From Thermanaerosceptrum fracticalcis (GTDB taxonomy: Bacteria; Bacillota; Peptococcia; DRI-13): a stretch of DNA of 64,000 nucleotides. The notes under the pieces were generated by a model. The model was not told the origin of the DNA, did no database searches, and worked only from the letters and a program-made list of their open reading frames with translations. Position 1 is the first letter of the stretch; every line of letters begins with the position of its first letter. This document shows positions 1 through 64,000 of the stretch, one piece after another. Location of the stretch: the NCBI RefSeq assembly GCF_000746025.2, contig NZ_CP045798.1:1-64000 (forward strand). Reading direction: 5' to 3'. Made by a program: the position numbers and the translations under genes.

Positions 1-1
1 G

Positions 2-469
2 AATGCGGTAGCTGCCTCGGCGACGGCCATGAATATAGCTCTTAAATCGTCAACTGCAAGGAACGCTATGGCTGCTTCTGCGACAGCCAGAAGCGCCATT
101 ATATCCAAGCTATCGACGCTCAACGATACTACCAAGTTTTCCAAAACGACAACGCATGTGGAGTACGCAGGAAATGGTACGAATACCTATACCGCACCAG
201 CAAACTCCCTGCTTAACATTACCCAATTTTATGCTTATGATGTGGCCGCTGGTGATGCTGGCGCTGCTGGCACCGTGACCATTACGGCGGTGAATGGAAA
301 CTATCAGATTATGAATAGGTCTGACATTAACGCTTCTTACAGCACTACAACCACTTTGAACCTGAATGATATTTCAATTGGAGACTTTACAGTTTACCGT
401 AACCTTAGCGGCACATATCCAGGGGATGTTAGGCACAAAGTGTCCTTCACTATCTACACTGCCATTTAA
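2..469 (+). CDS. Phage tail-fibre-like protein, 3' part (cut by window edge)
   Basis: The reading frame is open to the left edge, so only the C-terminal part is seen. An internal ATG at 29 is not taken as the start because the frame continues upstream with the same repeat. The first residues form short alanine/serine-rich repeats (NAVAASATAMNI, then NAMAASATARSAI), a pattern common in phage tail-fibre stalks. A Thr/Asn-rich beta-type domain of about 110 residues follows. The stop is followed 3 bases later by the GGAGGGGAG ribosome site of the next gene. It is the first of a rightward run of phage late genes ending in lysis functions. The tail-fibre role is inferred from composition and position. 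Confidence 0.6.
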   Translation, partial: NAVAASATAMNIALKSSTARNAMAASATARSAIISKLSTLNDTTKFSKTTTHVEYAGNGTNTYTAPANSLLNITQFYAYDVAAGDAGAAGTVTITAVNGNYQIMNRSDINASYSTTTTLNLNDISIGDFTVYRNLSGTYPGDVRHKVSFTIYTAI

Positions 470-481
470 GGAGGGGAGAAT

Positions 482-718
482 ATGGCTTATTTTGTTGAAT
501 TTGACGCAACGAATGGCATATGCTTGGCTGTACACGAAACGGAAAAGGAAGTGCACCAGGTGCAAGAGGGTTCAATAATAAGGGAAGTGAGCCCTGAAAT
601 CGCTCAAAGCATTCTAGACGGTGACCGACCGCTTTGGTTCTACAAACTTGACCCAAATGGAGAAATAAAACAGCTTACCGAAGAAGAATATTTGGAAATT
701 GTTGCTATACAGAAATAG
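482..718 (+). CDS. Small hypothetical phage protein (78 aa)
   Basis: The ATG follows a good GGAGGGGAG ribosome site. The protein is acidic, soluble and has no membrane segment. It begins MAYFVEFDATNG and ends with a Glu-rich segment (LTEEEYLEI). Genes of this size and composition often follow tail-fibre genes in Firmicutes prophages, sometimes as fibre chaperones or XkdX-region proteins. I do not recognise a family. Its stop overlaps the AGGAGG site of the next small reading frame, so the two are probably co-translated. Confidence 0.6.
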   Translation: MAYFVEFDATNGICLAVHETEKEVHQVQEGSIIREVSPEIAQSILDGDRPLWFYKLDPNGEIKQLTEEEYLEIVAIQK

Positions 719-730
719 GAGGTGTTGCCC

Positions 731-838
731 ATGCCCGGCCCTGAACTTGCCCAGTACGGCATTGCTTTTTTTCGCCGTAGCTGGGCTTATCGGGGCGGGC
801 ACAGGTGCATAGTTGGATTAAAATGCGTAATAAAATAA
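731..838 (+). CDS. Very small phage ORF (35 aa), possibly frameshifted
   Basis: An AGGAGG site at 717-722 lies 8 bases before this ATG, so translation is likely to start here. The first 14 residues (MPGPELAQYGIAFF) are followed in frame by an Arg-rich tail. If one T is skipped in the T7 run, the frame instead continues as a short hydrophobic peptide ending AVAGLIGAGTGA and a TAG stop. That alternative looks like a tiny membrane peptide, so either the gene is frameshifted or a short 35-residue product is made. No family is recognised. Confidence 0.35.
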   Translation: MPGPELAQYGIAFFRRSWAYRGGHRCIVGLKCVIK

Positions 839-890
839 AAGTATGCTAAAAAAACTTAAAGTATGCTAAAATACTTATGGAGATGATAAC

Positions 891-1127
891 ATGCTTATTG
901 TGAAAGCTGGCCGTTTTAAAAGACACTTACTATCCATGGGTTTCTACGGAAGAGATACTATAAAAATATTTCGTGACGAAATAATGAGCTTAAAAAAAGG
1001 CGATACTGCAGAGATAACCGGTACCTGGGGGCCGCATGGGATTTATAAAGACGTGCAGTTCCCGCAATTTAGGTATCCAATCCCATTAACTGACAGAGAA
1101 ATTAATATTCTTTTTAAAAGCCTGTGA
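891..1127 (+). CDS. Small hypothetical protein (78 aa)
   Basis: The ATG follows a GGAGATGATAAC ribosome site. The product is basic at the N-terminus (KAGRFKRH) and has no membrane segment or recognised motif. The 50 bases upstream are very AT-rich and contain two imperfect direct copies of AAGTATGCTAAAA, which could be a regulatory site. The gene lies between tail and lysis genes of the prophage. Confidence 0.5.
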   Translation: MLIVKAGRFKRHLLSMGFYGRDTIKIFRDEIMSLKKGDTAEITGTWGPHGIYKDVQFPQFRYPIPLTDREINILFKSL

Positions 1128-1159
1128 AATGCGGCCTAATGTACAATATGAGGTGTGTC

Positions 1160-1273
1160 ATGATACCATGCGCTACATGCTGGAAGAAAAAATATTGTGA
1201 CGTAGCGGGGCAGTTGATATACGACTGCCCTTTTTATGCCGAAGAAAAGCCGCCCGAAAATGGGCGGCTTTAA
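1160..1273 (+). CDS. Tiny Cys-rich protein (37 aa)
   Basis: This short frame starts with ATG after a weak GAGGTGTG site. It has four cysteines in two groups (CATC near the N-terminus, then two single cysteines), a pattern that could bind zinc. Its stop codon is inside the leader of the following peptidase gene. Similar 35-45-residue CxxC proteins sit in front of lysis genes in clostridial prophages, but I cannot name a family. Coding status is uncertain because of the small size. Confidence 0.4.
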   Translation: MIPCATCWKKKYCDVAGQLIYDCPFYAEEKPPENGRL

Positions 1274-1298
1274 TATACCCAGAAAGGGGTTGAGTGAG

Positions 1299-2264
1299 AT
1301 GAATAACTTTATACCTGGTGTAATACCTTCTCCCCCGGACCCACGGGACTGGCAGTATGCAAAACTGACCAGTCCTATTTCTTTGCCCCGGAAGTACCGA
1401 TGCAAAATTATACCGCTACCTCCTCGGGACCAAGGCCCGAAAGGAACCTGTGTCGGCCAGGCCGGAGCAAATACAAACGAGATATTACAATATAAAGAGA
1501 GAGGCACAGCAGAAAGACTCTCATCCCTGTATATCTATTCAATGTGCAAGCAACTGGACGGGTACCCGGATATGGAAGGAACCTTTCTTCGAGTCCTCAT
1601 GAAAGTGCTTACCAAGTACGGGGCACCACCTGAAAACAAAATGCCTTACTTCACTACCTGGACCGTTCCCCCTATTCCTTCCGATACAATTCACGCTTTG
1701 GCCAGGCCCAACCGGGTTAAAACTTATGCTAAAGTGCAAACCGAGCGTGAATTAAAACAGGCCCTTGTCGAACAGGGACCTGTGCCCATTGCTATGATGA
1801 TTACCTCAGATTTTTTCAATGCCCAAAATGGTGTAGTGCCCAAAGAGGCAAGCGGTACGCTCCTGGGCGGTCATGCCATGACGCTGATTGGCTATGACGA
1901 TGATGCCAGACTGTATGAAGTGATAAACTCCTGGGGATATCATCCCTGCACAAAGCAGGGACATAACTTTATACCTTATGAATTGTTACATAAACCTTCC
2001 CTGGCCATGGACCTGCCTATTCCTGTGCTTATGGAAGCTTTTTCTGTAGTTGATATGATTGAAATACGCCTTCCACGGGATGTAACGATATCTGATCGTT
2101 ATATCGGCCTCAAACTGAACGGTGAATACATAGACCTTGACATTCCCGCTGTCATCATAGAAGACGTTGGCAGGGCATATTTCCCGATTCGGGAATTAGA
2201 AAAATTAGGCTTTGAGGTTCAGTGGGTAGAAAGTACTTCTACCATAGAACTGAAAACAAAGTAG
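1299..2264 (+). CDS. Papain-like (C1 family) cysteine peptidase with C-terminal CuAO-type domain
   Basis: The protein has 321 residues. The start ATG at 1299 is chosen because AAAGGGG lies 9 bases upstream; a longer frame from 1236 overlaps the preceding tiny gene. The papain-fold active site is visible: the Cys motif (KGTCVGQAGA, about residue 50), the His motif (GGHAMTLIGYDDD) and the Asn motif (VINSWG). The last 55 residues (LNGEYIDLDIPAV, then YFPIRELEKLGFEV) resemble the copper-amine-oxidase-N-like domain used as a surface-binding module in Firmicutes. No signal peptide is seen. It sits just before the XhlA-like, endolysin and holin genes, so it may act on the cell surface or be carried in the virion. 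Substrate is unknown. Confidence 0.75.
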   Translation: MNNFIPGVIPSPPDPRDWQYAKLTSPISLPRKYRCKIIPLPPRDQGPKGTCVGQAGANTNEILQYKERGTAERLSSLYIYSMCKQLDGYPDMEGTFLRVLMKVLTKYGAPPENKMPYFTTWTVPPIPSDTIHALARPNRVKTYAKVQTERELKQALVEQGPVPIAMMITSDFFNAQNGVVPKEASGTLLGGHAMTLIGYDDDARLYEVINSWGYHPCTKQGHNFIPYELLHKPSLAMDLPIPVLMEAFSVVDMIEIRLPRDVTISDRYIGLKLNGEYIDLDIPAVIIEDVGRAYFPIRELEKLGFEVQWVESTSTIELKTK

Positions 2265-2279
2265 GAGGGGAGGGTTTCC

Positions 2280-2549
2280 ATGACCGAACAGTGGTACAAC
2301 AACAAAGAGCTTTTTGAAATGATTCAGGAGCTCAAGACAGAGATAAAACTCACTACGACAGAAATGGCCCGGACCCGGGAGATTGTAGCAAAGTACAACG
2401 GCATAAGAGAACAGATAGAAGCCTGCAAGGACAAAATCGAGGCTATCGAGCACCAGGCCCAGGGACGGTACTCATTCGGCAAAGCAATACGGGAATGGGG
2501 AGGCTGGCTTGTTGCCATCGCCTCCTTTTTGTATGCGGTATTGAGGTGA
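2280..2549 (+). CDS. XhlA-like lysis accessory protein
   Basis: This 89-residue protein has a helical, probably coiled-coil N-terminal two thirds (repeated Glu/Lys heptads, residues about 8-60) and one C-terminal transmembrane segment (WLVAIASFLYAVLR). That is the layout of the XhlA/haemolysin family found in PBSX-like lysis cassettes, where it works with a holin and an endolysin at the membrane. A GGAGGGGAGGG ribosome site precedes the ATG. It overlaps nothing and is followed 5 bases later by the endolysin. Confidence 0.7.
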   Translation: MTEQWYNNKELFEMIQELKTEIKLTTTEMARTREIVAKYNGIREQIEACKDKIEAIEHQAQGRYSFGKAIREWGGWLVAIASFLYAVLR

Positions 2550-2554
2550 CGAAA

Positions 2555-3211
2555 ATGAAGACACTTCCTCTGAAAAATCCCCGCATCTCCCAGGAATATG
2601 GACGCAAAAGCGCCAGCTACAAAAAGGGCTATCATACTGGTATTGACCTGGTAGCCGGTGAAAATAACAAATATGTATACTCTGCAGGGTCAGGAACGGT
2701 TTTGCGTGCTAGATACCAGTCCGGTCCAAAGGGAGCAGATCCATCAGGTTGGGGAAACTATGTGATAGTACGCCAAAAGGATGGGCACGATGTGCTGTAT
2801 GCACACTTATCACAGGTATTGGTCGTCCCCGGAGTTGAAATATCGGAAGGCGAAGCCCTGGGTTTGCAAGGCAGCACAGGCAACAGCACTGGACCTCATC
2901 TTCACTTTGAAGTATGGTCCGGCTCCTGGGAGAACAGAAACGATATTAACCCGGCCGACTACCTGGGCATAAAAAATGATGTGGGCCCCGTGGAACACAT
3001 TCGGAAGGAGGAAAAAGAAAATGTTGAAAGGGTTGAGGTGGTAGAGAGGGGGAAGGTTTTCGATGCCATTCGCCACAACGGCAAGGTGTACGTGGAGCTA
3101 AGAGCATACGCCGAGCGGGACGGGAAAAAAGTAGACTGGGACGAAAGCATCAAAATGGCCATTGTTTCCGGTGGAAAACTGGAAGAAATAAAAGAAATAT
3201 TGCAAGAGTAA
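2555..3211 (+). CDS. M23-family peptidase, probable phage endolysin
   Basis: The product has 218 residues. ATG 2555 follows GAGGTGA; the longer frame from 2495 lies inside the previous gene. The LytM/M23 zinc site is seen: the HTGIDLVAG motif (first His and Asp), the second active-site His in a YAHLSQ segment, and the HLHFEVW motif. M23 enzymes cut peptide cross-links in peptidoglycan. About 70 C-terminal residues after the catalytic domain are Lys/Glu-rich and may bind the wall; an identical segment type is not recognised. No signal peptide, which fits release through the downstream holin. Confidence 0.85.
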   Translation: MKTLPLKNPRISQEYGRKSASYKKGYHTGIDLVAGENNKYVYSAGSGTVLRARYQSGPKGADPSGWGNYVIVRQKDGHDVLYAHLSQVLVVPGVEISEGEALGLQGSTGNSTGPHLHFEVWSGSWENRNDINPADYLGIKNDVGPVEHIRKEEKENVERVEVVERGKVFDAIRHNGKVYVELRAYAERDGKKVDWDESIKMAIVSGGKLEEIKEILQE

Positions 3212-3244
3212 CAGCAAAACATTCGACTGTGAGGAGGTGATAAT

Positions 3245-3493
3245 ATGGAGTCTTTGTACGGCGTGGCTATCGTACCGCTCATTATAGCGGCCATTGCTCT
3301 GCTAAAAGGCATCATTCCTGAGCCAGCCCATAAATACATGGGCCTGGTAGCCTGGGCCTTGGGCATAGCTATAGCTTTTGCCTATGGTGTTCAGGAAGGC
3401 TGGGAGCCGTTGCAGTGCGTTGTCGTAGGGTCGGCAGTGGGCCTGTCGGCTGCTGGGCTGTATTCGGCCCAGAAGAACGCCAGGGAAGTGTAA
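3245..3493 (+). CDS. Holin-like protein
   Basis: This 82-residue protein has two or three hydrophobic helices (VAIVPLIIAAIALLKGII; YMGLVAWALGIAIAFAYG; CVVVGSAVGLSAAGLYS) and a short charged C-terminus, the usual layout of phage holins. The start follows GGAGGTGATAAT. Its position right after the M23 endolysin supports a role in permeabilising the membrane for lysis. Confidence 0.75.
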   Translation: MESLYGVAIVPLIIAAIALLKGIIPEPAHKYMGLVAWALGIAIAFAYGVQEGWEPLQCVVVGSAVGLSAAGLYSAQKNAREV

Positions 3494-3528
3494 AATTTAA
3501 TACTTCTATATCTAGTGTGTGCAAAAAT

Positions 3529-3551
3529 AAAAGGCGACTCCCGCCTTTTTT
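3529..3551 (+). terminator. Rho-independent terminator after holin gene
   Basis: An 8-bp perfect stem (AAAAGGCG with CGCCTTTT, loop of 5) is followed by T's. It closes the rightward phage late operon. Confidence 0.8.
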
Positions 3552-3971
3552 TGCCCACCAGGGAAGAAAGGGAAGGATCTGGAACTGCTCAACGACCCTA
3601 AGTATGACGGTATCTTTATGGGCCTGCGGGCAGAAGAAAGCAGGCCCAGGAGAATCTCTCTTTACACTCGGCAAGACAAAGGCCTCCCTCCTTTTTGTCA
3701 CAGATATACCACGGGAAAAAGACGCAATATGATACGTTGTTGTCCCCTGGCTCAGTGGACCACGGAAGACGTAGGGGGATATATTCTGCAACACGGTATC
3801 CCGTTTCTTGATTGGTATGCTTTGCATGATGAAGGTTTTAAAGAGCGCACCACTGCCCGCCTGACGGGGGACTCAGTGCGGCAAAACTCGCTTTTCTGGC
3901 TAAAAAAACACAAACCGGAAAACTTCAATATTCTCGCCCAAAGGTTCCCGGAATTCAGAATGTACGTATGA
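3552..3971 (+). pseudogene. PAPS-reductase-like protein, N-terminally truncated remnant
   Basis: The open frame reads through from the terminator and shows typical phosphoadenosine-phosphosulfate reductase family segments: YDGIFMGLRAEES, then RRNMIRCCPLAQWTTEDV, and a C-terminal RLTGDSVRQN region. The N-terminal half, including the nucleotide-binding P-loop, is missing, and no ribosome site fits the first in-frame ATG codons (3618, 3729). Phages often carry full-length proteins of this family in DNA-modification or sulfur metabolism roles. Here only about 140 C-terminal residues survive behind the lysis terminator, so it is probably not functional. Confidence 0.6.
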
Positions 3972-3975
3972 GAAA

Positions 3976-4008
3976 GGGGTAGGCACAATGCCTACCCCAA
4001 TTTTTTTT
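3976..4008 (+). terminator. Terminator between convergent phage genes
   Basis: A perfect 10-bp stem (GGGGTAGGCA / TGCCTACCCC) with a 3-base loop is followed by AATTTTTTTT. It lies between the rightward remnant and the leftward operon and is strongest for the + strand. Confidence 0.85.
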
Positions 4009-4015
4009 GTAATAT

Positions 4016-4429
4016 TCATTTGTTCTTGGCCCAGAATTCATCAGACATTTTGGCCAACGTATATGCCTGGAATTCTGTAAGCTCAGATATTTTTTTGGCC
4101 AGGTCAGGGGCGGATACTTCCCATTTTGCCCCCAGCCCTTCATATTTGTCGGCATCCTCAACCTGGGCCGCAAGTAGATTTTTAACGGGGAATTGATCTG
4201 CTAAAATTAGCGATGAATTAAGCATGTCATAAATGTAGCTTAATTCATTTTCTGAGAATAGATGAAGAATTTCTTTTTTTGTCCTTGATAACATAGCGGA
4301 GAAATCCGTGATGATTTCTTCCGCTTTTGTTGAGAAATTCTCCAACCCGTGGTTGCGGGAAGGAAACTCCTCTACAATTTTTATTGTCTCATCGGCGAAT
4401 GAAACGCTTGTTTTTTTTCTGGCTGCCAT
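4016..4429 (-). CDS. Hypothetical protein with RHH-like N-terminus (137 aa)
   Basis: The N-terminus (MAARKKTSVSFADETIKIVEEF) is basic and fits a short beta strand plus helix as in ribbon-helix-helix DNA-binding proteins; the rest is helical and acidic. It is the last gene of the leftward operon and has a good AAGGAGAG-type site before its ATG. The DNA-binding idea rests only on the N-terminal pattern. No family is recognised. Confidence 0.55.
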   Translation of the reverse strand: MAARKKTSVSFADETIKIVEEFPSRNHGLENFSTKAEEIITDFSAMLSRTKKEILHLFSENELSYIYDMLNSSLILADQFPVKNLLAAQVEDADKYEGLGAKWEVSAPDLAKKISELTEFQAYTLAKMSDEFWAKNK

Positions 4430-4461
4430 AAAATCTCTCCTTTTTTATAAGTAAGGCTGGA

Positions 4462-5310
4462 TTAAACCAGCCTTACTAAGTCATATTTTCCGAGAAAGTT
4501 TCTAACAGCGATTGCCTCACACGGCTCATCAAGGCCAGGGGCCTCTGTGAGCCAGACAACTTCTGCCTGGAAGCCTTTGGAGATAAGTTCCTCAACCATC
4601 TCTAAGGCTTCCTCACTCGGGCAGGAACGGGACTTCCAGGAAAATTCGTCATCGAAGTCGACCTGGTAACCAGGGGCCTCCATTTCTGCCCTTTCGGTCA
4701 CATACTGCCGTTGACAGTCGTAACCGAGGGCGAAGGCCCTCTTGAGGAAGTCGCTGCCGTGGGCTTGTATCCACGCAGCTTTTTCCTCTGCTGCCGCTTT
4801 TTTCTCAGCGGCAGCTTTTTCTTCGGCTTCTTTTTTTCGTGCCGCTTCTTCTGCAACACGTTTTTCTTTTTCGGCCAAGCATAAGGCCATGTCGGCCTCA
4901 TGTTTGGCCATCAGCCGGTCGTACTCTGGCTGTAGCTCGGCCCGGCGGGCGGCCAGTTTTTCCCGACGGGCTTTTTCCCAGGCGATGAGATCGCCCGGGC
5001 TTTGAGGTGCGGAAAAATAGTATGTCCCGCTCCAACCTTGATAAACCTCCTTTATTTGAGGAGGTTCCGGCATAATCACCCCATACGGGGTGATTTGCCC
5101 CGACTTGCCTGGCTTAATTTCCAGGTCTAAGGGTAGTTTCCCGGTGAGGTCCAGAATCACCTCACCGTTGGAGTTGACTTTCGCCAGCTCCAGGACTTCT
5201 GGAGTGACCTCACACTCTAGAACCTGCTCCTCCTTACCGTTGCCTCCGGCAAGGATAGAGGCTTTACGCCCCTCCTCGTTGAGAAGGTAATAAATTTTTG
5301 CTTTAGTCAT
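4462..5310 (-). CDS. Hypothetical coiled-coil phage protein (282 aa)
   Basis: Three regions are visible: an N-terminal domain of about 110 residues, a long Ala/Glu/Lys-rich helix (about residues 110-180, with runs such as AEEKAAAEKKAAAEEK) that should form a coiled coil, and a C-terminal domain of about 95 residues with two cysteines. No catalytic motif is seen. The ATG follows AAAGGAGTAAAC. It is the middle gene of the leftward operon. Function unknown. Confidence 0.6.
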   Translation of the reverse strand: MTKAKIYYLLNEEGRKASILAGGNGKEEQVLECEVTPEVLELAKVNSNGEVILDLTGKLPLDLEIKPGKSGQITPYGVIMPEPPQIKEVYQGWSGTYYFSAPQSPGDLIAWEKARREKLAARRAELQPEYDRLMAKHEADMALCLAEKEKRVAEEAARKKEAEEKAAAEKKAAAEEKAAWIQAHGSDFLKRAFALGYDCQRQYVTERAEMEAPGYQVDFDDEFSWKSRSCPSEEALEMVEELISKGFQAEVVWLTEAPGLDEPCEAIAVRNFLGKYDLVRLV

Positions 5311-5483
5311 GGTTGTTTACTCCTTTCTGGGCGGTTTCCACCCGCCCCGCCAGCACTCGCTGACGACCAGAATCGCCTGACTGGTGGCAGTGTATTTTTT
5401 GGGGCACCTGCCCTTTAGCGTGGCAAGGCAAGAAAAGGCATAAACTTCTCTTGCCTTGGCCCCGGCCTGCACGGGGACTGCAC

Positions 5484-5927
5484 CTAGCGGGCTGATTCAG
5501 TTAGTTCATCTGCAGAGATTTTTCCCTGCAGGTATTCTTGCGCCCTGGCTTTTGCCCTAGTATCGTTAATTGATGCAACCTCTTTCAGCTGGCCGTCTAC
5601 GGTAACAATATACCAAGCTCTGTAGTCGTTTTTCCAGCTACCGCCGGTGCGCATCTCAATGATGTCACCGGCCTTGGCTGAGAAGTCACCGCTGACAGTA
5701 ACTTCTTTTTTCCCGTAATTCCTCGAGAGTGGATAAAAATCCCTCTCTATTTTTTCGTTGGACCAGAAGAGACGTGCTACATATGGAGTACCTTTCCTTG
5801 GGTCGCTGGTAGCTTCAAATTTTAATACGAAAGTTTCTTTTTGTTCCCTTTGCCTTTCGGCTAATATTTCTTGTGCTTTTTGAACAAGGGTTTGCAGTTC
5901 CTCTGTAGTCATTAATTCTAAGTTCAT
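5484..5927 (-). CDS. Hypothetical phage protein (147 aa)
   Basis: ATG at 5927 is chosen because GGAAAGGAG lies just upstream; a longer frame from 5969 lacks a site. The N-terminus is a short helix (LMTTEELQTLVQKAQEILAE), followed by a beta-rich domain of about 100 residues. It is the first gene behind the consensus promoter at 6026-6054. The family is not recognised. Confidence 0.6.
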   Translation of the reverse strand: MNLELMTTEELQTLVQKAQEILAERQREQKETFVLKFEATSDPRKGTPYVARLFWSNEKIERDFYPLSRNYGKKEVTVSGDFSAKAGDIIEMRTGGSWKNDYRAWYIVTVDGQLKEVASINDTRAKARAQEYLQGKISADELTESAR

Positions 5928-6025
5928 CGTTTCTCCTTTCCGGGCCCACTTGGTCCCGTCCGGCTCCACTCGGTGCCGGGGCGCATTTTCCGGAAGCGCC
6001 TACTCCGAATTTTGTCTACGTATAT

Positions 6026-6054
6026 ACTATACCACCACGATAACACCATGTCAA
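6026..6054 (-). promoter_or_regulatory. Consensus sigma-A promoter for leftward phage operon
   Basis: On the minus strand TTGACA (6049-6054) and TATAGT (6026-6031) are separated by exactly 17 bases. It lies about 100 bases upstream of the 5484-5927 gene. The remaining non-coding DNA from 6055 to 6368 is AT-rich and shows no other feature. Confidence 0.85.
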
Positions 6055-6368
6055 CACCAAAAACAAATATTTTTTAAAAATTTTTTCCAATATGATTAAT
6101 GGCTGGCCAAATGGGGCCAGTTTTTTTGTTTTTAGGACATACAAATACCTTACCACCCTATTTTTCTTTGATTGTAGGCCATTCTGAGAAGCCGTTTTTT
6201 TTCCTTGCTACATAAGAGAACAGGCGAAACTATATAACAGAATTGAGGAAAAGGGCAGGGGGAAAAGTAAAATGCCGGTGGTAGAGGAAAAAGTAACGTG
6301 CCTGGAGGATTACACGGAAAAAACTAGAATGTTTAAAAAATAGATTATTTATGAAAGGCGGTTTGTAA

Positions 6369-6602
6369 ATGGATGATTGGATTTTTGGTGCATTAATTGC
6401 CGGGGCAATTTCTGGCGCAATACCAATGTTTTTGGGAGCATCCAAAAATAAATTGGGATTAGGTTTTGCCGGGTTTATGTCTTGTATTGTTTCTGCCTTA
6501 ATACTAGGGCTACTTTTAGCAATTCCTGTATCCGGTATATTTGTGTGGTTAATATCTAAAAATAGCAATCAAGTAAGCAAAGAAAATCAAAAAGGCGGGT
6601 AA
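6369..6602 (+). CDS. Small membrane protein (77 aa)
   Basis: Two hydrophobic helices (FGALIAGAISGAIPMFLGA and a second around residues 38-62) are joined by a short GASKNKLG loop, and the C-terminus is polar. GAAAGGCGG lies 9 bases before the ATG. A terminator follows at once. It may be a lysogeny gene of the prophage because it lies between the phage operon and the tRNA, but no family is recognised. Confidence 0.6.
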   Translation: MDDWIFGALIAGAISGAIPMFLGASKNKLGLGFAGFMSCIVSALILGLLLAIPVSGIFVWLISKNSNQVSKENQKGG

Positions 6603-6620
6603 TCCCCGCCTTGGTTTTTT
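6592..6620 (+). terminator. Terminator at prophage end
   Basis: An 8-bp stem (AAGGCGGG / CCCGCCTT) with a 5-base loop overlaps the last codons of the small membrane protein gene and is followed by GGTTTTTT. Confidence 0.8.
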
Positions 6621-6661
6621 GTCTGGCATTTGTCTGGCATTTGGTATTTTTCCTGCCAGAC
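6621..6661. repeat. Tandem 11-bp repeats plus inverted copy near tRNA 3' end (candidate integrase arm sites)
   Basis: GTCTGGCATTT occurs twice in perfect tandem (6621-6631, 6632-6642), and the inverted core TGCCAGAC follows at 6654-6661, about 20 bp from the tRNA 3' end. Short direct and inverted repeats beside a tRNA are typical of phage attachment regions where integrase arm domains bind. The assignment is inferred from position. Confidence 0.45.
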
Positions 6662-6681
6662 TAAAAATCCCTGAAAGTCAG

Positions 6682-6768
6682 TGGTGCCGCGGAAGGGACT
6701 TGAACCCCCACGATCTTGCGACCGGCAGATTTTGAGTCTGCTGCGTCTGCCAATTCCGCCACCGCGGC
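6682..6768 (-). tRNA. tRNA-Leu (anticodon CAA)
   Basis: The minus-strand sequence folds as a class II tRNA: acceptor GCCGCGG / CCGCGGC, D-loop GGCGGAATTGG, anticodon stem GCAGA/TCTGC with loop CTCAAAA (anticodon CAA, reading UUG), a long variable arm, a T-loop GGTTCAAGTCC, discriminator A and an encoded CCA. Its 3' end points left toward the phage genes, so it is the likely integration site. Confidence 0.95.
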
Positions 6769-6870
6769 ATATTCATTTTGAATGCAGAAATTATTGTACC
6801 AAAGAACATAGATACTGTCAACATGCCAAGATATGGATTTTGCCAAGACATGAAGTGTGCCAAAATATGG

Positions 6871-6899
6871 AAAAGGAGAAGGTTAGGCCTTCTCCTTTT
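6871..6899 (-). terminator. Terminator of leftward small-gene cluster
   Basis: A perfect 12-bp stem (AAAAGGAGAAGG / CCTTCTCCTTTT) with a 5-base loop lies just after the stop of the 6904-7071 gene. The U-rich part is within the stem. Confidence 0.7.
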
Positions 6900-6903
6900 C
6901 CTC

Positions 6904-7071
6904 TTAGTCTACGCGTACCCGGGTACTTTTACGTCTTTCCGTTTCTTTGACAGCAGCTTTAGCCATCTCTGGATCGATAAAGGCGGCTGCCGTTTCATAG
7001 GAATAGGTGGTGGTATCAATATCTTCTCCCAACATGGGTAAATCTTGAGGAACTGTACGGTCCTGATCCAT
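6904..7071 (-). CDS. Small hypothetical protein (55 aa)
   Basis: ATG 7071 is used because GGAGG lies 7 bases upstream; a longer frame from 7098 has no site. The protein is polar, starts MDQDRTVPQDLP and ends with a basic RRKSTRVRVD tail. No membrane segment or known motif is seen. It is the last of three leftward small genes that may be sporulation-associated, judged only by size and composition. Confidence 0.5.
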   Translation of the reverse strand: MDQDRTVPQDLPMLGEDIDTTTYSYETAAAFIDPEMAKAAVKETERRKSTRVRVD

Positions 7072-7107
7072 CAGGTTACCTCCTGTATGGGATAGCAATT
7101 TCCTCAG

Positions 7108-7440
7108 TTATTTGCCGGTGGTGTTTTTGTTGTTTTTACCGGCGTTCATGATTTTGTTTACGCCCAGTTCGGAGGCAGTTTCCTGACCAAAGTTACCAAC
7201 ATTGGTTGTAGTGGATGTTCTGGGGCTGGTGGTGGTGTTACCTTTACCGGCATTCATAACCTTATTAACGCCCAGTTCACTGGCGGCTTCCTGACCATAG
7301 TTACCGGTGGTTTTACCAGTAGTGGTTGTTTGAGTAGTAGTTGTTGTGCCTTTTCCAGCACCCATTACTTTTTGTACACCCAGTTCAGAAGCAGTCTCTT
7401 GTTTAAAGTTTTTACCAGTAGTTTTGTTGTTACCAGCCAT
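7108..7440 (-). CDS. Three-repeat small protein, SASP-gamma-like in style (110 aa)
   Basis: Three near-identical repeats of about 33 residues are seen. Each has the core QETASELGVNKVMNAGK (with single changes) and is joined by Thr-rich linkers. The layout, with an aromatic residue, then QE-ASE, recalls gamma-type small acid-soluble spore proteins, which are amino-acid stores with tandem FASET repeats, but the core ELGV also resembles alpha/beta SASPs. The family is therefore not certain. A GGAGG ribosome site precedes the ATG. Confidence 0.55.
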   Translation of the reverse strand: MAGNNKTTGKNFKQETASELGVQKVMGAGKGTTTTTQTTTTGKTTGNYGQEAASELGVNKVMNAGKGNTTTSPRTSTTTNVGNFGQETASELGVNKIMNAGKNNKNTTGK

Positions 7441-7512
7441 TTTTTAACCTCCTAAATATAAATAGTTTAATCTTTTATGCAATGACAAGAACTCTTGTCC
7501 GGATGCCTAGGG

Positions 7513-7686
7513 TCAGCCGCCGCCCGGGCCTGGTTTGGGATCATTTTTATAGACGTTATCAGCAAGTTGAGTTGTCCCGTAACCAGTGGGTGCCAGTTCT
7601 TTACCGCTTTCTACTTTCAGGTTTTTTTGCTTGCCCAGATTTTTTCTACCGACAGTAGGGACTTTATCGGTATACTTATCACCCAT
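7513..7686 (-). CDS. Small Gly/Lys-rich hypothetical protein (57 aa)
   Basis: This short minus-strand frame begins MGDKYTDKVPTVGRKN, has the repeated-protein-like segment GKELAPTGYGTTQLAD, and ends in a Pro/Gly tail (KPGPGGG). A GGGGGG-type ribosome site lies upstream. Its composition matches the next gene downstream (Gly, Thr, Lys, no Cys or Trp), which suggests a related role, perhaps in the spore. No family is recognised. Confidence 0.5.
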   Translation of the reverse strand: MGDKYTDKVPTVGRKNLGKQKNLKVESGKELAPTGYGTTQLADNVYKNDPKPGPGGG

Positions 7687-7864
7687 TCATTATTCCCCCC
7701 TTTCCAAGAATATTGTGCCCCTTCTGAAAAAGCCTATCCTGTCAATAGTTAGTTGTGATAAAATTTTGTTGGCAATTATCTCTGTCAAAGGAGACATGAG
7801 TTTGGAACAATTTACGACTATATTCGTCTAAATAAATTGGTACATGAAAGGGGGCAGCTGATCC

Positions 7865-8464
7865 GTGTTCAGTGACGAGGCCTTAGTAGCCAGAAGCAAA
7901 AACGGCGATATTGATGCTTTTGAAGAATTAGTGAGCTGTTATGAGAGAAAAATATATAATGTTGCTTACCGGCTCATGGGAAATCACGAAGATGCCAACG
8001 ACTTAGCCCAGGAAGCTTTTTTTCGCGCTTTTCAATCCATCAGCAACTTCCGCGGTGAAGCATCTTTTTTAACGTGGATGTGCCGGATTGTTACTAACTT
8101 GTGCCGCGATGAGTTACGTAAGAAATACCGGACACAAATTGAGTCTCTTGATGGAGAAATTACTTTAGGGGAAGGAGAAGTAAAAAAACAAGTTGCTTCA
8201 TCTGAGCCCGGGCCGGCTGAGCTTTATGAGAAAAAGGAATTGCGGGAGAAAATCCAGGAACTGATCAACACACTTTCCCCGGAATTCCGTCTGGCTTTAG
8301 TCTTAAGGGATATACAGGGGTTTACTTATGAGGAAATTGCTGAGCAGTTGGAATGTTCCCTTGGTACCGTAAAATCACGAATTAACAGGGCTAGAAAATA
8401 TCTTAAAGATAAACTTGTACAGGATTGGGAACAAAAAGAAGTTTTGACCCGTCTATACCGATAA
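7865..8464 (+). CDS. ECF-type RNA polymerase sigma factor
   Basis: This 199-residue protein has region 2 (about residues 10-80, with DLAQEAFFRAF and FLTWMCRIVTN) and region 4 (about 130-185, EEIAEQLECSLGTVKSRINRAR), with no region 1 or 3, as in SigW/RpoE-type factors. The start is GTG after AAAGGGGGC. The next gene, 16 bases on, encodes a membrane anti-sigma factor, so the pair is a regulatory module responding to envelope signals. Confidence 0.9.
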   Translation: MFSDEALVARSKNGDIDAFEELVSCYERKIYNVAYRLMGNHEDANDLAQEAFFRAFQSISNFRGEASFLTWMCRIVTNLCRDELRKKYRTQIESLDGEITLGEGEVKKQVASSEPGPAELYEKKELREKIQELINTLSPEFRLALVLRDIQGFTYEEIAEQLECSLGTVKSRINRARKYLKDKLVQDWEQKEVLTRLYR

Positions 8465-8480
8465 GAAAGGGGGGAAGGCA

Positions 8481-9800
8481 ATGAACTGCAAAGAAATTCA
8501 GGATAATTTATCGGCTTATATAGATAAAGCTTTGCCGGAAAAAGAAATGGTATTAATAGAAGAACATCTTTCCAGGTGCCCGGAGTGTTTGGAAGAATAT
8601 GAAGCCATAAAAGATACTATTAATATGATTTCCTCGCTGGAAGAAATTATACCTCCGGCTAGTTTCCGCAGCAGGGAGCTTCGGCAAAAGCTGGAGAAGG
8701 CAGCCCAAAAGCAGGAAAAACCATCTGTTCAAGGACTTATCCATATTTGGTTATCCAAATTGCGTACCTCAGGCCTGATGCCTGTGGCTGCGGCCCTGAT
8801 TCTAATGCTGGCTATCGTTCCTTTCATGGCCGATAATATAAAAATGGGCGCTCCCCAGAGCAAACAAGAGGCGGGGCGGGGAATGGATGAAAACTTAAAA
8901 ACAAAGATGACCTATTCTCTTGCAGATAAGGGTGTAGCCCCCAATGTGAAGGCTCCTGCTCCCCACTCTTACGGTGTGGCGATGGACCAGCAGATTCAAA
9001 TGAAAAACGAGGCTAGTATGCCTGCTCCGGCTCCTTTGCCTGCAGCACCTGGGGTTACTGTAAAAGAAACTGAAAAGGCCGGTGCTGTCGGAACTCAGGA
9101 GGCTTCCATAGACAGGAAGCTCATTAAAAATGCGGATATTTCTCTCCGGGTCGACAACTACCAGGCAGCCGTGGAGAGTCTTAAAAATCAGGTCTTATCT
9201 TACGGCGGTTATATTACCAACGAATCTGTGCAGACCACAGGGCCGGAAGGAATACTGAACGGTCACTTACAGGTCAGGGTTCCCCAGGATAAATTTGATA
9301 CTTTCCTTTCGGGTATGGAAGGTTTGGGTAAAGTCACCGGACGCAACATCTATGCCCAGGATGTCACCGAAGAGTATGTAGATGTGCAGAGCCGCCTTAA
9401 AGCTTATAAGACTAAGGAAGAACGGCTCCTGGCAATTCTCCAGAAATCCGGGCAGTTGAGTGATATCCTGGCCGTGGAGAATGAACTGGCCAATACCCGT
9501 GCCCAGATAGAAGCCATGGAAGGACGCCTCCGTTATCTCGATAACCGCACGGATTTCTCCACCATCGGCATTAATATCCAGCAGACAGCTGCGCCTACCC
9601 AGAAGGTTTCCACGGGAGGTCTCCAGGGGGTTTTTGGCAAAGCTAAAGAGGCCTTTATCAGGACCATTAATAACATTTTGTTAGGTATTGGTAAGCTTAT
9701 CGTATCCTTTAGTTCGGCCCTTCCCTACTTGGTGCTGATAGCCCTTGGTTTGGGTGCCGGCTGGTGGTGGTTCAAGAAACGTTATTCCTCTCAGAAATAA
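8481..9800 (+). CDS. Membrane anti-sigma factor: zf-HC2 domain plus DUF4349
   Basis: The 439-residue product has an N-terminal zinc-binding anti-sigma domain (the HLSRCPEC motif with an upstream Cys, residues 1-40). Next come a membrane segment at about 98-116 (MPVAAALILMLAIVPFMA), a proline/alanine-rich linker, an extracytoplasmic DUF4349 domain with a helical hairpin (about 210-370), and a C-terminal membrane helix (LPYLVLIALGLGAGWWWF). It should hold the preceding sigma factor at the membrane. A fusion of anti-sigma and DUF4349 is known in Firmicutes. Confidence 0.85.
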   Translation: MNCKEIQDNLSAYIDKALPEKEMVLIEEHLSRCPECLEEYEAIKDTINMISSLEEIIPPASFRSRELRQKLEKAAQKQEKPSVQGLIHIWLSKLRTSGLMPVAAALILMLAIVPFMADNIKMGAPQSKQEAGRGMDENLKTKMTYSLADKGVAPNVKAPAPHSYGVAMDQQIQMKNEASMPAPAPLPAAPGVTVKETEKAGAVGTQEASIDRKLIKNADISLRVDNYQAAVESLKNQVLSYGGYITNESVQTTGPEGILNGHLQVRVPQDKFDTFLSGMEGLGKVTGRNIYAQDVTEEYVDVQSRLKAYKTKEERLLAILQKSGQLSDILAVENELANTRAQIEAMEGRLRYLDNRTDFSTIGINIQQTAAPTQKVSTGGLQGVFGKAKEAFIRTINNILLGIGKLIVSFSSALPYLVLIALGLGAGWWWFKKRYSSQK

Positions 9801-9820
9801 TGAAATAATAATGAAAGAAA

Positions 9821-9858
9821 CGGTGTGCAGGAAAATAATCTTGTACACCGAATTTTTT
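9821..9858 (+). terminator. Terminator after sigma/anti-sigma operon
   Basis: CGGTGTGCA pairs with TGTACACCG (one G-U) around a 12-base loop and is followed by AATTTTTTT. Confidence 0.75.
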
Positions 9859-9860
9859 TA

Positions 9861-10060
9861 AAGGACATACTAGATAAATGAGGCGGGATTCGCTCATGCC
9901 ACCTCGTTCCTAAATCGACCCATAGAACAGACTAAAGCAAGCTCGTTTCGGGATAAATCAGTGTGTTTGCTATGCTCCGATATGGAACGTTTATGCATAT
10001 CCCTCATCCCGCGTATTTTAACGTTGGAATTCGGATGTCGGATATCGGAAGTCGTATTAA
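9861..10060. other. Non-coding region between anti-sigma gene and polA
   Basis: No coding frame is supported. GCGGGAT at about 9883 and ATCCCGC at about 10008 are inverted copies bounding roughly 130 bases, so the transcript could form a large stem. The last 35 bases contain TCGGATGTCGGATATCGGAAGTCG, a short relative of the TCGGAAG repeats before coaE. Confidence 0.4.
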
Positions 10061-10075
10061 AGGAAGGTGACCATA

Positions 10076-12715
10076 TTGTCGGACAAGTTTATTTTGGTGG
10101 ATGGGAACAGCCTTGCTAACAGGGCTTTTTATGCCATCCCGATGCTCTCCAATTCCCAGGGATTTATCACCAATGCCATTTACGGTTTTTATAACATGCT
10201 GTGCCGTATCCTGGAGGACGAAAAGCCTAAATTTATGGCCATCGCTTTTGATAAGGGCAAGATCGTTTTCCGTCACCAGGATTACCAGGAATATAAAGCC
10301 CAGCGCAAAGGGATGCCCGATGAGCTGAGGCCCCAGTTTCCTGTCTTGAAAGAACTGCTGAAGGCCATGAACCTGGCGATTTTTGAAATCGAGGGTTATG
10401 AAGCCGATGATATCATCGGTACCCTGGTCAAATGGGGTGAAAAAGAAGGGTTGCAAAACATTATAGTTACCGGAGACAGGGATGCTTTCCAGTTAATCTC
10501 ACCTCAGACACAGGTGGTTTTAACGCGTAAAGGCATTACCGAACTGGAACTGTATAATGAAGAAATCCTCCGGGAGAAATATGGCCTGAAGCCCTCCCAG
10601 ATGATTGATCTCAAAGGTTTGATGGGTGACGCCTCCGATAATATCCCGGGCATACCTGGCGTAGGAGAAAAAACCGCTCTCAAGCTGGTCCTGGAATATG
10701 GCGACATTGAAAACGTACTGGCCCATGCCGGGGATTTCCAGGGCAAGAAACTGGGACAGCTCTTGCTTGAGTATGCCGACCAGGCCCGGCTCTCCAAAAA
10801 GTTAGCCACTATAGAATGCTGTGTACCCCTGGAGATTACCAAAGAAGCCCTGCTGGTCAGGGAACCCGATTATCCAAGGGTTTTGCAGCATCTCCAGGAA
10901 CTGGAGTTCAAAAACAGTATCCAGGCTGTCATGGAAAAAATGGCGTCTCGCGGCAATCAGGCGGAAGAAAAAGAGCAGTTACTCCCCGCCGGTCTAGTGA
11001 TCAATGATAGGGCTTCCCTGGCTCCTTATCTCTCTACCGTAAAAGAGAGATTGTGTCTCTTGCTGAAAACGACGGGAGAAGGTATGACAGGCGCCAGGAT
11101 AACGGGTTTGGGTCTCCTGAGCCCTTCCCGGGAACCCCTGTGGCTGGAGTGGGAGAATGACAGTGAATTAAAGGACATGCTGGAAGAGTTCAAAACCTAT
11201 TTAGAGGATGAACATCTCCCCAAAACAGTCCATGATACGAAAAAAGCTATTCTGGCCCTTGCTCCTTACAGGATCGCTTTAAGGGGAGTAGATTATGATA
11301 CCCTGCTCATGGCTTATCTCCTAAACCCTTCGCGGCCGGAGACCAACCTGTCTCTTTTAGCCGCCGAATACCTGGGGCGGAGAAGCGTTTTTGAGAATGA
11401 AAAGGAGGAGGCTTTTTTCCAGTTACAATCCATGGAGGATCTGGGGCCCCGGCTTCGCAAAGAACTGGAAGAACAGGAAATGTGGGATCTTTATGGGGAG
11501 TTGGAGCTGCCCCTCAGCTATGTCCTGGCTAAGATGGAACTGACCGGAGTGAGACTTGACCGCAAAATACTGATTGAGATCGGGGAAGAACTTGATAAGG
11601 CGATTAATAAGTATACGTCAGAAATATATGATTTAGCCGGAGAAGAGTTTAACATCAACTCACCTAAACAGCTGGGTGTCATTCTTTTTGAAAAATTAGG
11701 TTTAACCAAAGGGAAGAAAACGAAAACCGGGTATTCTACCAGTGCCGATGTGCTGGAGGCTTTAGCTCAGGAACATGAAATCGTAGCTAATATTCTCCAC
11801 TACCGGCAGTTGGTCAAATTAAAGTCCACTTACATTGACGGTTTACAGGCCATCATTGATCCCGCTACGGGAAAGGTGCATACTTCTTTTAACCAGGCGG
11901 TAACGGCCACGGGGCGCCTGTCCAGTACAGAACCCAACCTGCAGAACATACCTATCCGTATGGAAGAAGGAAGGCGGATACGTAAAGCTTTTATCCCGTC
12001 CCGGGATGACTACATGCTTTTAACGGCAGATTATTCCCAGATTGAACTACGGGTCTTGGCCCATATAGCTCAGGACGAAGTATTAATTGAAGCTTTCCTG
12101 GAGGATCAGGACATCCATATCCGCACGGCTTCCGAGGTCTTTGGCGTCAGGATGGAATACGTGACCAAAGAAATGCGGCGCGCAGCCAAAGCCGTGAATT
12201 TCGGGATTGTCTACGGGATTAGTGATTTCGGTCTCAGCCAGGACCTGGGGATTACCCGGGCTGAAGCCAAAGCCTATATTGACAGCTATTTTGCCAGGTA
12301 TCGCGGGGTTAAAGACTATATTGATCGGGTAATTGCTCAGGCCCGGGAAAAAGGGTATGTGGTCACCCTCTTAAACCGGCGGCGTTATTTACCGGACATC
12401 TTGAGCCGCAATTTCCACCTGCGCAGTTTTGCGGAGCGGGCGGCCATGAATACGCCCATACAGGGAAGTGCCGCGGATATTATCAAGCTGGCTATGCTCA
12501 AACTGCAAGAAGTCATCGAGAAAGAACAGCCTGAAGCGCGTATGATTTTACAGGTTCATGATGAATTGATTTTTGAGGTTCCCCGGGAAAAAATTCCCTT
12601 GATGGGAGCTATCGTCAATGAGGTAATGAGTCAGGCCTACCCGCTGGCCGTGCCTTTAAAAGTCGATTTGCAAACGGGGCCTAACTGGTATGACCTGGTG
12701 CCCTTAAAGGTTTAG
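10076..12715 (+). CDS. polA: DNA polymerase I
   Basis: The product has 879 residues. The start is TTG 10076 because the AGGAAGGTGA site at 10061-10070 covers the upstream GTG. Domains in order: 5'-3' exonuclease (residues 1-290, with KFILVDGNSLANRAFYA and GDRDAFQLI), a 3'-5' exonuclease-like domain that appears inactive because the usual acidic residues are not evident (about 310-470), and the family A polymerase domain (about 490-879, with motif A DYSQIELRVLAH, motif B RRAAKAVNFGIVYG and motif C QVHDELIFE). It fills gaps in repair and lagging-strand synthesis. mutM follows 10 bases later, so a repair operon is likely. Confidence 0.97.
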   Translation: MSDKFILVDGNSLANRAFYAIPMLSNSQGFITNAIYGFYNMLCRILEDEKPKFMAIAFDKGKIVFRHQDYQEYKAQRKGMPDELRPQFPVLKELLKAMNLAIFEIEGYEADDIIGTLVKWGEKEGLQNIIVTGDRDAFQLISPQTQVVLTRKGITELELYNEEILREKYGLKPSQMIDLKGLMGDASDNIPGIPGVGEKTALKLVLEYGDIENVLAHAGDFQGKKLGQLLLEYADQARLSKKLATIECCVPLEITKEALLVREPDYPRVLQHLQELEFKNSIQAVMEKMASRGNQAEEKEQLLPAGLVINDRASLAPYLSTVKERLCLLLKTTGEGMTGARITGLGLLSPSREPLWLEWENDSELKDMLEEFKTYLEDEHLPKTVHDTKKAILALAPYRIALRGVDYDTLLMAYLLNPSRPETNLSLLAAEYLGRRSVFENEKEEAFFQLQSMEDLGPRLRKELEEQEMWDLYGELELPLSYVLAKMELTGVRLDRKILIEIGEELDKAINKYTSEIYDLAGEEFNINSPKQLGVILFEKLGLTKGKKTKTGYSTSADVLEALAQEHEIVANILHYRQLVKLKSTYIDGLQAIIDPATGKVHTSFNQAVTATGRLSSTEPNLQNIPIRMEEGRRIRKAFIPSRDDYMLLTADYSQIELRVLAHIAQDEVLIEAFLEDQDIHIRTASEVFGVRMEYVTKEMRRAAKAVNFGIVYGISDFGLSQDLGITRAEAKAYIDSYFARYRGVKDYIDRVIAQAREKGYVVTLLNRRRYLPDILSRNFHLRSFAERAAMNTPIQGSAADIIKLAMLKLQEVIEKEQPEARMILQVHDELIFEVPREKIPLMGAIVNEVMSQAYPLAVPLKVDLQTGPNWYDLVPLKV

Positions 12716-12725
12716 GAGGAAAAAG

Positions 12726-13550
12726 ATGCCCGAATTACCTGAAGTAGAAACAGTCAAACGAAGCCTGGAACCCCACCTTATAAGAGAGAAAATTACGGGG
12801 ATGGATATTTACTACGGAGGTATTATCAAGGAACCGGAACTCCCTCTTTTCCGGAGTCTCATCCAGGATAAGGAGATAAAAAGCCTGGGAAGAAGAGGAA
12901 AATATCTTTTACTAAACCTGAGTGAAGATTTGACCCTGGTTGTGCACCTGCGCATGACAGGGCGGTTAACGGTAACGGACCCGGCACAGCCTGTGGATAA
13001 GCATACCCATTTAATTTTTCGTCTCTCGGGTGGGAAAGAACTGCGTTTTACCGATGTGAGGAAATTCGGCCTGGTTTACCTGGTACCTACCGGCTGCTGG
13101 AACAGCATCGGAGGGCTCTTCACCCTGGGGCCTGAACCCCTGGAAGAGGAATTTACCCTGGCCTATCTACAAGAAAAAGTCCAGCACAAGAAAACGAAGC
13201 TGAAGAACTTTCTCCTCGACCAGCGGCAGATCGCGGGTATAGGGAATATTTACGCCGATGAAATACTTTTTGAGGCAGGGTTACATCCGGAGCGCTCCGT
13301 GGAAACCCTTACTGCAGAAGAAGTGGAACGCCTTTATTACGCTATTCGTTCCCGTCTTCAGGCTGGAGTGGAGCACCGGGGGACTTCTTTTCGTGACTAT
13401 GTGGATGGGACAGGAGCTAAGGGAGGATTTCAAAATGAACTCAAGGCCTATGGCCGTGAGGGAGAGCCATGTGAAAGGTGCGGCACCCAACTGGTTAGGA
13501 GCGTGGTAGCGGGACGGGGAACAGTCTTTTGTCCCTGCTGTCAGGTTTAA
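12726..13550 (+). CDS. mutM: Formamidopyrimidine-DNA glycosylase
   Basis: This 274-residue enzyme begins with the catalytic MPELPEVETVKRSL (Pro2 nucleophile, Glu3) and has the helix-two-turn-helix region (LLDQRQIAGIGNIYADE, with Asn for DNA contact). It ends with a zinc finger (CERCGTQLVRS ... CPCC). It removes 8-oxoguanine and formamidopyrimidines and nicks the abasic site. AGGAGG lies 7 bases before the ATG, and it is co-transcribed with polA. Confidence 0.97.
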   Translation: MPELPEVETVKRSLEPHLIREKITGMDIYYGGIIKEPELPLFRSLIQDKEIKSLGRRGKYLLLNLSEDLTLVVHLRMTGRLTVTDPAQPVDKHTHLIFRLSGGKELRFTDVRKFGLVYLVPTGCWNSIGGLFTLGPEPLEEEFTLAYLQEKVQHKKTKLKNFLLDQRQIAGIGNIYADEILFEAGLHPERSVETLTAEEVERLYYAIRSRLQAGVEHRGTSFRDYVDGTGAKGGFQNELKAYGREGEPCERCGTQLVRSVVAGRGTVFCPCCQV

Positions 13551-13937
13551 ACACTAAAACTGAGTCCCTTTCATACAGTAAAGGTAGTGAAAAAACCAGG
13601 TGAGGTGGAACTCAATTTGTGGTGGTCAATTGCCGTTTTCTTAGCAAAAAACTCATTCATTTTTAGACTTGAAAGGGTCGGGGCAACAGGATATGATTAG
13701 GGCAATGGGTGATTGAGGCGACATCCGATTTCCGAGTTTAATTGCTTCCTAGTCCATGTTTTAGTACAGCATTGTCGGAAGTCGGCAGTCGGAGAGCGGA
13801 AGTGGGCAATCAGTAGTCGGTAATCTGCTGTCGGCTGTCGGTGTTCGGTTTTCGGAAATCGGTTAACGGTTCACGGTTAACGGTAAGCAGAAGTCGGAAG
13901 TCGGGAAGCACAAAAAAATAGAGGAGGATCTCCATAT
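13551..13937 (+). repeat. Non-coding region with TCGGAAGTCGG-type short repeats
   Basis: No coding frame is supported. From about 13770 to 13905 the DNA consists largely of short degenerate units of the form GTCGGAAGTCGG, TCGGCAGTCGG, GTCGGTAATC, GGTTAACGGT and similar. One copy lies before polA too. It is a simple-repeat spacer of unknown origin. A GGAGGATCTCC ribosome site for coaE closes it. Confidence 0.7.
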
Positions 13938-14546
13938 TTGTTGGTAATTGGTTTGACCGGAGGTATTGCTTCGGGAAAAAGTACGGTCTCCCGCTATCTA
14001 CGGGAGCGGGGAGCAGTAATTATTGATGCGGATGCCCTGGCCAAGGAACTGGTGGCCCGGGGTACCCCTGCCTGGCAGGAAATCGTAGCTTTTTTCGGAA
14101 GCCAGGTTCTCGATGAGGCGGGAAATATCGACCGAAAACGGCTGGGACAAATCATTTTTGTGGATCCCCAGGCGAGAACAAAATTAAATTCCATCGTCCA
14201 TCCCAAAGTGATCGAGGCCACGAAAAAAAGAATCCGGGAATTGAAAGATAATGATAATGTTCCCCTAATCGTGGTGGATGCTCCCCTTTTGATCGAAGCG
14301 GGCATGACCGACCTTGTCGATGAAGTATGGGTTGTGGCCGTTCCGGTCCAGGAACAGCTTAACCGCCTGATGTTTCGGGATAAGTTAAGTCAAGAGGAGG
14401 CCATAAAACGTATCCATTCCCAGATGCCTCTCGAAGAAAAGCTTACATATGCCGACCGGATTATCGATAACAGCGGAAGTGTGGAGGAGACATTAGAAAT
14501 ACTGGATGCCCTATGGAAGGAGATTGTTCATGATACAGAAAAATAG
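13938..14546 (+). CDS. coaE: Dephospho-CoA kinase
   Basis: This 202-residue P-loop kinase starts with TTG after GAGGAGGATC. Walker A is GGIASGKST (residues 8-16), the CoA-domain segments [10 protein letters not shown] and [10 protein letters not shown] are present, and the LID region follows with DAPLLIEAG. It phosphorylates dephospho-CoA at the ribose 3' position, the last step of CoA synthesis. Its 3' end overlaps mgsA by 17 bases. Confidence 0.95.
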
Positions 14547-14913
14547 AATTGCCCTCATTGCTCATGATGCAAAAAAAGATGAGATGGTAGCTTTCGTTCA
14601 GCGTTTTAAAGAGATTTTCCAGCAGTGTGAGCTGGTGGCCACAGGTACCACCGGTCTTCTCATTAAAGAACAGGTAGGTTTGGAAGTTACCCGTTATAAG
14701 TCGGGCCCATTGGGGGGTGACCTGCAAATCGGTGCACTTATTGCCAATGGCGAACTGGATATGGTATTTTTTTTGAGAGACCCTTTAACGGCTCAGCCCC
14801 ACGAGCCTGATGTGACAGCCCTTCTCAGGGCCTGTGACGTTCATAATGTAACTGTAGCTACTAACCTGGCTACTGCAGAAATCCTTGTCAAAGAACTTGC
14901 TAAAAATTATTAG
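14530..14913 (+). CDS. mgsA: Methylglyoxal synthase
   Basis: This 127-residue enzyme starts at ATG 14530 inside the end of coaE, with AAGGAG upstream. Conserved parts are [10 protein letters not shown] (substrate His), TGTTG (phosphate site), the catalytic Asp region [12 protein letters not shown] and [13 protein letters not shown]. It converts dihydroxyacetone phosphate to methylglyoxal, a bypass of lower glycolysis under phosphate limitation. Translational coupling to coaE is likely. Confidence 0.95.
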
Positions 14914-14974
14914 CATGGAAAAGAGCACCTTTACATAAAATTCAGCACAGGCCATACTAGGAGGAACGGGTACG

Positions 14975-15541
14975 TTGTTTTACCGTTACTGGAAAAAAAT
15001 CGCTTCACTGATAGTGCTTGGTATAATTTTTATTTTGCTGGTTAACAGTGCCTGGTTCTTAAAGTTTTTTTATCCCTTTCCTCATCAGAATCTGGTAATA
15101 AAATACAGCAGTGAATATAAAGTTGATCCTTACCTGGTACTGGCCATTATCCGGACGGAGAGCCGTTTTTATTCTAAGGCCCATTCCCAGGTGGGAGCCA
15201 AAGGGCTAATGCAGATTATGCCCGAAACAGGGGAATGGATTGCCCGGGAGATAAAGCTGGGCGATTACACCGAAGATAAACTCTTTCAACCCCAGTACAA
15301 TATCCCTATGGGCATCTGGTATCTTTCCTATCTGGATAAGGTTTTTAAGGGAGATTTGCCTAAGCTTTTAGCTTCTTACAATGCGGGAGAACGGAAAGTG
15401 AAAAAATGGTTGAATGAGGGGATCTGGACAGGTAAACTACAAGATATAGACCAGATTCCCTATGAAGAGACGAGGAAATATGTAGAACGTGTGCTTTTCG
15501 ATTACCAGGTATATAAGAGGATATATAAAAAAAGTTGCTAG
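14975..15541 (+). CDS. Membrane-anchored lytic transglycosylase (GH23)
   Basis: The 188-residue protein starts with TTG after AGGAGG. One N-terminal membrane segment (IASLIVLGIIFILLVN) anchors it outside the cell. The soluble-lytic-transglycosylase fold follows: AIIRTESRFYSKA (catalytic Glu), GAKGLMQIMPETG, and LLASYNAGERKV. It cuts the MurNAc-GlcNAc bond with anhydro-ring formation. The gene is closely followed by short AACTAGT-type repeats. Confidence 0.92.
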   Translation: MFYRYWKKIASLIVLGIIFILLVNSAWFLKFFYPFPHQNLVIKYSSEYKVDPYLVLAIIRTESRFYSKAHSQVGAKGLMQIMPETGEWIAREIKLGDYTEDKLFQPQYNIPMGIWYLSYLDKVFKGDLPKLLASYNAGERKVKKWLNEGIWTGKLQDIDQIPYEETRKYVERVLFDYQVYKRIYKKSC

Positions 15542-15590
15542 TTGATAGTTGCTAGTAACTAATAACTAGGAACTAGTAACTAATTGGGAG
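15542..15590 (+). repeat. AACTAGT-type short repeats, copy 1
   Basis: Degenerate units such as TAGTTGCTAGTAACTAATAAC and AACTAGGAACTAGTAACTAA fill the spacer between the transglycosylase gene and the next gene. Most are built on the palindrome ACTAGT. Similar repeats recur at about 16637-16700 and 16789-16818. Confidence 0.75.
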
Positions 15591-15598
15591 GAAGTTGG

Positions 15599-16636
15599 AT
15601 GAGGAATATAATCAAAACCCTTGCTCAGGTTGATGCTATCCAGGTGGAAGAAGGGCGCCGGATGTTTTCCGCCCAGCATGAGGAGATTGTGTCTGGGGCA
15701 ACTACGGATATCTATTTTGTGAAAACCCAGGAGATTTTAGCTCAGAGAGGCCTAGAAAATACTGTTGTTACTGCGGAAATCTTTGCCCGGCGGGAAGGTG
15801 TGTTGGCTGGTATCACAGAAACCCTGGCCCTTTTGCAGGATTGCCCCGTAGAAATTTGGGCTCTCCAGGAGGGACAAGCCTTTGCCGCTAAGGAAGTAGT
15901 GATGCGTCTTAAAGGGAGATACTGCGATTTTGGTATTTATGAGACAGCCATTTTAGGAATACTGGCCAGTTCCAGTGGGTGGGCCACAGCGGCCAGGGAG
16001 ATAAAGAAAGCGGCAGGAGAAAAAGGAGTCCTTTGTTTTGGGGCCAGGCATGTACACCCTGCTGTAGCCCCGGTGATGGAAAAAGCAGCCGTTATCGGAG
16101 GTGCCGATGGGGCCAGCTGTATCTTAGGTGCTAAACTGGCAGGCAAAGAACCTTCCGGTACTGTACCCCATGCTATTTTTCTGATCATGGGAGATACGGT
16201 GGAGGTAGCCAGGGCTTATCATGAGATTATGCCTTCCACAGCTCCCCGGACCGTACTGGTTGATACCTTTAAAGATGAAGCCGAAGAAGCTCTGCGCGTG
16301 GCTGAGGCTTTAGGACCGGCTTTAGAGGGAATCAGGCTGGACACTCCCAGTGAGCGGGGAGGGGTGACTCCCGGTTTGGTAAAAGAAGTACGGGCACGCC
16401 TGGACCAGGCCGGGTTCCAGCATGTCAAAATATTTGTTTCCGGAGGACTAGATCCGGAACGCATTATCCTCTTAAAAGAAGCGGGAGCCGATGCCTTTGG
16501 GGTAGGCAGTTATATCTCCGGAGCCCCGGCCATTGACATGACCATGGACTTAAAAGAAATAGAAGGGAAACCCGTAGCCAAACGAGGCCGTATCCCAGGT
16601 ATCACACCTACTGAGCGGCTGGTAAAGATGAAGTAG
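15599..16636 (+). CDS. Nicotinate phosphoribosyltransferase-like protein
   Basis: The 345-residue product starts at ATG 15599 (GGGAGGAAG upstream; a start at 15584 lies in the repeats). It has the type II phosphoribosyltransferase barrel segments: FGARHVHPAVAPVMEKAA, GADGASCILGA, the phosphate loop region VSGGLDPERI and GVGSYISGAPA. This clade makes nicotinate mononucleotide from nicotinate in NAD salvage. It is shorter than PncB of E. coli but normal for the Firmicutes/archaeal clade. The exact substrate is inferred from family. It seems to stand alone, between two repeat clusters. Confidence 0.8.
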   Translation: MRNIIKTLAQVDAIQVEEGRRMFSAQHEEIVSGATTDIYFVKTQEILAQRGLENTVVTAEIFARREGVLAGITETLALLQDCPVEIWALQEGQAFAAKEVVMRLKGRYCDFGIYETAILGILASSSGWATAAREIKKAAGEKGVLCFGARHVHPAVAPVMEKAAVIGGADGASCILGAKLAGKEPSGTVPHAIFLIMGDTVEVARAYHEIMPSTAPRTVLVDTFKDEAEEALRVAEALGPALEGIRLDTPSERGGVTPGLVKEVRARLDQAGFQHVKIFVSGGLDPERIILLKEAGADAFGVGSYISGAPAIDMTMDLKEIEGKPVAKRGRIPGITPTERLVKMK

Positions 16637-16818
16637 TTGCACTAGTTATTAGTTACTAGTTATTAGTTACTAGTAACTAGTTATTAGTTATTAGTAATAA
16701 ATAAATGTCAGATTACGTTATTCTGAAGGCAATATAAATAGCCTGTTATGGGTCAAACCATAACAGGCTGTTTCTGTAAATATTCCACTAGTAACTAAGA
16801 ACTAGTAACTAGTAACTT
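16637..16818. repeat. AACTAGT-type short repeats, copies 2 and 3
   Basis: Two blocks (about 16637-16700 and 16789-16818) consist almost only of TTAGTTACTAG and TAACTAG units in either strand. The second block runs into the stop codon of the leftward small gene. The bidirectional terminator at 16740-16775 lies between them. Confidence 0.75.
16740..16775. terminator. Bidirectional terminator
   Basis: A perfect 12-bp stem (AGCCTGTTATGG / CCATAACAGGCT) with a 6-base loop lies between the phosphoribosyltransferase gene and the leftward small gene. The T-rich flank is stronger on the + strand. Confidence 0.75.
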
Positions 16819-16972
16819 ACCTAATCTTAACCCATGTTTGGAAGTGGCGCTGCTGCTGCTCTTGATAGTAGTAGATAGCACACTCTTCCTCACAGAGCTG
16901 GATTGTTCTATCATTATAGGCTAATTCAATAGCATCGCCGTTAATTAGACTTCCACAGTAAGTACACATCAT
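16817..16972 (-). CDS. Cys-rich zinc-ribbon-like mini-protein (51 aa) behind a lysine riboswitch
   Basis: The start ATG (16972) follows AAAGGAGGAG at the right distance, so translation is well supported. The protein has a CTYC pair near the N-terminus and a second pair (CEEEC, about residues 27-31), the arrangement of a small zinc-binding ribbon, then a tail rich in Tyr and Gln (IYYYQEQQQRHF). No membrane segment is seen. A full L-box riboswitch and a hairpin lie upstream on the same strand with no other gene between, so this is the regulated gene. I do not recognise the family. A role in lysine sensing or transport control is only inferred. Confidence 0.75.
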   Translation of the reverse strand: MMCTYCGSLINGDAIELAYNDRTIQLCEEECAIYYYQEQQQRHFQTWVKIR

Positions 16973-17006
16973 AATACTCCTCCTTTGACATGGTAGAGAT
17001 AAGAAT

Positions 17007-17027
17007 AGCTTCAGGAGACCTGAAGCT
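17007..17027 (-). terminator. Hairpin between lysine riboswitch and small gene (expression platform)
   Basis: A perfect 9-bp stem (AGCTTCAGG / CCTGAAGCT) with a 3-base loop lies 30 bases below the aptamer. The downstream U-tract is weak (ATTCTTATCT), so it could act as a terminator or only as a spacer hairpin. Confidence 0.55.
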
Positions 17028-17054
17028 TACTAATGCTACATGCCCCTCCTTCCC

Positions 17055-17245
17055 TCCGTGAGATAGCGCTCCACCAGGAACCGGGATCTATCCCTGGTGA
17101 CAGTCCTGCACCTGTTCGATGCAGTCCCAGCCTCGGTAAGATGGGTGCTTACCGGACTTCGGCGATATCTCCTTTCCCCTTTTATCATAGCTTCCCAGCT
17201 CAAAAAGGTTACTCTTAGATACCGCGCCTCTACCTCACCTCGGTA
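17055..17245 (-). promoter_or_regulatory. Lysine riboswitch (L box)
   Basis: The minus strand contains all core L-box blocks in order: GAGGTAGAGGCGCGG, AAGAGTAACC, GGGGAAAGGAGATATCGCCGAAG (split in the core), a GCATCGAACAGGTGCA stem with GACTGTCACC, and GGAGCGCTATCTCAC. The P1 stem GTGAGGTAG / CTATCTCAC closes it with one G-U pair. These match the lysC leader of Bacillus subtilis in order and spacing. Only the 51-residue Cys-rich gene lies downstream. Confidence 0.92.
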
Positions 17246-17325
17246 AAGAGATGAGGTAATATTATGAAGTTATGTATACGATATCACATGTTACGGTGAA
17301 AATCAAGATTTTAATATTGGAAAAA

Positions 17326-17988
17326 TTATACTGGTTCAATGAGTTGAGGGTCATTATTGGCTGGCGAGTTGACCAGGGTAGAAACGGGGTAGAGGCTCAT
17401 CTCCTGGGCAGGATAGGGTTCCAAATAGCTTTGCAAGAGAGAAAAATCATGTATCTGTGGATTGAGCCAGGTTTCCCAGCGTTCCGGAGGAATAATGACC
17501 GGCATGCGGTTGTGGAGAGGCTGCACTAGTTCATTGGCCTCCGTGGTAATGATAGTACAGGTAAAGAGCGGTTCTCCCAGGGGGGTTAACCAGGCTTCCC
17601 AGAGTCCCGCCATTGCAAAAGGCTCTTTGTTCTTAAGAATAATGCGATAGGGTTTTTTGCCCGTCTTTGTTTTTTCCCACTCGTAAAAGCCATCGCCCGG
17701 TATGAGACAGCGTCTCCTTTTAAAGGCGTGACGGAAACTTGGTTTTTCTCTTAGGGATTCTGCCCGGGCATTAATTAATTTATGACCTATGGATATGTCT
17801 TTTGCCCAGGCGGGAATAAGTCCCCAGCGGGAAAAAGACAGGACCCGGGGACGATTACCGTGGATAACGGGAATGGCCTGGGCAGGTGCGGCGTTATAGA
17901 GGGGATAATAATCTCCTTCTACTAAGTTTAGTTCAAAATAGTGTTTAATTTCTTCCAGGTCTATGGTGATGGTAAAACGGCCGCACAT
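17326..17988 (-). CDS. SRAP-domain protein (YedK/HMCES type)
   Basis: The 220-residue protein starts MCGRFTITID; the Cys2 exposed after Met removal is the residue that forms a covalent link to abasic sites in single-stranded DNA. Other family marks are ARAESLREKPSF, RCLIPGDGFYEWEK and the TTEAN segment followed by RMPVI (with the catalytic His just before). It protects abasic sites at forks. A GGAGATAACC site precedes the ATG. No partner gene is adjacent. Confidence 0.93.
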   Translation of the reverse strand: MCGRFTITIDLEEIKHYFELNLVEGDYYPLYNAAPAQAIPVIHGNRPRVLSFSRWGLIPAWAKDISIGHKLINARAESLREKPSFRHAFKRRRCLIPGDGFYEWEKTKTGKKPYRIILKNKEPFAMAGLWEAWLTPLGEPLFTCTIITTEANELVQPLHNRMPVIIPPERWETWLNPQIHDFSLLQSYLEPYPAQEMSLYPVSTLVNSPANNDPQLIEPV

Positions 17989-18086
17989 GGTTATCTCCTC
18001 CAGAAAAAAATTTAAAGGGATATACGGGTATATGTGTTCTATGTTAATATAAAAATAGTAATAATTCTTTTTAGGAGGTGTTCTTT

Positions 18087-18602
18087 ATGATGCATCCTTT
18101 CCGTTGTGAAATTTGCGGGGAAACTTATTTAGGTTCTAGTCCTCCGGAACGATGTCCTTTCTGTGGCGCCGCTGGGAAACTGGTCCTGCCCGCTGCTGAA
18201 TGGATGAATTATGGGAAAATCGAGATGTGCCAGCAAAGTTATGAAGATTGTCAAAAGGCTTTAGAATTGGAATTGAATAACTATGCTTATTACAAATGTG
18301 CCGTTGCCAGGGCTCAGAGCCAGGTCACGGAAACCATCTTCAAACGTTTGATGAAGCATGAATTAGAACATGCTGAAGTATTTGCCAAGGCCATGGGCAT
18401 CGAGCTTCCCTCTGCACCAGATGTTACCTGCGCTGGTGATGATGTGACGAATATGGCTGAATCCAACAAACACGAAACAATGGCCATCAAGTTTTATATC
18501 GAGGCTGCCCGGAGAGCTCCCGAGCCCCGGATCCAGCAAATCTTCCGTGCCATTGCCGAAGTAGAGAATGAGCATTTGGTTACTACCAATATGTACAAAT
18601 AA
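18087..18602 (+). CDS. Rubrerythrin-like protein with N-terminal rubredoxin-type metal site
   Basis: The product has 171 residues from ATG 18087 (AGGAGG 8 bases upstream; a GTG at 18078 is inside that site). The N-terminus has two CxxC pairs (CEICGETY, CPFCGAAG) for one iron, followed by a ferritin-like four-helix region with Glu/His ligands (ELELNNYAYYK, KHELEHAEVF, ESNKHETMAIKFY, EVENEHLVT). Such proteins reduce peroxide in anaerobes. The order with the rubredoxin-like domain first is that of reverse rubrerythrins or related forms. It appears monocistronic. Confidence 0.85.
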   Translation: MMHPFRCEICGETYLGSSPPERCPFCGAAGKLVLPAAEWMNYGKIEMCQQSYEDCQKALELELNNYAYYKCAVARAQSQVTETIFKRLMKHELEHAEVFAKAMGIELPSAPDVTCAGDDVTNMAESNKHETMAIKFYIEAARRAPEPRIQQIFRAIAEVENEHLVTTNMYK

Positions 18603-18612
18603 TACCTGAACT

Positions 18613-18638
18613 AAGGAGCCTGAAATAAGGCTTCTTTT
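18613..18638 (+). terminator. Terminator after rubrerythrin-like gene
   Basis: AAGGAGCC pairs with GGCTTCTT (one G-U) around 8 bases, followed by TTCT. It also abuts the end of the convergent gene. Confidence 0.6.
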
Positions 18639-19259
18639 CTATCGGGCTAAATCCGCCAGTGTGTGGGTATGAAAGGTCCCATGCCAGAAGATAGTGATCT
18701 TTTCTTCTTTCTTCAGGCAGGTTTCTCTCACTTCCGGAGGTATGGGGATACCCCATCCCTTGAAAAACCAGAGGGCATAACCCTGTACCACAGGGTTTGG
18801 GGAGGAGAGAAGGGGCAGCAGGTCAGGTAAAAACGGGTCGATGAGGGATTGGTCTTTTTCTGCAATGATTGCCACGGCCCAGAGCAAACCTGGGTGGAGG
18901 ATGGGGTTCTCTAAAGCTGTTGTAATTAACATGGGTGTAAGGTCTCCATATTTTTGGGGATGGGCGGCAATGATAACACCCATAGCCTCAGGAGCACCCC
19001 AGGGAACATTGCCGCTTTCATCATTCATAGCCCACAAAAAGCGGCGCAGCAGGTTGCGGTAGTACTCGGGCTTTATTTCCGGAACTTTTTCCACTAAAAA
19101 GCCCAAGGCCTCTAAAGCCGTCCAGCGCAGGGGCTCCTCGGGATTATAGAGATGTTGTATCAGGTGTTTGAATACCGCCGTATTTTTTCCGGCTAAGACA
19201 GCCAGGGCATAAAAGTCTTTATTGATGAGTAGCTCTTTGATATAGTCCTTGTGGAACAT
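18639..19259 (-). CDS. HEAT-repeat protein, DVU0298-like
   Basis: The protein has 206 residues. ATG 19259 is taken as start because TAGGTGATC lies upstream; a GTG at 19268 lies inside that site. It is built of helical pairs of about 35 residues (for example EEPLRWTALEALGFLVEKV and NPVVQGYALWFFKGWG), as in the DVU0298 family of anaerobes. A conserved GNVPWGAPEAMG segment is typical. The role of the family is unknown; it may be a scaffold. It is convergent with the rubrerythrin-like gene. Confidence 0.75.
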   Translation of the reverse strand: MFHKDYIKELLINKDFYALAVLAGKNTAVFKHLIQHLYNPEEPLRWTALEALGFLVEKVPEIKPEYYRNLLRRFLWAMNDESGNVPWGAPEAMGVIIAAHPQKYGDLTPMLITTALENPILHPGLLWAVAIIAEKDQSLIDPFLPDLLPLLSSPNPVVQGYALWFFKGWGIPIPPEVRETCLKKEEKITIFWHGTFHTHTLADLAR

Positions 19260-19429
19260 AACGATCACCTAAAATTAGTAATTGTTATTAATTATACACT
19301 ATTTATGGCGTGCCTGGTATTAGAAATTTTGTTCTATTTCTATTTTATGTTTATGCGAATCAATTTCATAATTCCTGTACTAAAATAAACGTTTCCTATC
19401 GGAGCGAGGCTCAAACAAACTTAATCTGA

Positions 19430-19585
19430 CCCTATCCGGTGCGTTTTGGCGATACCATTACGGCCGTCGCGGAAGTCATTGAAAAGAACGTAGAAAAGAA
19501 ACGGGTTATTCTTCGTACCTACTGCACCAACCAACATGGTGAACTGGTTTTTGATGGGACGACTGCCCAGTACATGAAAATTTAG
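19430..19585 (+). pseudogene. MaoC-like hydratase, C-terminal fragment
   Basis: A frame of about 50 residues reads PVRFGDTITAVAEV, then NQHGELVFDG, which matches the C-terminal half of MaoC/PhaJ-type enoyl-CoA hydratases. It has a stop just upstream in frame, no start region and no catalytic Asp/His motif. It lies 27 bases before the ETF-type Fe-S oxidoreductase gene, which fits a lost beta-oxidation neighbourhood. Confidence 0.6.
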
Positions 19586-19612
19586 TATTAGCCTGGTAAA
19601 GGGGGGATAAGC

Positions 19613-21631
19613 ATGGTACCTACCAGGGAACTGTACTGGAACATTGACGGTCATTTATTAATGTATGGCGTATTTGTCGTAGTTTTAGGTATTTTCTTCT
19701 ACGGGCTGTACCGGCACTATACTCTATGGCGCATGGGTAAACCCGAGGCACGGCTTAACAATTACGCTCAGAGAATTGTGCAGGTCCTAATGGGGACTCT
19801 GCTTCATAAAAAGATTTTCCGTGAAACCTTCCCGGGTTTAATGCATGGTTTTATTTTCTATGGTTTTCTTATCTTATTCATTGGCACTTTAATTGTGGGG
19901 CTCCAGGCTGATTTGGGCTGGCAAGTCCTGTACGGCAATTTCTATTTGCTTTTCTCTTTGCTGACAGATCTTTTTGGCCTGCTGGTCCTGGTAGGCCTGG
20001 GGATGGCTTTTTACCGCAGATATTTCTTAAAGCCCGACCGCCTGGATAATAGGGCAGATGATGCACTTGTTCTGGCTATCTTGTTTGTAGTTGTGATCAC
20101 AGGCTTTCTTTTAGAAGGATTGCGTATGGTGGCTACCCAGGACCCCTGGCAGGCCTGGTCGCCTGTAGGGTTGATCTTCGGGTTGCCCTGGCGCAGTTTA
20201 AGTATGGAATCCCTAAAAACTGCCCACAGCTGGCTGTGGTGGTTCCATATGCTCCTTTCCATGGGCTTTATTGCTTATTTACCCTACTCCAAGCTTTTCC
20301 ACATCCTTTTGATTCCCGCCAACCAGTTCCTGGTTGATCCCCAGTCGGGGATTGCCCTTTCTAAACTGGATCTGGAAGATGAGGAAGCTGAAAGTTTTGG
20401 AGTAGGCAGAATCAGGGATTTCACCTGGAAGCAGTTGTTTGATACGGAAGCTTGTGTGCGCTGCGGACGCTGCCAGGATAACTGTCCTGCTTATCTTTCG
20501 GGCAAGCCCCTTTCTCCTAAAGCCTTGACCCAGGACCTGAAGGCCGAACTGTATAATTGCCGAGGAACAGTAGGATCCGGGACTGGAAAGGCTTTACCGG
20601 AAGCGGCCGCTGCCCAGGAAAGTGGCAGCCTGTTTAATGAAAGAATTACTCCGGAGACCAACTGGTTCTGTACCACCTGTCTTTCCTGCCAGGAACAATG
20701 CCCGGCCTCCATCGAACATGTCCAGAAGATTGTAGATATGCGGCGTTATCTGGTGATGACAGAAGGCGAAATGCCCGGTGAACTGCAGCTTACCTTCCGT
20801 AACCTGGAGAACAACGGCAATCCCTGGGGATTGGGCTGGGCTGCCAGGACAAACTGGCTGGAAGGGCTGGAGGTTAAACTGGCTGAGGATGGGGAAATCG
20901 GGGATGAGACGATACTTTACTGGCCGGGCTGTTCGGGGGCCTTTGATGAGCGAAATAAAAAGGTAAGCTTGGCTCTTGTTAAGCTGTTCCAGGCGGCAGG
21001 AGTGGACTTCGTGGTCCTGGGTAACCAGGAAAAATGCTGCGGTGATTTGGCCCGTCGTTTGGGCAATGAATACCTGTACCAGATGCTGGCCATGGAGAAT
21101 ATTGAGAACCTTAATGTCCTGGGTGTGAAAACCATCGTGACCCAGTGTCCTCACTGCTACAACACCTTGAAACATGAGTATCCCCACTTGGGCGGCAAAT
21201 ACCGTGTCTTACATCACAGCGAATTTCTGGCCCAGCTTATTGCTAAGGGAAGACTGGTTTTTGAGCAAGGTGAATTAAAGAGCATTACCTACCATGATTC
21301 CTGCTATCTGGGGCGTTATAACGGCCTGTACCGGGAGCCCCGGCAGGTTTTACAGGCTGTGCCCGGTGTCCGGGTAGTAGAAATGCCCCGCCATTTGGAA
21401 ACCAGTTTTTGCTGCGGCGGCGGCGGAGGCCGCATGTGGCTGGAAGAACATGGCCAGAAAATCAATATGCTGCGCACTGAGGAAGCCCTGTCCACCAGGA
21501 GTGAAATGATATGTACCGCCTGTCCCTTCTGCCTGACCATGCTGGGGGACGGCGTGAAAACCAAAGAACAACAGGATTTTGTCCAGGTGCGGGATATTGC
21601 CGAAGTACTGGCAGAATCCTTGAAACAATAG
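19613..21631 (+). CDS. Membrane Fe-S oxidoreductase, probable ETF:quinone oxidoreductase (HdrD-like)
   Basis: This 672-residue protein starts with ATG after AAAGGGGGG. Residues 1-250 hold five or six membrane helices of nitrate-reductase-gamma type. A ferredoxin domain has two [4Fe-4S] motifs (CVRCGRCQDNCP; CTTCLSCQEQCP), and two CCG domains follow (GNQEKCCGDLARRLG, then CPHCYN; HDSCYLGRYN, then SFCCGGGGG). Such proteins sit beside EtfBA or acyl-CoA dehydrogenase genes and pass electrons from beta-oxidation to menaquinone. No etf gene is in this window; only the MaoC fragment supports that link. The membrane heme b ligands cannot be proved by eye. Confidence 0.88.
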   Translation: MVPTRELYWNIDGHLLMYGVFVVVLGIFFYGLYRHYTLWRMGKPEARLNNYAQRIVQVLMGTLLHKKIFRETFPGLMHGFIFYGFLILFIGTLIVGLQADLGWQVLYGNFYLLFSLLTDLFGLLVLVGLGMAFYRRYFLKPDRLDNRADDALVLAILFVVVITGFLLEGLRMVATQDPWQAWSPVGLIFGLPWRSLSMESLKTAHSWLWWFHMLLSMGFIAYLPYSKLFHILLIPANQFLVDPQSGIALSKLDLEDEEAESFGVGRIRDFTWKQLFDTEACVRCGRCQDNCPAYLSGKPLSPKALTQDLKAELYNCRGTVGSGTGKALPEAAAAQESGSLFNERITPETNWFCTTCLSCQEQCPASIEHVQKIVDMRRYLVMTEGEMPGELQLTFRNLENNGNPWGLGWAARTNWLEGLEVKLAEDGEIGDETILYWPGCSGAFDERNKKVSLALVKLFQAAGVDFVVLGNQEKCCGDLARRLGNEYLYQMLAMENIENLNVLGVKTIVTQCPHCYNTLKHEYPHLGGKYRVLHHSEFLAQLIAKGRLVFEQGELKSITYHDSCYLGRYNGLYREPRQVLQAVPGVRVVEMPRHLETSFCCGGGGGRMWLEEHGQKINMLRTEEALSTRSEMICTACPFCLTMLGDGVKTKEQQDFVQVRDIAEVLAESLKQ

Positions 21632-21643
21632 AGGAGAGTTCAT

Positions 21644-22243
21644 ATGGGTAGAAAAATCGTGATAACTTCCGAATATTTTGGGCGCTTTTCTCCCGCCGGT
21701 TACAAGATTTATACAACTTTAGATACAAAAGTGCAAAAGAAAATGGAGGAGGTTTATACTAACCCGCTTCATTTTCCCAAAGGTGAGAATAATGAAATAA
21801 TACAATCGGCCATGGTGGTGATTGATCACCGTACAGGCTAAATCAAAGGACTGGTAGGTGGGAGGAACCAGGAGGGGAAAAGGAGTTTTGACCGGGCGAC
21901 ACAGGCATTACGCCAGCCGGGATCGGCCATTAAACCCATCGTTGTTTTCGCACCCGCTTTAGAAAAAAGGTTATTCTCCGGCTACAGTCAATGATGATTA
22001 TCCGGAAGCTTATCGCAACAACGAGGAAGTGGGGGCTCCCAAGAACTATGACAAGCGCTATAGAGGACTAGTCTCCATGAGAACTGCTGTCCAGTATTCC
22101 ATCAATGACTGATCAGTCAAAATGCTTCAGCAAATTGGTGTAGCCGAAGGTTTTAAATTTGCCGAAAGACTGGTATTTCCACGTTAGTCCCCAGCGGCAA
22201 ACAAAAGATATGGTATTATCATCTGGTGGGTGGATTATAACAT
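21644..22243 (+). pseudogene. Penicillin-binding protein 1A-type fragment, decayed
   Basis: The frame begins MGRKIVITSEYFG after GAGGAGAG, then reads AGYKIYTTLDTKVQKKMEE, the transpeptidase linker typical of class A PBPs, and stops at 21839. Homology goes on in frame after that stop (GLVGGRNQEGKRSFDRATQA, QPGSAIKPIVVF), then shifts frame at the TTAGAAAAAAGG run. A further TGA lies just after SINDXSVK-like DNA. The nucleophile Ser region (SAIKP) is present, but the rest of the domain is lost. Confidence 0.75.
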
Positions 22244-22252
22244 ATGGTTGTG

Positions 22253-24112
22253 TTACATAATTTCCATCATCTCCAGGGCCAGTTGAACTTTCAGCCGGTG
22301 GTTATAGTCTTCCAGGTCTAAGCCCAGTATTTCTTCGATTCTTTTCAACCTGTAGCTCAGGGTGTTCCCGTGGATGTTTAGTTTTTCCTTGGTAAAGGAC
22401 CAGTTACCGTTACTCTTGATATAGGTAAGGAGTGTAACCAGGAACTCGTTGCGTGAGGCGTTGGAATAATTCAATAGATTACCCAGAGTCTTCTCCACAA
22501 AATCCCGGAGTACTTCAGGGGGGTTGTTGAGGAGGATTTTTTTTATTTCCAGTTCCTCATAAAAAACGATAAATTCGCCTTGATAAAGCTGGCTGCCGAT
22601 TTTAAGGGCCTGCATGGCATTGTTATAACTGTTTTTAAAGCTTGCAATATCTGCGAAACCATCGCTTATCCCTGCTGAGATGGTTTTGTGACTCCTGGGC
22701 AAGATAGATTTTACCTGGTCGTTGAATAGTATTTTTTCCAGGGATTTTTTAGTCAGGTTGGAAAGGGTTATTTTGTTTAATTCCAGGATGAAGATAATGT
22801 TGTGGCCTTTAATGATGGAAATGGTATTGGGAAAACAAGTGAGCAAGGCTCTTGATAAGTACTCGTTTAACCTTTTCTGGCAGTAAATAAACTCCGGATT
22901 GTAAAGATTGCCGTCTTTTTTTTTCATAGAAGTGTTCATGAGTTGCAAAACCATGATCTGGTGCTCTTTTTCCGTATTGTAGCCGTACTGCCTGCACAGT
23001 TTTCCCACATAGCTGTAATCGTAGCTGAGAATCAGGTTATCCAGGAAATCGCCTTTGAGTTTTTGTTCTATTTCCTGAATTTCGTTGATTTTTAGCAGTT
23101 CCAGGGCCAGGATGGTTGAGCCTCTTTCCAGGGTTATTTTGTCCTTCTCCGATGTAAGAGGGTTTCTGCTTATTACGCCCAGCCAGCCCAGGGTATCTTT
23201 ACTGACCACAATCGGGTTGAGAAAGAGGTTGTAATCTGTTTCGGGAATTTTATATACTGTACTGCTCAAATTGCTGAGTTTCTGGGAAATGCTGGCCCTG
23301 TTTCTTTTTAATATTTTTAGGGGTACGCTTCTTTCAAGCACATAATTTCTGATGTTAAAGAAAAGGTCCAAAATAATTATATCCCTGTCTATGAGTACGG
23401 AAAGCTCGTGAATGATGTCCTGCGCGGAACAGCCTTCTAGGACCATTGTTGTCAGTTTATTGTGCAGGACTGCCGAGTATTCAAACTCGTTCCGCTGTTT
23501 TTCGATTATTTTGTTATACCTCTGTAAATTTCTATTGTTCTGAATCTCTTTTTCATAATTGAGAGCGTTATTGACCGCGATAGCCGCCTGGATAGAAATG
23601 ACCCGGAGAAATTCCAGGTCGTCTTCATTCAAGGGGCTTTCTTTTTTGAAGTTGTCCACGACGATGACGCCTAGGCACTTTTCCCTGAAAATCAGAGGAC
23701 AGCAGATAGTGCTGTGTATTCTGGGAAAAAGATTTTCGTATGTGTTTTTAATGATTTCCCTGTTAGCCTTTTCCATAGTAGCGACTGCTCGTTGAACCTC
23801 CTCGTAACTGCTGAAGAGCAGAGGCTTCCTGCTGGTAAAGGTGATACCGGTCATGGACTCATCAGGTTTAAGCTTTACTTTCTCGACTTCACTGTCAAAC
23901 CCTACATAGGAACGTACTTCAAGCAGTTGTTCTTCTTCGTTATAAAGAAAAATAATGCCTGCGTCACCTCCCTTGATATATTTCAGGCATTCCGCGAGCA
24001 ATGCGTTAAGGATATAACTGGTGTCCTGGGCTGAATTTAGAAGTTCCGAGAGTTTAAGCAGTGCCTCCAGCCTTTCGACTTTATTCTGGTTTTGTGTGTA
24101 AATTTCACTCAT
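22253..24112 (-). CDS. PucR/CdaR-family transcriptional regulator with GAF domain
   Basis: The product has about 619 residues. ATG 24112 follows AAGGTGG; a GTG at 24121 is inside that site. Residues about 10-180 form a GAF sensor domain (AECLKYIKGGDAGIIFLYN, STICCPLIFREKCLGVIVVDNF), the middle is a PucR-type GGDEF-like region, and the C-terminus is the HTH_30 domain (LVTLLTYIKSNGNWSFTKEK, HGNTLSYRLKRIEEILG). It is divergent from the carbamoylase operon, and inverted repeats lie between. It probably controls that operon in response to an N-containing compound; the ligand is not known. Confidence 0.85.
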   Translation of the reverse strand: MSEIYTQNQNKVERLEALLKLSELLNSAQDTSYILNALLAECLKYIKGGDAGIIFLYNEEEQLLEVRSYVGFDSEVEKVKLKPDESMTGITFTSRKPLLFSSYEEVQRAVATMEKANREIIKNTYENLFPRIHSTICCPLIFREKCLGVIVVDNFKKESPLNEDDLEFLRVISIQAAIAVNNALNYEKEIQNNRNLQRYNKIIEKQRNEFEYSAVLHNKLTTMVLEGCSAQDIIHELSVLIDRDIIILDLFFNIRNYVLERSVPLKILKRNRASISQKLSNLSSTVYKIPETDYNLFLNPIVVSKDTLGWLGVISRNPLTSEKDKITLERGSTILALELLKINEIQEIEQKLKGDFLDNLILSYDYSYVGKLCRQYGYNTEKEHQIMVLQLMNTSMKKKDGNLYNPEFIYCQKRLNEYLSRALLTCFPNTISIIKGHNIIFILELNKITLSNLTKKSLEKILFNDQVKSILPRSHKTISAGISDGFADIASFKNSYNNAMQALKIGSQLYQGEFIVFYEELEIKKILLNNPPEVLRDFVEKTLGNLLNYSNASRNEFLVTLLTYIKSNGNWSFTKEKLNIHGNTLSYRLKRIEEILGLDLEDYNHRLKVQLALEMMEIM

Positions 24113-24132
24113 ATTAACCACCTTATTGTATA

Positions 24133-24209
24133 GTTGTTAAAAACAACAAAGATAATGATAAATATTCGTTGTTAAAAACATAGATTAATTAAAGTCTACC
24201 TGATAGACT
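24133..24209. promoter_or_regulatory. Candidate operators between regulator and carbamoylase operon
   Basis: Three inverted repeats lie in the 193-bp divergent gap: GTTGTTAAAAACAAC (perfect, 24133-24147), a near copy GTTGTTAAAAACA (24168-24180) 35 bp further on, and AGTCTACCTGATAGACT (perfect, 24193-24209). The first two are probably sites of the PucR-type regulator. The assignment is inferred from symmetry and position. Confidence 0.5.
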
Positions 24210-24305
24210 GAATAATATCAATAAATAGTAATACTTATGCAAAATATGATTGCTCTTATGTATATAGATATATATAGAGCAGCCATGTCCGGGAGTGCAT
24301 GAAAA

Positions 24306-25550
24306 ATGAAGACCAATCTTGAGAGAATAAAACAAGACCTTGAGGAACTGACTAAGTTTACGGCCACGCCGGGGGAAGGAATGACCAGGCTGTCACTGAC
24401 AGAAGAGGATCAAAAGACCCGGGGGTATCTTACCAGGGAAATGAGAAGCCTGGGCATCCAGGTTTATGAAGATGCTGCAGGCAACTTATTTGGGAGAATT
24501 GAAGGTGAGCTTAAGGATGGGCCCGTGGTGATGGTTGGGTCCCATTTTGATTCTGTTAGAAATGGGGGCAATTTTGACGGACCAGCGGGTGTTGTCGCGG
24601 GCTTGGAGATAGCCAGGGTAATCATGGAAAACAACATCAAGACCAGGTACCCCGTGGAAGTTGTGGCCATGATTGAAGAAGAAGGGGGAAGGTTTGGCCA
24701 AGGGCTGTACGGAAGCAAGGCCATGGCCGGGAAAGTAACCAAAGAGCAACTCATGCAAAACAGGGATGAGAATGGTATCTCCATGTTTGAAGCCATGAAA
24801 GATTTCGGTCTTAACCCGGAAAGAATTGAAACGGCCAGGAGAGATAAGAACAAAATAAAGGCATTTCTTGAGCTGCACATTGAGCAGGGACCTGTTCTCG
24901 AAAAAAACGGTGAAGAGGTAGGTATTGTTCATTACATAGTGGGTATTCACGAGTTCAGGGTAAAACTAAAGGGCAGGCCGGACCATGCCGGGACTACTCC
25001 CATGGATATGAGGGCAGACCCCCTTGATGCGGCCTCCAAGGTAATTAGCAGGATCAGCGGCTTGGCCCGGGAAGCAGGGCAGGGCACAGTGGTCACAGTG
25101 GGAATCCTGAATGTAAAACCTGGGGCAGCCAATATTGTGCCGTCGGAAGTGGTGTTTACTGTTGATATCAGGTCTAAAGATTCCAGTTGCATAGACTGGG
25201 TGGGCCGGCAAATTCAAATGAGTTTGGAAACAGTTACGGCAGGCACCAAAGTGAGATACGAAATGGAAGACTTGCTCAAAGTTGAGCCAGTGGAATTATC
25301 ACAGGGCATCAGGGATATCATGGGGAAATACTGCGAAAAAAAAGGTATTGCCTGGAGGGAAATGTTGAGCGGAGCCGGGCATGACGCTATGGTCATGGCT
25401 GGGATTACAGATGCCGGCCTGGTTTTTGTCCCCAGCAAAGGAGGCCGGAGCCACTGTCCCGAAGAATGGACAGATTATAGAGAAATTCAGAAAGGCATAG
25501 AAGTTCTATTACACACGGTACTGGATATTGCTGAGATAATTGATAATTAA
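24306..25550 (+). CDS. M20-family N-carbamoyl-L-amino acid hydrolase / allantoate amidohydrolase
   Basis: This 414-residue enzyme has the Zn-binding pattern of the hydantoinase/carbamoylase family: GSHFDSVRNGGNFDGPAG (His and Asp), MIEEEGGRFGQG (Glu pair) and LELHIEQGPVLE (His), plus the dimer lid RVKLKGRPDHAGTTPMDMR. It removes the carbamoyl group from N-carbamoyl amino acids or acts on allantoate. It is the first gene of a rightward operon with a transporter and a second M20 enzyme, under the divergent PucR-type regulator, so it belongs to a nitrogen-compound use pathway. Confidence 0.88.
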   Translation: MKTNLERIKQDLEELTKFTATPGEGMTRLSLTEEDQKTRGYLTREMRSLGIQVYEDAAGNLFGRIEGELKDGPVVMVGSHFDSVRNGGNFDGPAGVVAGLEIARVIMENNIKTRYPVEVVAMIEEEGGRFGQGLYGSKAMAGKVTKEQLMQNRDENGISMFEAMKDFGLNPERIETARRDKNKIKAFLELHIEQGPVLEKNGEEVGIVHYIVGIHEFRVKLKGRPDHAGTTPMDMRADPLDAASKVISRISGLAREAGQGTVVTVGILNVKPGAANIVPSEVVFTVDIRSKDSSCIDWVGRQIQMSLETVTAGTKVRYEMEDLLKVEPVELSQGIRDIMGKYCEKKGIAWREMLSGAGHDAMVMAGITDAGLVFVPSKGGRSHCPEEWTDYREIQKGIEVLLHTVLDIAEIIDN

Positions 25551-25618
25551 TGTGATAATCCTGGTGATTTCGCCAGGTTAACATATAAACTACTCTATCA
25601 GAAAAAGAGGTGTATTTA

Positions 25619-26809
25619 GTGAAGTTAAGTGTAATTGCGGCCTTCAGTATTATCCTGATTATTCTTACGGTGGGAGAAGTTATCTCTGCCAAAACAAAAG
25701 CATTCGTTCCCTCAGTTTTTGTGTCTGCCGTTTTATTCCTCCTGGGTTTCTGGACCTTTCTCCCGCCCGATATTATTACCCAGGGTTCCTTTGCCAAACC
25801 AGTAGTATTCTTGTTTATGTATTTATTAATAACTCATATGGGTACCCTGATGAGTGTTAGCGAACTTTTAAGACAGTGGCGGACGGTCCTAATCGGTCTT
25901 GCGGGTAATGCGGGTATCTGTTTGCTGGCCCTTACCCTTGGCAATGCTCTGTTTGGCTGGGAAGCTGTGGTGGCAGCAACCCCTCCCTTGACCGGTGGCG
26001 TGGTTGCATCCATACTCATGACCGGTGCGGCTAAAGCCAAAGGTCTCACCACCATAGCTGTTCTGGCCACATCTGTTTATATCATGCAAGGATTTTTTGG
26101 CTATCCCATTACGGCCTGGCTCCTCAAAAAAGAGGGAAAAAGGCTGGTTGACCTGGTGAGAAGCGGGAAAGTTGTGATTAAGCCGGAGCCCAGGTCACTT
26201 GGGGCCATGGCTGCCGTCAAACAAAGCAGGTTCAGGATTATTCCGCCCCTCCCTGAAAAATACCAGACGCCATATATCATTCTTGCCAAGCTGGGTATTG
26301 TGGCCTGGTTGGCTTCCCAGGTTGCGCCCCTCATCCATGTGAATGAGTTTGTGCTCTGCCTCCTTTTCGGTGTAATAGGCCGGGAAATAGGATTATTGGA
26401 AGAGCAGGCCCTGAATAAAGCCAATGCCTTTGGGTTCCTGATGACGGGATTGATGGCCTTTATCTTTGCCAACCTGGCAGAAGCTACGCCTGCAATGCTG
26501 GCCCAGATTGCCCTTCCTCTTTTTGGGCTGATTATTATAGGCATGATTGGTATGGCCATTATGTCAATCCTGGTAGGAAAACTTCTGGGAGAAACAAAGG
26601 AGATGGCATTGTCTGTTGCCATGACCGCTCTCTACGGCTTCCCGGCCGACTATATCTTAACCATTGAGGCCATTAAATCCGTATCGGGCAATGAAGAGGA
26701 ATATCATTATACATTGAACCAGATGCTTCCCAAAATGCTGGTTGGAGGTTTTGTAACGGTCACCATCACTTCCGTTATTATTGCCGGTTTCTTTGTTAAA
26801 CTTTTGTAG
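25619..26809 (+). CDS. Polytopic membrane transporter, sodium:amino-acid symporter-like
   Basis: The 396-residue protein starts at GTG 25619 (AAAGAGGTG upstream covers GTG 25610). About ten membrane helices are seen, with a Gly-rich break ATPPLTGGVVASILMTGAAKAKGL in the first half and an internal repeat in the second (FGFLMTGLMAFIFANLAEA). The layout recalls ESS-type glutamate:sodium symporters, but I cannot assign the family with confidence. Between two M20 hydrolase genes it most likely imports their substrate or an amino-acid product. Confidence 0.7.
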   Translation: MKLSVIAAFSIILIILTVGEVISAKTKAFVPSVFVSAVLFLLGFWTFLPPDIITQGSFAKPVVFLFMYLLITHMGTLMSVSELLRQWRTVLIGLAGNAGICLLALTLGNALFGWEAVVAATPPLTGGVVASILMTGAAKAKGLTTIAVLATSVYIMQGFFGYPITAWLLKKEGKRLVDLVRSGKVVIKPEPRSLGAMAAVKQSRFRIIPPLPEKYQTPYIILAKLGIVAWLASQVAPLIHVNEFVLCLLFGVIGREIGLLEEQALNKANAFGFLMTGLMAFIFANLAEATPAMLAQIALPLFGLIIIGMIGMAIMSILVGKLLGETKEMALSVAMTALYGFPADYILTIEAIKSVSGNEEEYHYTLNQMLPKMLVGGFVTVTITSVIIAGFFVKLL

Positions 26810-26848
26810 TAATATTCTGAGATAAAAAACAATACCAAAGAGAAAGAA

Positions 26849-28021
26849 GTGAACAAATTGCAAACTAAGATACTGGCAAACAAATACAAGCAGTATGTCA
26901 TTGAGATGAGAAGAGAATTCCACAAACATCCCGAGCCCAGTTTGAAAGAATTCAGGACGGCCCGGAGGGTTAAAGAAGAACTTGAGAAAATGGGTATACC
27001 GTGTTTCAGTGTTGCGGGTACGGGAGTTGTAGGGATAATTGAGGGGGCAGGCCCGGGAAGGACCATTGCCCTCAGGGCAGACATGGATGCCCTTGAACTG
27101 TGCGAAAAAAACGACATTGACTATAAGTCTGTGAATGAAGGATATATGCACGGCTGCGGTCATGATGGTCACACAGCCATGCTGCTGGGAGCTGCCAAAA
27201 TACTGAATGAGCTAAAAAGCACTTTCAACGGTAAAGTAAAACTTTTGTTCCAGCCTGCCGAGGAACTGGCTCAGGGAGCTCAGATGATGGTAGCTGAAGG
27301 TGTCATGGATGGCGTGGATGAGGTATTTGGCATGCACCTCTGGTCAGGCCTTCAGTCTGGGAAAGTATCCGTTGATCCTGGCCCCAGGTTGGCGGCTACA
27401 GACCTATTTAAAATTACGGTCAAGGGCAAAGGCGGGCACGGCTCTATGCCTCACCAGGGCGTGGACGCTGTGGTGGCCGCCTCAGCCGTCGTGATGAACT
27501 TGCAAAGCCTTGTGAGCAGGGAGATCAGTCCCCTTGAATCTGCCGTGGTTAGTGTAGGTGTATTTAAAGCCGGGACCAGGTTTAATGTTATCGCCAGTGA
27601 GGCGGTCCTGGAAGGAAGCACCAGATGCTTTAACAAAGAAATCAGAGAAGGTTTCCCTGCCATGATCGAGAGGGTTGCAAAAAACACAGCTGCCAGCTAT
27701 CGGGCCGAAGCAGAGCTGGAATATACTTTCAGCACTCCTCCTAATATAAATGACGAAAATGGTTCAAGAAGAGCTGCCGGTACGGTGGAAAAACTCCTAG
27801 GCAGGGAGGGTGTTGTCAGTATGGAGAAGGCAACGGGCGGCGAAGACTTTGCTTTCTTCCTGGAAAAAGCTCCGGGCGTACTGGCTTTCCTGGGCGCGGG
27901 CAACTCCCAGAAACAGGCTGATTACCCTCATCATCACGAGAGGTTTAACATTGACGAGGACGCCCTGGAGATTGGGGTTGCCCTCTATGCTCAATACGCT
28001 ATAGATTACCTCAACGAATAA
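26849..28021 (+). CDS. M20-family amidohydrolase (aminoacylase/IAA-amino-acid hydrolase type)
   Basis: The product has 390 residues and starts at GTG 26849 after AAAGAGAAAG. Marks of the family are RREFHKHPEPSLKEF, ALRADMDALEL, YMHGCGHDGHTAMLLGAA (metal Cys/His/Asp) and FQPAEELAQGAQMM. C-terminal metal His is in DYPHHHERFN. It should cleave N-acyl amino acids or similar amides. It closes the operon behind the carbamoylase and the transporter and is followed by a strong terminator. Confidence 0.88.
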   Translation: MNKLQTKILANKYKQYVIEMRREFHKHPEPSLKEFRTARRVKEELEKMGIPCFSVAGTGVVGIIEGAGPGRTIALRADMDALELCEKNDIDYKSVNEGYMHGCGHDGHTAMLLGAAKILNELKSTFNGKVKLLFQPAEELAQGAQMMVAEGVMDGVDEVFGMHLWSGLQSGKVSVDPGPRLAATDLFKITVKGKGGHGSMPHQGVDAVVAASAVVMNLQSLVSREISPLESAVVSVGVFKAGTRFNVIASEAVLEGSTRCFNKEIREGFPAMIERVAKNTAASYRAEAELEYTFSTPPNINDENGSRRAAGTVEKLLGREGVVSMEKATGGEDFAFFLEKAPGVLAFLGAGNSQKQADYPHHHERFNIDEDALEIGVALYAQYAIDYLNE

Positions 28022-28057
28022 CTTATGGTGGAGTAAGCCGGTAAAGCGGTCTGAAAG

Positions 28058-28091
28058 AAAAGGCCCCCTGGGGGATCCCAGGGGGCCTTTT
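28058..28091 (+). terminator. Strong terminator after amidohydrolase operon
   Basis: A perfect 15-bp stem (AAAAGGCCCCCTGGG / CCCAGGGGGCCTTTT) with a 4-base loop; the T's are in the stem end. Confidence 0.9.
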
Positions 28092-28622
28092 CTGTGCGAC
28101 AGGCAGTTGCACCAGCCCTAGTCACAGTCTAGGGCAACCTGTGTATTAAGGGCAGCGGTTACGTTACTGCGGTAAAAACGAACCCGGAAGGATACTAGAA
28201 AGGTAAGGAATAAGATGTTGAACAAGGAACTGAAATTCAAATGGTATAGTATTTAAGGGAATATATCGAGGGGAAACTGGCCATTGATCTTTCAGTGACC
28301 CTGATACTTCAAGACCTTCAGAGATTTTTACTTCCAGGGGAAATATTCGGCAGCCAAGGAGTGAATTTAGGAAAGGGGGTGAATCCAGTGGGCTGAAAGA
28401 ATTTTTCCGGAATTTATTGGATGTCGTTAAATGACATAAGTTGGTTTGAACATCCAGACCCTTACCTGAGTGTATTTCAGTCCTTATTTATTTAGTAAAT
28501 AAAGGGAGGTGATTTTATATAAATTTTTTGTAAAGGAGAGGGGGAGGCAGTTCTATGATTTAGTTAATTGCTTCACGTATAATTAATTATGTAAACAGTA
28601 TTGTTTGAAAGGTGGGGATAGG
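28092..28622. other. Island left border: non-coding, with decayed ORF and repeat module fragment
   Basis: No intact gene is seen. A stop-free stretch from about 28250 to 28396 reads YLREYIEGKLAIDL and QDLQRFLLPGE and may be a gene remnant. From about 28365 to 28443 the DNA matches the module after the intact agr locus (around 45266-45337) almost exactly (GGTGAATCCAGTGGGCTGAAAG, then TTGGATGTCGTTAAATGAC), so this marks the left edge of the agr-related island. AAAGGTGGGG before 28623 is the ribosome site of the next gene. Confidence 0.6.
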
Positions 28623-29774
28623 ATGAAAAGAAAGCATCTTATTCTTGTATTAACGTTGTCCATATTACTACCAACTGCATTTTATCAAGCAAATGCGCAA
28701 GGTTTTTTTGAAAAGATATTCGGCAAAGGTTTGAGGGGAGCACCTGGCGAGGTCATAGTTTCCGAGAAAGGTTCGGGGAGTAGGACTATAACAGGAGGAT
28801 ACATTCTACATGAGAATAAACTTCAGGAGGTTCAGACTGAACGCAAGAGTATAACAATTAACAAAGGAAAAGAATCTGAACAGACTTTTGAATTGGTGAA
28901 ATTTATAAAAGATGGGAAGGTTCTTTCTATCCGTCCAGGTGCTGAAGGTGGCCCCTTAGATCTTACAATAGGCAAGAACAAGGTTGTATTTACTGATAAC
29001 TCCATGGGTAGTCTATGGGTCGCAAATGTTGATGACTTAGAACCTATTAACATCCAACCGGATACTGTAGGCAGCATTAGCCAAACCAAATTGTATGAAC
29101 GCAAGGCGGAACTTGCCAAACAGGGTAAGGATACCGATACCCTGATTCTCTATTGGGCAGGTAATCCTAAACTATCACCTTCGGAAGATAAGATAGCGTT
29201 TACTTCCAATAGAGAAGGATATCCTGATAATCCTAGGTCTGCTTTATGGGTAACAGATATTTCTGGTTCCGCCACAAAAAAAATAATAGAAGAAGATATA
29301 ATCCCAGTAACCTGGTTTAATGATGAAGAATTTATATTTATAGGCTCAAAAGGTGATCTCAGAAAAGTTAACACTGCTTCTTCACAGCAACAAGTTCTGA
29401 TAGCCGACTGGGTTATGGTAACGGGATATTCGCCCTCTGGCCAATATATTATGTTCCAATATGTAAAGGACAGTATTGTTCAACCGGAACAATATTTATT
29501 TAATCTTAAAGAGAATAAATCTGTTAAGCTCGATGTACCTGCTGGGTATAAAAACAATGCTTTCTATGGCTGGGATGAGACAACTGATAAGGTCGCTTTC
29601 CTTGTACAGGACTTTTCTGCTAACACAAAGCTAATTATTCTAGATTGCAATACACTTAATCTCCAGACCTTGGATGCCCCCGATGGTCTGAAATTTGACG
29701 ACGGCGTAGTACCGTCATGGTCGGCCGGGAAAGTTGTCTTCTCAGCTGGAGGACAACTCTACACTACGAAATAA
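28623..29774 (+). CDS. Secreted beta-propeller (TolB/WD40-like) protein
   Basis: The 383-residue protein starts at ATG 28623 (AAAGGTGGGGATAGG upstream). A signal peptide is clear (basic start, LILVLTLSILLPTAFYQANAQ). The mature part has blade-like repeats with SPSEDKIAFTSNRE, SPSGQYIMFQYV and WSAGKVVFSAGGQLY, as in TolB-type beta-propellers. No catalytic motif. It precedes an exported M23 peptidase gene by 16 bases, the same type of partner pair as at 34.8-36.7 kb. Partner or inhibitor roles are inferred. Confidence 0.75.
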   Translation: MKRKHLILVLTLSILLPTAFYQANAQGFFEKIFGKGLRGAPGEVIVSEKGSGSRTITGGYILHENKLQEVQTERKSITINKGKESEQTFELVKFIKDGKVLSIRPGAEGGPLDLTIGKNKVVFTDNSMGSLWVANVDDLEPINIQPDTVGSISQTKLYERKAELAKQGKDTDTLILYWAGNPKLSPSEDKIAFTSNREGYPDNPRSALWVTDISGSATKKIIEEDIIPVTWFNDEEFIFIGSKGDLRKVNTASSQQQVLIADWVMVTGYSPSGQYIMFQYVKDSIVQPEQYLFNLKENKSVKLDVPAGYKNNAFYGWDETTDKVAFLVQDFSANTKLIILDCNTLNLQTLDAPDGLKFDDGVVPSWSAGKVVFSAGGQLYTTK

Positions 29775-29790
29775 TGGGAGGTGAAGGAGA

Positions 29791-30231
29791 ATGCGTAAAC
29801 AAACAATTATATCTCTTATCTTGCCCCTATTATTGATTTTCACGACAGTATCAGCATATGGGTATTCTGCTGACTACTCTGAGAAGTTTAGGTATACAGG
29901 ACAGTATTACGGTACCTGGTACTTATATTCTCCTTTCAGGGATAGTTCAAACAACCAGTTATATCCTGGCGTAACAAGTAAATACAACAACCCCAGGCCC
30001 CTATCATCCTCACCGCATGGAGGAGTAGATTTTAGCGCTAAGACAGGAACAAATGTATATCCCCTTGCTCATAGTGTAGTTGAATATATTAATACCTCAA
30101 TTGATCCTAACTTTGGTAAGTTTGTTATAGTGAGATACGACGTTAACCAAGATGGGTATACTGATGCCGTATATGGGAGACACGCACATCAGACTGTCGA
30201 CAAAGTAAATGTCGGCAGTTTTTTTATGTAA
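29791..30231 (+). pseudogene. Exported M23 peptidase, truncated at 3' end
   Basis: A signal peptide (IISLILPLLLIFTTVSAYG) and the first half of an M23 domain (SSPHGGVDFSAKTGTNVY: first metal His and Asp; GKFVIVRYDVNQDG; VYGRHAHQ: catalytic His) are intact. The frame then ends early after VNVGSFFM, without the final H-x-H metal motif. Non-coding DNA with group II intron features follows at once, so the 3' part was lost. GGAGGTGAAGGAG gives a strong start. Confidence 0.8.
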
Positions 30232-30239
30232 ATACTTAA

Positions 30240-30480
30240 TGATGGACAATGAATTGACAGCAGTAAAGCATGGGAATACGCCAACACAAGAAAAGGCTAC
30301 TGGAGAATCTCCAATAGTCCTATCTTGAAACGCACCTAAACCAATGAGTATCTTGCTAGCCTTGGTTTGTTAAGCCTGACACAAAGGTACTCGAAGCACG
30401 CTAATTCTGGCGAACCGCCGTATCCAGGCCGACTTGTACGGTTTTGTAGGAGGGTCGGCGGCTAATTGCCGCCCCCTATC
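30240..30480 (+). mobile_element. Group II intron 3' remnant (domain V/VI-like), no ORF
   Basis: CTGGCGAACCGCCGTA, then TTGTACGG, is the typical domain V pattern of bacterial group II introns, and GGCGGCTAATTGCCGCC could be domain VI. The distal arm departs from consensus (TACGGTTTTGT instead of TACGGTGGTGT), so splicing is unlikely. No reverse transcriptase frame is present. It lies right behind the truncated M23 gene. Confidence 0.45.
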
Positions 30481-30516
30481 CTAATTTTTATCATTACTAT
30501 GCTGCTACACTTTCAG

Positions 30517-30546
30517 ACAGGCAAATTCCCTTTTGGGACGGGTAAT
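30517..30546 (+). promoter_or_regulatory. LytTR-type direct repeat site, copy upstream of C39 stub
   Basis: ACAGGCAAA (30517) and ACGGGTAAT (30538) are direct repeats 21 bp apart, the spacing of AgrA/LytTR sites (9 bp, 12-bp gap). A TATAAG at 30566 could be the -10. The surrounding 30511-30790 is nearly identical to 38624-38894. Confidence 0.6.
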
Positions 30547-30731
30547 GGCACTTTATAGACGAGGTTATAAGACAGTCCTAAATTTTTGCACTAAAGTAGG
30601 AAGTGAAGGGAGTGAATTTAGGAAGGCATGGTGAATCCAGTGGGCTAAAAGTTTTTTCTGGGGGTGGTGATTATCAGACTAGCCATTTTAAACAGTAACA
30701 AATAGATTTTTCGAAGGGAGTAAGCTTAATT

Positions 30732-30790
30732 ATGAAAAAATTCATCTGTGTTTTAGTTCTTTTTATAATGGTTTTTGGTGTTACTGACAC
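30732..30790 (+). pseudogene. 5' stub of exported C39-like peptidase gene
   Basis: The first 17 codons (MKKFICVLVLFIMVFG) and ribosome site GAAGGGAG are the same as those of the gene at 38845. The frame is then cut by the left end of the DDE/ExeA transposon. Only the signal peptide remains. Confidence 0.8.
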
Positions 30791-30897
30791 TTCATAATGT
30801 CCTGTAACTGCCAGTATATGGTGTCCAGTTTATGACGGACAATTTGGCCAGTGGCCGAGAAGGTGAGACGACTTTATCGCCACCTTCCCGGATGCCG

Positions 30898-31122
30898 TTA
30901 TATTTCCACCTTGTACGAATTCCTGATCCGCAAATTGAAGCGGGCTCCCGGCATAATCACATACCACTGATGATCGTACTCTATGCGGCAAGGAATACTA
31001 GTTGAACCGATTAACAAATCAAAAACTTCTCCACAACGAAGTCCATAGCTGTAATCTCCCGTATCGACTATCCAGCGGTCTTGTTCGTAGTTATATGTCA
31101 TCTTGCACCACCGCTGCTTCAT
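30898..31122 (-). CDS. DUF5348-like small protein of the transposon
   Basis: This 74-residue protein (YNYEQDRWIVDTGDYSYGLRCG, split at the family's W-G-rich core; WYVIMPGARFNLRIRNSY) matches the pattern of DUF5348 proteins that accompany DDE/ExeA transposons. It overlaps the ATPase gene by 4 bases, so it is translationally coupled. Function in transposition is unknown. Confidence 0.6.
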   Translation of the reverse strand: MKQRWCKMTYNYEQDRWIVDTGDYSYGLRCGEVFDLLIGSTSIPCRIEYDHQWYVIMPGARFNLRIRNSYKVEI

Positions 31123-31919
31123 GACAATTCACCCTGAATAACCAGCTTAACCATGTGGTCATCGATGATCCGGCGGCCATTCTGTGCCCCATATAAGAGG
31201 CAGTGAGTACAGAGTTTGTTTATCAGCCTGGGTACACCACTGGAGAATCGGAATATCTCATCCAAGGCGCCATCTGAAAAGATATCATGATCTGAACCGG
31301 CGTAAGTAAGATGCCGTTTCACATAGTCGCCTGTCTGGGCTCTATCCAAATGTGGCAGTTTACACTGGAGATCGATACGCTGGCGGATGGCGGCGTAGGC
31401 TTGAAGCTTGAACTTTTCCCAGAGTTCACTCTGACCAACGAGGATCAGAGCCATAGGACTTTGGGCATCCATTTTAAAGTTAAGAAGAAATCTGACTTCC
31501 TCCAGCATCTCCCGGTCCAGAAGATGTGCTTCATCTACGATGACAACAGGCTGAAGATGCTGGATACCCCGCATAAGCTCGATTTCCCGGTGCAGTTGGC
31601 GTTTGGCGTCGCCACGATAAAATTTGGATTCACAGCCTAGCTGCTCCAAGAGACCCTTGTAGAAATGTCTGGGTGTCAGCTTGGAATCCGCCAGGTACAG
31701 CACCATGAATTTAGCCGGGTCTAAGGAATCCCTGAATCGACGGATAGTAGTAGTCTTGCCGGTTCCACAGTCACCGGTAACAACAGCGAACAACTGACGC
31801 TTTGCGGCATATTCCAGCCGGCCTAACGTCTCTTCCAGCATGAGTGACTGATACAATTGGTCCGTTGGAATATCCCGTGAAAAGGGAGTTTGAGATAAAC
31901 CGTAAAAAGACTCAAACAT
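31119..31919 (-). CDS. ExeA/TniB-type AAA+ ATPase of transposon
   Basis: The 266-residue protein has Walker A TGDCGTGKTTTIRR (about residues 48-61), Walker B PVVIVDEAHLLD, sensor 1 and an arginine region (GVPRLINKLCTHCLLYG). AAA+ partners of this type select targets and activate the DDE transposase, as in IS21, Tn552 and Tn7-like elements. The start is 1 base after the stop of the transposase gene. Confidence 0.88.
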   Translation of the reverse strand: MFESFYGLSQTPFSRDIPTDQLYQSLMLEETLGRLEYAAKRQLFAVVTGDCGTGKTTTIRRFRDSLDPAKFMVLYLADSKLTPRHFYKGLLEQLGCESKFYRGDAKRQLHREIELMRGIQHLQPVVIVDEAHLLDREMLEEVRFLLNFKMDAQSPMALILVGQSELWEKFKLQAYAAIRQRIDLQCKLPHLDRAQTGDYVKRHLTYAGSDHDIFSDGALDEIFRFSSGVPRLINKLCTHCLLYGAQNGRRIIDDHMVKLVIQGELS

Positions 31920-31920
31920 C

Positions 31921-33267
31921 TTAGTCCCCTGCCTTTCTTACAGCCCTGTAGGAAACGGCAGGAGCCTGTCGTTCAATTCGTTGCTGGTTCTTCTCAAGAG
32001 CTGCAGTTAAGAGTCTTAAGGATTCTGCTGGTTTTATCCCTAGATGTTCAGGCAACTTCGGTCGTTGCTCAACCCTTTCTCCGATAACAAGTTCCCTGGC
32101 TTTCCAAGGGGTATGACCTTCATACTCAATGGTAAGTTCAGTAATGTCTGCGGGGTCATAAATGACATCCACAGTACACCCGATGAAACTAAGCCCCACT
32201 TCATACTTTCTGCCCTGGAAGCTGATACATCCGGCCTTGTCAACTTTGCGTTCTTCACAATGAAGAAAGGCGATGGCTATTGTTTCCGGGTCCAGAAATT
32301 TGAGGGCTTTCTTGTCGCTACGATAGGCGCTGGCTGGACTGGCGTTGCCCTCCAGGGCAGAATGAGGCTTGTTTTGATAGCATTCCTCTAACCAGACCCA
32401 GAACAACTCATTGAGTTTATCTAATGTTTGTGGTTTCTCCAAGGCGGCTTCACTAAGAAAGGCATCAACCACCCGGTTGAATCTTTCTACCTTTCCAGTC
32501 GATTCTGGCGCGAAGGGCCTGGCAAATAGCAGCCTGATGCCCATCTTGGCACAAGCTCGCCCCATCCATTTTGTCCGGTACTGTTTCCCATTGTCGAAGA
32601 ATACTGCCTCCGGCACTCCATATTTTTGGATAGCCTGGCGAAAACAATCCTCAACAATCACCTGATCCAATGTTGGATAAAACTGCCCGTGAAGAACAAG
32701 TCGAGTAGCATCATCCACAAAGGTTACTAAGAATACCTGCTTCTTGGCGCCATCTACACCAATAGGCAAGTAGGGTCCATACTTAATGTCGGAATGCCAA
32801 AGCTTGTTACGATACTTCTGCTGATACCGCCGAGTAGCAACACCGGTACTCATATACATCTGCATATGCCTGGCGCTGTATCCGCGTTCGGCTAGCTTCT
32901 CCTGCAGTGTACTGCGCTTGATTTGTCCCGGCTGGGCAAGGCCTTCCCATTCTAGAATCTGGATGATTTGGGCCACACTGCGCTTGGGAACCTCTCTTCG
33001 GAGCAAGATGGCCTGTTCCAAGATATGTAGGGGAATGGCTTCTTCGGTTCTGCTCTGAGCTTTTCCTTTGGGTTTAAGTCCGGCAAAGCCATGTGCCTTG
33101 TACTCTGCCAGATATCTCCGCAGAGTACGTTCAGAAATTCCTGCCTGCTCACAGATTTGCTCTTTAATCTGTCTGGCTTTGGCAGGATCCAACCCTTCAG
33201 TCAGAAGCGGGGATAGCAGTTGTACTCTTTGTGTGGCAATAGCCTCAGCTTTCTTTTGGTCTCTCAT
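31921..33267 (-). CDS. DDE (rve) transposase with N-terminal HTH
   Basis: The 448-residue protein has an N-terminal helix-turn-helix (GISERTLRRYLAEYKAHG), an integrase core with catalytic residues in KLWHSDIKYGPY, AVFFDNGKQY and STGKVERFNR, and a Mu-type C-terminal beta domain. With the ExeA-type ATPase this is the usual two-gene machinery of this transposon group. It has a clear GGAGGTAAATC start region and appears intact. Confidence 0.9.
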   Translation of the reverse strand: MRDQKKAEAIATQRVQLLSPLLTEGLDPAKARQIKEQICEQAGISERTLRRYLAEYKAHGFAGLKPKGKAQSRTEEAIPLHILEQAILLRREVPKRSVAQIIQILEWEGLAQPGQIKRSTLQEKLAERGYSARHMQMYMSTGVATRRYQQKYRNKLWHSDIKYGPYLPIGVDGAKKQVFLVTFVDDATRLVLHGQFYPTLDQVIVEDCFRQAIQKYGVPEAVFFDNGKQYRTKWMGRACAKMGIRLLFARPFAPESTGKVERFNRVVDAFLSEAALEKPQTLDKLNELFWVWLEECYQNKPHSALEGNASPASAYRSDKKALKFLDPETIAIAFLHCEERKVDKAGCISFQGRKYEVGLSFIGCTVDVIYDPADITELTIEYEGHTPWKARELVIGERVEQRPKLPEHLGIKPAESLRLLTAALEKNQQRIERQAPAVSYRAVRKAGD

Positions 33268-33364
33268 GTTGATTTACCTCCCTAATATTCGGAATTCAAC
33301 ATGAGTGTATAACTTGTCCATCAGGACAAAAAGGCCAAACGGGTCTGTACCCAGTTATTTGTAT

Positions 33365-33829
33365 TTACCATAGTCCGGACAACTCTGGCCAGCCAGCCGG
33401 TTGCATCTCCCACCAGGTCTTTAATTCGCTGATGGGCCGGGCAGCTATTGCACAGAGGCATCCGGCAATATATTCCGAGATTTCCGCAAACCATCTTTTA
33501 ATTCTGAAAATGCTGCTGTTTTCACAGCAAACCTCAGTTACGGTACCGTCAAGGATTGCTTCAATAACGGTGCCGGCATATCGTTTGTACGGCACCAGGA
33601 TGTCAGGCAGTTCATGGTGGATTCTGAGGCAGTTCCTGCAGCGGAGCCGACGAATGATTAGAATGATTGTTTCACCGTCTCCCTGGAGAGCGCCTCGCTT
33701 TCTGCTGCCGATTACTTTAAGCTCACAACAGCCGCATACCGGACAGATGCTGTTCTCTTCGCTTTTAACATAGTATTTGTTGCTGTTATCCTTGTCTAAA
33801 ATCAACCTGTACTTTGCGAGACAGATCAT
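33365..33829 (-). CDS. Zinc-ribbon protein (DUF6431-like), C-terminus replaced by transposon end
   Basis: The 154-residue protein shows two Cys pairs (CPVCGCCEL and CRNCLRIHHELPD) and the pattern R-R-L-R-C-x-x-C, then LPDxLVPYKRYAG. A fragment of the same family lies at 37056-37310. Its last residues come from the transposon end (about 33365-33400), so the C-terminus may not be native. It starts 6 bases after the SEC-C gene on the same strand. Such proteins occur with mobile elements; the function is unknown. Confidence 0.55.
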   Translation of the reverse strand: MICLAKYRLILDKDNSNKYYVKSEENSICPVCGCCELKVIGSRKRGALQGDGETIILIIRRLRCRNCLRIHHELPDILVPYKRYAGTVIEAILDGTVTEVCCENSSIFRIKRWFAEISEYIAGCLCAIAARPISELKTWWEMQPAGWPELSGLW

Positions 33830-33835
33830 AAGCAG

Positions 33836-34588
33836 TTATTTCCCGCAGCACTTTTTGTATTTTTTGCCGCTGCCGCAAGGACAAGGTTCATTGCGGCCAA
33901 TCTTAATTACAGTAACCGGAGTGTTTGACACAGTCTTGCCTTTGGAGGCTGCGCTTAATTCTTTAAGCTCTTTTTCCAGTTCTGCTGCCTGTTGATTCTT
34001 GCCCAAAGCAGTATATATTTCAATGGCTCTGTCTACTACGTCAGCCCTGTTTCTCAGGTTTTTTTCCCTTAGGGCACTGTTGATAATCTCATCAGCCTTT
34101 ACATTGTCGGGTTCGATACTTTTGGTACCGTAGTGATAGCAATCTGCCCAGCCGATGTAGCCCCATCCCCAGGCCGGGTCATCAGTCAGCCACATTTTAA
34201 AAAGCCGGTCACATTCTTGCTTGTTGCCTAGGGCATAATGAGATTCCGCTATGGACCGACGAGTGTTTTCGATTATCAGTTCATCCTTATCGCCGCATAA
34301 CTCAAGGAGTTCCTCACAATATCTGATTCGTTTAGAGAGATATTGGGGTTTCTCAATTGCCGCGTTGTGCAACTGATCGTCAAGATCCTGCACATAGTTC
34401 ATTACAAATTCTCTCCACTTATATTTCCCTTGCAGTTTGGGTAAGTCTTTGACCTTATCTGCAGCCATTACGGTTTTTATATCTTCCCAGGCATCCAGCC
34501 ATACATCGCAAGCCTTGATAATTTGGCCACGTTCAAGTAATTTGTACCCTTCACCAATCTTCTCATCAATTTTCTTGTACTTCTCCAC
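33836..34588 (-). CDS. SEC-C motif protein with helical repeats
   Basis: The 250-residue protein is mostly helical (TPR-like helices in residues 1-200) and ends with the SEC-C zinc motif ([18 protein letters not shown]). SEC-C motifs bind zinc and often act as adaptors. A strong ribosome site is not obvious before the ATG. A weak stop and the zinc-ribbon gene follow. The role is unknown; it may be cargo of the mobile region. Confidence 0.8.
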
Positions 34589-34846
34589 AACCGTTCCTCC
34601 GTTATTGCATTTTTACAGTCATCTTATCATTATTGTTCTGTCTGGAACAACGGTCATCTTTTACAGCAATTCTCGGTCAGGCAATTCCGTCAGCTTTACG
34701 CCACTTTAGTTCAGCCGCAACACTATATTATAGTTAAAGTGACAAAAATATTATCAACATAGTGGAATAAAACTATGATATTCTTGGAAGCTTGGAAGTG
34801 AGATAGTAAAATATTTTTTTAGAAAATTTACAATAAGGAGATGTTA

Positions 34847-35686
34847 ATGTTGATTATAAAAAGAACTTTATGTAAATACGCTTTACCAATTCTTTTAATT
34901 ATGGGAATACTAATAACTGGATTATACTCCCCTGTTATGGCGGTTTACGGGGGTATTAATTTAGTTACTCCAGTTTCAGCTCCCGTTAATGCAGGGTATT
35001 TATATGCTGAAAAACTTACTTCGTCAAGCACATACGGTCATCATGGTATCGACTTTGCCGCTGCATCTGGTTCAGATGTATACGCTGCCTATACTGGTAA
35101 AGTGGTAACTAAGGCAGATCTTGGTGGTGATTCATACGGTAAATATATAATTATTGAATCAAATCATCCTAATTATGCAGGAGTAAAATTTTATCATTTA
35201 TATGCGCATTTAAGTGATTATTCAGATTGCCCCGCCGTTAATCAAACGGTTTATCAAGGAAATAAGATTGCAGAATCTGGCAGTTCAGGAAATGTAACAG
35301 GTCCACATTTACACTTTGAAATTAGGATGGGAACTAACAGTTGGTATAGTCAAAGAAATCCTGAAGGGCTTTTATCAAGAAGTACTTCTGATGGATACGG
35401 TGGGGTACTTGGTGAAGTACGTACTTCAGGTGGGAGTTGGGCTAGGTATAAAAGAATATCTGGAGCAACAAAAGGTACAGATGTTAATTATGGAGCATCA
35501 TATTCATATTTTATAATGGCAAATGGAAATCCTTTTCCAGATGAAGCTTCTTATGGTATAAACTATTATATAGCAAGAGCAACTACTGGTAATAAAACAC
35601 TTAGTTATGATTATGGGGCAAGAACACAGAATGTAACAATTTATGCAAATACTGATTATAAAGTAAACACGATATATTTACCTTAG
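34847..35686 (+). CDS. Exported M23 peptidase with C-terminal beta domain
   Basis: The 279-residue protein starts at ATG 34847, 6 bases after AAGGAG (an upstream ATG touches the site). A signal peptide ends at GLYSPVMA. The M23 domain is complete: HHGIDFAAASGSDVYAA, YHLYAHLSDY, and GPHLHFEIRMG. The last 90 residues form a beta-rich domain (GARTQNVTIYANTDY) that may bind wall or partner. DNA is clearly more AT-rich than the flanks, a sign of transfer. The next gene, 16 bases on, encodes a beta-propeller-like anchored partner. Confidence 0.88.
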   Translation: MLIIKRTLCKYALPILLIMGILITGLYSPVMAVYGGINLVTPVSAPVNAGYLYAEKLTSSSTYGHHGIDFAAASGSDVYAAYTGKVVTKADLGGDSYGKYIIIESNHPNYAGVKFYHLYAHLSDYSDCPAVNQTVYQGNKIAESGSSGNVTGPHLHFEIRMGTNSWYSQRNPEGLLSRSTSDGYGGVLGEVRTSGGSWARYKRISGATKGTDVNYGASYSYFIMANGNPFPDEASYGINYYIARATTGNKTLSYDYGARTQNVTIYANTDYKVNTIYLP

Positions 35687-35702
35687 AGGAGGAATATTAA
35701 TA

Positions 35703-36731
35703 ATGAATAAAAAAATAAAAATCATAGTATTAGCCTTTACTATTCTAATTAGTTTTGCAGGCATTGCATATAGTATATCTAATTCGATATTTTTAAAAGA
35801 TATGATTGTTGAAAAGGGTTTATATCAAACCAATCCCCCAATTGTTAATGACAATGACGCCAAAAAACTTTCAAATATTAATATTAATTGTTTAGAAAAT
35901 ATATCCGATGACGGAAGTTTTGTTTTTGAGGTTCGAGATAACAATAATAATGAAACGATTGGGAAATATTACTACAAACCATGGTTGGAGAAAAAACCCA
36001 TCTACCATGAGCTACCCAATGGAGATGTTATCTTAGGAAAAAATAAACTTTTCAATAATCAAGATAAAAAAATATATCCACTAAGCTTAGATGATAAAAT
36101 AGTAGTATTTGATTACTCAGTTAATAATAATAAAATAGCCTATATAGGTAAAAATAATGGTCGGATTAATATCTATATAAGGAATTTAGGGGATAATAAG
36201 GTGGAGATAATTGACTCATATCAATATCCAGAATTCTATAATGCTGAAAATGTATTTTTGGAATGGGGTAAAGAAGATTTACTATTTTATGATTATTGCC
36301 AAAATGAAAAACCAATAGTTAAAGTTTATGATATGAAAAACGGTCAGAAAGAGACTTTTATGGAATGTGCTATGAATCCTCAAATATCCCCAGATGGTAA
36401 ATTTATGGTTATTCAATCAATGACTGGTTTTGATAAAAACGAACGTCACGCTGCGGAACTAAGTATTATTGAAATTAGTAATAAGTCTCATGTTTCAAAA
36501 CTGAATGGTTCAAATCACTTGTTTTGGGTATCAGATTATATTATAAACTGGAATGTTGATAATTCTACTTTAGAAGTGCATGATCTTAATAACAATGGAG
36601 TAAAAATAAAAGATATTCCGGTAGAAGGGCTACCAACTGAAATAAAAACTGAAAACACTCATTTAAGGATTAAAACTTATAAATTTACAAATAACACATT
36701 TACAATAAACAATGATGATGTTAATCTTTAA
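35703..36731 (+). CDS. Membrane-anchored or secreted beta-propeller-like protein
   Basis: The 342-residue protein has an N-terminal hydrophobic segment (IIVLAFTILISFAGIAYS) with no lipobox. Repeats like NNNKIAYIGKNNGRINIYI, SPDGKFMVIQSMTG and HLFWVSDYIINWN match the DUF5050/TolB-like blade style. Very rich in Asn, Asp and Lys and AT-rich. It follows the M23 gene, and the same type of pair exists at 28.6-30.2 kb. A role as inhibitor, receptor or chaperone of the peptidase is inferred only from pairing. Confidence 0.65.
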   Translation: MNKKIKIIVLAFTILISFAGIAYSISNSIFLKDMIVEKGLYQTNPPIVNDNDAKKLSNININCLENISDDGSFVFEVRDNNNNETIGKYYYKPWLEKKPIYHELPNGDVILGKNKLFNNQDKKIYPLSLDDKIVVFDYSVNNNKIAYIGKNNGRINIYIRNLGDNKVEIIDSYQYPEFYNAENVFLEWGKEDLLFYDYCQNEKPIVKVYDMKNGQKETFMECAMNPQISPDGKFMVIQSMTGFDKNERHAAELSIIEISNKSHVSKLNGSNHLFWVSDYIINWNVDNSTLEVHDLNNNGVKIKDIPVEGLPTEIKTENTHLRIKTYKFTNNTFTINNDDVNL

Positions 36732-36753
36732 ATAAATCATGGCAGACTGTCAA

Positions 36754-36794
36754 AAAAGGCGATGTTTCGTTAACCGGAACATTGCCTTTTTCCA
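36754..36794 (+). terminator. Terminator after M23/propeller pair
   Basis: AAAAAGGC ... ATGTT pairs with AACAT ... GCCTTTTT. The intron remnant starts directly after the T-run. Confidence 0.7.
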
Positions 36795-36796
36795 TG

Positions 36797-36925
36797 TACG
36801 CCCAGCATGGGCGTCATCTCTAGGATGAAAGTCCCGAACGGGGGCTGGCGAGTGCCTACCGTTAGCTGACGGCAAGGGTGTCCACCGCGAGGTGGAATCT
36901 GAAAGAAGCCTGAGGCAAAGGTGTG
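36797..36925 (+). mobile_element. Group II intron 5' remnant
   Basis: GTACGCCCAGCATGGGCGTC, then GGATGAAAGTCCCGAAC, TTAGCTGACGGCAAGGGTG and GTGGAATCTGAAAGAAGCC, is the typical 5' domain I sequence of bacterial group II introns (consensus start GTGCGCCCAGCATGGGCG). The intron is cut after about 130 bases, and no maturase follows. It lies directly behind a terminator, a preferred target of some introns. Region 36732-37055 holds only this, a terminator and short repeats. Confidence 0.75.
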
Positions 36926-36929
36926 AAAA

Positions 36930-36974
36930 TTCACAATAAATGTGCCTGAAGATTTCACAAAAAAAGTACCTGAA
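36930..36974 (+). repeat. Two 21-bp direct repeats, transposon-end-like
   Basis: TTCACAATAAATGTGCCTGA (36930) and TTCACAAAAAAAGTACCTGA (36954) are direct repeats with a 24-bp period, and a weaker third copy is near 37040. This looks like the repeated transposase sites at the end of an IS21-like element that has been lost. Confidence 0.5.
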
Positions 36975-37055
36975 TCAGTCTAAAGCAAATTGAAATTTCA
37001 AGATAAAAAGACTCACCATCCTGCAGTTATTGCAAATTATCAGAATAAATGTACT

Positions 37056-37310
37056 TTAAAAACCGTGGGGGCTAAATAGAAACGATGGCAGCAAGGTAAA
37101 TGTCTTTTTGCAACATCGGCACCTGAAACGGCAGACCAGGAGTAAAAGAACGCTTTCAGCCAGCAGTGCATAGCGGTTACGGAAACCGTGCCGGTATAAC
37201 CGGGCTTGGGCATTGCAACAGGGGCATGCCTCAATAACCGGAAGCAGTTGCCCTATATTTGCTTTTTGGTATTGCTCAGGTGAAAGTTTAAAATCATGAT
37301 AAATTACCAT
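37056..37310 (-). pseudogene. Zinc-ribbon (DUF6431-like) gene, truncated
   Basis: This 84-residue fragment (ACPCCNAQARLYRHGFRNRY, RFRCRCCKKTFTLLPSFL) is related in pattern to the gene at 33365-33829 and stops soon after the second Cys pair, where full-length relatives go on for about 70 residues. The last residues (FSPHGF) are probably from fused DNA. Confidence 0.55.
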
Positions 37311-37439
37311 TCTATCACATCCAAAACATTTTGCAACAATTTTATCAGATTGTGATGGACATAGTTAGTCTTTTTCGGAAGTTTATTTTGATATGATTTG
37401 AATCATTTTAGGCGGTTTAACGTGATAAGCCACAACTAG

Positions 37440-38053
37440 AGCTTGTGGACACCATTCGTCTGCAAAGACATGATTTCATGCAGCATGTCCAAACAGTCCA
37501 TGGATTACTGGAAATAGGGGAATTTGCCGAAGCCCGGGAATATTTGAGGGATCGGTTTGGTTCTTTAGTGGTTCATGAAGAATTGACAAAGATAAGGCAT
37601 CCCGGTATCCTGGCTTTACTCTTAACGAAAATAGCCCAGGCTGAAACAAGAAGTATTGAATTAGACATTTCAGCGGATACAGATTTAGTCGGGCTATCCT
37701 TACCTGTTTCTCAAGTTAATATCATTATAGGGAATATCCTGGATAATGCATTGGATGCCGTAATCACTCTGGAGAGTGAAGAAAAAAGGGTTTATCTGGA
37801 TATAGAGGAGAATTCGGAAACTTACCAGTTTACCCTTAGGAATTACGGGCCTCCTATTGACGGGGCCATCATAAAACGGATCTTTGACCGTGGATTTACC
37901 ACCAAGAAAGGTGGCCAGGGATTAGGCCTCTACAGTGTAAAACAAAGTGTAGAGAGGCTGAAAGGGACCATAGAAGTCAGTAGTGATGAGATAAAGGGAA
38001 CAGTTTTTAAAGTAACTCTGCCCAAAGGGGGGATAGAACATGTCCATACATAA
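37440..38053 (+). pseudogene. Agr-type sensor kinase, 3' part (copy A)
   Basis: From 37440 the DNA is nearly identical to the kinase gene of the intact locus from 42941. The membrane part and start are missing, so only the dimerisation helix with phosphoacceptor His (LQRHDFMQHVQTVHGLL) and the ATPase domain (NILDNALDAV, GLGLYSVKQ) remain. The end is changed: a 2-base loss near 38031 replaces the native stop and extends the frame into agrB (IEHVHT). The FDRGFTTK motif is normal here but FDCGFTTK in the intact copy. Confidence 0.85.
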
Positions 38054-38471
38054 GATATCCTGTCATATTGCCCAAATCCTCTCCAGGGAATTAGCCCTGG
38101 GAGAAGACGATTCAGAAGTGATGGCCTATGGGCTGGAAATTATCTTGAGCAGCGTGACTAAGTTGGTCGTGATCTTAAGCAGCGCCTATTTCCTAAATAT
38201 TTTTAGTACTACTCTGGTAGCTTTACTTACCTTTAGCTCTTTCCGGCTGCTGTCGGGAGGGGTACACTTTAGTGATTACTACCGCTGCCTGGGTTTTGGG
38301 TTACTTATTATGCTCTCATTAGGCAAGCTGGCCCAGATATTTATACTCTCCCAAACATTCCATTTGCTGGTGTTTACTTTTGTTATCGGGTTATCTGCCT
38401 TTCTCCTCTGTTTGAAATGGGCTCCTGCCGAAAACCCAAATAAGATATTAACTGATGAGGATACTGGCTAA
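38040..38471 (+). pseudogene. AgrB, C-terminally truncated (copy A)
   Basis: The first 139 residues equal AgrB of the intact locus except for a few changes, and the active-site motif GGVHFSDYYRC (His, Cys) is present. At about 38459 the sequence jumps to the last 27 codons of the LytTR gene, which removes the AgrB C-terminus, all of agrD and most of the regulator. The protein ends LTDEDTG. Confidence 0.85.
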
Positions 38472-38541
38472 CACCAGGCAAACAGCCCTGGCTACGGCCG
38501 AAAAAGCTCAGGAATTGAAAAAGAGGTTCTTGCTTAGATAA
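38460..38541 (+). pseudogene. LytTR regulator, last codons only (copy A)
   Basis: The DNA matches codons 225-250 of the regulator gene at 44324 (ILANTRQTALATAEKA in the original frame) up to its stop. It is joined to truncated agrB through the short shared sequence ACTGAT(G)A. The downstream terminator and LytTR-site module are kept. Confidence 0.85.
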
Positions 38542-38552
38542 TAATTAAAACG

Positions 38553-38591
38553 AAAAGAGAAGGAGTACTTTTTTATACTGCCTTCTCTTTT
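38553..38591 (+). terminator. agr-type terminator, copy A
   Basis: AAAAGAGAAGG and CCTTCTCTTTT form an 11-bp stem with an inner AGTA/TACT pairing, followed by TTTGTTT. Copies follow the regulators or their remnants at 45088, 53162 and 54691. Confidence 0.85.
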
Positions 38592-38629
38592 TTGTTTAGG
38601 TAATGCTCTATAAGAAATTACACTTTCAG

Positions 38630-38659
38630 ACAGGCAAATTCCCTTTTGGGACGGGTAAT
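38630..38659 (+). promoter_or_regulatory. LytTR-type direct repeat site upstream of C39-like gene
   Basis: ACAGGCAAA (38630) and ACGGGTAAT (38651) are 21 bp apart, identical to the copy at 30517. TATAAG about 28 bp after the second repeat is a possible -10. The long leader (about 190 bp) up to 38845 is conserved with 30511-30732. Confidence 0.65.
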
Positions 38660-39455
38660 GGCACTTTATAGACGAGGTTATAAGACAGTCCTAAATTTTT
38701 ACACTAAAGCAGGAAGTGAAGGGAGTGAATTTAGGAAGGCATGGTGAATCCAGTGGGCTAAAAGTTTTTTCTGGGGGTGGTGATTATCAGACTAGCCATT
38801 TTAAACAGTAACAAATAGATTTTTCGAAGGGAGTAAGCTTAATTATGAAAAAATTCATCTGTGTTTTAGTTCTTTTTATAATGGTTTTTGGTGCAACTGT
38901 TGTATATGGTGCAGAGCAGGAGATGATAAACTTAATAGAAACAAATGATGAAAAAACAATTGAAAAAGCAGCTAAAGAAGAATCAAAACAATGGCAGAAG
39001 GTAATGGATTATATAAATAAACAAAACAATAAATCAATACCAGGTATAATTACTCCTAAATGGATTTACCCCGTTTCAAAATCATTATTTGTTCCTCTTC
39101 ACACTCAACAAACGCACTATTGGTGTGGCCCGGCATCTACCCTTGCAATAATTGATTATAATGGCAGAGCAGGGCAGGTATCAGGTTCAACCGAATACCA
39201 AAAACAAAACACCATTGCAACTCAATCAGGAACAACTAATAGTGGTTCAAATACACTAAATTTACGGAATACACTTAATAATTATGTTTCTAATATCCAT
39301 TATTTCAATGTTAAAAAGATTAATGGTGCAAGTGGCGATTATGACGCTCTATTTAATTTAATTGATTACAATATTTTTAATCTGAATCAACCAGTAATGG
39401 TTCTAGTAAAAACAAGCTATCTACCATACAGGAGTTATGCAGTTGGTGGAAATAA

Positions 39456-41057
39456 ATAGAAAATGATAACTCCAAAAATATTTTTTTAAAAAAAAGATCC
39501 TAATTTTCGACAAAAAAGGCTTGACTTTTTCGGAAAGCCCCCATAATCGCTTTGGATGGTATTTTCTACCATCACTCTAGCGATATGGGTGATGCTGATG
39601 AAGAAACTGTGTAAACCAACTTTCGAAAAAAAGGATCACGGTCAAGGTGCCGGAATCCCGGTACTCAAGACAATTTGGGATTTATTTGACCTGTCTCTGC
39701 TGTTTTCCCAGTCCGGAATACGCAAACACTCCGGAATTCCAGCGTGGCTCCTGGCTTTTGCCTACATCTGCGGCCTTGTTAATCATTCAAGTTCTGCAAA
39801 TCAAAATGCTAAGTTTTCAACGGAAGCTCCATTTTTACAACAACTGCTTTCCGGGCAAATCATCTCTCAAAGTGCCTTCAGCCGGTTTCTCTCCAAGCCC
39901 TTTCAGTGGCTCCGGTTCTCTTTGGGCAGATTTGCCAGGTTACAAGAAAATACGGATAGCAGGCTGACCGACGGCGATATCATTGCCTTAGACGATACCA
40001 AAATTGAGCATCCTCACGGTAAAAAAATCCCCTTTCTCTGTTGGCTCTTTGACAGTTCGGATAAGCGCCATGTATGGTGTATTAATCTTGTGTCGACCCT
40101 GGCTATCTTAAAGAATGGTCTTGAATATCCCATGTTATGGCGCTTTTGGGTTAAAACCGGTCAGGAGAATGAAAAACAAAGCAAGCTTGATCTTGCTAAA
40201 CAGATGCTCGCAGAGGCTCGTCAGCTGAACAAGGCCAGACTATGGGTAGCCATGGATCGCTGGTTTTTGTGTAAAAAGTTCCTGAACTGGCTGATGGGTC
40301 AAAATTTTGACTGGGTTACCAAAGCCAAACGTAACACAGCGCTATTCAGGAAAATCTACGACCCGGTACTAGGAAAGGAACGCTACATTAAACTTAATCC
40401 GAAGCAACTGCTGCGAGAAGTTTATTCCCAGCTTCGGGTCCTTGGCAAAGAATCGGTTCTCAGTATTCCGGACATTTACATCAAAATGCCCTATGAGACC
40501 TTAACACGCAAGGGAAAACCCATTACTAGACAACGTTTTTTACCCATAGCTGCCATTGCAGCCACTTATGAGAAGCAGGCTGTCGAGGGCAGCATAGTTC
40601 TTCCGGAGGAAGAATGCCCAGCAACCTTCAAGGATGCGTATCTCCTGATAAGCAATCGCGTAGATACGCCGGAAGAAGCTGCAACTGCCTATGTTAAACG
40701 ATGGAGAATAGAAGTTTTTTACCGCACCGCTAAACAGAATCTTGGTTTAACATCTTGCTATGCTCAGTCTGAAACAGCTCATTTCGCACATGTGGAGCTC
40801 TTGTTTACAGCGAAGACCCTTCTTTGTTATGCCTCTTGGGAGTGCAATAAAGAAGGCGCCGAACAAGCCCCCTCCCTCTGCGAAGTGATAAGGTACTTCT
40901 TCAACGCCGGTTGTCGGATCCGCTGTTGCGAGCAGTTGATCCAAGTCTATTTTGACACGGCAACCCAGCGTTTTTCAAGGCTTATTGATAAATTCTGGCC
41001 ACATTCTTTGGAACTTAGGTTATGGGATTGGGAAAATTATCCTGAAACTGCATAACT
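39456..41057 (+). mobile_element. IS4-type insertion element
   Basis: The element splits the C39-like gene after the codons for YAVGG. It carries one transposase gene which ends within 3 bases of the right junction. Terminal inverted repeats and a target duplication are not clear by eye, so the right end may be trimmed; the left 140 bases hold GGCTTGACTTTTTCGGAAAGCC as a hairpin. Confidence 0.75.
39598..41055 (+). CDS. IS4/IS701-type transposase
   Basis: The product has about 485 residues. The start is uncertain (ATG 39598 chosen; the frame is open from 39556). DDE residues of the IS4 group appear in IALDDTKIEHPHGKK, in VAMDRWFLCKKF, and in the YREK-type motif KRWRIEVFYRTAKQNLGL. The gene appears intact. 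No second copy is in the window. Confidence 0.88.
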   Translation: MKKLCKPTFEKKDHGQGAGIPVLKTIWDLFDLSLLFSQSGIRKHSGIPAWLLAFAYICGLVNHSSSANQNAKFSTEAPFLQQLLSGQIISQSAFSRFLSKPFQWLRFSLGRFARLQENTDSRLTDGDIIALDDTKIEHPHGKKIPFLCWLFDSSDKRHVWCINLVSTLAILKNGLEYPMLWRFWVKTGQENEKQSKLDLAKQMLAEARQLNKARLWVAMDRWFLCKKFLNWLMGQNFDWVTKAKRNTALFRKIYDPVLGKERYIKLNPKQLLREVYSQLRVLGKESVLSIPDIYIKMPYETLTRKGKPITRQRFLPIAAIAATYEKQAVEGSIVLPEEECPATFKDAYLLISNRVDTPEEAATAYVKRWRIEVFYRTAKQNLGLTSCYAQSETAHFAHVELLFTAKTLLCYASWECNKEGAEQAPSLCEVIRYFFNAGCRIRCCEQLIQVYFDTATQRFSRLIDKFWPHSLELRLWDWENYPETA

Positions 41058-41295
41058 ACTGTACCATATTATAATGGTAATACTTATTATCATTATATTG
41101 TGATTGACAGTATGACAAAAATGATAGATGATGGTTCTGGACAAGTTATTAAAAGTTCTTCTAGTGTAAAAGTAGTAGATCCCAATCATATAAGTTCATA
41201 TAATGGGGTTTTCAACGTAAATTATAACGATTTATATAATGCTGTGAAAGGATACTATGATGCAGGGCTTCAAGCTTACAATGTCTGCTATTAAG

Positions 41296-41802
41296 ATGAT
41301 AAATAAATACCTCTTAAGTGTGATATTAATCCTTATATCAATTATCGTATTTTTTAATGTTCCCTTTAATATATTGAAGCATGTTGATAATAATAATATC
41401 ACTGATAATAAGCCACCATTAAATGAGCCTCATTATGACAATATGAATTTGAAATTAGTAGTTCCGACTGTTCCATCAGAAGTATTTATGTCACCCGAGT
41501 CTGTTATGAAATCTTATCTTGAAGCAGAAAAGAAAAGAGATTGGTTAATGACATATGCTCTTCTTCAAGTGCCACAAGACATTTCAATTGAACAGTATTG
41601 TAAGGAAATGAATGAATACAATGGGCAACTGTTGGATTATAAAATTGAAGGTGTAAAAATTATTGAATCCAAAGATATGGCAGTTGTATATGTGACATAC
41701 AATTATACTGTAGGAGATAAAAAATTTCTAGAAATAAAAGAGCCATTCTCCTGTATAAAAATTGACGGACTATGGAAAGTAAGATGGCTTCCACGACAAT
41801 AA
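41296..41802 (+). CDS. Membrane-anchored partner protein with NTF2/DUF4878-like domain
   Basis: The 168-residue form starts at ATG 41296 right after the stop of the C39-like gene; alternative starts at 41257 and 41281 overlap that gene. A single N-terminal membrane segment (YLLSVILILISIIVFFNV) is followed by a short linker and a domain reading SPESVMKSYLEAEKKRDWLMT and ending SCIKIDGLWKVRWLP, the pattern of NTF2-like lumenal domains. It is probably outside the membrane and is the partner gene of the C39-like peptidase. Function as immunity or inhibitor is a guess. Confidence 0.65.
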   Translation: MINKYLLSVILILISIIVFFNVPFNILKHVDNNNITDNKPPLNEPHYDNMNLKLVVPTVPSEVFMSPESVMKSYLEAEKKRDWLMTYALLQVPQDISIEQYCKEMNEYNGQLLDYKIEGVKIIESKDMAVVYVTYNYTVGDKKFLEIKEPFSCIKIDGLWKVRWLPRQ

Positions 41803-41817
41803 TAAAAGCGAAGCTCT

Positions 41818-41845
41818 AAACCGTGCATAACTGCACGGTTTTCAG
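41818..41845 (+). terminator. Terminator after C39-like/partner cassette
   Basis: A perfect 10-bp stem AAACCGTGCA / TGCACGGTTT with a TAAC loop. A second weaker hairpin (AAGCCCC / GGGGCTT) lies at about 41889-41910. The rest of 41846-42100 shows nothing coding. Confidence 0.8.
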
Positions 41846-42102
41846 TTCGGTGCACACCAATATTTAGCGCTTACCACTAAATTAAGTAAAGCCCCTGTAT
41901 AAGGGGCTTAAACTATGTCTGCCGTGTTGTGAACAAGACAGTGATTTAAATCGCAAGAACCGCTGGCTTTTCATTTTTTAAAATTATTCAATAATATGGA
42001 AATATAAAGGGAAGTGTATAGAATATCTCGAATTAAACAAATAAAGATAAAAACTAATAAAAACTTTCAAATGCAAGAGGAGGTGTAAGCGGTAAATTTC
42101 AG

Positions 42103-42133
42103 ACAGGCATTTTCCCTTTTCAGGCAGGCAAAT
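42103..42133 (+). promoter_or_regulatory. LytTR-type tandem site upstream of intact agr operon
   Basis: ACAGGCATT (42103) and GCAGGCAAA (42124) are the start points of two adjacent 21-bp direct repeats (CAGACAGGCATTTTCCCTTT and CAGGCAGGCAAATTCCCTTT in the first 20 bases). This is the best-matching copy of the site found before the peptidase genes, so the regulator probably activates its own operon. Confidence 0.7.
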
Positions 42134-42200
42134 TCCCTTTTTAGACCAAGTGGCAAGGAAATAGTTTAAATAAATAGAAAAGGGTAAGGGAGAGGATACA

Positions 42201-42692
42201 GTGGATAAAATGAACCTGATTACCTTGCTGGCCATTTCTTTACCGGAGGCCGTGGCAGTGGTGCTGTTGGGCTTTACTCTCGTAGGAATTAATGTTCAAA
42301 TACCAAAAATACTGCTTATTGGCCTTATCCAGACAGGCTTTTCCTATATCCTCCGGTCGTTACCTATTGCCTTCGGTTTCCATTCCCTGATCCAGATTGT
42401 CTTTTTGTTCCTATCAGTTAAATTGATTGCAAGGCTGCCGTATAAAAGTGTTCTCACTTCTCTGCTTTTAAGCCTTGCTATTTATATAGTCCTGGAAATG
42501 TCCATCTTATCTTTTTTACATATAATTTATCCCTTGTCCCTCAAAGATAATTTAGCCGACCCTGTTAAACGTATTTTGTTCTTTTTGCCCCAGTTTATCA
42601 TTGTCATACTTATAATCACTGCCATGAAAATTACCGGCTATAAATTAATCGATCTTCCGGAAAGCTGGGGTAAGTATGAACAAGAGAAATGA
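42201..42692 (+). CDS. Membrane protein of agr operon (163 aa)
   Basis: It starts at GTG 42201 after GGGAGAGG. Five hydrophobic helices span almost the whole protein (LLAISLPEAVAVVLLGFTLV ... FFLPQFIIVILIITAMKI). It overlaps the kinase gene by 17 bases, and the kinase has only two membrane helices, so this protein could supply the rest of the sensor membrane domain as a split receptor. Similar proteins precede agr-type kinases in Peptococcaceae, but I know of no assigned function. Confidence 0.7.
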   Translation: MDKMNLITLLAISLPEAVAVVLLGFTLVGINVQIPKILLIGLIQTGFSYILRSLPIAFGFHSLIQIVFLFLSVKLIARLPYKSVLTSLLLSLAIYIVLEMSILSFLHIIYPLSLKDNLADPVKRILFFLPQFIIVILIITAMKITGYKLIDLPESWGKYEQEK

Positions 42693-43539
42693 GACATTGT
42701 TTTTTCTCCTGGTTATAGCATTATTTGAAGTATTTTTATTGGCCCTTTTTAACCTCACCTATTTAATTGGTGATCTGGGTGTTTTTAATGTTGGTAATTT
42801 ACGAAATTTTTCCTGGCCCATCAGTCTTTTTCTTATTGTGCTTACCGGGTATACGATTATACTCACCCATAGAGTTTTTCGGCAAAGCCATAAAGAGGTG
42901 GAAGCTCAGGCTCATTTCGAAAACCTCCAGCATATCCTACAGCTTGTGGACACCATTCGTCTGCAAAGACATGATTTCATGCATCATGTCCAAACAGTCC
43001 ATGGATTACTGGAAATAGGGGAATTTGCCGAAGCCCGGGAATATTTAAGGGATCGGTTTGGTTCTTTAGTGGTTCATGAAGAATTGACAAAGATAAGGCA
43101 TCCCGGTATCCTGGCTTTACTCTTAACGAAAATAGCCCAGGCTGAAACAAGAAGTATTGAATTAGACATTTCAGCGGATACAGATTTAGTCGGGCTATCC
43201 TTACCTGTTTCTCAAGTTAATATCATTATAGGGAATATCCTGGATAATGCATTGGATGCCGTAATCACTCTGGAGAGTGAAGAAAAAAGGGTTTATCTGG
43301 ATATAGAGGAGAATTCGGAAACTTACCAGTTTACCCTTAGGAATTACGGGCCTCCTATTGACGGGGCCATCATAAAACGGATCTTTGACTGTGGATTTAC
43401 CACCAAGAAAGGTGGCCAGGGATTAGGTCTCTACAGTGTAAAACAAAGTGTAGAGAGGCTGAAAGGGACCATAGAAGTCAGTAGTGATGAGATAAAGGGA
43501 ACAGTTTTTAAAGTAACTCTGCCCAAAGGGGGGAGATAG
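42676..43539 (+). CDS. Agr-type sensor histidine kinase
   Basis: The 287-residue protein has two N-terminal membrane helices (residues 8-30 and 47-67), a Spo0B-like helical domain with the phosphoacceptor His in LQRHDFMHHVQTVHGLL, and a HATPase_c_5 domain (N box NIIIGNILDNALDAV, G box GGQGLGLYSVK). Of note, the conserved F-x-R-G-x-S/T-T-K motif reads FDCGFTTK, where copy A has FDRGFTTK. It should sense the AgrD-derived cyclic peptide and phosphorylate the LytTR regulator. It has fewer membrane helices than AgrC of staphylococci. Confidence 0.88.
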   Translation: MNKRNETLFFLLVIALFEVFLLALFNLTYLIGDLGVFNVGNLRNFSWPISLFLIVLTGYTIILTHRVFRQSHKEVEAQAHFENLQHILQLVDTIRLQRHDFMHHVQTVHGLLEIGEFAEAREYLRDRFGSLVVHEELTKIRHPGILALLLTKIAQAETRSIELDISADTDLVGLSLPVSQVNIIIGNILDNALDAVITLESEEKRVYLDIEENSETYQFTLRNYGPPIDGAIIKRIFDCGFTTKKGGQGLGLYSVKQSVERLKGTIEVSSDEIKGTVFKVTLPKGGR

Positions 43540-43542
43540 AAC

Positions 43543-44355
43543 ATGTCCATACATAAGATATCCTGTCATATTGCCCAAATCCTCTCCAGGGAATTAGCCC
43601 TGGGAGAAGACGATTCAGAAGTGATGGCCTATGGGCTGGAAATTATCTTGAGCAGCGTGACTAAGTTGGTCGTGATCTTAAGCAGCGCCTATTTCCTAGA
43701 TATTTTTAGTACTACTATGGTAGCTTTACTTACCTTTAGCTCTTTCCGGCTGCTGTCGGGAGGGGTACACTTTAGTGATTACTACCGTTGCCTGGGTTTT
43801 GGGTTACTTATTATGCTCTCACTAGGCAAGCTGGCCCAGATATTTATACTCTCCCAAACATTCCATTTGCTGGTGTTTACTTTTGTTATCGGGTTATCTG
43901 CCTTTCTCCTCTGTTTGAAATGGGCTCCTGCCGAAAACCCAAATAAGATATTAACTGATGAGGAAAAAGAAAAGCTTAGGGTCTTATCCGTTATTTTTAC
44001 TGTTGTCTGGATGGGTATAATACATGTCTTTGTTGTATACAGCCAAGGTCGGTTTAATTCTTTGGTCATGGCCAGTGCAATGGGTATATGGGTGCAAAGT
44101 CTTACCTTGACTCCTCAGGCCTACAAGGCAGTAGGTTATATCAATATGTTGCTGGATTTCTTGAGGAAAGGAGGTGCTGAGTATGTTGAAAAAATGGTTG
44201 TACAGCTCCCTGGCAATAGTCCTGGTAGCTGTAGCCAATCTGGGTGTACAGCCTGCCAGCCTATTTACCTTTTACCAACCCAAGACGCCGAAGGCTTTAC
44301 AAAAATTCTAAAGGAGAAACCTTATGGTTGTAAAAGTTGTGATCGCCGAAGATGA
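43543..44355 (+). CDS. agrB: AgrB-like peptide-processing membrane protease, C-terminally extended
   Basis: The frame has 270 residues from ATG 43543. The AgrB active site GGVHFSDYYRC (His and Cys about 7 apart) and four to six membrane helices are present. AgrB cuts and cyclises AgrD and exports it. Usual length is about 190-210 residues, which here would end near 44180. Instead the frame goes on for about 57 residues across the whole of agrD, ends inside the regulator gene, and is Cys-rich (CSQSGCTACQP, YGCKSCDRRR). Either the native stop was lost or the tail is real. Confidence 0.85.
   Translation: MSIHKISCHIAQILSRELALGEDDSEVMAYGLEIILSSVTKLVVILSSAYFLDIFSTTMVALLTFSSFRLLSGGVHFSDYYRCLGFGLLIMLSLGKLAQIFILSQTFHLLVFTFVIGLSAFLLCLKWAPAENPNKILTDEEKEKLRVLSVIFTVVWMGIIHVFVVYSQGRFNSLVMASAMGIWVQSLTLTPQAYKAVGYINMLLDFLRKGGAEYVEKMVVQLPGNSPGSCSQSGCTACQPIYLLPTQDAEGFTKILKEKPYGCKSCDRRR
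44183..44311 (+). CDS. agrD: AgrD-type cyclic autoinducer prepeptide (Ser instead of Cys)
   Basis: This 42-residue gene starts after AAAGGAGGTGCTGAGT, a strong site. The amphipathic leader (MLKKWLYSSLAIVLVAVANLG) is followed by the core region VQPASLFTFYQP and the charged tail KTPKALQKF. Clostridial AgrD peptides usually read A-C-x-x-x-(Y/H)-(Q/E)-P-E-x-P-x-x-L. The Cys that forms the thiolactone is here Ser26 (codon AGC), so a lactone ring to the following residues is predicted, as known for Staphylococcus intermedius. The gene is fully inside the agrB frame. Confidence 0.85.
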   Translation: MLKKWLYSSLAIVLVAVANLGVQPASLFTFYQPKTPKALQKF

Positions 44356-45076
44356 TCAGCGGATGCAGTTGATCTTACGAAAGACATTGGAAGGCCTGGA
44401 GGATGTAAAGGTTATCCAGGAAGTAGGGGATGGCCTTGCCTTAGTAGAAGCGGTGGAGAAACTAAAGCCCGATGTTGTCTTTCTCGACATCGATATGCCC
44501 AGGATGGACGGGTTGGCGGCGGCAAAGGAAATAGTGGACATATACCCACAAATATTCATCATTTTTGCCACCGCCTATGCCCAGTACCACCAGGAGGCTT
44601 TTGATGTCTATGCCTTTGACTACCTGCTCAAGCCCTTTAAGCTAGACCGTATTAGCCGGACCATGGAGCGGGTCAAGGGGATAATTAAAGAAAGAAAACT
44701 GGCCAAATTATATGAGAAAAAGGTTGAAGGAGTCGGCAGCCTGCAAAAACTGATGGTGCAGGATAATCGTCGACTTCACTTTCTGGATACCCGAAATATT
44801 GTCATGGTAACTCGTGACGAACGAAAAACCAAAATTCATCTTACTGGGGAAAAGGTTATTCAAACGACCGATTCTCTGGAAACCCTGGAACAGCGTCTTA
44901 ATGGCAGACACTTTTTCCGTACCCATAAAGGGTATATCATCAACTTAAACATGCTCGTTTCCATGTCCCCCTTGGGTAAATCTACTTATGAACTGATACT
45001 GGCTAACACCAGGCAAACAGCCCTGGCCACGGCCGAAAAAGCTCAGGAATTGAAAAAGAGGTTCTTGCTTAGATAA
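44324..45076 (+). CDS. LytTR-family response regulator (AgrA-like)
   Basis: The 250-residue protein has a receiver domain (AEDDQRMQ acid pair, phosphoacceptor in VVFLDIDMPRMDG, Lys in LLKPFKLD), a linker helix, and a LytTR DNA-binding domain (residues about 145-248, FFRTHKGYIINLNMLV). It follows agrD by 12 bases with AAAGGAG upstream. LytTR proteins bind 9-bp direct repeats one helical period apart, such as the 21-bp spaced repeats found here before the operon and the peptidase genes. Confidence 0.92.
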   Translation: MVVKVVIAEDDQRMQLILRKTLEGLEDVKVIQEVGDGLALVEAVEKLKPDVVFLDIDMPRMDGLAAAKEIVDIYPQIFIIFATAYAQYHQEAFDVYAFDYLLKPFKLDRISRTMERVKGIIKERKLAKLYEKKVEGVGSLQKLMVQDNRRLHFLDTRNIVMVTRDERKTKIHLTGEKVIQTTDSLETLEQRLNGRHFFRTHKGYIINLNMLVSMSPLGKSTYELILANTRQTALATAEKAQELKKRFLLR

Positions 45077-45087
45077 TAATTAAAACG

Positions 45088-45126
45088 AAAAGAGAAGGAG
45101 TACTTTTTTATACTGCCTTCTCTTTT
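45088..45126 (+). terminator. agr-type terminator of the intact locus
   Basis: AAAAGAGAAGG / CCTTCTCTTTT with an inner AGTA/TACT pair, then TTGTTT. Same as copies at 38553, 53162 and 54691. Confidence 0.85.
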
Positions 45127-45164
45127 TTGTTTAGGTAATGTTTTATAAGAAATTACACTTTCAG

Positions 45165-45194
45165 GCAGGCAAATTCCCTTTTGGGACGGGTAAT
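45165..45194 (+). promoter_or_regulatory. LytTR-type site behind intact agr locus
   Basis: GCAGGCAAA (45165) and ACGGGTAAT (45186), 21 bp apart. The effector gene expected downstream is missing. Confidence 0.6.
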
Positions 45195-45463
45195 GGCACT
45201 TTATAGACGAGGTTATGAGACAGTCCTAAATTTTTACACTAAAGTAGGAAGTGAAGGGAGAAGAAAGGGGGTGAATCCAGTGGGCTGAAAGAATTTTTCC
45301 GGAATTTATTGGATGTCGTTAAATGACATAAGTTGGTGATAGCATACAAGAGATGCCATTTAGGTTTAATTCTCTTCCCTTGGTAGGCACTCACCTAAGG
45401 CTATTTTCCCAAAGACATCCTAACCATAAACACCTATTGTGAGTAATTAGGCTTTTAATTATC
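45195..45463. other. Repeat module behind intact agr locus, no gene
   Basis: The leader module (45195-45337) is a mosaic: it follows the 38.6 kb copy up to GAAGTGAAGGGAG, then matches the module at 28.37-28.44 kb. No start codon with ribosome site or open frame follows before the first IS110 copy. The effector cassette seems to have been lost here, unless the gene at 51559 is its displaced effector. Confidence 0.6.
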
Positions 45464-45466
45464 AAA

Positions 45467-46092
45467 GACTAAAAAACTAAAGAGCAACTGCAAATTTGGT
45501 GTTATGTAAACCAAATTCTTAGCTGCTCTTAGTATACAAGGTGTGATCACCATGTTCAATGTATAGATAAGTCCCGTTAGGGGAGCTACACCACGGATAT
45601 GGGTTATACAAGTACTTTCATCCTGGAAATGACGCCGACTCAGGGCATACACGCAATCGAAAAATGAAACTAGGGCTCCACAAATTATTGAAGATCGCAA
45701 ACGCGCTTTATCTTTCTTCCATTTGCCTTATTTCATTTACCCAGGCTATATGTGGTTAAATTTTTACGTTAGTACTGATTAAGAAAAACACCAATGCAAG
45801 CTCGAGTGATTTTTTTTCTCTAAAAACCACCCATGCCTAGAAGGCACAACCAATTATGAAAATATGTAGAAGTGATTACAATGGTCTAATTTTCTGCTAC
45901 ATTGGAATTATCAGGGACAAAGGTTGATTGTATTTTGATGGTATAACCTCGACTAAAAACCTAACCTGATTGCCTTTGAGCACGGCCAATTGTCGCCCCT
46001 TGTTTTTAAGGACTTGGGAACAGCACGGGTACTAAACTCCATATTTTCTCGGGCAATCATCCCTGAAATCCATTGGAGCAGGAGTGAGTCGT
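45467..46092 (+). ncRNA. IS110 left non-coding region, candidate bridge RNA (first copy)
   Basis: IS110-subgroup elements encode a bridge RNA between left end and recombinase gene. This 626-base region begins with a long hairpin (AAGAGCA ... AATTTGGT with ACCAAATT ... TGCTCTT, about 45480-45532) and then has shorter structured segments (AGTCCCGTTAGGGGAGCT). The RNA limits cannot be set by eye. Identical regions lie at 47461-48086 and 49455-50080. Confidence 0.5.
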
Positions 46093-47330
46093 ATGCAAGA
46101 CATTCTGGAAATTTGTTGTGGTCTTGATGTCCACAAGGAAACTGTTGTCGCCTGCTTATTAAAAGGCAATGTTGACGGGGAACCAGTTAAAACCATCCGC
46201 ACTTTTTCCACCCTTCTTGCTGGACTTGATGAACTAAAAGCCTGGCTGGAAGAGGAAAACTGCCGGAATGTGGCTATGGAAAGTACTGGTGTTTATTGGC
46301 AGCCTGTATATAACGTACTGGAAGAAGCCTTTGACGGCAGTATGGTTTTGATTGTTACCAACGCCCGGCACATGAAGAATGTTCCTGGCAAAAAGACCGA
46401 CATGAAGGACGCTGAATGGATAGCCACTCTCTTGCGTGCCGGATTGTTAGAAGGAAGTTTTATCCCCTCGAAACCTATCCGGGAACTCCGTAATCTGACC
46501 CGGTACCGTAAAAGCATCGTCGAGGAAATTACTTCCCAGAAAAATCGGATTGAAAAGCACTTACAAAGCTGCGGCTTTAAGCTGTCAACATTTCTTACCG
46601 ATATATTCGGCGTATCAGGCCGAGCAATTATAGATCACCTTTGCTGCTACGGGAAGATATCTGCCCGCGAAGTAGAAACATTTGTAAAGGGGCGCGCTAA
46701 GAGCAAGCTCCATGAGATCAAACAGGCTGTCAATGGTAAAATGGATGTTCACCAAAGGGAGTTCCTCAAGCTTTTGCTAGGGTGGCTGGATCAGCACTAC
46801 GAGCATCTTCACCAGGTAGAGCAAAAGCTTGAGGAAAAACTCAAGCAATATCAAAGACAACTGGAGCAACTGGACGGCATCCCGGGGATTGACAAAACCG
46901 CCGCTGCTGCAATCTTGGCGGAAATCGGCATTGATATGAGCCGATTCAAAACCGCGGAACATATCTGTTCCTGGGCGGGCTTAAGTCCTGGTAATAATGA
47001 AAGTGCAGGAAAAAAAAGTCCACCCGTACCACCCATGGCAACACCTATCTAAAACGAATCCTTTGCGAAATTGCCTGGTGCATCACCCGAATACGCGATA
47101 GCTATTTATCGTCTTGGTACTGGAAGATAAAACAACGCCGCGGGGCCAAGAAAGCTCTCATTGCATTAGCCAGAAAGCTCCTCGTGATCATTTACAACTT
47201 ATTGAAGAAAGATGTTGACTACGACGAGACATCCTTTGAAAAAGCTAAACAAAAACAGGAAAAATTCCGTGTAAAAAGAATTATTGCCGAAGCTAAAAAA
47301 CTCGGTCTGGAGGTGAGAGAAGTCCAGTAA
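46093..47330 (+). CDS. IS110 transposase, copy 1 (-1 frameshift at A8)
   Basis: ATG 46093 follows GGAGCAGGAG (a GTG at 46084 touches it). The N-terminal DEDD domain (CGLDVHKETVVACLL, AMESTGVYW, KKTDMKDAEWIATLL) and the transposase_20 domain (LDGIPGIDKTAAAAILAEIG, AGLSPGNNESAGK) lie in one frame that stops at 47052. The rest of the family C-terminus (STRTTHGNTYLKRILCEIAW to EVREVQ) lies in the -1 frame, reached by slipping one base at GGAAAAAAAAGT (47008-47019). The shifted product has 412 residues, a normal length. Confidence 0.88.
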
Positions 47331-48086
47331 GCTGTCTAACAGTTATATCCTCCAGAAGGATTAATCCGTCAGATGCATGAACTTGCATCTGCTAGTTCGT
47401 TATTGTCTTTTTTGCCTTACAAGCATATTGATTATTTGATAGGGTTATTTTCGTACTAAAGACTAAAAAACTAAAGAGCAACTGCAAATTTGGTGTTATG
47501 TAAACCAAATTCTTAGCTGCTCTTAGTATACAAGGTGTGATCACCATGTTCAATGTATAGATAAGTCCCGTTAGGGGAGCTACACCACGGATATGGGTTA
47601 TACAAGTACTTTCATCCTGGAAATGACGCCGACTCAGGGCATACACGCAATCGAAAAATGAAACTAGGGCTCCACAAATTATTGAAGATCGCAAACGCGC
47701 TTTATCTTTCTTCCATTTGCCTTATTTCATTTACCCAGGCTATATGTGGTTAAATTTTTACGTTAGTACTGATTAAGAAAAACACCAATGCAAGCTCGAG
47801 TGATTTTTTTTCTCTAAAAACCACCCATGCCTAGAAGGCACAACCAATTATGAAAATATGTAGAAGTGATTACAATGGTCTAATTTTCTGCTACATTGGA
47901 ATTATCAGGGACAAAGGTTGATTGTATTTTGATGGTATAACCTCGACTAAAAACCTAACCTGATTGCCTTTGAGCACGGCCAATTGTCGCCCCTTGTTTT
48001 TAAGGACTTGGGAACAGCACGGGTACTAAACTCCATATTTTCTCGGGCAATCATCCCTGAAATCCATTGGAGCAGGAGTGAGTCGT

Positions 48087-49324
48087 ATGCAAGACATTCT
48101 GGAAATTTGTTGTGGTCTTGATGTCCACAAGGAAACTGTTGTCGCCTGCTTATTAAAAGGCAATGTTGACGGGGAACCAGTTAAAACCATCCGCACTTTT
48201 TCCACCCTTCTTGCTGGACTTGATGAACTAAAAGCCTGGCTGGAAGAGGAAAACTGCCGGAATGTGGCTATGGAAAGTACTGGTGTTTATTGGCAGCCTG
48301 TATATAACGTACTGGAAGAAGCCTTTGACGGCAGTATGGTTTTGATTGTTACCAACGCCCGGCACATGAAGAATGTTCCTGGCAAAAAGACCGACATGAA
48401 GGACGCTGAATGGATAGCCACTCTCTTGCGTGCCGGATTGTTAGAAGGAAGTTTTATCCCCTCGAAACCTATCCGGGAACTCCGTAATCTGACCCGGTAC
48501 CGTAAAAGCATCGTCGAGGAAATTACTTCCCAGAAAAATCGGATTGAAAAGCACTTACAAAGCTGCGGCTTTAAGCTGTCAACATTTCTTACCGATATAT
48601 TCGGCGTATCAGGCCGAGCAATTATAGATCACCTTTGCTGCTACGGGAAGATATCTGCCCGCGAAGTAGAAACATTTGTAAAGGGGCGCGCTAAGAGCAA
48701 GCTCCATGAGATCAAACAGGCTGTCAATGGTAAAATGGATGTTCACCAAAGGGAGTTCCTCAAGCTTTTGCTAGGGTGGCTGGATCAGCACTACGAGCAT
48801 CTTCACCAGGTAGAGCAAAAGCTTGAGGAAAAACTCAAGCAATATCAAAGACAACTGGAGCAACTGGACGGCATCCCGGGGATTGACAAAACCGCCGCTG
48901 CTGCAATCTTGGCGGAAATCGGCATTGATATGAGCCGATTCAAAACCGCGGAACATATCTGTTCCTGGGCGGGCTTAAGTCCTGGTAATAATGAAAGTGC
49001 AGGAAAAAAAAGTCCACCCGTACCACCCATGGCAACACCTATCTAAAACGAATCCTTTGCGAAATTGCCTGGTGCATCACCCGAATACGCGATAGCTATT
49101 TATCGTCTTGGTACTGGAAGATAAAACAACGCCGCGGGGCCAAGAAAGCTCTCATTGCATTAGCCAGAAAGCTCCTCGTGATCATTTACAACTTATTGAA
49201 GAAAGATGTTGACTACGACGAGACATCCTTTGAAAAAGCTAAACAAAAACAGGAAAAATTCCGTGTAAAAAGAATTATTGCCGAAGCTAAAAAACTCGGT
49301 CTGGAGGTGAGAGAAGTCCAGTAA
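48087..49324 (+). CDS. IS110 transposase, copy 2 (-1 frameshift at A8)
   Basis: Sequence identical to copy 1, including the A8 run, here at about 49004-49011. The zero-frame product stops at 49046. Confidence 0.88.
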
Positions 49325-50080
49325 GCTGTCTAACAGTTATATCCTCCAGAAGGATTAATCCGTCAGATGCATGAACTTGCATCTGCTAGTTCGTTATTGT
49401 CTTTTTTGCCTTACAAGCATATTGATTATTTGATAGGGTTATTTTCGTACTAAAGACTAAAAAACTAAAGAGCAACTGCAAATTTGGTGTTATGTAAACC
49501 AAATTCTTAGCTGCTCTTAGTATACAAGGTGTGATCACCATGTTCAATGTATAGATAAGTCCCGTTAGGGGAGCTACACCACGGATATGGGTTATACAAG
49601 TACTTTCATCCTGGAAATGACGCCGACTCAGGGCATACACGCAATCGAAAAATGAAACTAGGGCTCCACAAATTATTGAAGATCGCAAACGCGCTTTATC
49701 TTTCTTCCATTTGCCTTATTTCATTTACCCAGGCTATATGTGGTTAAATTTTTACGTTAGTACTGATTAAGAAAAACACCAATGCAAGCTCGAGTGATTT
49801 TTTTTCTCTAAAAACCACCCATGCCTAGAAGGCACAACCAATTATGAAAATATGTAGAAGTGATTACAATGGTCTAATTTTCTGCTACATTGGAATTATC
49901 AGGGACAAAGGTTGATTGTATTTTGATGGTATAACCTCGACTAAAAACCTAACCTGATTGCCTTTGAGCACGGCCAATTGTCGCCCCTTGTTTTTAAGGA
50001 CTTGGGAACAGCACGGGTACTAAACTCCATATTTTCTCGGGCAATCATCCCTGAAATCCATTGGAGCAGGAGTGAGTCGT

Positions 50081-51318
50081 ATGCAAGACATTCTGGAAAT
50101 TTGTTGTGGTCTTGATGTCCACAAGGAAACTGTTGTCGCCTGCTTATTAAAAGGCAATGTTGACGGGGAACCAGTTAAAACCATCCGCACTTTTTCCACC
50201 CTTCTTGCTGGACTTGATGAACTAAAAGCCTGGCTGGAAGAGGAAAACTGCCGGAATGTGGCTATGGAAAGTACTGGTGTTTATTGGCAGCCTGTATATA
50301 ACGTACTGGAAGAAGCCTTTGACGGCAGTATGGTTTTGATTGTTACCAACGCCCGGCACATGAAGAATGTTCCTGGCAAAAAGACCGACATGAAGGACGC
50401 TGAATGGATAGCCACTCTCTTGCGTGCCGGATTGTTAGAAGGAAGTTTTATCCCCTCGAAACCTATCCGGGAACTCCGTAATCTGACCCGGTACCGTAAA
50501 AGCATCGTCGAGGAAATTACTTCCCAGAAAAATCGGATTGAAAAGCACTTACAAAGCTGCGGCTTTAAGCTGTCAACATTTCTTACCGATATATTCGGCG
50601 TATCAGGCCGAGCAATTATAGATCACCTTTGCTGCTACGGGAAGATATCTGCCCGCGAAGTAGAAACATTTGTAAAGGGGCGCGCTAAGAGCAAGCTCCA
50701 TGAGATCAAACAGGCTGTCAATGGTAAAATGGATGTTCACCAAAGGGAGTTCCTCAAGCTTTTGCTAGGGTGGCTGGATCAGCACTACGAGCATCTTCAC
50801 CAGGTAGAGCAAAAGCTTGAGGAAAAACTCAAGCAATATCAAAGACAACTGGAGCAACTGGACGGCATCCCGGGGATTGACAAAACCGCCGCTGCTGCAA
50901 TCTTGGCGGAAATCGGCATTGATATGAGCCGATTCAAAACCGCGGAACATATCTGTTCCTGGGCGGGCTTAAGTCCTGGTAATAATGAAAGTGCAGGAAA
51001 AAAAAGTCCACCCGTACCACCCATGGCAACACCTATCTAAAACGAATCCTTTGCGAAATTGCCTGGTGCATCACCCGAATACGCGATAGCTATTTATCGT
51101 CTTGGTACTGGAAGATAAAACAACGCCGCGGGGCCAAGAAAGCTCTCATTGCATTAGCCAGAAAGCTCCTCGTGATCATTTACAACTTATTGAAGAAAGA
51201 TGTTGACTACGACGAGACATCCTTTGAAAAAGCTAAACAAAAACAGGAAAAATTCCGTGTAAAAAGAATTATTGCCGAAGCTAAAAAACTCGGTCTGGAG
51301 GTGAGAGAAGTCCAGTAA
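50081..51318 (+). CDS. IS110 transposase, copy 3 (-1 frameshift at A8)
   Basis: Sequence identical to copies 1 and 2, A8 run at about 50998-51005. The zero-frame product stops at 51040. Its right flank (after 51445) is island DNA leading to the C39-like gene. Confidence 0.88.
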
Positions 51319-51558
51319 GCTGTCTAACAGTTATATCCTCCAGAAGGATTAATCCGTCAGATGCATGAACTTGCATCTGCTAGTTCGTTATTGTCTTTTT
51401 TGCCTTACAAGCATATTGATTATTTGATAGGGTTATTTTCGTACTAAAACATAAAAGTTTTCCACCCACTAGAACTTTTATAGATTTATTTGTCTAATTA
51501 GTACCAAGAAGGTGTGGTATTCAAAACCAAATTAATTTTTGAAAGGTAGGGAAAAAAC

Positions 51559-52236
51559 TTGAAAAAATTATATGCTATCCTATTGCTGGTTGGATTAATG
51601 GTATCCTCTTTAGATACACTTGCAGCTCCGAAACAACCACAGGTGATTGATTTTACTCAAAACACTCCCAACATTTATGGAGATGTTGCGCGGACAGCAG
51701 ATTTCCGTGTTCGCTTACTGCTCCCCCCTTATAACATTAATATGCCTGTTCCTGCATTCAGTCAGAACGATTTGTCTTGGAAGAATGACCTCATGAAAAC
51801 TGAAAATCAAACAATTGGTAATGCCGGTTGCGCGTTAACCTCTTCAACAATGGTTGCAGCCTACTATGGAAAAAACACTACTCCCAAAATATTTAATATT
51901 GATATGGGAAATTACGCATGCCCCTTATATTGGACAGAGGTTGCTGGTCGGGGAGGAAGCGGCTACATTTCCGGTATCAACACCCTCATAAACAATCCTT
52001 CACTTAATACATTTTTCAGTTATGCACAGGTAGCCATGGAGCAAAATAAACCTGTAGTATTAGGTTTTGTTCAGACTAACGGTAGAACACATTATGTTGT
52101 AGTAAAGGCTGTATACGGCCAGGGAACCAGCTTAATGGATTATGGCTGCATAGATCCCAATACGGGAACTTACCGAAACCTTGTAGATGTCGTTGGCAGT
52201 CAACCTCTATACAAACTAGTAATTTACAACAGATAA
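51559..52236 (+). CDS. Exported C39-like cysteine peptidase
   Basis: The 225-residue protein starts at TTG 51559 after AAAGGTAGGG. A signal peptide (LYAILLLVGLMVSSLDTLAA) is followed by a Peptidase_C39_2-type domain: PVPAFSQNDLSWKNDLM, active-site Cys in IGNAGCALTSSTMVAAYYG, and His in GRTHYVVVKAVYG, then an Asp in the YGCIDPNTG turn. No LytTR-type site lies directly upstream; the IS110 array separates it from the module at 45165. It is followed by a lipoprotein gene, again as a pair. Confidence 0.85.
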   Translation: MKKLYAILLLVGLMVSSLDTLAAPKQPQVIDFTQNTPNIYGDVARTADFRVRLLLPPYNINMPVPAFSQNDLSWKNDLMKTENQTIGNAGCALTSSTMVAAYYGKNTTPKIFNIDMGNYACPLYWTEVAGRGGSGYISGINTLINNPSLNTFFSYAQVAMEQNKPVVLGFVQTNGRTHYVVVKAVYGQGTSLMDYGCIDPNTGTYRNLVDVVGSQPLYKLVIYNR

Positions 52237-52331
52237 AATATGGAAGTACTCAGCTAATTAAAATAACACCTTCTTGGTATATAATATAGTGTTAAGTATA
52301 GTGTTAGAAAATTCTTTTAGGAGTGTGGATA

Positions 52332-52826
52332 TTGATTAAAAGCAAGATTAAAAAAATGGAAGTAATAGCTTTAATTACATTACTTCTTTTTATCAGTGCC
52401 TGTGGAGTTTATAACAAACACAAGAAGCAAGACAACAATCCTTCTGTTGCCCCCGTCACCTTTCATTCAATAGTATTAAAAAATGAAATCGAGGTCAGTA
52501 TACCTGAAACCTGGAAAGATAAGTGTAAAATTACCGAAGACAATAACCAGGTTATTTTTTCATATCAACTATCATCAGAGCGAGAAATTGAACTATTTAA
52601 AATTATGTTTTGGTCGCTTGAGGAGTATAAAAACATAAGAAAATTAGAAGGTGACAGCTTTAATGAGGCTTATATAATTGGACAAAATGAAAAGCATGTT
52701 TATTATTTTATTGCCCCAATAGATATTGATTTAACCGAAGAGGAATTAAAAAAATACGCAAACGTGGTCCCTTCTATTTATGGGCACATTAATGACATCT
52801 TCAAAAATATAAAGATACTGAAATAG
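52332..52826 (+). CDS. Lipoprotein partner of C39-like peptidase
   Basis: The start is TTG 52332, 8 bases after AGGAG (a GTG at 52323 touches the site). The N-terminus has a lipobox (LLFISACG) with Cys at about residue 25. The mature part of about 140 residues is mixed alpha/beta (SIVLKNEIEVSIPETWKDK) and resembles PsbP/DUF-type lipoproteins only loosely. It is the second gene of the cassette. An immunity or inhibitor role is inferred from the repeated pairing. Confidence 0.7.
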   Translation: MIKSKIKKMEVIALITLLLFISACGVYNKHKKQDNNPSVAPVTFHSIVLKNEIEVSIPETWKDKCKITEDNNQVIFSYQLSSEREIELFKIMFWSLEEYKNIRKLEGDSFNEAYIIGQNEKHVYYFIAPIDIDLTEEELKKYANVVPSIYGHINDIFKNIKILK

Positions 52827-52954
52827 ATTGTACCTTTATAAACAAAGTAGCAATGAGCCTTCCTTAGCTACTTCCATGCCGTCAACATCAGCCCCTGGAT
52901 TAGTGAATATTTTATAGCCCCCTCATAAGAGACAATTTTTTTGTTAATATTTAT

Positions 52955-53149
52955 TTTGGCAGCCTGCAAAAACTGATGGTACAGGATAATCATAAATTCC
53001 ATTTCCTGGATATGAGGAGTATTGTCATGGTGACACGTGAAGAGCGATCTACTTATGAACTGATACTGGCTAACACCAAGCAAACAGCTCTGGTCACGAC
53101 TGAAAAAGCCTAGGAATTGAAAAAGAGGTTTGGGAAGAATCTTGCTTAG
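52955..53149 (+). pseudogene. LytTR regulator, decayed 3' part (copy C)
   Basis: The DNA follows the regulator gene from GSLQKLMVQDN onward with many changes, lacks about 50 codons in the middle, and has a stop in KAxELKKR (GCCTAGGAATTG). It then joins the same terminator and LytTR-site module. It shows that a third agr locus once lay here. Confidence 0.8.
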
Positions 53150-53161
53150 ATAACAGAAGCG

Positions 53162-53201
53162 AAAAAGAGAAGAGAGTACTTTGATGTACTGCCTTCTTTT
53201 T
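53162..53201 (+). terminator. agr-type terminator, copy C
   Basis: AAAAAGAGAAGAGAGTAC ... GTACTGCCTTCTTTTTTT, a diverged form of the copy at 45088. Confidence 0.75.
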
Positions 53202-53230
53202 TTGTGTAGGTAATATTTTATAAAAAAATT

Positions 53231-53260
53231 ACACTTTTAGACAGACAAATTCCGTTTTGG
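53231..53260 (+). promoter_or_regulatory. LytTR-type site, diverged, upstream of S1-like fragment
   Basis: ACAGACAAA (53231) and ACGTGAAGG (53252), 21 bp apart. The second half is poor because a deletion joins the module directly to GAAGGGAG. Confidence 0.4.
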
Positions 53261-53688
53261 GACGTGAAGGGAGTGAATTTAGGAAGGTATACCGATTGGA
53301 TATAAAAGTAAAACGAATTGATGATTTCACTGTTAATGCGATAAAGAGTATTGTAGGTAATGATCTAGATGTTATAATTGAAAAAGGAGAACCTCTCGAA
53401 AATGTGGATAGGTACGCAAATTATGATCCCTTAATTGGTGGTGTTCAAGTCTTTAATATGGATAAACTTAAAGAATCGACATTAAGCTTTGGTGTTTTGG
53501 ACAATAATGGAAATAAAGGGATTGTAATTGCTGGTCATGGGGGCTATGTTGGCGAACGAATTGGTCAGTCATATAGCTCTCAAGTAGGTACTGTTTCCAG
53601 AAATCCAATACAACCTAGACATAGCGACGCTGCTTTTGTTCCTATATCCTCACGTTCTATCAGAGGTAAGATATCTTATCAGAAGTAA
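53257..53688 (+). pseudogene. S1 (streptogrisin-like) serine protease, truncated fusion
   Basis: The frame starts inside the repeat module (residues GREGSEFRK come from it), then reads YRLDIKVKRIDDFTVNAI and the protease-like segments GIVIAGHGGYVGERIGQ (catalytic His in a GHGG rather than GHC context), QVGTVSRN and HSDAAFVPIS (catalytic Asp). The C-terminal half with the Ser motif is missing, and so are signal peptide and most of the pro-region. This looks like an effector gene cut at both ends. The fold assignment is by motif only. Confidence 0.6.
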
Positions 53689-53715
53689 ATTTAAGTAGAT
53701 TGATTTGGTATACGG

Positions 53716-54033
53716 ATGGTAATGTTTAAGAAACTTATAATGATATTAGTATTAACAACCCTTATTCTTACTTGTTTATATATAGTACAGGAGAATAAGC
53801 ATAACATAATATATGATAAAGAAACATTGTTACAATTAAAGTACAGGGTTAATATAGGGGACCTTAGAAAACAAGGGATACCAGTAAATACAGTAGGATT
53901 AAATGAAGAAAATAACAAAATACTTGTAACTCTAGAGAAAGTTAATCTTAATTATATTGTTCGAATCAGACTTTATGCCGGATTACTTTTACCACTGGAG
54001 TTTAAGGAAAGTTCCCCGTTATTTAATTTATAA
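53716..54033 (+). CDS. Small membrane-anchored partner protein (105 aa)
   Basis: One N-terminal membrane segment (LIMILVLTTLILTCLYIV) is followed by a polar domain of about 80 residues (YRVNIGDLRKQGIPVNTVGL, KILVTLEKVNLNYIVRIRLY). It follows the S1-like fragment by 27 bases, as other partners follow their peptidases. The region NIGDLRKQGIPVN resembles short inhibitor-like or pro-domain segments, but no family is recognised. ATG 53722 is an alternative start. Confidence 0.55.
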   Translation: MVMFKKLIMILVLTTLILTCLYIVQENKHNIIYDKETLLQLKYRVNIGDLRKQGIPVNTVGLNEENNKILVTLEKVNLNYIVRIRLYAGLLLPLEFKESSPLFNL

Positions 54034-54058
54034 ACTCTTTGTCGAGATACTTAAAAGT

Positions 54059-54095
54059 CCAGTGATTGCATAAACAATCATTGGCCTTTTCTTTT
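54059..54095 (+). terminator. Terminator at right end of island
   Basis: A perfect 10-bp stem CCAGTGATTG / CAATCATTGG with a 6-base loop, followed by CCTTTTCTTTT. Confidence 0.85.
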
Positions 54096-54213
54096 ACCTG
54101 AGTTTGTCAGTTGGTGAGGTCTTAGGTCTACCATAGATTTTATAACACGTTTTTTATTCTACGGGGATTATACATTTGCTATAATAAAGCAAAAGAGAAG
54201 GGAGCTGGCAAAA

Positions 54214-54648
54214 TTGAAAATAAAACAGCTTACTGTGTTCTTGGAGAATAAAGTGGGAAGTCTGGCGGATTTAACGGGATTGTTGGGCGAGAATGATATA
54301 AATATTAGGGCCCTTTCCATTATAGAAACCTCAGACTCGGGAATTCTGCGCATGATAGTCAACGACACCGAGAAGGCCTACAATCTGCTCAGAGCTTCAG
54401 GTTTCAGTGTGGTGCTCACGGAAGTTATAGCTGTCGAAATAGCAGACACACCTGGTGGATTGGCCAAAATGTTAAGCCTGCTTAAAAATGCAGGAATCAA
54501 CGTGGAATATACATATGCCTTTATAGCCCGGAATATCCAGAACGCCATTGTCATCATACGGGTAAGTGATGCCGAATCTGCAGAGAGAGTACTAAAGGAA
54601 AACCGCATAACCCTGATCGAGCGGGAAACAGTAGATTTTTATTGGTAA
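54214..54648 (+). CDS. ACT-domain protein (two ACT domains)
   Basis: The 144-residue protein starts at TTG 54214 after AAGGGAGC. Two ACT domains are seen: KQLTVFLENKVGSLADLTGLL and EVIAVEIADTPGGLAKMLSLL, each with the ligand-binding G-x-L/G-G-L turn. Stand-alone double ACT proteins bind amino acids and occur beside phenylacetate-CoA ligase genes; no such gene is near here. Specific ligand unknown. An agr-type terminator copy follows at 54691. Confidence 0.88.
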   Translation: MKIKQLTVFLENKVGSLADLTGLLGENDINIRALSIIETSDSGILRMIVNDTEKAYNLLRASGFSVVLTEVIAVEIADTPGGLAKMLSLLKNAGINVEYTYAFIARNIQNAIVIIRVSDAESAERVLKENRITLIERETVDFYW

Positions 54649-54690
54649 AGAAAAAGGGTCGCGCGTCTTATGGCACTAGCCCTTCAAACG

Positions 54691-54732
54691 AAAAAGAGAA
54701 GGAGTACTTTTATGTACTGCCTTCTCTTTTTG
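54691..54732 (+). terminator. agr-type terminator, copy D
   Basis: AAAAAGAGAAGGAGTAC pairs with GTACTGCCTTCTCTTTTT around TTTTAT. It is the same hairpin as at 38553 and 45088, here behind the ACT-domain gene. Confidence 0.85.
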
Positions 54733-54872
54733 TTAATTCGGATTAAGTCAGACAGGGGGTAACCGGAGCCTATAATTATGTACTTGATGATTGCGATTCA
54801 TTTTCTTTTGCAGTAGCCATAGAAGAGAGTTTGCAGAAAAACGCACTTACGCAAGTCGGACCCCGAAGGATA

Positions 54873-54923
54873 TTGACAACAGTTTTGCGAGTTGTATATA
54901 TTATGTATATACAACGTATATAC
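54873..54923 (+). promoter_or_regulatory. Promoter and operator of mazEF
   Basis: TTGACA (54873) and TATATT (54897) are 18 bp apart. GTATATAC occurs twice as a palindrome (54905-54912, 54916-54923), a likely site for MazE-MazF autorepression. Confidence 0.7.
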
Positions 54924-54944
54924 GACCATGAAGAAGGTGTTTTT

Positions 54945-55190
54945 ATGATTACCAGGTTTCAAAAATGGGGTAACAGCCAGGGAATTCGGATACCAAAACA
55001 TATCCTTAACCAGGCATCGTTTTCCGAGGAGGACGAAGTTGAAATCGTTGTTGAAGATAAAAGCATTGTGATACGCCACGTAATATCCCCGTTAAAAAAA
55101 TATGACTTAAAAGAGTTATTTGATGGTTATAACGGTGATTACAGGCCGGGTGAGGATTGGGGTAGTCCACAGGGAAGAGAGGAACTTTAA
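54945..55190 (+). CDS. mazE: MazE-like antitoxin (AbrB/SpoVT type)
   Basis: The 81-residue protein starts at ATG 54945 after GAAGGTG. The N-terminal swapped-hairpin domain is typical (FQKWGNSQGIRIPKHIL, then EEDEVEIVVEDKSIVI), followed by an acidic tail (YDLKELFDGYNGDY) that should wrap and block the toxin. It ends directly before mazF (stop then ATG). Confidence 0.9.
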   Translation: MITRFQKWGNSQGIRIPKHILNQASFSEEDEVEIVVEDKSIVIRHVISPLKKYDLKELFDGYNGDYRPGEDWGSPQGREEL

Positions 55191-55520
55191 ATGGGCTATA
55201 TACCGAAAAAGGGAGATATGGTTTGGCTGGATTTTACTCCGCAGTCAGGACATGAACAAAAAGGCAGGAGACCCGCCATTGTTATCAGTAACGATTTCTT
55301 TAATAATAAGACAGGTCTTGCTGTAGTATGTCCCATTACATCCTCCAGGAGGGATTATCCGCTCCATGTAGAAATATCCGGATGCAAAAAGGTCACAGGA
55401 TACATAATGGTTGAGCAGGTAAAATCCGTGGACTACCTGGCACGTGGGGCCGAATTAATAGAACGTGCCCCTGAGACTGTTATAAATGAGACACTCTCAC
55501 GCTTTTTTGCTTGTTTTTAA
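55191..55520 (+). CDS. mazF: MazF/PemK-like mRNA endonuclease toxin
   Basis: The 109-residue protein has the PemK fold marks: GDMVWLDFTPQSGHEQKGRRPAIVIS (split, with catalytic Arg), VVCPITSSRRDYPLHVEI (catalytic Thr/Ser), and VEQVKSVD. It cuts single-stranded RNA. The gene begins next to the mazE stop, with the ribosome site AAGAGAGGAAC in mazE. Confidence 0.92.
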   Translation: MGYIPKKGDMVWLDFTPQSGHEQKGRRPAIVISNDFFNNKTGLAVVCPITSSRRDYPLHVEISGCKKVTGYIMVEQVKSVDYLARGAELIERAPETVINETLSRFFACF

Positions 55521-55637
55521 TGAGACAGGGCATGGCTCCCTTGTAGGGATATCCCTCATTTTATAAGAAGCAGCATCGCAGTTGGGCTTTCAAAGCAAAA
55601 TTAAAAAGCTTATTTTCGTAGTAGGAAAATCGAGCCA

Positions 55638-55997
55638 TCATCTTTTCTCTAACAATTCTTCTATGAACTTGTAAATATCTTGTCTACGACTGGCAACCAG
55701 TGTATAGGCTAATAAATCATTGCGTTCCGCTATGCCGGCGATTACAGCGATTTCTACTATTCCCGAGTTTTTGACAGTCCAGATAATACGGATAGATTTA
55801 TTGTCTACATATGTGCTGCGAAATCCCGCCAGGGGCCTATTCGGATGATTTTCCAAAGGTTTACCCAATTTGCTGGGCGCTAACGATATTTTTTGCAGTA
55901 CCTTGATTACCATGATCTGACGGCCCTTATCCAGACAATAAAAATCTTCCATGGCTTCCGGATAAAACATTATGTTATCCGGGATTAAATCACTCAT
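55638..55997 (-). CDS. RelE/ParE-like toxin
   Basis: The 119-residue protein starts at ATG 55997, which overlaps the antitoxin stop. Features are FYPEAMEDFYCLDKGRQIMV, a basic stretch LENHPNRPLAGFRSTYV, and IRIIWTVKNSGIVEIAVIAGIAERN, the beta-strand order of RelE-type ribosome-dependent RNases. It is slightly longer than usual (about 85-95 residues). Confidence 0.75.
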   Translation of the reverse strand: MSDLIPDNIMFYPEAMEDFYCLDKGRQIMVIKVLQKISLAPSKLGKPLENHPNRPLAGFRSTYVDNKSIRIIWTVKNSGIVEIAVIAGIAERNDLLAYTLVASRRQDIYKFIEELLEKR

Positions 55998-56358
55998 CTT
56001 CAAGCTGGGCATCGGGGGCCTCCTGCAGGTCATCTGCGGTTATAGTACTTTTAGCTAATACGTCTTTTAAGGGGATAAGAGCTTTTTCACCGGTACTGTT
56101 GGCCAATAAGCGGCAAAGCAGTTCCATTTTGAGTTCTAACTCAGTTGTTTCTTGAGCTTTTGCCCAAAGTTCCTCAAACTTTTCGTAATTCAAAAAAGAG
56201 GCCTTAGGTTCGGAACCTGAAAACATCAATAAAAAGGGCTGTTCTTTAAGTTTTGGTTCCACTACTTTTCGCCAGTTTCGCTGTATATCGGTGACACTAA
56301 CTATTTGGTCACTGGTAAAAGAAGGTTTTTGCTCCTTCGGCAAAATAAATCCTCCCAT
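55990..56358 (-). CDS. Antitoxin, Phd/YefM-like, of RelE-type pair
   Basis: The 122-residue protein starts after AAAGGAG. The pattern SFTSDQIVSVTDIQRNWRKVVEP, then FLLMFSGSEPKASFLNYEKFEELW, fits the Phd/YefM N-terminal DNA-binding domain (short strand, helices, then a beta hairpin). The acidic end (DAQLEDE) fits toxin binding. It is coupled to the toxin by an 8-base overlap. Confidence 0.7.
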   Translation of the reverse strand: MGGFILPKEQKPSFTSDQIVSVTDIQRNWRKVVEPKLKEQPFLLMFSGSEPKASFLNYEKFEELWAKAQETTELELKMELLCRLLANSTGEKALIPLKDVLAKSTITADDLQEAPDAQLEDE

Positions 56359-56549
56359 CGCTTAAATCTCCTTTCTAAATTATATGCGTATTTATGCTGA
56401 AATATTATACGACTATATTTTCGCATATTTATATGTATTCATCAACTCTATTGCTACCACATGTAATAATTGTTTTAAAGCTAAAATATAATTTAATACT
56501 CAAGGCAGGAATTTTTTCTTTGAAGGAGAATAAATAAATGCTGTAAACT

Positions 56550-56706
56550 AAATACATGCTGATTCGGTGTAGGGAACCGGGTGCGAGTCCTGGGCGATCC
56601 CGTCACTGTAACCAGGGAGCGACCTTCAATGAGAGCCACTGGGCGATATGCCGGGGAAGGCTGAAGAGAGCTGTGATCTGGAAGCCAGGAAACCTGCCAG
56701 TCAGTT
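56550..56706 (+). promoter_or_regulatory. Cobalamin riboswitch
   Basis: Conserved blocks are in order: GGTGTAGGGAACCGGGTGCGA with GTCCTGGGC, GATCCCGTCACTGTAACC, the GAGAGCCACTG segment, and GAAGCCAGGAAACCTGCC (the B12 box). It lies upstream of cblT, separated by a terminator hairpin. Confidence 0.95.
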
Positions 56707-56755
56707 GGATTTCCCTTTCGCGGAAAAGGGGTAATTAAACTTGGGATGATGGTAA

Positions 56756-56797
56756 AGTCCCCAGTCAATGATGTATTGACTGGGGACTATTATTTTT
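56756..56797 (+). terminator. Riboswitch-controlled terminator
   Basis: A perfect 14-bp stem (AGTCCCCAGTCAAT / ATTGACTGGGGACT) with a 5-base loop, then ATTATTTTTG. Expected to form when cobalamin is bound, which stops cblT-cblS transcription. Confidence 0.88.
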
Positions 56798-56865
56798 GTC
56801 TCTCGAAGTTATGCACTTACGCAAGCCTGACCCCAAGAACCAAAAAAATTCAAGGAGGTATTATT

Positions 56866-57396
56866 ATGTCACAAAAAGTTATGGAAGGAAGTGCAGGAAA
56901 AATTCATGTGCGCCAGGTGGTGCGTGTAGGGCTTTTGGTGGCTTTGAGCACCGTAGGGGCCCACATTAAAATCCCCAGTATTACAGGGACACCGGCTCTG
57001 GACTCGCTGCCGGGTTATTTTGCCGCGGCCGCTCTGGGCTGGCGGGAGGGAGCTTTGGTAGCAGCATTGGGTCATTTGCTTACCGCCTTAACGGCAGGCT
57101 TTCCTTTGTCCCTGCCTATTCACCTCTTAATTGCCGCCGAAATGGGTATCTGTGCTCTCGTCTTCGGTTACCTTTTCAAGAAAACCAATCCTGTTATTGC
57201 CATGGGTGCGGCTATTATCCTAAACGGGGTAGGGGCTCCTGCCTCTCTCATTCCTATAATGGGCCCCGGGATCTTTTATGGCCTTGTTACGCCTTTGCTC
57301 GTTGCCTCTGCCCTCAACATTATTGCTGCTGCTCTTTTAGCCAAAGCACCAGGCATCAACAGAATATTCAAAGGTGAGGAACATGCCCATTATTAA
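56866..57396 (+). CDS. cblT: ECF transporter S component, alpha-ribazole transporter CblT
   Basis: The 176-residue protein starts at ATG 56866 after AAGGAGGTATT. Five or six membrane helices and Gly/Ala-rich helix contacts (FAAAALGWREGALVAALGHLL, ILNGVGAPASLIPIMGPG) fit the S-component fold. With the adjacent cblS gene and the cobalamin riboswitch the context matches the CblTS pathway of Firmicutes, in which CblT imports alpha-ribazole, the lower-ligand nucleoside of cobalamin. It overlaps cblS by 14 bases. Confidence 0.85.
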   Translation: MSQKVMEGSAGKIHVRQVVRVGLLVALSTVGAHIKIPSITGTPALDSLPGYFAAAALGWREGALVAALGHLLTALTAGFPLSLPIHLLIAAEMGICALVFGYLFKKTNPVIAMGAAIILNGVGAPASLIPIMGPGIFYGLVTPLLVASALNIIAAALLAKAPGINRIFKGEEHAHY

Positions 57397-58141
57397 AAGA
57401 ATCCGGGACTTGAGCCTATTAGATTTGCCCGGGGAGATGGTACTGGTGACAGCCTGTGATTCCCTGGGAGCAATCGGTGCTAAGGAGCTGGATGTGGTCA
57501 AAGTATCAAGTTATTTTGTAGGACGCGCTGCTGCCAGGGTTCCCCTCATGGAGGTCCTGGCGGCCGGAGCGGAACCTGTAGCTTTTTATAATACCCTGGC
57601 CGTGGAAATGGTTCCTTATGGGGAAGAAATTATCGAGGGCATGGCCCGGGAACTGGTGCTGGCAGGCATAGACCCAGCCCTGGTTTTAAACGGCAGTACC
57701 GAGGAAAATGTCCCTACACGGCAAACAGGGGTAGGTGTAGTGGCCGTGGGGTTGGTCCCTCAAAAGGACCTTTTATTGGGCAAAGCGCAGAAAGAAGATT
57801 TAGTAATCGCCTTTGGCCTGCCCAAAGTGGGGCCGGAGGTAGCAGCCGGCGGCCCTGATGACCCGGAAGTAGCCAAACCCTCTCTTGTTAAGAACTTGTT
57901 AAAGTGGGGATATGTCCACGAACTGCTGCCTGTGGGGTCCAAAGGTATTCTTTATGAATGCCGGGAGTTGGCGGGAACGGCTGGCCTTGTTTTTCAACTA
58001 GATCATAAGGTGACTCTCAATGTCAAAAAATCAGCGGGACCTGCTACCTGTCTTTTAGCCGCTGTACCTTCGGAAACCCTGAGCCTTCTTAAGAACGTAA
58101 AGTGGCTTGTGCCGTGGCAGGTTGTGGGCAGACTGGTCTAG
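57383..58141 (+). CDS. cblS: AIR-synthase-like alpha-ribazole kinase CblS
   Basis: The 252-residue protein starts at ATG 57383 with AGGTGAGG upstream inside cblT. It has the AIR-synthase/PurM fold start (MVLVTACDSLGAIGAKELD, ATP-binding region) and a truncated C-terminal domain as in the CblS family. CblS phosphorylates alpha-ribazole to alpha-ribazole phosphate for cobalamin assembly. The gene pair cblT-cblS and the B12 riboswitch support the call. No other B12 gene is in the window. Confidence 0.82.
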   Translation: MPIIKRIRDLSLLDLPGEMVLVTACDSLGAIGAKELDVVKVSSYFVGRAAARVPLMEVLAAGAEPVAFYNTLAVEMVPYGEEIIEGMARELVLAGIDPALVLNGSTEENVPTRQTGVGVVAVGLVPQKDLLLGKAQKEDLVIAFGLPKVGPEVAAGGPDDPEVAKPSLVKNLLKWGYVHELLPVGSKGILYECRELAGTAGLVFQLDHKVTLNVKKSAGPATCLLAAVPSETLSLLKNVKWLVPWQVVGRLV

Positions 58142-58502
58142 GACTATAAGTATGTTCACATATTAAGTATGTTCCCGTTGAAAATATTAAAAAAAATGGT
58201 AATTGTTATAGTAACGTATGTATATGCTGGGGCGAAAGTGAAAGAGAAAGGACGGGTTAATTTTTATGGAGTTTAAAGAACTTGTTTCAGAAAGAAGTCG
58301 TCACGTTCGTCGAATAAAAAATGGATTATAGGAGTAAAATGCGGCTTAATCTTGGAAATGCTGCAACTGGGGAAAAAGGGAAATTAACGCAAGGGAAGAG
58401 GTACTATCAGCAATGCTGGACAGTACCTCTTTAAAATTATTTCACCATCGAAAGGGGCGTAACAGCCGGTAAAGCTAAAATCTCGTTCCGCGGTGGGATA
58501 TT
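58142..58502. other. Non-coding region between cblS and nrfH remnant
   Basis: No supported gene. A 21-codon frame at 58266 (MEFKELVSERSRHVRRIKNG) looks like the start of a nitroreductase but stops. AGAGGTACT / AGTACCTCT (58397-58430) is a 9-bp hairpin that may end the cblTS transcript. Confidence 0.55.
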
Positions 58503-58944
58503 TTGCTTGCAGTTCTAATAAAAATTCTTGCTATAACCATAATTCCTCTGGTTTTTCTTCTTCCTGTTTTAGTTTTTGCATAAATTTGGTCTATATTACC
58601 GTGCTAAGTATTGGAGCCAATTAACGGTGCGCCTTACGGACAGTGGGGAATTTTGCGCCTCCTGTCATGTCATGCAGCCTGTTTATCAAGTGTGGAAACA
58701 TTCGGCCCACAGCCCAGTGGCCAATTGTAATACCTGTCATGTACCGCATAACTTGGTGCTGAAGCCCTTATATAAAGCTAAGTCAGGGATGTGGGATTCT
58801 TATGTTTTTTTTACCGGGCAAACGCCGCTGGTGCTGGAGGCTAAAAAAAACACAAAAAGAATCGTCAAAGAGAACTGTTTAGAATGTCATGGCACTTTGC
58901 TGCGCAATGTCAATATGGAAGGACGGGAGTGTATTGAGATGTGA
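58503..58944 (+). pseudogene. nrfH: NrfH-like cytochrome c quinol dehydrogenase subunit, frameshifted and 3'-truncated
   Basis: The membrane anchor (LLAVLIKILAITIIPLVFLL) lies in one frame up to a TAA at 58581. The heme part continues in the next frame from about 58576: CASCHVMQP, NCNTCHVPH, NCLECHG. The fourth heme motif, expected after GREC, is cut: the frame ends GRECIEM and runs into the nrfA remnant. A frameshift in the anchor and a deletion at the end make it non-functional. Confidence 0.82.
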
Positions 58945-59915
58945 CGAAAACAGGGAGAAAACCGGCCTTTGCCGTCTGCCTCACCTGTAAGAGTACTCAG
59001 GTACCTCAGACTATAGTTAATATGGGAGATGCTTATTACAGCGCACCTTTTAAAGAAGTGGCAGCTACCATGACCGAGAGTATCGGATGCAGCGACTGCC
59101 ATAATCCCGCCGATATGAGCCTGAGAATCACCCGCCCCGCCTTGCGGGAGGCTTTCCAGCGCATGGGTAAGGATATCGACAAGGTCTCCCACCAGGAAAT
59201 GCGCACCCTGGTGTGTGCCCAGTGCCATGTGGAATACTATTTTGAAAAGGATACGAAAAAACTGAGATTCCCCTGGGATAAAGGAACTGACCCGGAGCAG
59301 GTCTATGCCTACTCCCAGGAAATCGGTTTTAGTGATTGGACCCATGCCGATACAGGTAACGCCATGGTGAAGGCCCAGCATCCCGATTATGAGATGTCTA
59401 TGGGCGGCGTTCACCAGACAGCGGGTCTTTCCTGTGCCGATTGCCATATGCCCTTTATCGTGGAGGGTAATGTTAAATATACCTCCCACTGGATGACTTC
59501 ACCCTTAAAACATATGGAAGAGGCCTGTACCGTCTGCCACCGCAGGGGTGTGGAAGAACTGAAAGCCCGGGTCTTTTATACCCAGGACCGGGTGAAAGAG
59601 GCTTTGGACAGGGCGGGCTGGGCCAATGCCAAGGTTATCAAGGCCTTAGTGGCAGCAAAGAATAATCCCCGTGCGGATCAGGCTAAGCTCCAGCGGGCCA
59701 TGGCCCTGCAAAGAGAAGCCCAGTGGTACTGGGATTGGGTCAGTGCCGCCAATGACATGGGCTTCCATAACCCCCAAAAGGCCCTCAGTACTTTAAGCAA
59801 ATCCATCGACCTGGCCCAGGAAGCCTATGCGAAAGTGGCCGAGGCTTTAGGTGTCCCGGAGCCCCAGCTTTCCCGGGAAGAGGCTAAGGAAAGGCCTGCG
59901 CCACAAAATCAATAA
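58941..59915 (+). pseudogene. nrfA: NrfA-like ammonia-forming cytochrome c nitrite reductase, N-terminally truncated
   Basis: The 324-residue frame has all five heme motifs of NrfA: the active-site CLTCK and four CxxCH (CSDCH, CAQCH, CADCH, CTVCH), plus later His ligands and the C-terminal helices. The signal peptide and about 100 N-terminal residues are missing; the frame begins GTG-TKTGRKPAFAV right where the NrfH frame breaks off. NrfA reduces nitrite to ammonium outside the membrane, so without export this protein cannot work. The deletion spans the nrfH-nrfA junction. Confidence 0.85.
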
Positions 59916-59925
59916 GGATGATGTC

Positions 59926-59956
59926 AAGCCTCAAGCATTGCCTTGGGGCTTTATTT
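59926..59956 (+). terminator. Terminator after nrfA remnant
   Basis: AAGCCTCAAG / CTTGGGGCTT (one G-U) around 6 bases, followed by TATTT. Confidence 0.8.
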
Positions 59957-60034
59957 CTGGTAGTTTTCTTGTAGAGGTGTTTTAATGAATGTATCATTAT
60001 AAATAGATTAAGGAACAAGAATAGTGGTGGAAAG

Positions 60035-61720
60035 ATGGATCATATCAATGTCGTTATTATTGGTGCGGGCCAAGGGGGAACATCTATTTTAAATGTTCTC
60101 CTCATGCTGGATAAGGTACATGTTTTAGGAATAGCGGATATCAACAGCCAGGCTCCCGGTATGAAATTAGCCAGGGCAAAAGGAATCTTTACTACTGAGG
60201 ATTTAACCCAACTTCTTAATTTTGAAGATGTGGACGTGATTATCGAGGCTACCAATGCACCTGAGATACGGAGCAAGATCCGGCACCTAAAGGATAATCA
60301 TTCTGCACTGATGGAAGCCCAGGCAGCCCACCTCATGATGAATCTGGTCAGCGAACAGGAAAAACTTCTAAAGGTCAAAGAACTGCAAGAACAGTTGGCG
60401 GCTATTTTGAACGCAGCCCAGGAGGGTGTCCAGGTGGCCGATGCCAATGGACAGATTCTTTATATCAATAAATCATTTACGGATATTACTGGCGTAACCA
60501 GCGAGGAGCGTATTGGGAAAAATGTTTTTGACGTGTCACCTGAAGGGGCATTGGCAGAGGTATTGTGTACCAAGGCTCCCGTTTTTGGTAAACTTAATAA
60601 AATTGAAGACACGAATATCGAGGTCCTGTCCAACGCTTCTCCCATTTTGGTGGATGACCAAATGGTAGGGGCAGTGGTGGTCTTTCGTGACATTTCAGAT
60701 ATAAAGCGAATGGCGGAAAGACTGGAGGAAAGTAAGGAAGTCATTAAAACCTTAAAAGAAGGAATACACCAGTTAGCCTCTGCCAAATATACTTTTAATG
60801 ACCTGATCGGGAAAGATCCCCAATTTCTCCAGAGTATCAAAATGGCCCGCCAGGCTGCGCGGAATGCGGCAACCGTTTTAATAACGGGTGAAAGCGGTAC
60901 AGGTAAAGAATTGTTTGCTCACGCTATACACAACCATGGACCACGGGCAGACGGCCCTTTTATTAAAGTTAACTGTGCGGCTATTCCCGAAAATCTCCTG
61001 GAAAGTGAATTGTTTGGTTACGAAAAAGGGGCTTTTACCGGTGCTTTAAAGACAAAAATGGGAAAATTTGAATTAGCTCACGGAGGGACAATTTTTCTCG
61101 ACGAGATTGGCGATATGAATATTGCCCTGCAGGCTAAGCTTTTAAGGGTTTTACAAGAAAAAGAAGTGGAGAGATTAGGCAGCAATCACACCCGTAAAAT
61201 TGACGTGAGGATCATTGCCGCTACCAATCATGATTTACAAAAACATGTGGAAAAAGAGATGTTTCGCCAGGATCTTTATTACCGGTTGAATGTACTTCAT
61301 ATCCATATTCCTCCATTACGTAAGAGAAAAGAGGATATCCCCCTTTTAGTACAGTACATTATGCAAAACCTGAATAAAAGCCTGGGCAGAAATTGTGTTT
61401 TGGATCCTGACGCCCTGGCCATGCTTTCTCAATATAATTGGCCGGGAAATATCAGGGAATTAGAGAACCTCCTGGAAAGGGTCATCATTTTGTCAGAAAG
61501 CCAGGTGATTAGCCCGGAATTGGTGCAAACCCACTTAAAACCGTCTAAGATTGCGGAAGGTGATGAAATTATACCCTTGGAAGAACTGGAAAAACAGATG
61601 ATTTACCGGGCTCTGGCTAAATACGGCAGGAGCCTGGCGGGCAAAAAGGAAGCTGCGGCTAAACTTAAAATCTCTTTAGCTACCCTTTATAATAAGCTAG
61701 AGAAATACGAGAAATTATAA
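60035..61720 (+). CDS. Sigma-54-dependent activator with N-terminal Rossmann and PAS domains
   Basis: The 561-residue protein starts at ATG 60035 after GGTGGAAAG. Residues 1-100 form a dinucleotide-binding Rossmann domain (VVIIGAGQGGTSILNVL, an aspartate after the second strand, VIIEATNAPEI). A PAS domain (about 120-225), AAA+ domain (GESGTGKELFA Walker A, GAFTGA loop ESELFGYEKGAFTGA, GGTIFLDEIGD Walker B) and Fis-type HTH (KKEAAAKLKISLATLYNKL) follow. The GAFTGA loop shows it works with sigma-54. It most likely activates the -24/-12 promoter 170 bases downstream. Confidence 0.93.
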   Translation: MDHINVVIIGAGQGGTSILNVLLMLDKVHVLGIADINSQAPGMKLARAKGIFTTEDLTQLLNFEDVDVIIEATNAPEIRSKIRHLKDNHSALMEAQAAHLMMNLVSEQEKLLKVKELQEQLAAILNAAQEGVQVADANGQILYINKSFTDITGVTSEERIGKNVFDVSPEGALAEVLCTKAPVFGKLNKIEDTNIEVLSNASPILVDDQMVGAVVVFRDISDIKRMAERLEESKEVIKTLKEGIHQLASAKYTFNDLIGKDPQFLQSIKMARQAARNAATVLITGESGTGKELFAHAIHNHGPRADGPFIKVNCAAIPENLLESELFGYEKGAFTGALKTKMGKFELAHGGTIFLDEIGDMNIALQAKLLRVLQEKEVERLGSNHTRKIDVRIIAATNHDLQKHVEKEMFRQDLYYRLNVLHIHIPPLRKRKEDIPLLVQYIMQNLNKSLGRNCVLDPDALAMLSQYNWPGNIRELENLLERVIILSESQVISPELVQTHLKPSKIAEGDEIIPLEELEKQMIYRALAKYGRSLAGKKEAAAKLKISLATLYNKLEKYEKL

Positions 61721-61771
61721 AAACTAGAATATAATACTAAATCTTAGAAAGTGGAAAAATAAAGGTTTAAG

Positions 61772-61802
61772 AGCCGGGATTGAAATTTCCCGGCTATTTT
61801 AT
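61772..61802 (+). terminator. Terminator after sigma-54 activator
   Basis: A perfect 8-bp stem AGCCGGGA / TCCCGGCT with an 8-base loop, then ATTTTATT. Confidence 0.85.
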
Positions 61803-61890
61803 TCTAAAAATTATAAGTCTAATCATTCCGTGGAATTTTGTTGAACTCGCTATAGCTTGTTATCAGCGGTTTTTCAGTATTAACGTACTA

Positions 61891-61905
61891 TGGCACAGAA
61901 ATTGC
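61891..61905 (+). promoter_or_regulatory. Sigma-54 promoter (-24/-12)
   Basis: TGGCACAGAAATTGC has the invariant GG and GC exactly 10 bases apart. TTCCGTGGAA near 61827 is a palindrome that could be the activator site. Confidence 0.9.
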
Positions 61906-61967
61906 ATACATTAAGAATACATAAAGAAAAAACATCGACTTTATACCTTGAGACAGGAGGTCATGCT

Positions 61968-62285
61968 ATGCGGATTGACAAACACCCTATCTTGGGTGAT
62001 GACACAAGAGCCAGTGATGCGGTTATCATGGTAGACGGTAAAAAAATACCTGCCAAGGAAGGCGAACCCATCGCTGCTGCCCTTTTAGCTGCTGGGATCC
62101 GAAAATTTCGCGTTACTCCCAAAGACGGTAACCCGCGAGGGATTTTTTGCGGGATAGGCCGGTGTACGGATTGTATTATGACGGTAGATGGACAGCCTAA
62201 TGTACGTACCTGCGTTACCCCCGTCCGGAACGGTATGGTGATTGAAAGCCAAAAAGGCCTCGGGAAATGGGGGGATGAGGAATGA
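61968..62285 (+). CDS. [2Fe-2S] protein, HcnA-like dehydrogenase subunit
   Basis: The 105-residue protein starts at ATG 61968 (AGGAGG at 61955). It has the ferredoxin-fold Cys pattern FCGIGRCTDC with a fourth Cys in VRTCVTPV, as in HcnA and in the small subunits of opine, hydroxyproline and D-amino-acid dehydrogenases. It passes electrons within the complex. Its stop overlaps the start of the next gene. Confidence 0.85.
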   Translation: MRIDKHPILGDDTRASDAVIMVDGKKIPAKEGEPIAAALLAAGIRKFRVTPKDGNPRGIFCGIGRCTDCIMTVDGQPNVRTCVTPVRNGMVIESQKGLGKWGDEE

Positions 62286-63379
62286 GAAAAACTCAGACTG
62301 TAGTTATTGGAGCGGGTCCTGCCGGCTTGGCCGCTGCCATCGAAGTAGCAAAAGCCGGGGGAAAAGTCACTTTAATCGATGAGAATACTAAACCTGGCGG
62401 GCAATTATTTAAACAGATTCATAAATTCTTTGGTTCCCGTGAGCATCTGGCCGGAATCAGGGGCTATAATATCGGAAAACAACTGCTTTCTGATACGGAA
62501 AAACTAGGTGTAGAAGTTTTGCTCAATTCGCCGGTATTTGCCATTTATCCTGACATGACCATTAGTTATTTAAGCCAGGGGCGAGAACAATGCCTCCAGG
62601 CCGAAAAAATAATTTTAGCCACCGGTGCTACGGAGAATGCCTTGGCTTTCCCGGGCAGTACTTTACCGGGTGTGATGGGAGCTGGGGCAGCCCAAACCAT
62701 GATTAATGTTCATCGTGTTTTGCCTGGGAAAAGGGTGCTCATGGTGGGTTCGGGAAACGTGGGACTGATTGTTTCTTATCAGTTAATGCAGGCCGGCGCC
62801 AAAGTAGTAAGTCTGATTGAAGCGGCGCCGCAAATCGGCGGTTATGGCGTTCATGCTGCGAAGATTCGCCGGGCCGGTGTACCTATTTATGTATCACACA
62901 CGGTGAAGAGAGTTATAGGCAATGACCAGGTTGAAGCTGTGGAAATCGTAGAACTTGATATCAAATGGCAGCCTGTACCGGGAAGTGAAAAATTGCTGGA
63001 TGTTGATACAGTGTGTATTGCTGTAGGCTTGAGTCCTTTAACGGAATTGGCCTGGTTGCTGGGGTGTGAGTTTGCCTTTGTTCCCCGTTTAGGCGGCCAC
63101 GTTCCCAAACATGACCGAAACATGGAGACAACGGTTCCCGGTTTATACGTGGCGGGAGATATTACCGGTGTGGAGGAAGCCAGTTCGGCTATGGAAGAAG
63201 GACGTTTAGCCGGTATTGCCTGTGCCGAGTCCCTGGGGCTATATAGTCCAGAAGAGGCTGCCAAATTAAAACAGGAGGTTTGGGACCGTCTCAATACTTT
63301 AAGAACAGGTCCTTTCGGTGAAGGCAGAAGGCAGGCTAAAGACGAACTGCTAAAAATTTCCGGGGAGGGACAAGCGTGA
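62282..63379 (+). CDS. FAD/NAD(P)-dependent oxidoreductase, HcnB-like subunit
   Basis: The 365-residue protein has an FAD site (VVIGAGPAGLAAAIEVAKAG), a GATENALAFPG segment, an NAD(P) site (VLMVGSGNVGLIVSYQLM) and the second FAD motif (TVPGLYVAGDITGVEEASSA). It belongs with the HcnB/opine oxidase subunit A group. The gene overlaps both neighbours by 4 bases, which shows tight coupling. The substrate of the complex cannot be told from this subunit. Confidence 0.88.
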   Translation: MRKTQTVVIGAGPAGLAAAIEVAKAGGKVTLIDENTKPGGQLFKQIHKFFGSREHLAGIRGYNIGKQLLSDTEKLGVEVLLNSPVFAIYPDMTISYLSQGREQCLQAEKIILATGATENALAFPGSTLPGVMGAGAAQTMINVHRVLPGKRVLMVGSGNVGLIVSYQLMQAGAKVVSLIEAAPQIGGYGVHAAKIRRAGVPIYVSHTVKRVIGNDQVEAVEIVELDIKWQPVPGSEKLLDVDTVCIAVGLSPLTELAWLLGCEFAFVPRLGGHVPKHDRNMETTVPGLYVAGDITGVEEASSAMEEGRLAGIACAESLGLYSPEEAAKLKQEVWDRLNTLRTGPFGEGRRQAKDELLKISGEGQA

Positions 63380-63885
63380 ATAAAGGCGTAAAATTTACCG
63401 GAATTCCTTCAGAAGAAGAACTTCTCAGTATCCCGGGAAGACCCGGTGAGGAAAGACTGGAAAAAGGCCCTGTGGCTTTCATTGAGTGTGTACAGGAGAT
63501 TCCCTGTAATCCCTGTGAAAAGGCCTGTCCTTTTGGGGCTATCACCGTGGGGCAGCCCATTACCAACCTGCCTGCTCTCGATGCTGATAAATGTACGGGC
63601 TGTGGAATTTGTATTCCCTCCTGTCCCGGGCTGGCTATTTTTAAGATTCATAAAAATTATACGGATACTACGGCTCTGGTAGAGTTCCCCTATGAATATT
63701 ACCCATTACCCAGGGAAGGGGAGAATGTTTTCTGTGGAGACCGGGCCGGAAAATTCATAACACAGGGTAAAGTGGTTAAAGTCAAAAACCCCAAAGCCTA
63801 TGACGGGACCTCCGTTATCACGGTGGAAATTCCCAAAGCATACTGCCTGGAGGTTTGCACCATTTGCCGGGAGGAGGATTGTTAA
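63376..63885 (+). CDS. Ferredoxin-like protein with two [4Fe-4S] motifs
   Basis: The 169-residue protein starts at GTG 63376. Cluster motifs are CNPCEKACPFGAI and CTGCGICIPSCPGLAI; a C-terminal Cys group (CLEVCTICREEDC) is unusual and may bind another centre. It follows HcnB-like with a 4-base overlap and likely links the dehydrogenase to an electron acceptor in anaerobes. Confidence 0.88.
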   Translation: MNKGVKFTGIPSEEELLSIPGRPGEERLEKGPVAFIECVQEIPCNPCEKACPFGAITVGQPITNLPALDADKCTGCGICIPSCPGLAIFKIHKNYTDTTALVEFPYEYYPLPREGENVFCGDRAGKFITQGKVVKVKNPKAYDGTSVITVEIPKAYCLEVCTICREEDC

Positions 63886-63886
63886 G

Positions 63887-64000
63887 ATGTCAGATGCTAC
63901 TGATAAAGTATATATCTGCCGCTGTGAAGAGGTTACCAAAGAGGAGATAGAGCAGGCCATCCGGGAGGGGGCTACAACGCTGACCGGCATCAAAAAACGT
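63887..64000 (+). CDS. BFD-like [2Fe-2S] protein, 5' part (cut by window edge)
   Basis: The first 38 residues are present (YICRCEEVTKEEIEQAIREG and onward). The CRCEEVT start is typical of BFD-like [2Fe-2S] domains found next to HcnABC-like dehydrogenases. The ATG follows GGAGGAGG, 1 base after the previous stop. The rest is outside the window. Confidence 0.8.
   Translation, partial: MSDATDKVYICRCEEVTKEEIEQAIREGATTLTGIKKR

Follow-up and report, generated by a model that had tools for sequence, protein, structure and literature searches.

A lysine riboswitch ahead of a conserved 51-residue, treble-clef-like protein in Thermanaerosceptrum fracticalcis and its relatives

The minus strand of the window, i.e., the whole analysed stretch of 64,000 nucleotides at the start of the contig NZ_CP045798.1 of T. 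fracticalcis, carries a complete lysine riboswitch (L-box), P1 included, which covers positions 1-182 of the Rfam Lysine model (RF00168) with the full aptamer fold and the conserved core, at 130.1 bits (E 1.4e-34) against a gathering score of 30, and which is one of the five L-boxes in the 3.8 Mb genome. At a distance of 83 nt it is followed by a 51-aa ORF (the mini-gene), whose product contains two pairs of cysteines, C3-x2-C6 and C27-x3-C31 (Table 1). The first-pass annotation, made from the letters alone, had described a full L-box with P1 and a downstream hairpin, followed only by a tiny gene with two Cys pairs and an excellent ribosome site, and all of these elements were recovered, the site being AAAGGAGGAG and the hairpin between the aptamer and the ORF being formed by GCTTCAGG-TCT-CCTGAAGC, with an imperfect U tract that is interrupted in the window genome (AUUCUUAUCU). 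Since the mini-gene is followed by another hairpin and then by a convergent gene (15584-16636, +; nicotinate phosphoribosyltransferase-like, so named from its sequence alone), it is the sole possible target of the L-box; T-run hairpins come after the mini-gene in the other genomes, and the unit therefore looks monocistronic. Arrays of 7-base units (ACTAGTT/TAGTTAT) flank the hairpin after the mini-gene at 16641-16697 and 16787-16817, the second of them extending to the stop codon of the mini-gene.

Table 1. Features of the L-box/mini-gene unit, with positions in the window.
Feature	Position	Strand	Basis or remark
5' leader strand ATTACCTCATCTCTTTACCG	17245..17277	-	upstream of the aptamer; holds the 5' half of P0
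P0 hairpin, UACCUCAUCUC / GAGGUGAGGUA	5' half within 17245..17277	-	competes with P1
Lysine riboswitch aptamer (L-box)	17056..17240	-	RF00168, 130.1 bits, full length
Purine-rich tract GGAGGGAAGGAGGGG, candidate antiterminator strand	17036..17058	-	directly 3' of P1; in all six leaders
Terminator-like hairpin AAGCTTCAGGTCTCCTGAAGCT, U tract interrupted	17008..17029	-	-12.8 kcal/mol
Ribosome-binding site	16977..16986	-	sequence; close 5' of the ATG
Mini-gene, 51 aa (50 from the second ATG), treble-clef-like C-x2-C...C-x3-C protein	16817..16972	-	five homologues, dN/dS < 1, AlphaFold
Hairpin after the mini-gene, ACAGCCTGTTATGG...CCATAACAGGCT	about 16733..16775	-	sequence; probable transcript end

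Homologues of the mini-gene were looked for by sequence and profile searches in 46 genomes of the class, and five were found, with 35-63% identity, so that the gene is present in exactly 6 of the 46 genomes and in four families: f1 (that of the window), f3, f4 (two species) and f9 (two genera). Fourteen residues are invariant in the six proteins, namely C3, Y5, C6, G7, C27, E30, C31, I33, Y35, Q39, Q40, F44, T46 and W47, and the best-conserved region besides the cysteines is the C-terminal helix with the TW motif. In every pair of mini-genes dS exceeds dN (dN/dS < 1), as in the closest pair (dS 0.14, dN 0.04) and the pair from f9 (dS 1.48, dN 0.17); purifying selection acts on the coding sequence. 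Its patchy distribution (6/46) indicates that the mini-gene is dispensable. Beyond the class, the sampling of 398 genomes of the phylum gave only weak partial matches and no convincing relative of the mini-protein, and none of those matches that were checked adjoins an L-box. A mobile or phage origin was rejected, as neither viral contigs, plasmids and phages nor the defence models yielded a match.

In all six genomes an L-box lies 83-93 nt upstream of the mini-gene, which answers to the search for homologues and for L-boxes ahead of them that had been proposed along with the original observation. The pairing is more than chance because it recurs in every class genome that holds the gene. The 46 genomes contain 79 L-boxes; for the others, the first ORFs downstream were inspected, and these are mostly dapB, dapA, asd, lysA or transporter genes; the mini-gene stands outside these usual classes of target, as the first-pass annotation had supposed. 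In a tree of 76 class aptamers, the six L-boxes of the mini-genes form one branch, apart from the remaining L-boxes that these genomes carry, with an SH-aLRT of 91, which is under the mark of 95, and the clustering of the mini-gene label on the tree was matched by none of 500 shuffles. The shared and separate branch suggests that the riboswitch and the mini-gene were most likely passed down as a unit. This unit occurs in two different neighbourhoods, and the mini-gene stands alone, with no known partner gene: in the order seen in the window it lies between a phosphoribosyltransferase gene and an SRAP-domain gene, the latter adjoining it or a few genes off, and in f9 it is found at another location. 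The relatives lacking the mini-gene (e.g., G008, G010 and G014) have kept the phosphoribosyltransferase gene, next to which stands a response regulator or rubrerythrin gene, and their empty syntenic sites contain neither an L-box nor a lysine gene. An unconserved gene, with a lysine gene in its place in relatives, had been named as the finding that would speak against a true target; what the genomes hold is a conserved gene and sites without a lysine gene. Control in cis of the conserved mini-protein gene by the lysine riboswitch thus appears well supported by comparative genomics, and the recurrence of L-box and gene together in all six carriers marks the mini-protein as what would be a real and previously undescribed member of the lysine response.

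The six leaders share one order, i.e., the P0 strand, the aptamer, the purine-rich tract, a hairpin with a U-rich stretch, an SD-like site and the ORF. The 5' strand of P0 is either UACCUCAUCUC or UACCUCACUCU, and its partner is the 5' half of P1, with which it forms 11 bp at -16 to -18 kcal/mol in each of the six; 3' of P1, the expression platform consists of a 7-10 bp hairpin that ends in a U-rich tail and occupies an equivalent position in each leader. P0 is a general feature of the L-boxes of the class and not peculiar to the mini-gene: with at least 8 of 9 pairs required at a fixed position, it was found in 60 of 75 L-boxes, with several compensated pair types. The covarying element, located in the window at 17245-17272 (-), has UACCUCAYYC as its 5' strand, which pairs with the 5' half of P1, and is not covered by the Rfam model; it seems to be a partner in switching for L-boxes throughout the class. 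A dedicated upstream anti-SD, considered from the complementarity of ATTACCTC and GAGGTAAT, was ruled out and the strand was read as P0, because this 5' strand recurs ahead of the majority of the class L-boxes, where it pairs with P1. Specific antiterminator helices were also rejected, the proposed pairings, tested against shuffles, not exceeding in most leaders what base composition alone would give.

Several observations on other elements were made in the course of the same survey. In one of the carriers (G009), a TPP riboswitch (L007, 2091-2193, +) lies on the opposite strand near the L-box of the mini-gene, and thiamine synthesis-like genes adjoin the unit, between it and the SRAP-domain gene. 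Two L-boxes, L035 (G007) and L039 (G008), are located ~240-280 nt upstream of a gene for a NuoE/complex I 24 kDa-like subunit and may be left over after the loss of a transporter, because their aptamers group with that of L055, which lies ahead of an NhaC-like transporter gene. The L-boxes L047 and L049 (G000:C1:2184182-2184365 and 2181450-2181633), close relatives separated by 2.7 kb, lie one before dapA and the other about 735 nt before a gene for a BMP-family lipoprotein-like transporter, and are probably a recent duplication. In the window itself, the span 56547-58141 (+) contains a cobalamin riboswitch and, after it, two ORFs, for an ECF S-component-like membrane protein (56746-57396) and for an AIR-synthase-like protein (57374-58141), a pair which we take to resemble CblT/CblS of alpha-ribazole salvage. 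A match to group II intron D1-D4 (36881-36974, +; 39.9 bits) is probably a remnant; no reverse transcriptase is apparent among the listed ORFs of at least 120 aa from 35.7 to 41 kb, and a transposase-like ORF occupies 39556-41055.

No curated model of Pfam or NCBIfam reaches its cut-off with the mini-protein. Its weak profile matches fall mainly among small metal fingers, of the treble-clef or another kind (TRASH, L24e, FCS, DUF2116, aMBF1), those to PF08394 and PF01246 having a best E of 0.011-0.013, below the gathering cut-off, and a PDB profile search gave archaeal eL24 at an E of 0.0015. The AlphaFold model (mean pLDDT 81, pTM 0.59, the five models spanning 55 to 81) contains two strands (15-19 and 22-26) and a helix (29-43), i.e., the strand-strand-helix order of the four-Cys treble-clef fingers, and Foldseek aligned it with eL24 chains at a probability of 0.95-0.99 and a TM of ~0.6, the best-fitting ones with an rmsd of 1.4-1.9, and, lower in the ranking, with the TRASH structure 2das, all at E > 0.01. 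The four-Cys zinc knuckle, beta hairpin and helix which define a treble clef are thus present in the AlphaFold model and its Foldseek matches, with E > 0.01 for the latter. These predictions point to a stand-alone finger of the eL24/TRASH type. Of the zinc-ribbon mini-protein proposed at first, the Cys-rich mini-protein has stood and the zinc ribbon has not, a treble clef fitting better by the profile and fold matches. The invariant C3, C6, C27 and C31, together with the predicted fold, make metal binding likely. A role as a metal chaperone or zinc store of the TRASH kind, serving a metalloenzyme of the lysine pathway or metal sparing rather than regulation, would agree with the four invariant cysteines, with the weak matches to Arc_trans_TRASH, zf_CopZ and L24e and with the presence of 2das among the fold matches; however, every Pfam match stays under its curated cut-off, a single structural metal site fits a finger better than a carrier, and the strongest conservation outside the cysteines, in the C-terminal helix and the TW motif, adds no metal ligands, so that we hold this role to be unlikely.

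The direction of the switch is likely OFF with lysine, which is the simplest reading of the mutual exclusion of P0 and P1 and of the terminator-like hairpin. When lysine is scarce, UACCUCAUCUC would pair with the 5' half of P1 and leave the aptamer unclosed, the RNA polymerase would pass the terminator, and the 51-aa protein would be made; when lysine is bound, P1 would close, the terminator hairpin would form and the mini-gene would be silent. As P0 and P1 are mutually exclusive, lysine binding should favour P1. In B. subtilis and E. coli, the lysine riboswitches that have been characterised work in the OFF direction (PMC11477304). The interrupted U tract of the window genome makes a translational component of its leader possible. 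Slightly less probable again than the metal chaperone is an ON switch, by which the mini-protein would be made in plentiful lysine, e.g., to inhibit the uptake or synthesis of lysine: the sequence gives the direction without certainty and the antiterminator is poorly defined, but P0 and P1 share the 5' strand of P1 and the terminator-like hairpin stands after P1, as an OFF switch expects, and the mini-protein is Lys-poor. Lysine makes up 9 of the 320 residues of the six mini-proteins against about 7% in the proteins of the window, although a low content is common by chance, 14% of the 51-aa stretches of the window proteins holding at most one Lys; the Lys-poor, acidic composition may, weakly, suit synthesis under lysine shortage.

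A third role, that of an RNA- or ribosome-binding factor, whose eL24-like finger would adjust translation in lysine shortage, is fainter still: archaeal and eukaryotic eL24 are indeed the best structural and sequence matches, yet each of the six is an acidic protein, of net charge -2.4 to -7.4, unlike most RNA-binding fingers. Hardly credible is a deletion remnant, in which an L-box that formerly regulated a lysine gene would now be left in front of a short ORF without meaning. L-boxes do normally front synthesis and transport genes (as in the class inspection and in PMC5584792), and the complex I-like subunit gene behind L035 and L039 in two relatives offers a possible precedent of re-fronting; yet purifying selection maintains the ORF in six genomes from four families, the L-box is always upstream of it, the syntenic site of the relatives without it has neither lysine gene nor L-box, and the L-boxes of the six mini-genes make up a branch of their own. 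The Cys-rich mini-protein as the true target of the L-box, as first proposed, is strongly upheld by the L-box at all six homologues, the selection and the empty sites.

The reading which we consider rather probable is a monocistronic lysine-OFF riboswitch unit, the 51-aa product of which would act in lysine shortage as a treble-clef finger that binds a partner protein. Such a finger would hold one metal ion, probably zinc, by its four invariant cysteines, and by binding another protein it would tune the uptake, synthesis or use of lysine under shortage; binding to a partner is suggested by the acidic charge and by a conserved aromatic/Gln face (Y35, QQ, F44, TW). With moderate confidence we prefer this protein-binding effector role, as a hypothesis, to that of a metal chaperone or a ribosome factor, and the lysine-responsive regulator of the first-pass annotation is plausible. 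A link to lysine fermentation via lysine 5,6-aminomutase was rejected, the enzyme being encoded in one of the 46 genomes and that one lacking the mini-gene, and a link to sporulation is uninformative, because Spo0A is found in all six carriers but also in most other genomes.

Among the known systems, the leader agrees with the lysine riboswitches of RF00168 in its complete aptamer with all helices and in the terminator-like hairpin downstream, adding the 5' P0 hairpin, which many class L-boxes share; it differs in its target, as the usual, though non-defining, gene of lysine synthesis or transport is replaced, here and in the five other genomes, by the ORF of a 51-aa treble-clef-like protein only. 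The amino-group carrier LysW (TIGR01206) is likewise of ~50 aa, Cys-rich, of the metal-binding type and tied to lysine, and its C-terminus is the carrier tail EDWGE; the mini-protein lacks this tail and spaces its cysteines as C-x2-C / C-x3-C. Membership in LysW was rejected, as TIGR01206 has no match in the mini-protein family and lysW is absent from all 46 class genomes, the control being positive in Thermus and others. With the TRASH/Arc_trans_TRASH and eL24 fingers (PF08394, PF01246) the mini-protein shares C-x2-C...C-x3-C, the strand-strand-helix order and the weak profile and fold matches, but it is free-standing, bacterial and 51 aa long, with a C-terminal YQEQQQ-x-F-x-TW of its own and scores below the cut-offs. 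MntS and SgrT of E. coli are small effectors whose release depends on a leader or regulator that responds to a nutrient; the mini-protein resembles them as a tiny protein made in response to one nutrient signal, and differs in that the signal is lysine, via a riboswitch, and that its role is inferred only. We know of no sequence relation to either of them. In a survey of lysine riboswitches, the targets were those of biosynthesis and transport, single hypothetical ones being taken as putative transporters (PMC5584792), and a soluble 51-aa finger belongs to neither of these target classes. A literature search found no case of a small zinc protein behind a lysine riboswitch, an earlier mention of which in the founding L-box paper is possible.

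The mini-protein may, as we tentatively suggest, be the founder of a family of lysine-starvation effectors, in which one finger, for which no control but its dedicated riboswitch is known, would reset lysine uptake or metabolism via a partner protein. Because the ligand is known, the function of a family absent from Pfam and NCBIfam is narrowed, and with leader, ligand and target all known an assay is ready. A conserved soluble 51-aa metal finger as the dedicated target of a riboswitch would indicate that lysine homeostasis includes a step not yet recognised.
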